Shown: positions 1 to 29,921 of the stretch, in pieces
Layout: each line of letters opens with the position of its first letter
Numbering within the stretch: the stretch's first letter is position 1
From: a virus
Direction: 5' to 3' (one strand)
Length of the DNA: 29,921 nt
IMG/VR virus record: IMGVR_UViG_3300010354_000398
Location: 1-29,921 of that record
Translations under genes and position numbers: made by a program
Notes under the pieces: generated by a model
Seen by the model: the letters and a program-made list of their open reading frames with translations, nothing else
The model's database searches: none
Told to the model about the DNA's origin: nothing

Positions 1-2117
<2,117 letters not shown>

Positions 2118-2127
2118 CTTTTATTCC

Positions 2128-4587
2128 TTATATGCTTCCACCATCATATCCATAGGTGCTGGGCGATGTGATTGTGCCAAAGTCCACAGCAGTTAATTGT
2201 AAGAAAAAGTCTTGCGGATTTTGACTTGGTGCGTTAATTACTCCAAAATTAAGATTGCTTTGGTAAGCAGTTCTTTGAACACTTAAATCTGCGAATTGGA
2301 TACCTCGGCTAACTGTTACAGGACCTGTTTCGTTATAGTTAGTAATATCTTGAACACCAAGTTTACTTGTGTAGATACTACTGCCAACTTTGACTGTGCC
2401 TGTGCTGGCCAATTTAATGCTTTTACCAGCAAGTGTAGAAGTCGTGCCCAATGAAAGATAAGCATCTGCGTCGTCAATGTAAAGATTAACGCTGGTAGCA
2501 CTGAATACACTCTTATTGACTATGACTCTGGTTGTTGCAGTTATAGCAACTATACTGTCTTTTAAATTGGTTTGACCAATTGCTGACATTGACAGTTCGC
2601 TCTGTCCTGAACGGTGGCTAACTGTAAATGGTGAAAATATTTCAATAGGTTTGTTGTCAGGACTGTCAAACTTTATACCAAAGTCACTGCTGATTTCCAT
2701 TGGAGCATTTCTTGGCATAGAAATGCGTGAAGTCAGCGTAGATCCAAGGAAACTAAACTTACCACCTTCAATGGTTAGATTATTAGTTTCACCATCTATC
2801 TTGTATCCTTTGGTTAACAAATCGCCCTGTAGCACTGAACTTAATGTAATGGTGCTGACAGAGATTGTAAGTTTATTGGCAGTGGCAGTAGATAAAATAA
2901 TGCCATTGCCCGCAACGAAACCTGAGAATAGGGTCTGTGTGTTAACGCCTACCTGTGTGCTGGTTGTATCTTGGACTACATTTACGGCCCAACCTGGATA
3001 GATGGGCAGATCGAGGTCCAAATACAAATCACCTGTGGTAGTATTCGTGGCTGTTACAGAACTGGTTGTTCTTGCCAGTATGCCTCTTGTTGAAGTTCTA
3101 ATACTACGCACACCGGTATTGGTAATTGTGGCTACGCCTCCTACGGTCGTTGCTGAAATCCCGGCTCCTGCTACAATTGACCTAACGGCTGTGCTGGTGC
3201 CTCCACCAGCAGTCATTTGTACGGTGCCGTCGGCAAACTGTATACCGCCTTCAAATCTAACAGGTTGTGTGGTAATGAATGTGGCAGTGGTAGCACCAAC
3301 AATGATTTGACTGCCAGTGCCCAATCCTGTGATGTTTAGGTAACCTGTTCCTGTGCTTTCTAAATTATTGTTAAGATAATTTAATTGTAGTCTATTGCTG
3401 TCAATGTAAAGATTGTTTACTGCGCCAGCAGGTCCAGCATAACGAGCACTTAAAAAATTATATAAACCACTGATAGAAAATTCGCCAAGGCCTTGCTGTA
3501 ACAATAAACTGGCGTTGGTATCATTGCCCTTAATGATATAACCATTGGTGTATAAATCTTGTTGTAAAGAATATATTGACCCTGTGCCTGTGCCTGCTTG
3601 ATTGGCACTGCTAAGAATACTTCCATCGCCAAACCTCAGTGAGGGCACAAACACATAAGGTTGATTGGTTTTAATTTCGTTTAGATAAATGTCACCAAGA
3701 ACATGAAGATCATTGCTGGCAGTAACTGTGCTGGTATTATGTCCAAGAACAATGTCTTTACCAAACCATTGGTTATTGCCCTCTTCTACAGTAATTTCTG
3801 CCGCGCCTGATCCTCTAACCACTGCACGATTGCGTGTAAGTTCAACTTTGGTATCTACCAGTGGGAAGAAATCATAGGTCAACTGTGTGGCAGTAGTGCC
3901 TGAAGTTTTAAATCTAACACTGCCTACAGGATGGCTTAATCTTGTGTCATGATTGTCTAAGAGCAGTTCAGCACCTGCGGCAATAATGCTTAGTTCCACT
4001 GTGGAACTGCCGCTGTCTATCTTAAATCCATTAGTGATTAAATCACTGTTAAGGCTCCAAAATCCTGGGCCGCCGCCTGCGGCTCCCCAATACATATTTC
4101 CGTCCCCATCAGTGAACAGAGCCTGTCCATTGATACCATCATCTGCAGGGAATGTGAAAGTTGATGTATTACCCAAAGTCAGCGATCTAAACTGAACGCT
4201 ACTTGTGGTGTAAACAGGTTGTCCATCATAGATATGCTCAACCAATGATGGATTATAGGTAATAGATATAGATGCTGTAGAGTGTTGTATTTCTACAGGA
4301 CTTGGTGTGTTAGTCACTGCCACATTGGCAATGGTCTGTTCTACAACACCTATAGTGAAATCTGTAACAGAAGCAGTAAATTTAGAGATTGTAGCAGTGT
4401 TTACAATTACATAGGTATCTGTACTGGTCACAGTCTGTGTCTGTATGGCCACTGTGGCAGTGAATTGACTACCTACCTTGTTCACTGAGAATGAACTTGT
4501 GGTTTGAGTCAAATTCACAGCAGGGCTCAATACCGTAGCGGTAAAGACAAAACTGGCTGTGTTAGTAATTGTAAAGATCTGTGGCAT
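2128..4587 (-). CDS. Long tail fibre / baseplate-associated structural protein (819 aa)
   Basis: This large late protein is not assigned to a named family. It is rich in Ser, Thr, Gly, Val and Asn with almost no Cys, typical of beta-structured fibres. Internal repetition is visible. A module with a leading hydrophobic stretch, then L-x-TNGF/YxI(D/K)G and a beta stretch, occurs about three times (TNGFKIDSG, TNGYIIKGN, TKGYKIDGE). A second motif of the form RFGDGSI / IQFADGTVQ / IQFADLSVQ occurs three times. These look like repeated shaft segments. The ATG is 1 bp after the stop of the 166-aa gene, and the next fibre starts 10 bp downstream, so the three genes form one fibre cluster. The exact attachment point on the virion is inference from position behind the J-like protein. 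Confidence 0.75.
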   Translation of the reverse strand: MPQIFTITNTASFVFTATVLSPAVNLTQTTSSFSVNKVGSQFTATVAIQTQTVTSTDTYVIVNTATISKFTASVTDFTIGVVEQTIANVAVTNTPSPVEIQHSTASISITYNPSLVEHIYDGQPVYTTSSVQFRSLTLGNTSTFTFPADDGINGQALFTDGDGNMYWGAAGGGPGFWSLNSDLITNGFKIDSGSSTVELSIIAAGAELLLDNHDTRLSHPVGSVRFKTSGTTATQLTYDFFPLVDTKVELTRNRAVVRGSGAAEITVEEGNNQWFGKDIVLGHNTSTVTASNDLHVLGDIYLNEIKTNQPYVFVPSLRFGDGSILSSANQAGTGTGSIYSLQQDLYTNGYIIKGNDTNASLLLQQGLGEFSISGLYNFLSARYAGPAGAVNNLYIDSNRLQLNYLNNNLESTGTGYLNITGLGTGSQIIVGATTATFITTQPVRFEGGIQFADGTVQMTAGGGTSTAVRSIVAGAGISATTVGGVATITNTGVRSIRTSTRGILARTTSSVTATNTTTGDLYLDLDLPIYPGWAVNVVQDTTSTQVGVNTQTLFSGFVAGNGIILSTATANKLTISVSTITLSSVLQGDLLTKGYKIDGETNNLTIEGGKFSFLGSTLTSRISMPRNAPMEISSDFGIKFDSPDNKPIEIFSPFTVSHRSGQSELSMSAIGQTNLKDSIVAITATTRVIVNKSVFSATSVNLYIDDADAYLSLGTTSTLAGKSIKLASTGTVKVGSSIYTSKLGVQDITNYNETGPVTVSRGIQFADLSVQRTAYQSNLNFGVINAPSQNPQDFFLQLTAVDFGTITSPSTYGYDGGSI

Positions 4588-4588
4588 C

Positions 4589-5089
4589 TTAGGTTGCTAT
4601 ACTCACATAGTTGGTCATTGTAGTAGGTGAACCTGCGGTAACGCCTGGCTCCCAACACTGGATAAACGCCCATCTATGTGTATTCACCTGGGGAACAAGT
4701 GCTCCTGTGCTCCATGTAACACCAACAACGGTGATTGGAACATTTTTTCTTGCATCCGGATAGACTGGGCCGTCATAAAGCCCTCCAGGGAATGTTATAG
4801 CAACTGTGCCAGAACTGGCATTGGTTACGCTGACATTGGTAGCGGTACTAATTTGAACTTTGGGAAATACACCAATTACAGTAGAATTAGCAAAGTTAGG
4901 TTCTCCTGAATTCCTATCAAATGCCATTGTGTCGACAACGATTGTCTGAGCATCAAGGTTGAACTGCCAACCTGTTATATCCTGCCCAAAGTTGTAGACC
5001 ATTGTTCGTTGGGTGCTGGGGAAAATCTGTTCGATTTGAATGTTATCTGCACCGCCAATGTAATTGGAAAAGTTAAGTACGCCTGCCAT
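4589..5089 (-). CDS. Small structural protein at the head of the fibre cluster (166 aa)
   Basis: The start is an ATG preceded by AGGAG at good spacing. The sequence is beta-rich, contains a single Cys, and has a possible beta-sandwich layout (VGVTWSTGALVPQVNTHRWA near the C-terminus). I do not recognise a named family. It lies between a fibre-assembly-type protein and two long fibres, so a role as fibre adaptor or baseplate plug is plausible but inferred. Its 5' side is unusual. It has a 126-bp leader with three adjacent hairpins and a TATAAATA box, the largest gap in the tail module, which suggests separate control of the fibre genes. Only a structure prediction or virion proteomics would show its place. 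Confidence 0.7.
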   Translation of the reverse strand: MAGVLNFSNYIGGADNIQIEQIFPSTQRTMVYNFGQDITGWQFNLDAQTIVVDTMAFDRNSGEPNFANSTVIGVFPKVQISTATNVSVTNASSGTVAITFPGGLYDGPVYPDARKNVPITVVGVTWSTGALVPQVNTHRWAFIQCWEPGVTAGSPTTMTNYVSIAT

Positions 5090-5115
5090 GGTAATCTCCT
5101 GAAGGTTGTCGCTTG

Positions 5116-5159
5116 TAGACTAAGGTCTATAAGCCAATTTGGCTAACCACTGAAGTGGT
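5116..5159 (-). ncRNA. Three consecutive hairpins in the leader of the fibre cluster
   Basis: Three short inverted repeats follow each other with almost no spacer: tagac/gtcta (5116-5129), agcca/tggct (5132-5144) and accact/agtggt (5146-5159). No T-run follows on either strand, so this is not an ordinary intrinsic terminator. The ribosome site AGGAG of the 4589-5089 gene lies just downstream on the minus strand. It may be a structured 5' untranslated RNA, a processing site or a protein-binding array. The pairing is seen in the sequence; the function is not known. Confidence 0.5.
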
Positions 5160-5167
5160 CGTGCTGA

Positions 5168-5175
5168 TATTTATA
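5168..5175 (-). promoter_or_regulatory. TATAAATA box upstream of the fibre cluster
   Basis: On the minus strand the sequence reads TATAAATA, identical to the T4 late-promoter core. It lies upstream of the hairpin array and of the gene at 5089. Similar TRTAAATA elements occur in four other gaps between genes (14601, 17662, 21814 and 26105). No T4-type late sigma factor is seen, so the promoter role is a guess. Confidence 0.35.
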
Positions 5176-5215
5176 GGGTTGTCCTAATAGGGCGGGCTAT
5201 ACGCAGTAAAATTGA

Positions 5216-5635
5216 TTATTTTGTGGGCCAAACAATGTTGGTGGGCCAGCCCTGTTGTTGTGTTATATCTCTAAGAGCCTGCCTATAGGTCTGCCAACTT
5301 TGATATTCTGTAGGGCCCAATCTTTGTTCAGCACCGGACAATGCTGTCCAATCAGACTCCTGAAGTAAACGGCTTCTTTTCTGCCTTGCAGATCTTTCTA
5401 TAATTTCTGTGTCTAATACCCAAGTTTTTGTTTGATAATCAAATTGGTAATTTAATCCAGGGGCAGGACCCTTATTAACATTTTGTGCTTGATTAAAATC
5501 CCAATAATCTGTTTCAATGTTAACAGAACCAACATATAAAAAATGTCCAGGAGGGCAATCAGAATCATCAATGCTTTCTGCGGTGCCTACAGTAACATAT
5601 TCACCAAATTGGTTATAGATAGCATAATTAATCAT
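5216..5635 (-). CDS. Tail fibre / tail assembly chaperone-like protein (139 aa)
   Basis: The C-terminal half carries the pattern seen in phage tail-assembly chaperone families: a basic helix with KRSRLLQESDWTAL, then YRQALRDITQQQGWPTNIVWP. In the family this reads R-x-x-LL-x-(E/S)DW-T-L followed by YRQ-LRD-T-Q-G-P-x-VWP. The N-terminal half is a less conserved Tyr/Asp-rich segment that may touch the fibre. Such proteins help fibre or tip proteins fold or trimerise and are often not in the finished virion. The ATG has AGGAG upstream and overlaps the stop of the J-like gene (ATGA), so the two are translationally coupled. This matches the position directly after the host-specificity protein. Confidence 0.75.
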   Translation of the reverse strand: MINYAIYNQFGEYVTVGTAESIDDSDCPPGHFLYVGSVNIETDYWDFNQAQNVNKGPAPGLNYQFDYQTKTWVLDTEIIERSARQKRSRLLQESDWTALSGAEQRLGPTEYQSWQTYRQALRDITQQQGWPTNIVWPTK

Positions 5636-8600
5636 CTCTTTGCTCCTAATACAATAATTGTAACTCGTCTTGCTTTAAAATAATGGTTGTCCCAACTATT
5701 CCAAAGTTGTGCTTGGAATTTATAGGTGCCTGTAGTTGGTATTGTATATCTACCAATAAAAGGTAGAGTAAACTTATCAACATCATCTCTACCCACTGTG
5801 GCCAACATATATGAAGTTATATTATTTGCCGCTCCGCCTGTTCCCAAATTGGCCAATTCTCCAGCGAAAGTGTTTAGAACTGTTCCGGCACTATTACAGA
5901 TACTCATGGCTACATTTAGGTCACCTCCCCAGAAAGTTGGAGTGTTTTCATAATAAACAAGCATAGTGATTTCTGTGCCTGAGGGATATGTAGCATTTCC
6001 TGTTTGGAGTATACCTCTATTGGCATAATCTTCAGGATAAAATATTTTATTTTGTAATCCAACAACAGTTAGTGGCTGATTTACAGCATTTGCCACAAGA
6101 TTAGTAGTTGCCACAGTATCTATGTTTAGAGCACCAGTAGTGATCAATCCGGAAACTGTCAAATTACTGCCAATTGAAACATTGCCACCAAAGCGGGCAT
6201 TGCCACTGGTAGCATCTAACCAAAAACCAGAAGCCGCATTGTTACCAAAAGAAGCACCTGTGTTATTGGTAGAAGCAAAGTTACGGGCATAGATATCATT
6301 GGCCGCAAGACTGTCTGCTCTAACTGTGCCATTGACTATCAGTGAGCCATCTATTCTTACTGCGGCAACATTCCATGTAGTGCCACTATAGGTATAACTT
6401 TCAATAATACTGCCAAAATAGAATGTAGCACCATCATTGGCAATAGGTGGATAGCCAAGAGCATTAGTCCACGCTGTGGTTAATTGGGCATTTGTAGCAG
6501 TTACAGGATTTACGGTAATTGGTATATAGGCCAATGGGCTAAATCCTCTAAGACCACTTGCACCTGCGGCACCTGTGGCACCTGTGGCTCCGCGAGGTCC
6601 TGTAGCACCACTGGCACCAGCAGGTCCAGTTGCTCCCGCGGCTCCTGTGGCTCCACTGGCACCAGCAATACCTGTAGCGCCGGGCACGCCTGTTCTTACA
6701 ATAGGTAATGTTATGGTTTTATTGAAACCGCCTTTGCTGGCACTAATTCTTACCTGTTGTGCAGATGTTGAAGGTGTTACAGTTATGGTGTCTTGGAATT
6801 CATAAGTAGAACTTAGAGAATAGGTAGCACCTTGAACTGTCCAACCACTCCAATTGCTTAAAGAACTTATATTAGAACTTGTGCCAATGACCTTAATGGT
6901 GGTAGGTGTGAATACATTAGTAGTAGGATTTAGCACAAAGGTGCTGCCTTCTGTGAATAGAAAATCTATGCTGGCTAATGCACGGCCATCAGCACCCACA
7001 GGACCAAAGCCTGCGTCAATGGCTGGTTCAGTGCCACTCCAATCAGGATTAATAAACTGTCCACTGGGTCCACCAGTGTAATTTGTTATATAAGGTAGTG
7101 CATACCAAACCCAACGATAAACTGTGTTAGTGGTAAGACTCTGCGGGCTTTCACTGGCAGTATAAGTTATGCCATCTTTTTGTATTGTTGGCAATATTTG
7201 GAATCGCTGAGTAAGTTGATTCCAAGTTCCTCCATTGGTCACATTGGCATCTGAAAATCCAGAAATGCCCACAGTGGCAGTAAAATAAATCCTGGGTCTG
7301 TTAGCAGTAAAACCAGGTGTACCTGTGGCGCCTGCTACTCCAGTGGCTCCAAACCCGGTAGCACCTGCTGGTCCAGTGGCGCCAGGTGTGCCCTGTTCTC
7401 CTGGTTTGGCCTGTGTAATTCTTAAAACAGCATCAGGACCTTGGAAAACAATGCCAGAAGCATCTTTGTAGCGTGTGGGCACTGTTATACTTGCAGGTTG
7501 GTCTAAGACAATGTTTGAAGGTGTGCCTAACCAAGCACTCTTACCTCTAACGCCATGTAAAGCCTGTGTTAGGCTAACATTTTCTGTTTGGATAGAGTTA
7601 GTGTAGTTGGTAGTTCCGGTAGAAGCAATGCGCCAAGTTGAACTGGTAAATGCAGGGTCACTGTCATTAGAAACTGTAACATATTGTATGATCTCACCAC
7701 CAAGTTGCCCTGTAATAGTAGGAGTTACATCGGTCACACGCACTACTCTTTGATCTGAGGTTGTGGTATAAGTTCCTGTTTGTTGTGCCACTACACTTGA
7801 AGGAATAAAACTTACAGTAAATGGTACACCACCTTGGGCAGATACAATCTGAGGATTCCATATCTGTGTAGTAGGCTGACTGTATGCACTTTTTCTTCTA
7901 CTGCCCACATGACGAACACGCCAATAATAAGTTCCTGTTGTCAAAGCAGTGACTTCGGTGTCAGCATTACTTGAGTTTGTATAAAATGGTTGTCCTGGGG
8001 CAGGCTGTGTCATCCAAAGTGTAGAAGTAGCAGTGTTGGTATTGGTTCCATACCAATATTCAACTGCTCTAACGGAACCTTGAGCAGGAATCTGACTACG
8101 CACTGTAAATGAAGGTATCTGTGCTATAGAATTTGTGTTAATGATCTGTGGAGCCTGTGGTGTGTCAAGAATGTTTGGATCCGCTATGCCTGTGTTGATT
8201 TCTACATCAAAGTCTCTGAGATTACTGGTGTCATCAGAGTAGACTCTGTTATTATATTCACTGGCTACAATTCGTGCGTAGACTGTGCCGTCGGCGCCTC
8301 TGTCTTCTTGCACCTGTGTTACTCTAAACAGTTTGCCCCAAGGCATAGTCTGCGTAGCATCATACCATTGACCTGTTTTGGTATTACGACCCCAACCATA
8401 GACATCGTGGTGTATGCCTATGATATCACCAGCATCTATTTGCAGTCCACTGTAGTCCATTTGAAAGTTTATAACAAGGTCTTCACGACTTTGTAACAGG
8501 CGCCTTGCCGCAATAAAACTGGCCTGAATAACATTGTTAACCATTGGTAACTGTAGACTTAGCGTATTATCTGGCTCATTAGGAGAGCGTCTTAAATTGG

Positions 8601-9729
8601 GATAGTCTGCTAAATCAGTGGCATAAAATCCAGGTTGATCCTTAATTTTATAATTTGGGAACTGAACTTCTACACGGTTAAATGTAGAGTTTAAATCAAT
8701 TGGTGTAATGTTAATGCCACCAAGTATATTGCTGTCTGATATTTGTACTATAGTAGAGGTTGAAGTATAGGCTCTGTTGGGAATTACAGCCCATTTACCC
8801 TGCACTTCGTTCCATTGTAACCAACTGTCACAACTTTCAACAAGGTCTGTGAGATTTTCAAGAAATGTTCTGGAAGTATCAATAGGACCATTAATAGAAT
8901 ATCTATTTGTTGAACTGGATCCAATACCTGTGGAAGGTGTATATGTTATGGTTTGTGCGGAATATGTGTCAAGGGCAGTAAGACTGGCAGTATCTACATA
9001 ATCTAAGGAAAGTCCCACACCGTATCTACTATTAGTTAGATAATTTTTAATAACACTACCTGGTTGGCTTAGTGTGTTGGTAACCAAAGCAGTAATTTCT
9101 GGTAAACTTGTGATACCTTTGTCGGCATTGTATTTTAATTTAAAAATACAAAACACAAGTTTACTCATTTTCTTATTTGAGTCCCAACGCTGAGCCAATG
9201 GAATTTCAGCATCAGATAATACTTGAATAGCAGTAGATCCTGTGCCATTTATAGGACTTGAACTGCCGTCATTATATTGATAGACAAATATAGAATCCTT
9301 AGGTTGATCCTCTGTTTCGCCGCTGGAGTTAGTCCATTGAACAACTTTGGTTCTATCAAAGCCGTCAAAGATTAATTTTTTATCACCCCAATATATTTCT
9401 TCAATGTTCATTGTGCCTGCGGCACTGTCTACAGTTTCAGAAAATGCCACAACATACCACATTGTTTTTTGGTCTGTGGAAATCTTAGCATCTACTATGA
9501 TACCTTTCATGTAGGCTGATCCATAAACCATAGGTATTTTATTATCTGTAGAAGGACCTAACATTACTCTGGTGCCAGCATTACTCTGAGCACCAGCACC
9601 CCTATTACCTCTACGAGCCAACAATGAAGAAATAACAAAACTGGCAACAAGGTTTATAACAAACTTGCCTACTGCGGTTGCGGCAAAGGCTGTGGCCGCG
9701 GCGATTATTGTGCTGACAATTGCTGCCAT
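5632..9729 (-). CDS. Tail tip / host specificity protein, lambda J-like (1365 aa)
   Basis: This is the largest complete gene. It starts with a hydrophobic stretch (about residues 1-38) as in many J-like proteins, followed by segments matching the J family (VMLGPSTDNKIPMVYGSAYMKG, then IEEIYWGDKKLIFDG). The middle has fibronectin-like beta domains (VEYWYGTNT...YYWRVRHVGSRRKSAYS). Two short collagen-like stretches occur (coding bases about 7315-7400 and 6543-6690). A C-terminal part (VNGTVRADSLAANDIYARNF) resembles the tail of J-type central fibres. Its role is the tip of the tail tube, contact with the host receptor and DNA channel opening. It sits after the two tail-tip proteins and the acetyltransferase, as in lambda-like order, and its start abuts the acetyltransferase stop with no gap. 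Domain boundaries are approximate. Confidence 0.88.
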   Translation of the reverse strand: MAAIVSTIIAAATAFAATAVGKFVINLVASFVISSLLARRGNRGAGAQSNAGTRVMLGPSTDNKIPMVYGSAYMKGIIVDAKISTDQKTMWYVVAFSETVDSAAGTMNIEEIYWGDKKLIFDGFDRTKVVQWTNSSGETEDQPKDSIFVYQYNDGSSSPINGTGSTAIQVLSDAEIPLAQRWDSNKKMSKLVFCIFKLKYNADKGITSLPEITALVTNTLSQPGSVIKNYLTNSRYGVGLSLDYVDTASLTALDTYSAQTITYTPSTGIGSSSTNRYSINGPIDTSRTFLENLTDLVESCDSWLQWNEVQGKWAVIPNRAYTSTSTIVQISDSNILGGINITPIDLNSTFNRVEVQFPNYKIKDQPGFYATDLADYPNLRRSPNEPDNTLSLQLPMVNNVIQASFIAARRLLQSREDLVINFQMDYSGLQIDAGDIIGIHHDVYGWGRNTKTGQWYDATQTMPWGKLFRVTQVQEDRGADGTVYARIVASEYNNRVYSDDTSNLRDFDVEINTGIADPNILDTPQAPQIINTNSIAQIPSFTVRSQIPAQGSVRAVEYWYGTNTNTATSTLWMTQPAPGQPFYTNSSNADTEVTALTTGTYYWRVRHVGSRRKSAYSQPTTQIWNPQIVSAQGGVPFTVSFIPSSVVAQQTGTYTTTSDQRVVRVTDVTPTITGQLGGEIIQYVTVSNDSDPAFTSSTWRIASTGTTNYTNSIQTENVSLTQALHGVRGKSAWLGTPSNIVLDQPASITVPTRYKDASGIVFQGPDAVLRITQAKPGEQGTPGATGPAGATGFGATGVAGATGTPGFTANRPRIYFTATVGISGFSDANVTNGGTWNQLTQRFQILPTIQKDGITYTASESPQSLTTNTVYRWVWYALPYITNYTGGPSGQFINPDWSGTEPAIDAGFGPVGADGRALASIDFLFTEGSTFVLNPTTNVFTPTTIKVIGTSSNISSLSNWSGWTVQGATYSLSSTYEFQDTITVTPSTSAQQVRISASKGGFNKTITLPIVRTGVPGATGIAGASGATGAAGATGPAGASGATGPRGATGATGAAGASGLRGFSPLAYIPITVNPVTATNAQLTTAWTNALGYPPIANDGATFYFGSIIESYTYSGTTWNVAAVRIDGSLIVNGTVRADSLAANDIYARNFASTNNTGASFGNNAASGFWLDATSGNARFGGNVSIGSNLTVSGLITTGALNIDTVATTNLVANAVNQPLTVVGLQNKIFYPEDYANRGILQTGNATYPSGTEITMLVYYENTPTFWGGDLNVAMSICNSAGTVLNTFAGELANLGTGGAANNITSYMLATVGRDDVDKFTLPFIGRYTIPTTGTYKFQAQLWNSWDNHYFKARRVTIIVLGAKR

Positions 9730-10176
9730 TTATGCTCTCCAATTCTCTTCAAGTTTGGTATATCCATATCTCTCATATCTGAGATCTGGTGAATTTACCA
9801 TTTTTGTTACAACAAAAAAACTGATCCTATTTTTTTGTTTTAGTTCATAGCCCCAATCTGTATAGGCTTTAAGTAAATGCCAACCTGCTCTGCTCTGTCT
9901 ATATTCAGGTTTTACCCAAAATGCCAATTCATTCATATATAGAACACCAGGATGCCAAAAACTGCGATTTATTAATCCAATGATTAAACCCTGCGCGGAT
10001 TGATCCCTTTCATAAAGCCAAATTCTACCAGCACCTGCAAAGACATGATCTAATTGTTTTTTTACATATTCTTCGTCATTAGAATCTTTAAGCGCCGGCA
10101 AGGGACTTTCTGCTCTAAATCCTTTGAGCAGTTCTATAATTTGTTCTAAGTCTGATCTTTCTGCTATTCTAATCAT
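9730..10176 (-). CDS. GNAT-family acetyltransferase in the tail module (148 aa)
   Basis: The length fits a single GNAT domain. The N-terminus IRIAERSDLEQIIELLKGF is the usual beta1-alpha1 of GNAT proteins. Motif A is visible as LAFWVKPEYRQSRAGWHLLK, where the acetyl-CoA loop R/Q-x-x-G-x-G/A reads RQSRAG. The end YERYGYTKLEENW matches the typical F-Y-x-K-x-G-F/Y close. It would transfer an acetyl group from acetyl-CoA to an amine; the substrate is unknown. It overlaps the upstream tail gene by TAATG and abuts the J-like gene, so it is made with the tail-tip proteins. A virion or assembly protein substrate is possible but unproven. Confidence 0.82.
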   Translation of the reverse strand: MIRIAERSDLEQIIELLKGFRAESPLPALKDSNDEEYVKKQLDHVFAGAGRIWLYERDQSAQGLIIGLINRSFWHPGVLYMNELAFWVKPEYRQSRAGWHLLKAYTDWGYELKQKNRISFFVVTKMVNSPDLRYERYGYTKLEENWRA

Positions 10177-10832
10177 TAACTTGGTATGGTTTCGGGTGTG
10201 TCTTGGCCACCACCACCGCCTCCGGGTGTAGGTGTGCTTACTGGAACACCAAAATCAAAATAAGCACCGTTGAGTGCGGCCACATTGTCCATTGAAGTAT
10301 CTGTACCGAGACTGCTGTCATTGGGCCAAGTATCTCCATTGGTTCTGCGTCCTCCTCTGTTGTTTTCGAGAACAGTTCTGAAACTTGAGCAGGCAAGAAC
10401 TATGTCAAAGTTATCGTCTCTATCCTGTCTATTTTCTGTAATATTATAGGATGTTACCACGCCTGTAAAACGCAGGTAAGTGTTTTGTAAGACTCCATTG
10501 GTGTCATAAAATCCTCTGCGTATTTCTACCTTGCTGCCTCTAATTTGATTACCAAGCACCAATGGAATGCTTTCACCATCAAGATTTGTAAAGCCTATGG
10601 CCGTGTCAAAACTTGTGACATTGATATCACGCTGTTGCTGTCCTATGCTCATTACACTGATGGCTGGGGTATAGGTATTGCCAGCAATCACTTCACTCTT
10701 ATAAGAAGTTGAAATGTAAACATCCTGTGTAGAGGTTGTAGAAGTAGCAGTGCTAAAATTCAGTATGGTTAACTTGACAAACTCTGCTGATCTTATAGAA
10801 CCTGTATTGGCTACTTCGGTAATGGGTGTCAT
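10176..10832 (-). CDS. Tail tip / baseplate hub-type protein (218 aa)
   Basis: This beta-rich protein has the layout seen before the tip protein in many marine siphoviruses: EFVKLTI, then YKSE...GNTYTPAISVMSIGQQQRDI, G-NLDG-I-LVLGNQIRGSKVEIRRGFYD, then TSYNITENRQDRDDNFDIVLACSS. The combination of a ring-type beta domain with an RG-kVEi-RGFyD core suggests a hub domain comparable to lambda minor tail protein L. The C-terminal 20 residues are low complexity, with a run of six Gly flanked by Thr/Pro. It overlaps its neighbours on both sides by ATGA and TAATG, so it is strictly coupled to the tail operon. The role as hub or ring protein is inference from position and pattern. Confidence 0.7.
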   Translation of the reverse strand: MTPITEVANTGSIRSAEFVKLTILNFSTATSTTSTQDVYISTSYKSEVIAGNTYTPAISVMSIGQQQRDINVTSFDTAIGFTNLDGESIPLVLGNQIRGSKVEIRRGFYDTNGVLQNTYLRFTGVVTSYNITENRQDRDDNFDIVLACSSFRTVLENNRGGRRTNGDTWPNDSSLGTDTSMDNVAALNGAYFDFGVPVSTPTPGGGGGGQDTPETIPS

Positions 10833-11494
10833 AGAATGTTTCCTGTAAATTCTATAAGTTCAAAATCACTGTCAAAGACTATGAGACCATTTTCACCACC
10901 TCTAATAATGGTGTAAGTGGGCATTTGAGTGGCAATCATTCTAAACTGCACAGAGTTTCCTACACGAATAGGCTGTCCTACCACATCTGTGCTCATGAAC
11001 ACAGGTCTATGTAAAGGTAAAACCACTGAAGCACCTGTGCCTCTAAACACATTGGCTGTGACTGTGAAAGGATGCGGATAAGATCCAAATTGCACAAAGT
11101 CACCTTGTCTAAACATCAGTGTAGTGTCTGCCACAGGAGGCAGTCCTGATATGGTCACATTAGTTCCACTGACCGCAGTGGGTGTCATGGCCGCAATGGC
11201 CGCACTGTTGACTTGATTGTCAAAATCATAGGCCAACATCCAACTAAGATTAGGGTTGTTACTAAATGTAATAACTTCCGAAGTGGCTCTATCCAACTTA
11301 TCCAATTGTTCTATAATGGGCCTTGCGGTATAGTAGGAGATAGGTGCTGAAACTTTCACAGAGAAACGCCAAGGATTTCTTGTAATTGCTTCACTAACGC
11401 GAACAATTTCATTTCTTGTCACGGCCTGACCTACAACCTTGCGTCTGTCAAACTTAATGCTTTCTGCTCTATCTATAATTGCTTGTATTGTCAT
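10829..11494 (-). CDS. Distal tail / minor tail protein after the tape measure (221 aa)
   Basis: It lies directly after the tape measure gene and overlaps it (TAATG), the usual place of the distal tail protein that caps the tube. The sequence has an N-terminal helix (RAESIKFDRRKVVGQ), an NPWRFSVKVSAPISYYTAR stretch and several beta segments ending in TIIRGGENGLIVFDSDFEL. No enzyme motif is visible. Lambda minor tail protein M and distal tail proteins of Gram-negative siphoviruses occupy this slot; the sequence alone does not show which. It probably forms a ring joining tape measure, tube and tip hub. Confidence 0.68.
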   Translation of the reverse strand: MTIQAIIDRAESIKFDRRKVVGQAVTRNEIVRVSEAITRNPWRFSVKVSAPISYYTARPIIEQLDKLDRATSEVITFSNNPNLSWMLAYDFDNQVNSAAIAAMTPTAVSGTNVTISGLPPVADTTLMFRQGDFVQFGSYPHPFTVTANVFRGTGASVVLPLHRPVFMSTDVVGQPIRVGNSVQFRMIATQMPTYTIIRGGENGLIVFDSDFELIEFTGNIL

Positions 11495-13614
11495 TATCTT
11501 CCCCTAAATGGCAGTTCCTTTTCTGCTTGACGCACTGTGCCTAACAGGCTCATACGATTTTCTGCGAAAAGTTGTGCCACAGAACGAGCATCAACTGCTG
11601 AAATGTTATACACATTAGTCACTGCTGGTTGAGGTCTCATAGGCGTAACAGTAGCAGGACCTGTCACAATCTCAGGTCCGCGCTCGCCTACGATTCCATA
11701 TTCGCCAGGCCTTATCTTGCCACCGTTAGCAAAGAATCCTCCAAAGTCCATGTTACCAAAAGAAGAACCTGTGCCAAAACCTCCGCCACCACCTAATCCA
11801 ATTGCTCCAAGTATATTTCCAAATAATCCAGATGCGGCGGCTTGTAGTCTAATCATTAATAATCTGCGTATGATATCGCCAGCAAAGTCAGCAAAGTTTA
11901 ATTTGCCTGTTCTAACAAAGTTTTCAAGTCCAGCATTCATACCTTGCCACACAGCATCTGCTTCCATCTTGGCTACCTGAAGAGGTGTATACATTTCTTC
12001 AATGCGTTTAATACTTTGATCCAACCCAAGTTGGTAATCTTGTTCTTGTGCCTTACGCTGTTCTGCCGCACGAGTAGCCATGGCAATTCTTTCTGCATAG
12101 GCTTCAGTTAATGCTTTTTCTTGTTTAACAAAGTCTGAATAGTACATACCTTGTTCAAGTTGTCTGTTTAACTGTTGGATGGCTCTGCGTCTTTCAATTT
12201 CAATATCTAATAATTGTTGAGCAAGGTCACGCTCAATGGTGCCCATACGCAGTGCTCGAGAAGCAAGATCGTCTCTTAATGCCATTTCTTGATTAGTGGC
12301 TCTGACTGCTTCTACTTGTTGTTGACTGGCCTTTACCAGTTGATTTATTCTGCGTTCTTCTGCGGCTAATTCTTGTGCTATCTTTTCTCGTTCTGCTTCT
12401 TGTTCAGCAAAAATCTTGGCATTCTGTGCCATTCTAAACTTAGTGATTTCACCTTCGGCTTTGAGCGCACTTTGAACACGGGCAACCTGTATTTCTTCTT
12501 CTTTGGCCTTTTCTGTAAGCAGTTTATTGCCACGGATTTCCGCAATCTTTTTGTTTAGTTCTTCTTCAGCATTGATTTCTATGCTTTGTAGTTGATTAGC
12601 ACCCTGCAATCTCAACAGTCTAACAATGTCTAATCTACCCTGTTCAATTCTGCGAGCACTTTCTTCTGCGGCTCGCTTTTCTTCTTCTGTGGCACCACCG
12701 AATCTACCACCTGCGGCAGGTGCTGTTCTTCTTGCCTGTGCGGCTAACTCTTCTGCTGTGGGACCACCTCTACCAGCACTACGGCCTCCACCTACTCTTG
12801 CCGCATAGGCCTGATCTGCAAGATACTCAAAAGGTTTACCTAACAAAGGTATTTTACCAATCAATCTTGCCATTTCTTCTGTGATAACAGCCAAGCCCTT
12901 GGCAATACCTCCTTCATTGATTGCCTGAGCAAGGCTACCAAATGCCTTTATAAGTTTGTCATTGATAGAATTAACCAGTTTATCAATTTCTTCTCTATAT
13001 TTGGCCAATGCGGCAATTTGAGCATCTGTGATAGCATCCCTACCTGCTGAAACTTTGCTCCAATCAACCTTTGCGGCTTCTTTGCCCATCAACTGTGTGG
13101 CCAATGCCGCACGGCGTGCTGGATCCTCAATTCTTGCCAATGCTCCAATTACATCCTCGAGCACATCTCCGCTGTCTCTAAGATTACCATTGGCATCCAG
13201 AGTGTAAACACCAAGTTGTTCAAAACTATCTCTGAGTGCCTTGTTGCCCTCTGCGGCATTACCTATGGCCACACTTAATTTTGCGGCAAACTTTTCAAAA
13301 CTATCTACACCGCCGCCTGCTTCAATTAGACTGGCTTTAAAATTCTTTAACTGTCCTGCGGAGATACCTGTAGCGTCTGCAAGGTCCTGAATTTGATCTG
13401 CCATGTTCACGGCTTTCATACCCAGAGCAACAAAGGCTCCTGCGGCAGCAGTTGCGGCAAGACCCAATGGTCCAAGTTTCGAAGTAAATTGAGCAACAGT
13501 ATTGCCTGCCACCCCAAATTGGTTGCCCAATGCTGAAATGTCGTCGGCAAGATTGCGAACTACATCCGCACCTTCCGTTTTAAACCTTAAGACAAAACTT
13601 TCTACTGTGGCCAT
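11494..13614 (-). CDS. Tape measure protein (706 aa)
   Basis: The N-terminus (FVLRFKTEGADVVRNLADDI) and the following hydrophobic helix (about residues 45-70) with VNMADQIQDLADATGIS are typical of short lambda H-type tape measures. A long Glu/Lys/Arg/Gln/Ala-rich coiled-coil stretch covers about residues 300-540. The C-terminus has FFANGGKIRPGEYGIVGERG, a conserved end of this family (the lambda lytic domain is absent). The protein sets tail length and is ejected ahead of DNA. At the known ratio of about 0.15 nm per residue the tail would be near 100 nm, an estimate only. It follows the chaperone and completion protein and is followed by the tail-tip genes. No frameshift or truncation is seen. 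Confidence 0.93.
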   Translation of the reverse strand: MATVESFVLRFKTEGADVVRNLADDISALGNQFGVAGNTVAQFTSKLGPLGLAATAAAGAFVALGMKAVNMADQIQDLADATGISAGQLKNFKASLIEAGGGVDSFEKFAAKLSVAIGNAAEGNKALRDSFEQLGVYTLDANGNLRDSGDVLEDVIGALARIEDPARRAALATQLMGKEAAKVDWSKVSAGRDAITDAQIAALAKYREEIDKLVNSINDKLIKAFGSLAQAINEGGIAKGLAVITEEMARLIGKIPLLGKPFEYLADQAYAARVGGGRSAGRGGPTAEELAAQARRTAPAAGGRFGGATEEEKRAAEESARRIEQGRLDIVRLLRLQGANQLQSIEINAEEELNKKIAEIRGNKLLTEKAKEEEIQVARVQSALKAEGEITKFRMAQNAKIFAEQEAEREKIAQELAAEERRINQLVKASQQQVEAVRATNQEMALRDDLASRALRMGTIERDLAQQLLDIEIERRRAIQQLNRQLEQGMYYSDFVKQEKALTEAYAERIAMATRAAEQRKAQEQDYQLGLDQSIKRIEEMYTPLQVAKMEADAVWQGMNAGLENFVRTGKLNFADFAGDIIRRLLMIRLQAAASGLFGNILGAIGLGGGGGFGTGSSFGNMDFGGFFANGGKIRPGEYGIVGERGPEIVTGPATVTPMRPQPAVTNVYNISAVDARSVAQLFAENRMSLLGTVRQAEKELPFRGR

Positions 13615-13616
13615 AA

Positions 13617-13895
13617 TTATCTTCCTTTACTCTGACGCTTGATCCATTGACGCATATGCTCTTCAGTGGGTTTGGTCATTCCATCTGGTGCCTGATTACT
13701 CCATCCAGTGTCCAATCTCTGAGCATAAGGATACGCGGCTTCTATGGTGTCTACTTTTAAAAAAGTATTTCTGCGAGCATTGCCTTCTCTTATAGGAGTT
13801 ACACCTCTAAAAAACTTAAAGGCTTCCTGTGCCATCTTTGTAGAAGTAGTTCCTCTGACAATGTCTTTGAGTCTTCGACTGATTTCACCTGCCAT
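13617..13895 (-). CDS. Tail completion / HK97 gp10-like protein (92 aa)
   Basis: This small basic protein has the pattern of gp10-like neck or tail-completion proteins: a helix with KDIVRGTTSTKMAQEAFKFF, then TPIREGNARRNT and a YPYAQRLDTGWSNQAPDGM segment. In that family TP-x-x-GNA-x-x-T and YA-x-x-LD-x-G-S are conserved. Such proteins bind at the head-tail interface or on the last tail ring. The position between the frameshifted chaperone and tape measure is not the usual one, which is with the connectors, but the sequence fit is good. The ATG lies inside the end of the GT extension (11-bp overlap), so translation is probably coupled. Confidence 0.68.
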   Translation of the reverse strand: MAGEISRRLKDIVRGTTSTKMAQEAFKFFRGVTPIREGNARRNTFLKVDTIEAAYPYAQRLDTGWSNQAPDGMTKPTEEHMRQWIKRQSKGR

Positions 13896-14112
13896 TTTTC
13901 ACTTGCTCCATAATGTTTTTAAGTTCTTCTTGCCCTGGACCTTGGTTCTTATGATTTTCCCAAGCCGTATACACATCAAATACCATAATGTCATAGGCTG
14001 TAGCACGACTTCTAACTTCACTGGGTAAGAGCCTATACATACGAGCCAAATGTCCTACAGTTAAGAGTTCGACTGATTGCCAACTTTTGATGTCAACGAC
14101 TTGGTTTTTGAC
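13885..14112 (-). CDS. T extension of the tail chaperone, reached by -1 frameshift
   Basis: No in-frame start with a ribosome site fits this frame, but it is open from the slippery site to TGA at 13885-13887. It encodes VKNQVVDIKSWQ, then LLTVGHLARMYRLLPSEVRSR, VFDVYTAWENHKNQG and a charged end. H-LAR-YRLLPSE followed by a D-tyrosine-rich helix is the recognised T part of lambda G/GT-type chaperones. The -1 slip at GGGAAAG joins it to residue 99 of the G protein, giving a 174-residue fusion encoded by 14112-14408 plus 13885-14112. In lambda the GT form brings major tail subunits to the tape measure. The reading frame and heptamer are seen; frameshift efficiency is unknown. Confidence 0.85.
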   Translation of the reverse strand, partial: VKNQVVDIKSWQSVELLTVGHLARMYRLLPSEVRSRATAYDIMVFDVYTAWENHKNQGPGQEELKNIMEQVKNGR

Positions 14113-14408
14113 TTTCCCAAAATGTCATTGATCCTTGTCAGTGCGGCTACCGCTATGTCTACGGGCAGTTCATCCTCTGGTCCCATGGCCTGTGTACCAT
14201 CACTCTTAAGTATAATCTGTCTAAGTAGATCATTAAGTTTGGCTCCATTTTCGCCACCCTGTGCTTTGTAAAAATCAAAGTATGTGGTAATGTCCACATA
14301 ATCCTTCATCCAGAATTCAATGCTTTCACCATAGGTTTCTATGATGTCTTCGCTGTCCAGTTTAACTTCTACCAGTTCCGGCTTTCTTGCCAGTTGTGTA
14401 ATCTCCAT
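14061..14408 (-). CDS. Tail assembly chaperone, G-type (115 aa)
   Basis: The unshifted product starts at an ATG with AAAGGAC upstream. It is short and acidic (EITQLARKPELVEVKLDSEDI, then YGESIEFWMKDYVDITTYFDFY), the pattern of tail assembly chaperones between major tail protein and tape measure. It binds the hydrophobic tape measure and keeps it soluble while the tube polymerises. The last 16 residues, after the GGGAAAG site, are Ser/Lys/Thr-rich and replace the T domain. The gene follows a 53-aa helical protein and a terminator that separates it from the major tail protein gene, which would lower its level relative to the tube subunit. Confidence 0.85.
   Translation of the reverse strand: MEITQLARKPELVEVKLDSEDIIETYGESIEFWMKDYVDITTYFDFYKAQGGENGAKLNDLLRQIILKSDGTQAMGPEDELPVDIAVAALTRINDILGKSKTKSLTSKVGNQSNS
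14112..14118 (-). promoter_or_regulatory. GGGAAAG slippery heptamer for -1 frameshifting
   Basis: On the minus strand the 0-frame reads TTG GGA AAG TCA, so the heptamer is G-GGA-AAG, the same sequence used in lambda G/GT. Slipping back one base opens the T frame, which has no stop until 13885. The 0-frame stops 49-51 bases after the heptamer. Confidence 0.88.
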
Positions 14409-14421
14409 ATCTTTGTCCTTT

Positions 14422-14583
14422 TTATCTATTTTTTAAGTTATGAATAACTGCCAACACGAATTTTAAACGACCTGTGGCTTTGTCAATGTCGTCTTCTGCG
14501 TGTCTAATTTCTGCGAGTGCTTTGGCTACTTCTGCTTCCAGTGAGCGTAGCAAATCTTCTTGTGCGAGGGTATTAAAATCCAT
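14422..14583 (-). CDS. Small helical protein between major tail protein and chaperone (53 aa)
   Basis: The ATG at 14581-14583 has AAGGAGAAG upstream at good spacing and the frame is open for 53 codons to TAA. The product is a probable single long helix with heptad-like spacing (AQEDLLRSLEAEVAKALAEI, then DKATGRLKFVLAVIHNL). No family is recognised. It lies just after the terminator that ends the major tail protein transcript and 13 bp before the chaperone gene, so it may be a tail assembly factor or a regulator. A TGTAAATA element lies 18 bp upstream of the start. Confidence 0.7.
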   Translation of the reverse strand: MDFNTLAQEDLLRSLEAEVAKALAEIRHAEDDIDKATGRLKFVLAVIHNLKNR

Positions 14584-14600
14584 AAATCTTCTCCTTGAGA

Positions 14601-14608
14601 TATTTACA
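14601..14608 (-). promoter_or_regulatory. TGTAAATA element before the 53-aa gene
   Basis: The minus strand reads TGTAAATA, one of five intergenic TRTAAATA copies. It sits directly after the terminator hairpin (14619-14639) and before the ribosome site, where a restarting promoter would be expected. The role is inferred. Confidence 0.3.
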
Positions 14609-14610
14609 TC

Positions 14611-14639
14611 AAAAGAAAAGCCCTATGGTGAATAGGGCT
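14611..14639 (-). terminator. Intrinsic terminator after the major tail protein gene
   Basis: The stem agcccta/tagggct (14619-14639) has a 7-base loop and is followed on the minus strand by TTTCTTTT. It ends 14 bases past the major tail protein stop. The plus strand also shows a T-run after the stem (14641-14646), so it could act in both directions, although no plus-strand gene needs it. It probably makes the major tail protein more abundant than the downstream tail proteins. Confidence 0.85.
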
Positions 14640-14653
14640 CTTTTTTACATCAA

Positions 14654-15139
14654 TTAGACTGTGGCTACTGTGAAGTCGCCGACTACATCTAATGTAAAAG
14701 GTGAAGTCCAGACCGGCGTATCTGGTGATACGGTCGGGGCCAAACCTGTGATGTAAGCACTGCCACTGATATAACGACTACCAGTTCCAGGGCTTGTTGC
14801 GTTCCAATACATTCTAAAATAAGTCAGTGTCTTGTCGTTGCTTAACTTCAAGATACCCTTGTTTGCGGCTGTGCCTGCGGTGGCAACTGAATCGCCAAAG
14901 AATGTTGTTGGATCAAGTACGATACTCATACTTAATTGGTTAGTTGCGGCCAATGCAATCGCAAACTCACTACCTGTGTCTAACTGACGCCATCTAAAGA
15001 TGCCGTTAGAATTAGAAACTGTGATATTTTGTAGTCCAGGAACTACAATGTTACCGGTAGTGGCTGTGGAAGCAATGGTCGTAGTGCTCAAATGTACTGT
15101 AACAAATGAGTTTGACTCGCTTACATTGATATATGCCAC
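14654..15139 (-). CDS. Major tail protein (tail tube subunit, 161 aa)
   Basis: The start is GTG at 15137-15139 with AAGGAG seven bases upstream; no better ATG exists. The protein is beta-rich with few charged residues, fitting tube subunits of about 160-200 aa. It lies between a tail-terminator-type protein and the chaperone pair, the canonical slot. The middle (LSMSIVLDPTTFFGD, then GILKLSNDKTLTYFRMYW) and the end (VWTSPFTLDVVGDFTV) look like tube beta-sandwich strands. A strong terminator follows at once, a sign of a highly expressed structural gene. The assignment rests on position, size and composition rather than on a clear family motif. Confidence 0.75.
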   Translation of the reverse strand: MAYINVSESNSFVTVHLSTTTIASTATTGNIVVPGLQNITVSNSNGIFRWRQLDTGSEFAIALAATNQLSMSIVLDPTTFFGDSVATAGTAANKGILKLSNDKTLTYFRMYWNATSPGTGSRYISGSAYITGLAPTVSPDTPVWTSPFTLDVVGDFTVATV

Positions 15140-15150
15140 TTTTTTTCTCC

Positions 15151-15546
15151 TTATGCTGTGGTGTTCATACGATACTCAATGGTGTAAACAATTACATCAC
15201 CTTGTATCTCCGTAGTGTAGTCTGCTTCGGCACCGAAGTTTGATACACTGATATTGTCCTTAGCGGCTAATAGGATGTTCAAAGCCGTAGTAAGCCCTGT
15301 AGGAGCATTCTTGGCATCACAGGCAAAGTATCCTCTGACAGTCAAAAGATTTTGTAATATATCTGCTGAACCTGGCAGCGTGGGAATCATTACTGATTGT
15401 TCACGCTGTTCCTGATCCAAATAGAAATATTTCATGTTCTTAAGATACAAAGGATCACCTGAGGTAGTCCAAGGCAGTTCACTACTGGTCTTCACTGCGG
15501 CAGAGGCAGTTGCTGTGGTAAGGTAAGTTAGTAGTTGTGTTCTCAT
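15151..15546 (-). CDS. Tail terminator / tail completion protein (131 aa)
   Basis: The frame starts with ATG overlapping the stop of the upstream connector (ATGA). Features are an N-terminal helix (QLLTYLTTATASAAV), a central TVRGYFACDAKNAPTGLTTALNIL segment and a C-terminal beta part (TTEIQGDVIVYTIEYRMNT). The size, and the position between a head-tail connector and the major tail protein, match tail terminator proteins such as lambda U, which cap the tube and bind the head connector. The sequence match to a named family is not certain; a minor structural protein is the alternative. Confidence 0.6.
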   Translation of the reverse strand: MRTQLLTYLTTATASAAVKTSSELPWTTSGDPLYLKNMKYFYLDQEQREQSVMIPTLPGSADILQNLLTVRGYFACDAKNAPTGLTTALNILLAAKDNISVSNFGAEADYTTEIQGDVIVYTIEYRMNTTA

Positions 15547-16067
15547 CTAACTCTCTGAAGGTTAACGCGAGTTGGTTGTTTTTCAGTTGAGGCAATCACA
15601 TTGTCACCACTGAAATCATACCAGTCGCCAGCATTAATTAATTCTTCAAAGCGTTTACGATAACGCTCATCATACCAACTCATCTTTTGACGCTCCGCTG
15701 TGTCTTCAGCACCAAAGTTGGCTACCTTAGGTAGCAACATATAAGCCCAGGCATAGTAGCAGGCAAGATCTGTAAAATCTGCCTGCCTTGCCTTGATCTT
15801 ATTGGCTGAAGGAGGTGGAACTGCGAGAAAGGTGTTAGTGTAAATGGTTATTGTTTCACTTACACCACTGAGGCGAACATAGTAGTTACGCCACCAATCA
15901 GTGTTCTGTATTTCTGTTAAAATACGCACTGTTGCTCTCTCTAAGATGTCCTCAACAACTACGCTGTCTTGACCCTCATTAGCCTCGAAGAAACGACTGT
16001 CCATTGCTGTCATATCACTGTATTCAGCAAAGGATATAACATTTCCGTTAGAAGTAATGAAAGCCAT
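15543..16067 (-). CDS. Head-tail connector / adaptor protein (174 aa)
   Basis: The ATG has AGGAG upstream. The mostly helical sequence carries VVVEDILERATVRILTEIQ, then WWRNYY, a short beta insertion, DLACYYAWAYMLLPKV and a helix with MSWYDERYRKRFEELIN, similar in layout to head-completion adaptors of the HK97 gp6 / SPP1 gp15 class (helical bundle with a mobile C-terminus). It lies 12 bp after the major capsid gene and is coupled to the tail terminator. Its role would be a ring below the portal that receives the tail. The assignment is by position and helix pattern. Confidence 0.65.
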   Translation of the reverse strand: MAFITSNGNVISFAEYSDMTAMDSRFFEANEGQDSVVVEDILERATVRILTEIQNTDWWRNYYVRLSGVSETITIYTNTFLAVPPPSANKIKARQADFTDLACYYAWAYMLLPKVANFGAEDTAERQKMSWYDERYRKRFEELINAGDWYDFSGDNVIASTEKQPTRVNLQRVR

Positions 16068-16079
16068 TGCAGTCTCCTA

Positions 16080-16943
16080 TTAGTTGATTACGCCTTCAGC
16101 GGTAAGTTTAATACCGTGAGTGCTTTGTAGAACTGCGGCGCCTGCAACTGCGGTCATAACCATGTCTGTAGCACGGCTCTTTGGCAGATACAGTGTCTTA
16201 AGATCAATACCACCACGCATTGCGTGACCAAGCGCAGAACGGGCAAATACACCGTTAACGAAAGCAGTAGCACCACCAGTGCTGTCAGCGGCTACAAGGC
16301 TCGATTCCAGCACTTGTATGCCCGCTACGCCCCCAATGTAGAAACTGCTTAGAACGCCTTCACCAACACCAGAGAGTGTAGGAATGTTTGTCTGTGCAGA
16401 ATATGTTAACTGCTTCTTGAGGTTGTAAGCACACTGTGGGTGAACAACAGCCACAAAAGGACCAGTTAACTTGCGAGCGCGAAGTGTGGCACCAGCGCGG
16501 AGTAGCATATCAACAGTTAATTCTGTAGATGTGCTGCCAAGGTCGCTGGAGAAGTTAGCAAACTTGCTGAACACCTGTGTGTCAAGACTTTCAGCAATGG
16601 CCATACCAGAGGCCTCACCAAGATCTGCCATAACATTGCCATAGGCACTGTCTTGAAGCATATTTGTGATTTGTCTATAGACCACATGCTCTGTTAAGTC
16701 AATGTTAGCACTTGTAGAAGTGGTTTGAGAAAGTGTAGCATCTGCTTCGTCAGTGATGATAGAAGCACTTACACTGCCCCAGATAGGAACTTGAACTGTC
16801 TTACCAGCATTCAATGGCACATCATAAACTGATACCAGTTGACGAGCAATAGAATTCTCATAAGCAGCCATCTCGCTTGCTACAACAAGATTGGCGTAAA
16901 ATTCATCATTCCAGTTAGTGTTTTGATTATTTGGAAATGGCAT
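16080..16943 (-). CDS. Major capsid protein (287 aa)
   Basis: An ATG with AAGGAG upstream starts a 287-residue protein directly after the scaffold gene, the standard place for the coat protein. The sequence has an N-arm with Asn/Trp (PFPNNQNTNWNDEFYANL), an E-loop-like region (GKTVQVPIWGSVSASIITDEA), a spine-helix-like segment (MAIAESLDTQVFSKF) and P-domain strands (GPFVAVVHPQCAYNLKKQL). VHP-x(3)-Y-L-K near the middle is common in HK97-fold coats. No protease gene is found, consistent with a separate scaffold. A shell of the HK97 fold is expected from family knowledge; I have not modelled it. Confidence 0.85.
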   Translation of the reverse strand: MPFPNNQNTNWNDEFYANLVVASEMAAYENSIARQLVSVYDVPLNAGKTVQVPIWGSVSASIITDEADATLSQTTSTSANIDLTEHVVYRQITNMLQDSAYGNVMADLGEASGMAIAESLDTQVFSKFANFSSDLGSTSTELTVDMLLRAGATLRARKLTGPFVAVVHPQCAYNLKKQLTYSAQTNIPTLSGVGEGVLSSFYIGGVAGIQVLESSLVAADSTGGATAFVNGVFARSALGHAMRGGIDLKTLYLPKSRATDMVMTAVAGAAVLQSTHGIKLTAEGVIN

Positions 16944-16955
16944 TTGAAATCTCCT

Positions 16956-17621
16956 TTATCGTTGTTTCGCCATCCACTCTTTATAAAGTTTGCGATGTTC
17001 TGCATTCTTCATATCAAGCGACTTTATGTCTAATTTTTCGCGATTGGCTGTTATAGAAGATTTGCCCTGTGTTGTAGCAGGATTAGGCTGTAGGAAGTGT
17101 CTGTTATTGTCTAAAAATTCTTTGACAAGATCCTCTACCTTGAAGGGGGTGCCACTATCGGTATAACGGACTTTACCATCCCTATCAACGACTTCCACTT
17201 CACCACTTTGGTTTAACCTAACATTTGGCTTCAACAGTTGCTTGACCTGATCAGGATTTACTGCTCTAAGTTGTGCGGCTGTATTAACCAATGGAACATC
17301 CACAGTGTATTCTCTTATAATAGCGTCGCGACGCTGAATCTCAGCATCCTTTTTTTGTGCAAGGTCACGAAGAATAACTTCGAATTCGCCCTTCTTAACC
17401 TGTTCCTCTTGCTTACGCTTTTCGGCTTCAGATTTAAGTTGGCGTAATTCGTCAAGATCACCAAGGTCTGCGAATTGCTTCTCAAACTTCTTGGTTAAAC
17501 TCTGACGCATCTTAGCCATATGGCTGTCAAATTCTTCTTGCGTGTATGTCTTGCCTGTTACCTGACTAATTTCTGTAGATGTGTCAGTTCCATCCTGATT
17601 ACCGATGTTTTGTTCGCTCAT
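16956..17621 (-). CDS. Capsid scaffolding protein (221 aa)
   Basis: The protein is highly charged and helical. Residues about 25-105 form a probable coiled coil rich in Lys, Glu and Gln (KTYTQEEFDSHMAKMRQSL, then LDELRQLKSEAEKRKQEEQV and DLAQKKDAEIQRRDAII). A more hydrophobic middle and a basic C-terminal helix (ITANREKLDIKSLDMKN) follow; the basic end is the usual coat-binding part of scaffolds. It lies directly before the major capsid gene with a 12-bp gap. It would guide coat assembly around the portal and then leave or be degraded. GGGGAGG lies ten bases before the ATG. Confidence 0.82.
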   Translation of the reverse strand: MSEQNIGNQDGTDTSTEISQVTGKTYTQEEFDSHMAKMRQSLTKKFEKQFADLGDLDELRQLKSEAEKRKQEEQVKKGEFEVILRDLAQKKDAEIQRRDAIIREYTVDVPLVNTAAQLRAVNPDQVKQLLKPNVRLNQSGEVEVVDRDGKVRYTDSGTPFKVEDLVKEFLDNNRHFLQPNPATTQGKSSITANREKLDIKSLDMKNAEHRKLYKEWMAKQR

Positions 17622-17661
17622 CGTCAGCGTGCCTCCCCTTCATGTGAGTTGTTTGAATGTT

Positions 17662-17669
17662 TATTTACA
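17662..17669 (-). promoter_or_regulatory. TGTAAATA element before the scaffold gene
   Basis: The minus strand reads TGTAAATA in the 51-bp gap before the scaffold and coat genes, right after the stop of the 13-aa peptide. One of five intergenic copies; a late promoter role is inferred only. Confidence 0.3.
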
Positions 17670-17672
17670 ATC

Positions 17673-17714
17673 TTAATAACGCTTTGGTGGTTTTTTACCG
17701 TTTTTCTTTTTCAT
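17673..17714 (-). CDS. Very short basic peptide MKKKNGKKPPKRY (13 aa)
   Basis: A 13-codon frame starts at ATG 17712-17714 with a perfect AGGAGG eight bases upstream, inside the end of the DUF6496-type gene (overlap 4 bp, ATGA). Six of thirteen residues are Lys and one is Arg. The ribosome site is the best in this part of the genome and has no other start to serve, so translation is likely even though the product is tiny. It could be a functional peptide (DNA or capsid interior binding) or a coupling device for the scaffold gene downstream. No family is known to me. Confidence 0.45.
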   Translation of the reverse strand: MKKKNGKKPPKRY

Positions 17715-17878
17715 TTTGATAACCTCCTTACTATACTGGGCTTACCAGCCTTCTTTGCCGCAGTTCTTGCTGTGGACAGCGCAATGGCCACAGCCTGTGC
17801 CTGTGGTCTACCTGCCTTAATTTCTGTTTTGATATTACGGCTTATTGTCTTTGTTGAATAGCCTTTTTTCAGTGGCAT
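17711..17878 (-). CDS. DUF6496-type small basic protein (55 aa)
   Basis: The sequence MPLKKGYSTKTISRNIKTEI followed by KAGRPQAQAVAIALSTARTA matches the DUF6496 family of 50-80 aa phage proteins, common in marine phages near portal and capsid genes. The family shows MPL-KGYS-KT-S-NI-TE-KAG-PQ-QAVAIAL, all of which is visible. The function is unknown. High Lys/Arg and Ala content suggests a helical nucleic-acid or capsid binding protein. It lies between the glycosyltransferase and the scaffold gene. Confidence 0.85.
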   Translation of the reverse strand: MPLKKGYSTKTISRNIKTEIKAGRPQAQAVAIALSTARTAAKKAGKPSIVRRLSK

Positions 17879-17888
17879 TATGGTATCC

Positions 17889-18551
17889 TTATAATATTAC
17901 CAAATCTTTTTTAGATTTGATCTGCTCTATTTTCCAATGGTAGTTGTCCCTACCTTGAAAACCAGGATTGTATCCTGTTACTGCCTGTAAAACAAAATCG
18001 CCCGGCTCCCATTGTGTTCTATAACCAAGTAGATCCTTGTGGGGTTTGTGTGGATAATAATTTTTTACATCATAGATGTTCATAAGATACTGCGGAATAT
18101 ATTTGGTTATTCTACGCCATTGATCTTCTTGTTCGTCAGCCCACATTGTAGCCTGTTCACTTTCTGGATTTACCTCTTGTAAGTGTTGGCAATATTTTAG
18201 ACCTTCTTTGCTGTTTCTTATAAAAAATACATCAGCATTGACGCCCATGTCATCCTTACAGACTATGAAATGATAATCATTGTCTATGAGATCTTCAAGT
18301 TCCAGTCTATGATTTGTTATTAAACAGTCTGTGCCTGTAAACCAAAACCATTCTATGGTGGGATTGGCTACCATCAATTGTTCTATCCAATAAAACTTTT
18401 CAAAGCCTATGGCTATTTGCGGATAGTGGATCCATTCATTTTGTTGAAAAAACTTATAGCCCCAACGCAGAGCATATGCTTGTTTACCTTGCAGTGTAAG
18501 TTCAGCAAGTTCAGCATAATTGTCTGTGTGATGAGTTATTACAGCCAACAT
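17889..18551 (-). CDS. GT34-like glycosyltransferase (galactosyl transferase GMA12/MNN10 type, 220 aa)
   Basis: The fold is a GT-A type transferase. The pattern YALRWGYKFFQ, then W-K---I--LM----TIEWFWFTGTDCLITN (about residues 55-80), then NADVFFIRNS and WEPGDFVLQAVTG near the C-terminus follows GT34 enzymes (W-W-D-D-LITN, NAGVFLIRNS, W-PGDF--HF-G). The metal-binding DxD of the family reads GTD here (Asp75 kept, first Asp replaced by Gly), so activity may be altered. It would move a sugar from a nucleotide sugar to an acceptor, possibly a capsid protein or a host glycan. It lies between the portal gene (5-bp gap) and the DUF6496 gene in the head module, an uncommon place for such an enzyme. 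Confidence 0.72.
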   Translation of the reverse strand: MLAVITHHTDNYAELAELTLQGKQAYALRWGYKFFQQNEWIHYPQIAIGFEKFYWIEQLMVANPTIEWFWFTGTDCLITNHRLELEDLIDNDYHFIVCKDDMGVNADVFFIRNSKEGLKYCQHLQEVNPESEQATMWADEQEDQWRRITKYIPQYLMNIYDVKNYYPHKPHKDLLGYRTQWEPGDFVLQAVTGYNPGFQGRDNYHWKIEQIKSKKDLVIL

Positions 18552-18556
18552 TAAGA

Positions 18557-20038
18557 TTAATATTCTTCCCTGTGTATATAACCTTGATCACTGTAGGCAA
18601 GATGCTCTTCTTCAGTTCTGGCAATGACTTCATCACCAGTCTCGGGGTTATACATCTCATGTGCTTCAAATAGAGGCTTAGGCGGTAGAGTAGCGGCTTC
18701 TGTGGCCACAAACTCAGGCATGATTAGATCAGCATCTTCGCCCAGCAATTCAATGATCTCATGGTCAATGACCTGTAACACTCTGGGATCTGTTGCGGCA
18801 GATTTTGCCACTTGAAGTTGTCTAAACTCACGCTCAGTGTCACGAATGTTGAAGTTACCAGGATATTCAATCTCAACATCACAGTCTTTGCCCTGATACC
18901 TGCAGAATAATTTCCATAAGTTTTCTTCTGTAAGTTCAAGATTGTCTGCCACTTCTGCCAGTCTGGCATTGAGCAAACTCATCTCTACTTCCATGGCCAC
19001 ACCACTGAGTGTTTTGGTTTCTACACCTCTAACACCACCTGTGTGTGCCAGTCTGTCTATGGAATCAATAAGTGTTTTGATAGTTGCGTGTAGACTTTGA
19101 ATGTTAGCACTGCCATGTTCGAGAACATAGGGCTTCAAACCTGGATCCATTGAATTAGGCATCACAATGATAGAGCCCGCTCCTGATCCATACTGTGTGT
19201 CAGAAGTCACGCACAGTGAGGGGTGCCCGTCCAGACGATGTGCTTGTTCGCATTCAGAAGTTAAATTGAATATGAGGCGCTGTATATCACTGATGTCATT
19301 GATCAGACTGACTCCAATACCTCTTACAGGGCTACGCTGTGCATAATTTAAAATAACAGGAATTTCGCCAAGGCCATTGATTTCTTCTGAGATCAGTGTG
19401 GCTTCTTTCATTTCATCATTCATAGTCCAAGTACGAATGATTTCAGGCGTCCATTCTCTAACTGTTGTGGTTTTGTCTACAATTTCTTCAATGTATTTGA
19501 AATATACAAGTTTATAACGACCTGTAGGAGTACGCTCCCATGTCCAGTCTAAGACACTTAAAGGACTTAAAAGATTCACCCAAGGACGAACACCCAGTTC
19601 ATCTTCCTCTCCAGCAGTTTGTAGGCCAAGATTGGGTTTGGTCATAATGATCCAAGTCATACCAAAACATAGACTCCACTGTGCCACTTCTTTCATAAAG
19701 TGGTCCAACGATCGTCCTTCCATGTCGGCATCTTTGAGGAAATCTTCTACATCCTGATCATATTCCATGTAACCTAATTCTCTACCTGGTTTGTCACGGA
19801 AAAGAAAACTTAGATATGTGCCTATAACACTTTGACAGTGATTGTCCAGGGGTGTGTTGTCAGATCTAATTTTGTAATCTGAGGCTGTTTCAAGTTGGTA
19901 CTTGGTTAGGTATCCTGCTTTGCGGTATTCATCCCCGCCAACATATGAATTGAGAAGGAAAACCCAACGATCTCTGTTGCGTTGATATTCTATGTTAGTG
20001 GATGTAACCTGTTTATAATCGTCAAGTAATGTTTGCAT
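18557..20038 (-). CDS. Portal protein (493 aa)
   Basis: The chosen ATG at 20036-20038 has GAGG six bases upstream; a TTG four codons earlier is less likely. The size fits SPP1/HK97-class portals. Visible parts are an N-terminal helix (LLDDYKQVTSTNIEYQRNRD), a clip/wing region with WVNLLSPLSVLDW, then a stem-like helix (ISDIQRLIFNLTSECEQAHRL), SGVAMEVEMSLLNARLAEVADNLELTEENLWKL and an acidic C-terminus. The GVAME---L-A-L---A--LE--E----- pattern recurs in DUF4055-type portals of marine phages. Twelve copies form the DNA gate at one vertex and bind terminase. It follows TerL by 8 bp, as expected. Confidence 0.85.
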   Translation of the reverse strand: MQTLLDDYKQVTSTNIEYQRNRDRWVFLLNSYVGGDEYRKAGYLTKYQLETASDYKIRSDNTPLDNHCQSVIGTYLSFLFRDKPGRELGYMEYDQDVEDFLKDADMEGRSLDHFMKEVAQWSLCFGMTWIIMTKPNLGLQTAGEEDELGVRPWVNLLSPLSVLDWTWERTPTGRYKLVYFKYIEEIVDKTTTVREWTPEIIRTWTMNDEMKEATLISEEINGLGEIPVILNYAQRSPVRGIGVSLINDISDIQRLIFNLTSECEQAHRLDGHPSLCVTSDTQYGSGAGSIIVMPNSMDPGLKPYVLEHGSANIQSLHATIKTLIDSIDRLAHTGGVRGVETKTLSGVAMEVEMSLLNARLAEVADNLELTEENLWKLFCRYQGKDCDVEIEYPGNFNIRDTEREFRQLQVAKSAATDPRVLQVIDHEIIELLGEDADLIMPEFVATEAATLPPKPLFEAHEMYNPETGDEVIARTEEEHLAYSDQGYIHREEY

Positions 20039-20046
20039 TTGTGTCC

Positions 20047-21288
20047 TCAATAACGGGCCAGTTTATGACCCCAAGATTCTGGTCTGCGTGGTTCAATCTG
20101 TTCTCTAATAGGAAATAAGAAATCCACAGCATAGCCTACAGCGTCCATCATATGATCATATCCAGAACTTTTGTCAGGTTGGTTACTACCGGATTTGTAG
20201 GTCTGACGCTCAAAGCCTTCTATGGTATATTTACAAGTGGGACTGACAAAAAGGCGTGATTGCCCCATAGAATTACACAGTCTTGAATTTACAGCGTTGA
20301 TTCTATCACGCACAGGTGTATGAGCATAGGGTGCTTTAACTACAAATCCTGCGTTCTTAAGTATGGTTACATCTGTTCTACCCGCAGAACTGGTGCGACG
20401 CTGATGTCCAGCAGGATCTGGAAAGACTGTGATTTTTCGATTAGAGTATCTCTGTTTAATCTCATCAACTAATTCGTCTGTGTTAGATCCAAAGATTCTA
20501 ATCTCATCTATGATATACAAATCATCGCCCTGTCTAACCATAACCACAGAACATAGTGGATCCAAATTGAAGTCCGTGCCTATGAGTAGGTCTGCGTTGG
20601 CAGTATCCTGTGGTGGCAATTTGATATTACGCAGTCTATCAAAACTGTAATAAACTCTGTTGCCCGCACTTTCAAAGGTTGCTTCATACTCCTCACGGAA
20701 TGTTCTCGCGTCTAAGTCTCGGCGTGCGCTTTCTATTTCTTCGGCTGTGACATTCCCACCTTGAAGTGTGGTATAACTAAAACTCTTCCACTCATTGGGA
20801 TATTCCTGCTCCATAAGGTAAAGGTCATGTGCCCAGTTAGCCATACCTCTTGGTGTGCCGATAAACAGGGCACGGCCCTGCCTATCACTGAGCGTGGCTC
20901 TCAGCACAGAATACCACGCTTCGGGGTCGCAGTCTGCGAATTCATCTATGACAAGGAAATCGTAGCCACCACCACGCACAGAGTCATAATTGTCCAAACC
21001 CTTGAGGCTTATTGTGGATCCATTCTTAAGCAGGATGCTAAGTTCTGTTTCATTGGTCTTTTTAACCCAGTTTAAGTCTTCAAGACGATACTTTAATTTT
21101 TTCCAAACAATGCTCTTGGCCTGCCTATACGAAGGGGCGCAATACAAAACTTCACGCCCAGGTTCTCGAGCGTGATAGGCTAATTCCCTTATGGCCAAGT
21201 GTGTCTTGCCAAATCTTCTGCCGCAGATAGCCACACGCCATCTATGAGGGTCGTCAGCAATGGTCTGTTGTGGAGCGCTTAGTGGCAT
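20047..21288 (-). CDS. terL: Terminase large subunit (413 aa)
   Basis: ATPase: the Walker A GRRFGKT lies at residues 23-29, Walker B FLVIDE at 111-116 with the catalytic Glu, and the coupling motif GTPRG at 144-148. Nuclease (RNase H fold): LIGTDFNLDP with Asp239, VFPDPAG with Asp291 and DHMMDAVGYAVDF with Asp378/Asp382 supply the metal ligands. The enzyme pumps DNA through the portal and cuts concatemers. The protein starts almost at the ATPase core, so it lacks an extended N-terminus. It lies 73 bp after TerS and just before the portal gene. Whether packaging is headful or cos-type cannot be read from the sequence. Confidence 0.97.
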   Translation of the reverse strand: MPLSAPQQTIADDPHRWRVAICGRRFGKTHLAIRELAYHAREPGREVLYCAPSYRQAKSIVWKKLKYRLEDLNWVKKTNETELSILLKNGSTISLKGLDNYDSVRGGGYDFLVIDEFADCDPEAWYSVLRATLSDRQGRALFIGTPRGMANWAHDLYLMEQEYPNEWKSFSYTTLQGGNVTAEEIESARRDLDARTFREEYEATFESAGNRVYYSFDRLRNIKLPPQDTANADLLIGTDFNLDPLCSVVMVRQGDDLYIIDEIRIFGSNTDELVDEIKQRYSNRKITVFPDPAGHQRRTSSAGRTDVTILKNAGFVVKAPYAHTPVRDRINAVNSRLCNSMGQSRLFVSPTCKYTIEGFERQTYKSGSNQPDKSSGYDHMMDAVGYAVDFLFPIREQIEPRRPESWGHKLARY

Positions 21289-21361
21289 AATCTCTGTTTT
21301 ATTATTTCTACATATATTGGACCATTAAGGTAATCCTGCCAACGACCATGTATAATATTAC

Positions 21362-21808
21362 TCATTCGTCTTGCCAAGGCAATGGCTTGTTGTCTTCGCT
21401 TTGTGTAGGATTGTCCGACATCGAAAGCAAATTCTTCGCAAGGAAGATTTGTAGTGCGGCGTTGCCACCGAGTGCGTTCTTAATCATAGCACGGCGTAGG
21501 CTGTGCTTTAGGTCCTCACGACCTTTTGCTATTATATCAGAAAAGTTGTATCTCAACACATCATCAGATATGTCAAACCAAGCGGCTATTTCACGATCAT
21601 TGCAGCCAATAACTGCTAAGTTATAGACATCTTTGGGTAGTACAATTCTTTTGCCGCGGCCTCGCCCAACTTCGTAGCCCCATACTTCTACTGCTACCAG
21701 TTTTTTAGGCTTGTTCCCAGTTTTGGATGGGTCCACTACTGGTTCTATAAAAGGTATAATATCTTCGTATTCCTGTGGGGAGGTGGGAATAGGTGCAGTT
21801 TCTTCCAT
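21362..21808 (-). CDS. terS: Terminase small subunit (148 aa)
   Basis: A helix-turn-helix lies at about residues 60-85 (YNLAVIGCNDREIAAWFDIS), followed by RYNFSDIIAKGREDLKHSLR and MIKNALGGNAALQIFLAKNL, the signature of small terminase subunits (KGRE--K-SLRR---A--GN----IFL-KN-L). The protein recognises the packaging site on phage DNA and activates the large subunit. The first 40 residues are Pro/Glu-rich and variable. The ATG has no obvious Shine-Dalgarno; a TGTAAATA box lies just before it, and this is the first gene after the early terminator, so it heads the late unit. Confidence 0.85.
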   Translation of the reverse strand: MEETAPIPTSPQEYEDIIPFIEPVVDPSKTGNKPKKLVAVEVWGYEVGRGRGKRIVLPKDVYNLAVIGCNDREIAAWFDISDDVLRYNFSDIIAKGREDLKHSLRRAMIKNALGGNAALQIFLAKNLLSMSDNPTQSEDNKPLPWQDE

Positions 21809-21813
21809 AAGTT

Positions 21814-21821
21814 TATTTACA
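21814..21821 (-). promoter_or_regulatory. TGTAAATA element at the head of the late unit
   Basis: The minus strand reads TGTAAATA between the early terminator (21841-21867) and the TerS start. It would be the natural place of a late promoter. No good sigma-70 pair is visible here, which is why this shared element deserves attention. Confidence 0.35.
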
Positions 21822-21840
21822 AGTTCAATAAAAAAGTCAT

Positions 21841-21867
21841 AAAAAAACCCAGGTATTTCTACCTGGG
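21841..21867 (-). terminator. Strong intrinsic terminator ending the early unit
   Basis: A perfect 8-bp stem cccaggta/tacctggg with a four-base loop (21848-21867) is followed on the minus strand by TTTTTTT. It lies after the last early gene (21911-22069) and before terS, separating early from late genes. Confidence 0.93.
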
Positions 21868-21910
21868 CCGAGACTTAGGAAAATATTGAACTTTTAAAAT
21901 GCACAGTTAT

Positions 21911-22069
21911 TTAACCATATATTTTCTTATAGCGTAAAAATTGTCGATAGGGCACCCAACTAATGTGTTTCTTACAGTCCCTACACCAATACTGTGCTCG
22001 GTGTGGTCCTGAGTTGACTTCTTGAACTTCTACTTGGTGATTGAGATGTTTTTCAAGTGGTTTGTTCAT
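21911..22069 (-). CDS. Small zinc-knuckle-like protein (52 aa)
   Basis: ATG at 22067-22069, seven bases after the stop of the previous gene, open for 52 codons. The core HRAQYWCRDCKKHISWVP has a CxxC followed by His, a pattern seen in small phage proteins with H-a-x-L-x-C-x-x-C-x-x-x-I-x-W. It could bind one zinc ion if two further ligands come from His8/His11 or His23. Basic C-terminus (RQFLRYKKIYG). It is the last gene of the early unit. The function is unknown; a nucleic-acid-binding accessory protein is a reasonable guess. Confidence 0.68.
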   Translation of the reverse strand: MNKPLEKHLNHQVEVQEVNSGPHRAQYWCRDCKKHISWVPYRQFLRYKKIYG

Positions 22070-22076
22070 TGTGCGT

Positions 22077-22265
22077 CTATATTTCTATATCATAACAGTA
22101 GTATAAGACTTGATCTACACAATATCTTGTATGCACCAATTTTTCATATTCACGCTTTATTGCCCGATCTTTTTGTTTACGAGAAGTTCGTAATTCAACA
22201 GGAATAGCGTCAATTTTAACAGTTAAATCTTTCTCTATCTGAATCAATTCGTCAGTAGTTTTCAT
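22077..22265 (-). CDS. Small helical early protein (62 aa)
   Basis: The start overlaps the stop of the upstream gene (ATGA). The product is charged and mostly helical (TDELIQIEKDLTVKIDAIP, then SRKQKDRAIKREYEKLVHT), with a Tyr/Cys-rich end (YCVDQVLYYCYDIEI). No family is recognised. The overlap with the 103-aa gene suggests that the two work together or at equal amounts. Confidence 0.65.
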   Translation of the reverse strand: MKTTDELIQIEKDLTVKIDAIPVELRTSRKQKDRAIKREYEKLVHTRYCVDQVLYYCYDIEI

Positions 22266-22573
22266 TCTGCGGCCTCCTCAACCATTTCTAAAACATTTTG
22301 GACAATCTCTTCAAGAAGAATATCATCGTGAATGCGAATTTGAAAACGAACTACTACGGGCTGTTTATGAACAAACTCCTCTTGCTCAACAACCGCGTAA
22401 TCAATATCCAAAAGTCCTTGTGTGTCACGCAGACGCAGATACATTTTCAATTCACGAAGTAAACTTGGACTTTTAAGGATATAATCCAAATCTACTTCAA
22501 TACGAACAAGATTGTCTTTACCTAAAAGATAACCAATTTTTGCTTGATTATATTTGCTTTTAAGTGTTGCCAT
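22262..22573 (-). CDS. Early protein of unknown function (103 aa)
   Basis: ATG with AGGAG eight bases upstream. The sequence begins ATLKSKYNQAKIGYLLGKDN, followed by alternating strands (LVRIEVDLDYIL, VVVRFQIRIH) and an acidic C-terminal helix (LEEIVQNVLEMVEEAAE). A mixed alpha/beta fold is likely. I do not recognise the family. A sigma-70-like promoter (22608-22636) lies directly upstream, so this gene and the next two can be made independently of the polymerase. Such early, acidic, small proteins are often host-takeover factors, but nothing here proves it. Confidence 0.68.
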   Translation of the reverse strand: MATLKSKYNQAKIGYLLGKDNLVRIEVDLDYILKSPSLLRELKMYLRLRDTQGLLDIDYAVVEQEEFVHKQPVVVRFQIRIHDDILLEEIVQNVLEMVEEAAE

Positions 22574-22607
22574 TTTTGCGTCTCCTAACGCTGTTGATAA
22601 TAATACA

Positions 22608-22636
22608 AGTATATACTGATTAAGGAGTTTTGTCTG
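22608..22636 (-). promoter_or_regulatory. Sigma-70-like promoter inside the early unit
   Basis: On the minus strand CAGACA (4/6) and TATACT (5/6) are spaced by 17 bp, in the 92-bp gap before the 103-aa gene. Distance and orientation fit transcription of 22573 to 21911. Confidence 0.5.
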
Positions 22637-22665
22637 TGGCTTTTACACAACATTACGCCAAAAGT

Positions 22666-22896
22666 TTATGTTAATAGACGCCACTGTGGATATTTTAGCA
22701 GTATTAGGCTTTTAGAAGCACCTTGAACTTGCCACTGTGTCATATAGTAAAATTCCCAGCCCAAATTAGGCCTACTTCGACTTTTATAACTGCGTTCTTC
22801 AGTTAGCAAGGTAAAGTCTTGGGGTCTACTTAGGGCCAACCGATCAAAGTCATAACTGTTGTCATTGGTACGATAGACTATCATTGATAGGACCAT
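22666..22896 (-). CDS. Early protein of unknown function (76 aa)
   Basis: The ATG at 22894-22896 overlaps the end of the previous gene by 16 bp; AGGAGG is two bases before it, and a second ATG four codons later has the same ribosome site at 14 bases, so the exact start is open. The product is aromatic and basic (SYDFDRLALSRPQDFTLLTE, then GWEFYYMTQWQVQG). No known domain. Tight packing with neighbours supports it being real. Confidence 0.55.
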   Translation of the reverse strand: MVLSMIVYRTNDNSYDFDRLALSRPQDFTLLTEERSYKSRSRPNLGWEFYYMTQWQVQGASKSLILLKYPQWRLLT

Positions 22897-23258
22897 AGCC
22901 TCCTGCGAAATTCTACTCGGGGTATGTCTTCAAAATACTCTGCGGCCACGGCAAATATTCTCTCCAAGGCCTGTAGTTGAGGCTCGGAAAGATTTCGATC
23001 CGGCTGGTGCAGTTTGGCAGTTATTATGCCGCCAATAATACTGCCATAACTGTTATAACCCTGACGCCCACGGGGCAGTTCTTGGGGTCTTGGATCAAAC
23101 CAAAAATCTCTGGCGCCTGTGGAATATGTTACAACTTCTGCCATGGTATTTTGTATACGATTCAGTTGCCCGTAAATCCATTGTTCGTCAGTGGGATCTA
23201 TCTCCCAATACTGTGTTTTTGCGGTGGTTTGCTTTGGCACCGCCCAAATCTCTTTCAT
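22881..23258 (-). CDS. Early protein of unknown function (125 aa)
   Basis: I place the start at ATG 23256-23258 because GAGGAG lies seven bases upstream; an in-frame TTG five codons earlier is possible. The sequence has a Trp-rich N-terminal part (KEIWAVPKQTTAKTQYWEID), a Gly/Tyr loop (GRQGYNSYGSIIGGIITAKL) and a helical C-terminus (EPQLQALERIFAVAAEYFED). No family is recognised. It overlaps the 78-aa frame by 71 bp, more than usual, so one of the two may be shorter than annotated. Confidence 0.65.
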   Translation of the reverse strand: MKEIWAVPKQTTAKTQYWEIDPTDEQWIYGQLNRIQNTMAEVVTYSTGARDFWFDPRPQELPRGRQGYNSYGSIIGGIITAKLHQPDRNLSEPQLQALERIFAVAAEYFEDIPRVEFRRRLWSYQ

Positions 23259-23424
23259 CTCCGCGCTCCTCAATGTCAGAGATGGTGATAGTCTTAATGG
23301 CTAAACCTCCTATGGCCATTCTTGCTCGCAGTTCCTCGTAGTGTGTTTGGGCCTGCTCACCATCTGTGTATTCAAAACGGGCTTGGTTGCCCGCTGTCAG
23401 TGTCATTTCAATTCTTTTCTTCAT
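23188..23424 (-). CDS. Small early protein of unknown function (78 aa)
   Basis: The first 55 residues look like a compact alpha/beta protein (KKRIEMTLTAGNQARFEY, then YEELRARMAIGGLAIKTITI). The last 23 run over the start of the next gene and are low quality (charged, no pattern). The start overlaps the 61-aa gene by 17 bp and has no clear ribosome site, so coupling is likely. The function is unknown. Confidence 0.5.
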   Translation of the reverse strand: MKKRIEMTLTAGNQARFEYTDGEQAQTHYEELRARMAIGGLAIKTITISDIEERGDERDLGGAKANHRKNTVLGDRSH

Positions 23425-23593
23425 ATTGTCTTGCCATTTCTAATAATTTTACTCGGTCATGTAGATCTCTAATCAGCGATTGCTGTAAATTAACTGTACG
23501 CTCAATGCTTAAATTCCAACGGATTTGTGCGGCCATTTCCGCTTTGAGCGTCATAAGTTCTTCATAGGGGTCAAAAGTTTTATCGTCCCACAT
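23408..23593 (-). CDS. Small coiled-coil early protein (61 aa)
   Basis: A short acidic N-terminus (WDDKTFDPYEELMTLK) is followed by a long helix with heptad spacing (LQQSLIRDLHDRVKLLEMA). It overlaps both neighbours by 14-17 bp. It may form a dimer or act with one of the neighbouring proteins. No family is recognised. Confidence 0.58.
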   Translation of the reverse strand: MWDDKTFDPYEELMTLKAEMAAQIRWNLSIERTVNLQQSLIRDLHDRVKLLEMARQYEEKN

Positions 23594-23996
23594 TAGACTT
23601 GTTCCTTCGGTTGTTGCGTAGTTTGCGTTCTCGTCTTGTTATGATTTCTACATTATCAATATGCCAAGCCTCTTTGTCATCGCGCCTTGTTAATATAAGA
23701 TCGTCGCCACCATAGCCCCTACGAACCCAAAGTTCTTGAGGCCAAATCTCAAACCATTGTTCTGGAGAGATTTGATGTGCTTCACCTCTAAAGTGTGCTT
23801 GGGCTCTGTGATAATGCCAAGCACGATGCCTTTCATGATCAAAGGCGTCTTTATAGATACGATTTGCTATTCTTTGTCTTTTTGCTCGCACAGGTGGTCC
23901 TTGCATATAGTGCCAACTTGGGTTAGGATCAGGTGTCTCTGGTAAGGGCCTGTTCTGCGGGCCAGTTTTTGAGGAATCTTTGTAGTAAGGTTTCAT
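23580..23996 (-). CDS. HNH-like / phage DNA-binding endonuclease-type protein (138 aa)
   Basis: After a Pro-rich N-terminus (about 30 residues) the pattern HRAWHYHRAQAHFRGE, then ISPEQWFEIWPQ, W-RRGYGGDDLILTRRDDKE and AWHIDNVEIITRRERKLRNN is that of a small phage family in which a helix and an R-D-----W---NV-I-T motif resemble the His-Me finger (HNH) core. The family is often annotated as hypothetical or HNH-like. The first 68 bp overlap the neighbouring nuclease, so a start at a later Met (near residue 31) is possible. A role in DNA cutting or binding is inferred. Confidence 0.62.
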   Translation of the reverse strand: MKPYYKDSSKTGPQNRPLPETPDPNPSWHYMQGPPVRAKRQRIANRIYKDAFDHERHRAWHYHRAQAHFRGEAHQISPEQWFEIWPQELWVRRGYGGDDLILTRRDDKEAWHIDNVEIITRRERKLRNNRRNKSNVGR

Positions 23997-24372
23997 AGTT
24001 TATCCCAGTGATCTGGCTCCAAGTTTGAATGTTGTGTCGTTGCCCCTGATATTCAACAAAGTGGCATGAGGGTCTGCGATTGGATATTTCTTTGACTGTG
24101 GTCCATACAAGATTGTCTGGTTCAAAATCACCAAATTGATCTATTCTTGACAGTTTATAACTTAGGTCAGGTGCGTGCCCCAGTTCCGAATCAATGTAGT
24201 CAAAGAAATTGTCAAAGCCTATCTTGTTCTCTGCCCATTCCTTGTAGATTTGAATGCCGCGTCCACCATAGAGATGATAATTTGAACAGCGGGGATTGAG
24301 GCAAGAATTACGCACATTATGCCAACGAGTATAAAGGTAGCAGTCGCTACGCCTACGAGTATATATGTTCAT
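23929..24372 (-). CDS. HNH endonuclease with C-terminal DNA-binding helix (147 aa)
   Basis: The N-terminal 100 residues follow the well-known phage HNH pattern: LYTRWHNVRNSCLNPRC, YGGRGIQIYKEW, then FDNFFDYI, LSRIDQFGDFEPDNLVW and a K-IS-NRR end (family: L-RIDN-G-Y-P-NCRWAT-KEQ-NNRR). The usual second His/Asn positions are degenerate (LSRID, NLVW), so activity should be checked. The C-terminal 40 residues (YQGQRHNIQTWSQITGINYE, then LLQRFLKNW) match the small helical repeat that follows such nucleases and binds DNA. Such enzymes are often free-standing homing nucleases; here it sits in the early unit right behind the polymerase. Confidence 0.8.
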   Translation of the reverse strand: MNIYTRRRSDCYLYTRWHNVRNSCLNPRCSNYHLYGGRGIQIYKEWAENKIGFDNFFDYIDSELGHAPDLSYKLSRIDQFGDFEPDNLVWTTVKEISNRRPSCHFVEYQGQRHNIQTWSQITGINYETLLQRFLKNWPAEQALTRDT

Positions 24373-24410
24373 AACTTTATTTATTACATAGACTGCGGTG
24401 CTGGTAGATA

Positions 24411-26057
24411 TCAGTCTAAATCGCAGTCCCAGTCCGGGTCCCAGTCTGCCTCAGATCTATAACCATTGTCATAGTCCCTGCCCTGGCTGTGCTTATCCCA
24501 ATGCGGTGCTCGTTCTCTCAGCATCCAATTAATCTTACGATCTATTTCTTCTTCAGTGGAGTGCTGTGGCTTATAGCCCATTTTAACGGCCCATTCTCTG
24601 GCTCGGCGTTCTTCGTCTCTAATCAATTCATAGTGCTCAGAGACATCTTCTCTATAACCGTAGGTTTCAATTTCTGTGTGATCTATACACCCTTCCTGTG
24701 AATACTTTCTCAGTGCCAACCTCAATGCAGCCAAGTCCGCACTTCTACGAGTGTATAGTGCGTCATGTACCTGTAATAACACATTGTCTTGGGGTATAAG
24801 GTCTCGCAGACTACGCATAACTTGGCTTTCGAATTGTTGATAAGCATAGGCCAAGGTCCTGCTTTGTAATAGTGTTCCACTTTCACTGGTCAGCAGGTCA
24901 CGGTCTTCTTCGGGTATGAGATTTTCTTTCTTGATATATTGGAATATGGCTCGTTGTAGTTGTTCTACTTCTGTCCTAAAATTGCCAAACCACGGATCCT
25001 GCTTTAGCGCTTCTCTGCTTTGGGGATCTTTGATAATCTGCGAGATAGCAGGCCAATGCCAACGACCTTGATTGTCTCGCCAACCCATGCGATCAAAGTT
25101 AGCACCAAATCCCACGGCAGTTATAACTTCTTTGATCAAATCCTCACGCCAACGAGCCAGGCCTTTAACTCGCAGTAGATCTGCCAGCCTGCGCCTATGA
25201 GCACTTTTATGATCCAAATATTCAAGTATGTAGGTATACGAGTATTCTGGGTCTACTGTGCCAGCAAGGGTATACATCCAATGGTAAACGCTGGCGCTTA
25301 AATCATACTGATGGCAGTCACCCAAAGCCGCGTGTCTAACCTGTCTGGGTGCTGACTGTAGATTAAGTCCTCGATAGTAAGTTCTACCAAATCTCGACTC
25401 TACAGGCAGTTGAGGCAGTAAGTGTCTATCATCTATCCTAAAATATTCCGCTACAAGTCGAATAGTTTTGGCAACCAAATAACTGTGCTTGACAGTTTTG
25501 AGGTATTCTGGACCCTGTTTGGTAGACAAGACATCTTCAGTGCTACGAATATATCGCTCAAGACTGCCCATGTCAATTTCTACAAAATGCTCCATACCTG
25601 ATTCAGCAAGTTGACTGATTTCTTCAAGTTCGTCAGGTGAGTAAACACTAAGCACACATTCTTCAGGTGTTTGGCTTGCGGCCACAATTTCAAGTGGGTA
25701 TCGTAGTTCAATCATAGTTTGGTGTCCTGTGGTCATTCTATTGCCAATAGTATGTATTTTGAATAGTGGAAAGTTTTGGTGAAACCAATCACGAAGCCAA
25801 ATTCTCTTAGGTCGTTCTTGAATTACACCTTGTTGAGTTTTGAGATTATACCAATTTACGGGTATTTTATTATCATCCAATTGTTCATCTGTGGCCAAAA
25901 CAATGCCACGGGCAATCTCTTGATTAACCAGTGCTAAATGTAAACCCCAATGGGCCTCTATTTTATCAATTGGAGTTTTTGGAGATACCTCGCGGTACCT
26001 ACGCACCACCTCGGTTAATTCGTAGGGATGCTTGATTGAAAAATTAGTTTTATACAT
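24411..26057 (-). CDS. Short, divergent family A-like nucleic acid polymerase (548 aa)
   Basis: I choose ATG 26055-26057 (AGGA six bases upstream) over an ATG 12 codons earlier with poor spacing. Palm and finger motifs of family A polymerases appear in order, numbered from this start. GR (224-225) is followed by NLQSAP (232-237) and VR-A, as in GR...NLQN-P. Motif A YDLSAS has catalytic Asp252. Motif B reads K-x7-FG (Lys309, Phe317) where DNA polymerase I has K-x7-YG. Motif C QVHDAL has Asp432. The motif A Glu (steric gate) is Val, and the HDE Glu of motif C is Ala. No 3'-5' exonuclease motifs are seen. The region after motif C resembles single-subunit RNA polymerases (T----AD----L--A-R). A DNA polymerase is more likely because of NLQ--P, but an RNA or mixed polymerase is not excluded. 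First gene after the early promoter. Confidence 0.72.
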   Translation of the reverse strand: MYKTNFSIKHPYELTEVVRRYREVSPKTPIDKIEAHWGLHLALVNQEIARGIVLATDEQLDDNKIPVNWYNLKTQQGVIQERPKRIWLRDWFHQNFPLFKIHTIGNRMTTGHQTMIELRYPLEIVAASQTPEECVLSVYSPDELEEISQLAESGMEHFVEIDMGSLERYIRSTEDVLSTKQGPEYLKTVKHSYLVAKTIRLVAEYFRIDDRHLLPQLPVESRFGRTYYRGLNLQSAPRQVRHAALGDCHQYDLSASVYHWMYTLAGTVDPEYSYTYILEYLDHKSAHRRRLADLLRVKGLARWREDLIKEVITAVGFGANFDRMGWRDNQGRWHWPAISQIIKDPQSREALKQDPWFGNFRTEVEQLQRAIFQYIKKENLIPEEDRDLLTSESGTLLQSRTLAYAYQQFESQVMRSLRDLIPQDNVLLQVHDALYTRRSADLAALRLALRKYSQEGCIDHTEIETYGYREDVSEHYELIRDEERRAREWAVKMGYKPQHSTEEEIDRKINWMLRERAPHWDKHSQGRDYDNGYRSEADWDPDWDCDLD

Positions 26058-26104
26058 ACTGTATCCTGATATTTTTTTAACGCCATATTCCATTCCCCTA
26101 ACTT

Positions 26105-26112
26105 TATTTATA
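26105..26112 (-). promoter_or_regulatory. TATAAATA box in the early leader
   Basis: The minus strand reads TATAAATA just downstream of the -10 of the early promoter. One of five intergenic TRTAAATA copies; here it falls in the transcribed leader, so it may instead be a binding site. Confidence 0.25.
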
Positions 26113-26114
26113 TA

Positions 26115-26143
26115 AGTTTATGATATCTACTGGATTTTGTCAA
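26115..26143 (-). promoter_or_regulatory. Near-consensus sigma-70 early promoter
   Basis: On the minus strand TTGACA (6/6) and TAAACT (4/6) are separated by exactly 17 bp. The start site would lie near 26107, 50 bp before the chosen polymerase start. This is the best promoter in the window and would be read by the host RNA polymerase at once on infection. Confidence 0.9.
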
Positions 26144-26220
26144 GAAAAGAGTTCTCCGTGAAACTCAGGTTGCTGTAAGAAAGACAGAAGAGGGCGATTA
26201 AGCAACTGGTTCGCTGGTTC

Positions 26221-26259
26221 ATTGGTACCATATTGGTATCATATGGATCATGATATCAT
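26221..26259. promoter_or_regulatory. AT-rich palindrome cluster (operator or origin candidate)
   Basis: The stretch holds ggtacc, catatg, atcatgat (26247-26254) and a perfect 10-bp palindrome atgatatcat (26250-26259), plus a near-direct repeat attggtacca / attggtatca. It lies 80-140 bp upstream of the early promoter, next to the 19-bp repeats. A repressor or initiator binding site is plausible. No repressor gene was recognised. Confidence 0.45.
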
Positions 26260-26273
26260 TACTACTAATATAG

Positions 26274-26328
26274 CCAGTGGCAAAACCCGAAATCAGACCA
26301 GTGGCAAGAAATCAGACCAGTGGCAAGA
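26274..26328. repeat. Iteron-like direct repeats with 19-bp tandem unit
   Basis: ccagtggcaa occurs three times (26274, 26298 and 26317). The last two are part of a perfect 19-bp tandem repeat (26291-26309 and 26310-26328, aatcagaccagtggcaaga). The repeats lie in non-coding DNA between terminator and early promoter, as iterons or operators would. Confidence 0.75.
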
Positions 26329-26340
26329 GGTCTAATAGCC

Positions 26341-26370
26341 AAAAAAAAGCCCGCTTAGGAGTGCGGGCTT
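26341..26370 (-). terminator. Intrinsic terminator ending the late/fibre unit
   Basis: The perfect 8-bp stem aagcccgc/gcgggctt (26347-26370) with an 8-base loop is followed on the minus strand by a run of eight T. It stops transcripts coming from the fibre and small genes to the right before the early control region. Confidence 0.93.
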
Positions 26371-26387
26371 AAAACCTTATAGGTTTT
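26371..26387. repeat. Perfect 7-bp inverted repeat beside the terminator
   Basis: aaaacct-tat-aggtttt directly abuts the terminator stem. On the minus strand it comes just before the GC-rich hairpin, giving two hairpins in tandem. It may help pausing or protect the 3' end. Confidence 0.6.
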
Positions 26388-26447
26388 TGAATTTGGATCA
26401 GCCTTGCTGGCGAACCCGAGTGTGCTATCTCTTTAAGGGAATATAAA

Positions 26448-26561
26448 ATGGCGTTTTTATCAAGGCTTAAAGGATACAGAATGCGTATGTTTGTGTTAAA
26501 GCAAAACCAAACAACAGCACACTCAAGACTATTTAAGTCTTATATTATTTTATACCCTTAA
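26448..26561 (+). CDS. Possible plus-strand small protein (37 aa)
   Basis: This is the only plausible plus-strand gene. ATG 26448-26450 has AAGGGA eight bases upstream and the frame MAFLSRLKGYRMRMFVLKQN runs to TAA at 26559-26561, mostly in DNA with no minus-strand gene. The product is basic and hydrophobic. It converges on the end of the 108-aa frame (17-bp overlap). No good promoter is seen (a weak TTGCTG...TATCTC). If real, it could be a regulator divergent from the early unit; chance is also possible. Confidence 0.3.
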   Translation: MAFLSRLKGYRMRMFVLKQNQTTAHSRLFKSYIILYP

Positions 26562-26871
26562 AATCTATTTCGCAACCGCAGTTTAACCGTTGTCTTCGAG
26601 TGCGTAGATTAATCTTACTTTCCGAATCCGTAATTTTATTACAAATTGGACAATTCAAAGTTTTTGGTTTCAAAAACATTAGTTGCGGGAAACCCCGGGC
26701 CTTTTGTTTGCCCATGGCTACCTTACTTTTTACTTTGGCAAACTTAGTGGGTGCTTCAATACCTATAAACCAATGCTCGGCTACTTGATCTAATATTTGC
26801 TCTAACTTCTTTCGTTCCACATTTGGATTTATGTTATAGGTATTTGAGCAAAACAATAATTTGGACAACAA
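26545..26871 (-). CDS. Zinc-ribbon ORF of unknown function, start uncertain (up to 108 aa)
   Basis: The C-terminal half has CPICNK, then a basic stretch (SKINLRTRRQRL) and NCGCEID: two Cys pairs spaced as in zinc ribbons. The N-terminal half is helical and basic (KLEQILDQVAEHW, then KFAKVKSKVAMGKQKARGF). No ATG opens the full frame: the outermost start is TTG at 26869-26871 inside the upstream gene, GTG at 26818-26820 has no ribosome site, and an internal ATG (VAMGKQ) with AAGG upstream would give only about 55 aa. A nucleic-acid-binding protein is likely. It is the last gene before the terminator. Confidence 0.45.
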   Translation of the reverse strand: MLSKLLFCSNTYNINPNVERKKLEQILDQVAEHWFIGIEAPTKFAKVKSKVAMGKQKARGFPQLMFLKPKTLNCPICNKITDSESKINLRTRRQRLNCGCEIDFKGIK

Positions 26872-27058
26872 ATGCGGCCAATACTACATAGCCCAAACTT
26901 TTTATGGCCTTTAAATCGTCGGTTATGTGTCTTAGCACATTATTTTCAAGACTGGTTAATTTTGTCTCTATTTCTGTCATTTTCGCCTCTAATTCGTCAA
27001 GTTTTTGTTTGAATTTTGCTTGATTTGAGGTGGTTTTTGCCTGAATTTTTTCCGTCAT
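26834..27058 (-). CDS. Coiled coil plus C-terminal membrane anchor (74 aa, XhlA-like)
   Basis: The first 50 residues are a charged coiled coil (LDELEAKMTEIETKLTSLEN). Residues about 53-72 form one transmembrane helix (GYVVLAAFVVQIIVLL) ending in KYL. The layout equals XhlA-type proteins, which anchor holin or lysin functions in the membrane, though no Gly/hydrophilic signature allows a firm match. Its start overlaps the 56-aa gene (ATGA). It is the best candidate for part of a lysis module in a window where no endolysin is seen. A holin, antiholin or tail membrane protein are alternatives. Confidence 0.6.
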   Translation of the reverse strand: MTEKIQAKTTSNQAKFKQKLDELEAKMTEIETKLTSLENNVLRHITDDLKAIKSLGYVVLAAFVVQIIVLLKYL

Positions 27059-27225
27059 GATATTATCCTAATCCAGCCTTCATTTAGGCCTTGTTCTACA
27101 ATTTGGTATTGTTGTTCTGTGTTTTCGGCACTGCCCAAAAGCATTTGATACTCTGAATCAATTTCTATTTCAATTAGTTCCCAATTATTGGCCTGTGTAG
27201 CAGTAGTCCATATTCTCTCAAACAT
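27055..27225 (-). CDS. Small protein after the LamG-like gene (56 aa)
   Basis: ATG 27223-27225 with AAGGAAAG upstream; that ribosome site includes the stop codon of the LamG-like gene, so the two are coupled. The acidic product (FERIWTTATQANNWELIEIE, then EYQMLLGSAENTEQQYQIVE, ending LNEGWIRIIS) has no known family. It overlaps the coiled-coil membrane gene by ATGA. Confidence 0.65.
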   Translation of the reverse strand: MFERIWTTATQANNWELIEIEIDSEYQMLLGSAENTEQQYQIVEQGLNEGWIRIIS

Positions 27226-27234
27226 TTTCTTTCC

Positions 27235-28035
27235 TTAGGGTTGTGTAGGAGTTGGGAATTGCTTTTCAGGTGGTTGAAAGTTTGCCCTATAACGACCTAT
27301 ACCTTTGGTTATTCTTAGGTCATCCATTCTAAAATAACCTGTTCCTGTGGCAGGTGCGGCAGTTAATCTGTTATATTCATTGTAACCATTGTTGCCCAAC
27401 ATGGTGCCACCACGAGTGCTGTCAAAGCCGCCTGTGAAATCTAATGCTTTGGTATAAGAGCCTGCGTCATAGACACTGCCATTCACTGAGATATACAATC
27501 TACCACTGGTTCGGCTAAAAGCAATATGAGTCCAAGTATTGTGTGTGACTCGCCTTGGATGTGTGTATACAGTTACCACAGGACCAGGATCGATGTCACC
27601 ATTATACCAACTTATAGCCCAACCTGGATTTGTGGTGTTCCAACCATAAAAACTCCAGTTAGGTGATACTGTTACCGAGTCCACATTCTGATAACCATTT
27701 AATGACAACAGGGCAAAGTTACCCTTATTGGCAGTAGGTTGTGTGCCATAGAAGTTGACATGAAATTCAATAGTAAAGTCGCCTGTGCCAAACTTGAAGT
27801 AGTTGTTGTCATTAGGAGCAATTTTAACCCATTGGTTGTTGTTGCCAAAGTCCAAACTATGTGTGCCAAACTTTGGACTTGTTGTGCTAAAAGTCGTCGA
27901 AGTGTTGGTAACTGTGGTTAATGTGCCCGCTTCTGTGTTAAAATTATTATCAAACCTCATAAGGTTTATAGTCTCTGCCCAAAAAGGATCAACTACTTCC
28001 TTAGGAGGTGTTTGAATTGCGTGACTGAATAACAT
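27235..28035 (-). CDS. LamG / concanavalin-like (jelly roll) protein (266 aa)
   Basis: The pattern INLMRFDNNFNTE (usually LL-FDG--), then SPKFGTHSLDFGNNNQWVKI, FGTGDFTIEFHVNF, HNTWTHIAFSRTSGRLYISV and G-Y---DDLRITKGIGRY is the LamG-like domain found in phage fibres and tail proteins; the domain fills almost the whole protein. Such domains bind glycans. The ATG overlaps the fibre stop (TAATG), so it is made with the fibre and probably decorates it or the tail tip, although direct evidence is missing. No signal peptide or enzyme residues are seen. Confidence 0.85.
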   Translation of the reverse strand: MLFSHAIQTPPKEVVDPFWAETINLMRFDNNFNTEAGTLTTVTNTSTTFSTTSPKFGTHSLDFGNNNQWVKIAPNDNNYFKFGTGDFTIEFHVNFYGTQPTANKGNFALLSLNGYQNVDSVTVSPNWSFYGWNTTNPGWAISWYNGDIDPGPVVTVYTHPRRVTHNTWTHIAFSRTSGRLYISVNGSVYDAGSYTKALDFTGGFDSTRGGTMLGNNGYNEYNRLTAAPATGTGYFRMDDLRITKGIGRYRANFQPPEKQFPTPTQP

Positions 28036-29921
28036 TATGGTTGGAATCCTCTTGCTAATGAACCCAAATAGGCACCAACTGCGGTTCCTGTGCTACCCAA
28101 GTAGACCAAACTAATTAGGTCCGCTCCGTTGCTGTTGGTTGTTAAAGTTCTAACTCCGCCTGCCCAGACTGTGTTAGCATTTGTGCCTGTGACCAATGTT
28201 CTTGTGCCTGTGCTATCCTGTCTAACCAGGAATGTTAGGCTTTGACCTTGCGTAGCGTTAACAAATCCGTTGAATGTAGAGTTGCCTGCCAAAGTCATCA
28301 CATGAATTGTTGCACTTGATGGATCAAGGAAGAATGTTCCACCGTTATAGGTTCCATGATTGAATACTGTTTCAGTGACACCTTTAACAGTGATATTTCC
28401 TGTGAAAGTTCCACCACCAAATGGACTTCCACTTGGTCCAGTTGCACCTGTAAGTCCTGTTGCACCTGTAGCACCCACATCGCCTTGTGTGCCTTGAGCA
28501 CCTGTGGCACCAGCAGGTCCTGTGGCACCTGTTTCTCCTGTAGCACCTGTGGCGCCTTGGTTACCCGCACTACCTGCCGCACCTGTGGCGCCTTGGTTGC
28601 CTTGTGCGCCCTGAGCACCTGTAGCACCAATGCTACCAGAAACACCAGTTGCTCCTGTAGCACCTACCTCACCGCTAAATCCATTGGCACCAGTGGCTCC
28701 TTGATTGCCTGTTTGGCCAGTAGCACCTGTGCTACCTTGATCTCCCTGGATACCTGTGGCACCTGTAGCACCCACAGATCCCTGGGCTCCAGCACTACCA
28801 GTGGCTCCTTGATTGCCTGTTTGGCCCGTAGCACCTGTGCTACCTTGATCTCCCTGTAAACCAACAGGTCCAGTTGCACCTTGACTACCTGTTAAGCCCG
28901 TAGCACCTGTTGATCCCTGGTTTCCTTGACTACCTGTGGCACCTTGTGTGCCTGTAGGTCCAGTGGAGCCTGTAGCACCTGCTCCACTTAATAGATCCCA
29001 GTAAGCCGCCTGTGTATTTGGCTCCCAACCTATGTTGGTGGATTGTAAACTTACATAACTGCTGCCCCCGTATGAAACAACATCATTTAAAGAATAGGTT
29101 GTGGCAGTGCTCCAAACACCTTGGTGGTTAAACCCAAGTCCAGTAGCACCTGTGGCACCGTCAAGACCTGCAATACCTTGTGGTCCAGTTGCGCCTGTGC
29201 TTCCATATTCGCCTGTGGCACCTGTGCTACCTTGACTGCCTAATGCACCTGTTGAGCCTGTTAATCCTGTGGCACCTGTGCTTCCCTGTGGTCCAGTAGC
29301 ACCTGTTGATCCCTGACTACCTCCTATTGAAAATGCCCAAGAATCAAAAGGACCTAATTGTCCACTGACTTGTCTAACTTGTACAGTCATTGATGTGCTT
29401 GAATAAGCAGTAATATCGCCTACAATGACACCAAAAGATGCTTTACCTGTTACATATGACCCTACAATGTAAGCATTTGTTCCATATGATTGGTTAACAA
29501 TAAATGTCTTACTACCAAGTGTGGTAGAGTGTGAAGAAGTGCTGGTTAATCCATCATAACCAAGTCCAGTAGCACCTGTGCTTCCCTGTAGACCAGTGGC
29601 GCCTGTTGATCCCTGAGGACCTTGGATACCTGTGGCGCCTGTGGATCCAGTTAAACCTGTGCTGCCTTGGTCACCTTGAATGCCTTGAGGACCAGTAGCA
29701 CCTGTTGATCCAGTTTGTCCAGTAGCACCTGTAGAGCCTTGGTCACCTTGAATACCTGTAGCACCTGTTGATCCTTCATGTCCAGTGGCACCTGTTGAAC
29801 CTTGATTGCCTTGGATACCTGTTGCGCCTGTGCTGCCAGTTAAGCCTGTGGCACCAGTTGATCCTTCATGTCCAGTGGCACCTGTTGAACCTTGATTGCC
29901 TTGGATACCAGTTGCGCCAGT
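28035..29921 (-). CDS. Collagen-like tail fibre protein, N-terminus beyond the window
   Basis: The frame is open from TAA at 28035-28037 to the right edge (628 codons); an internal Met at 29388-29390 is not the start, because the frame continues upstream through a beta module ([14 protein letters not shown], then [13 protein letters not shown]) and more collagen triplets. Order from the right edge: collagen block (about 29560-29921), 80-residue beta module, collagen block (29140-29325), a short carbohydrate-binding-like module ([20 protein letters not shown]...YWDLL), a long collagen block (28430-28985) and a C-terminal beta domain ([19 protein letters not shown]...[19 protein letters not shown]) known from phage fibre ends. 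It probably carries the receptor-binding C-terminus. It may be the same polypeptide as the left-edge fibre. Confidence 0.9.
28489..28553. repeat. 65-bp exact repeat, copy 2 (other copy 991-1055)
   Basis: Identical in 65 of 65 bases to 991-1055, same orientation, inside the collagen-like coding region. It links the left and right fibre segments by sequence. Confidence 0.9.
28690..28856. repeat. 108-bp period near-identical repeat in the collagen block
   Basis: The bases around 28690-28748 recur at 28798-28856 with one visible difference (ggccag/ggcccg). The period of 108 bp equals 36 residues or 12 collagen triplets. It is part of the fibre coding sequence. Confidence 0.8.
29767..29909. repeat. 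90-bp tandem repeat at the right edge
   Basis: Bases 29767-29819 and 29857-29909 are identical (53 bp) with a period of exactly 90 bp (30 residues). The window ends 12 bases after the second copy. This is a likely reason for the sequence to stop here. Confidence 0.9.

Follow-up and report, generated by a model that had tools for sequence, protein, structure and literature searches.

The TV-Pol family was defined by Iyer, Abhiman and Aravind (2008), who assigned to it a named protein of Microcystis phage Ma-LMM01, predicted the TV-Pols to be prim-pols and gave RxxxK in the fingers as one of their features (PMC2579912). CCPol, the sole TV-Pol-group enzyme tested, prefers dNTPs, retains its Glu (E174) and keeps the equivalents of E710 and F762; as CCPol-MP, this A-family polymerase needs an OB-fold partner to act as a primase (Bebel 2020, PMC7581432; Rice 2023, PMC10061031). 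A third described group, divPolA2 of barbaviruses and ICP1-like phages, comprises divergent A-family phage proteins of ~430 aa without an exonuclease, and the phages that carry it also encode a regular polymerase (Yutin 2024, PMC11348598). Here a TV-Pol-like A-family polymerase gene (24411..26093, minus strand) is compared with these systems using the ORF list, the translation, the upstream sequence, the predicted fold and the family of homologues. The gene lies in a 29,921-nt viral stretch (IMG/VR record IMGVR_UViG_3300010354_000398, positions 1 to 29,921), which is referred to in full as the window.

The polymerase gene, its motifs and its fold

Two candidate starts are available to the gene, ATG 26093, which opens the longest ORF (560 aa), and ATG 26057 (Met-13, 548 aa), which has the better Shine-Dalgarno sequence, well spaced (AGGA-6 nt-ATG). 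The protein may be 548 or 560 aa long, the Shine-Dalgarno sequence appearing to favour the start at 26057.

The hairpin, YDLSAS, K-x7-FG and QVHDAL motifs listed in the first-pass annotation were all present in the translation, and were compared across 32 aligned homologues of about 20-35% identity. The conserved beta-hairpin FGRTYYRGLNLQSAPRQVR (residues 235-253; 25335..25391, minus strand), of which residues 235-249 form the motif FGRTYYRGLNLQSAP, carries the template-side Arg R237, and R237, Y239, G242, Q246 and R253 were invariant in 32/32 members. Motif A, YDLSASVY (25284..25307, minus strand), contains the catalytic D264 and has V269 at the steric-gate position, D+5. Motif B, KEVITAVGFGA (25101..25133, minus strand), reads K321-x7-F329-G330, with K321, F329, G330 and A331 invariant (32/32) and F329 at the position of Pol I Y766 and T7 RNAP Y639. 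Motif C, VLLQVHDAL (24756..24782, minus strand), is predicted to be strand-turn-strand and has H443 and D444 followed by A445, which replaces the Glu of HDE. Wherever covered, R237, D264, K321, F329, G330, H443 and D444 were invariant, with coverage of 32/32 for the motif A Asp and 29/29 for the motif C HD; judged on this alignment, the conserved motif set in the window protein is not a product of chance. The motif A and motif C Asp residues are separated by 180 residues, compared with 177 in E. coli PolA, 179 in T7 gp5 and 275 in T7 RNAP.

Loss of the steric-gate Glu, of the HDE Glu and of the motif B Tyr had been remarked on for the window protein, where it was seen again, and it extended family-wide. 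The D+5 residue (Klenow E710 position) was Val in 24, Ser in 5 and Ala in 3 members and Glu in 0/32; the residue after HD was Ala in 21, Gly in 4 and Cys in 4, and Glu in 0/29; and the motif B aromatic residue was Phe in 32/32, never Tyr. As these substitutions are common to the whole family, they are read as an old, maintained trait and not as decay. In Klenow fragment and T7 RNAP, the residues at E710 and at the Y766 position (T7 RNAP Y639) are established as governing sugar choice. With the Pol I-type steric-gate Glu absent family-wide and Phe standing in for the motif B Tyr, selection between rNTPs and dNTPs is probably weak or differently built in the family members.

A right-hand A-family polymerase core is present in the AlphaFold2 model of the window protein, which was built on the family alignment (pLDDT 81, pTM 0.72), and its palm matches A-family structures, in agreement with the minimal A-family polymerase proposed at first pass. 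Residues 152-477 matched Pol theta, T7 gp5 and Klenow by Foldseek (E about 1e-6) and VIA-align (Z 16-18), and every PDB fold match listed was an A-family DNA polymerase; no single-subunit RNA polymerase (ssRNAP) was among the matches listed by Foldseek and VIA-align, an absence from the listing that does not amount to exclusion. Two helices (175-189 and 195-217) lie N-terminal to the hairpin in the model; the TV-Pol thumb is a two-helix antiparallel coiled-coil. Residues 1-150 were assigned no fold, and with that region so left no 3'-5' exonuclease or other nuclease domain was found in the protein. Among predicted viral structures (BFVD), the first two matches were unannotated Caudovirales proteins (30% and 22% identity) and the third was also unannotated, and virophage and giant-virus proteins (Zamilon DNA replication protein, Pyramimonas orientalis virus) ranked above canonical PolAs.

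Family members and comparison with described polymerases

With the window protein, no match was obtained in Pfam, NCBIfam, PHROGs, PDB sequences or phage tblastn searches, its score against PF00476 (DNA_pol_A) fell below the Pfam cut-off, and a first IMG/VR scan using it as the only query returned no match. A close match to an ordinary phage PolA, which would have spoken against the first-pass reading, was thus not found in the library and tblastn searches. Three related IMG/VR contigs with clear homologues (L058, L036 and the fragment L045) were identified, and the DNA pattern FGRxYxxGxx[LIM]Q...RxA was used to scan IMG/VR and bacterial genomes. All 28 IMG/VR stretches matching the pattern (28/28) and 10/16 of the bacterial stretches encoded family homologues, the bacterial carriers being Sphingomonas sp. 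Ag1 (two), Limnohabitans, Zoogloea, Polynucleobacter, an uncultured betaproteobacterium and one MAG each of Oxalobacteraceae, Rhizobiales and Methylophilaceae. Searches of one class (385 genomes) and one order (300 genomes) recovered the seed genome alone, which shows that few sequenced chromosomes carry the gene. On these sequence comparisons, the window polymerase is a member of a widespread, unnamed and unannotated phage family that went wholly unrecognised in the annotation libraries searched here, and the evidence for its fold and family membership is strong.

The family varies in length. Minimal relatives of 340-357 aa (L086:1045-2115, minus strand; L042:7137-8192, minus strand; L091:7968-9029; L093:7992-9014) are encoded within the early regions of several sister phages and carry the motifs YDIxAAAP, K..I...QG and HDGW; judged by sequence, these ~350-aa proteins are among the smallest A-family-like polymerases seen. 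A 767-aa relative with a long C-terminal extension (L087:5170-7473) is encoded by Desulfovibrio phage 7757, a 142-kb unannotated record. Profile comparison tied the Desulfovibrio and minimal forms to the family (99.4% and 98.2% probability, respectively), and both likewise lack the two Glu residues. On three contigs of Limnohabitans sp. Rim28 (G038) the polymerase gene is present in three copies that diverge from one another, which suggests several prophages.

Comparisons made by hhalign with single or shallow alignments failed to set apart even established relatives (PolA versus RNAP, E 0.17), and the measure adopted was therefore rank against negatives alone. With the broad family profile, MAP_030 of Ma-LMM01, which lies beside two transposase genes and is presumably the named TV-Pol member, scored 40.0 and E. 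coli PolA scored 36.8 over 231 columns; the 135 true negatives reached at most 23.2, and ssRNAPs at most 21.6, within noise. The top-scoring "negative", L164, was set aside as itself a TV-Pol of MAP_030 type. An IMG/VR search with MAP_030 returned only copies of at least 84% identity. These profile and fold comparisons place the family nearest to TV-Pols and PolA. A position between A-family DNA polymerases and ssRNAPs, proposed at first pass as possible support for a new clade, was not obtained, the only tree that could be built, a motif-block tree of 53 columns with several wrong anchors, being too weak.

The likeness to TV-Pols lies in a minimal A-family core without a recognised nuclease, in the mobile-element or virus context, in the absolutely conserved hairpin Arg (R237, 32/32, on the predicted strand region 223-241), in an RRM-like palm with two conserved Asp residues (D264, 32/32; D444, 29/29) and in the profile similarity to MAP_030 (40.0, above the true negatives), this presumed member being the one compared. 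MAP_030 further shares the RxYxxGxxLQ-type hairpin, an HDG-type motif C and the absence of the motif A Glu. The family differs from TV-Pols in that RxxxK is reduced to its Lys (K321 invariant, K-4 at column 317 variable), although MAP_030 as aligned here also lacks RxxxK; in that no D5 helicase fusion or neighbour was seen; in its occurrence in small tailed phages and prophages, with a 560-aa form bearing an unassigned N-terminal region; and in its absence from Pfam, PHROGs and NCBIfam. Since RxxxK is not conserved, the window protein is called TV-Pol-like and not a strict TV-Pol.

Like Pol I (E. coli PolA, T7 gp5), the family has the right-hand fold, the motif order and the A-to-C spacing, but it lacks a detected 3'-5' exonuclease, the steric-gate Glu and HDE, and has Phe at the Tyr766 position. 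To divPolA2 it shows weak profile similarity only (hhalign), and no tblastn relation was found between the window protein and the AUR84708 group; AUR84708 keeps the motif A Glu (YDFKAFE) and FDE, whereas the window family has no Glu. Homologues of divPolA2 annotated as hypothetical were observed in Vibrio phage ICP1 isolates (L139:25472-26761, minus strand; L215).

Phage context, upstream region and candidate functions

The terminase and portal genes of the window phage relate it to Phage DSL-LC06 (Dishui Lake) and to Pelagibacter phages HTVC111P/026P/112P/202P, and it is a small, aquatic-type phage. Early-region ORFs gave HNH-type matches only against PHROGs, and HNH genes adjoin the polymerase gene; for the ORFs scanned, the earlier description of the polymerase as the only recognisable replication protein therefore holds. 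No helicase was recognised in the phage, and neither a primase nor a proofreading nuclease in the early region. Ten relatives sharing its head genes (capsid, terminase) carried the 560-aa form (2/10), the 350-aa form (2/10) or neither (6/10).

An unannotated OB-fold-like protein of 110-130 aa with an INADSxP motif was encoded at L088:7345-7719, L042:8192-8575 (minus strand), L096:5374-5703, L099:523-879 (minus strand), L114:4077-4469 (minus strand), L116:3172-3489 (minus strand) and L153:5954-6322 (minus strand). Its model (pLDDT 82) has the order strand-strand-strand-helix-strand-strand, and its best PDB neighbours were the OB folds of SSB, RPA, PriB and MCM10, matched at a modest level (E about 0.01, Z about 6); it is predicted to be an OB-fold protein. 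As in CCPol-MP and PolA-SSB primases, the polymerase adjoins this small gene in several sister phages, and in two of them the genes overlap (by ATGA at the polymerase start in L088, and at the start of the 350-aa polymerase in L042); some phages that lack the polymerase carry the small gene too. The window phage differs from CCPol-MP systems in having no OB-fold partner within the window and no helicase in the operon, and hosts of the window family are proteobacteria or unknown, not Bacillota. Because CCPol retains its Glu and prefers dNTPs, its activity is not simply transferable to the window family.

Upstream of the gene, consensus scanning found a promoter-like TTGACA-17-TAAACT (26115..26143, minus strand) and, closing the preceding transcription unit, an intrinsic-terminator-like hairpin followed by a T run (26347..26370, minus strand). 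These consensus matches suggest that the polymerase gene opens its own transcription unit, which makes its earlier designation as the first early gene plausible. The intervening gap contains iteron-like direct repeats, namely two perfect 19-bp units and a third TTGCCACTGG core (26274..26328, minus strand; TRF and core search), and short tandem repeats of 11 bp (ATTGGTACCAT, x2.2) and 8 bp (ACTGGTTC, x2.8) (26205..26244, minus strand; TRF). Arrays with an 18-25 bp period were found upstream of 7/33 polymerase genes versus 4/124 other genes (p 0.002), a hint that the iteron-like repeats may mark a candidate origin.

We regard as somewhat probable that the protein is a catalytically competent, TV-Pol-like replication primase-polymerase, probably free of exonuclease, that initiates phage genome replication, carries it out or both; enzymatic activity, primer-independent start, sugar choice and origin function are what we infer here. 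The polymerase would be made from its own promoter and act at the nearby iteron-containing origin, where, needing no pre-made primer, it would synthesise primers or a first strand, helicase action and bulk synthesis being left to host enzymes. The fold, the BFVD and profile ranks, the invariant catalytic residues, the swapping of polymerase versions among relatives, the OB-gene overlap, the upstream iteron-like repeats and the precedents of CCPol-MP and the TV-Pols argue for this as indirect evidence of function; the Glu and dNTP preference of CCPol, the absence of an OB partner and recognised helicase in the window phage, the OB gene found elsewhere without a polymerase, the lost RxxxK, upstream iterons in only a fifth of family members and the ~150 N-terminal residues without an assigned fold argue against it. 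Among the three functions considered at first pass, primer synthesis fits best, given the resemblance to TV-Pols, the OB-fold partners of sister phages and the iteron-like repeats.

A primer-dependent A-family DNA polymerase without proofreading or the usual sugar gate, serving repair, gap filling or host-primed replication and having no primase ability, is a less probable alternative. The closest solved folds are DNA polymerases, the fingers spacing of 180 residues is DNA polymerase-like and E. coli PolA ranks with the best matches to the profile, but the early region lacks a helicase, primase and proofreading nuclease, the 32 aligned members all lack the steric-gate and HDE Glu residues that the canonical DNA polymerases checked retain, and some sister phages show the OB-gene overlap of PolA-SSB primases. 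Late-gene transcription by a phage RNA polymerase, the remaining first-pass suggestion, was not supported, and a single-subunit-type enzyme transcribing phage genes is considered improbable: within a shared right-hand fold superfamily, the small residues at D+5 and after HD, where DNA polymerases carry both Glu residues, recall T7 RNAP (Gly, Ser), but the finger length is that of a DNA polymerase, with the 275-residue A-to-C spacing missing, the signature D[GA][ST]CSG of the ssRNAPs compared (DGSCSG in T7 RNAP) is replaced by DLSASV, ssRNAP profile scores lie in noise, and repeated promoter-like sequences were not found in coding-strand intergenic gaps (7 weak 18-mer matches versus 239 in the T7 control). 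The 639-equivalent is moreover Phe, and in T7 RNAP Phe at this position is established as weakening ribose selection. Least probable is a catalytically weak protein kept mainly for DNA binding, origin recognition or regulation; the long region 1-150 without an assigned fold and the two missing active-site Glu residues would suit it, but neither the two catalytic Asp residues nor the motif B Lys nor the hairpin Arg vary among members that have otherwise diverged strongly, and a family with no need of catalysis would not be expected to preserve them.

Extending the primase-polymerase reading, we tentatively suggest a widespread phage family that starts chains de novo without the Glu/Tyr-based sugar selection of DNA and RNA A-family polymerases, using dNTPs, NTPs or both, and whose primers, made at an iteron origin, are of DNA or mixed; the 350-aa forms would then rank with the smallest known A-family primase-polymerases. 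An A-family set that is natural, widespread and divergent and lacks the textbook sugar-selection residues throughout would make testable both the choice between DNA and RNA and how little suffices for a primer-free chain start, and for ~30 kb phages in which no replication gene had been recognised it suggests a strategy of replication.

Neighbouring genes in the window and its relatives

In the polymerase's place, some of the relatives without it carry an unannotated protein of ~230-270 aa beside zinc-ribbon and OB-like genes (L141:1887-2627; L153:5104-5796, minus strand; L053:369-1181), possibly an alternative replication protein, and a 250-aa protein occupies a comparable position at L145:17595-18344 (minus strand). 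Upstream of the window polymerase, a small protein with two CxxC-like pairs (26545-26871, minus strand) is zinc-ribbon-like, and relatives repeatedly have a similar zinc-ribbon gene close to the polymerase, for example at L088:6677-7144. A DUF6641 (PF20346) gene lies beside the polymerase at L194:13197-13682 and in L196, L197, L198, L203 and L204, these loci belonging to Limnohabitans, Polynucleobacter, Oxalobacteraceae and Rhizobiales. Genes with collagen-like Gly-x-y repeats (GATGATG), probably parts of tail fibres, are located at 28035-29390 (minus strand) and about 1-1900 of the window.
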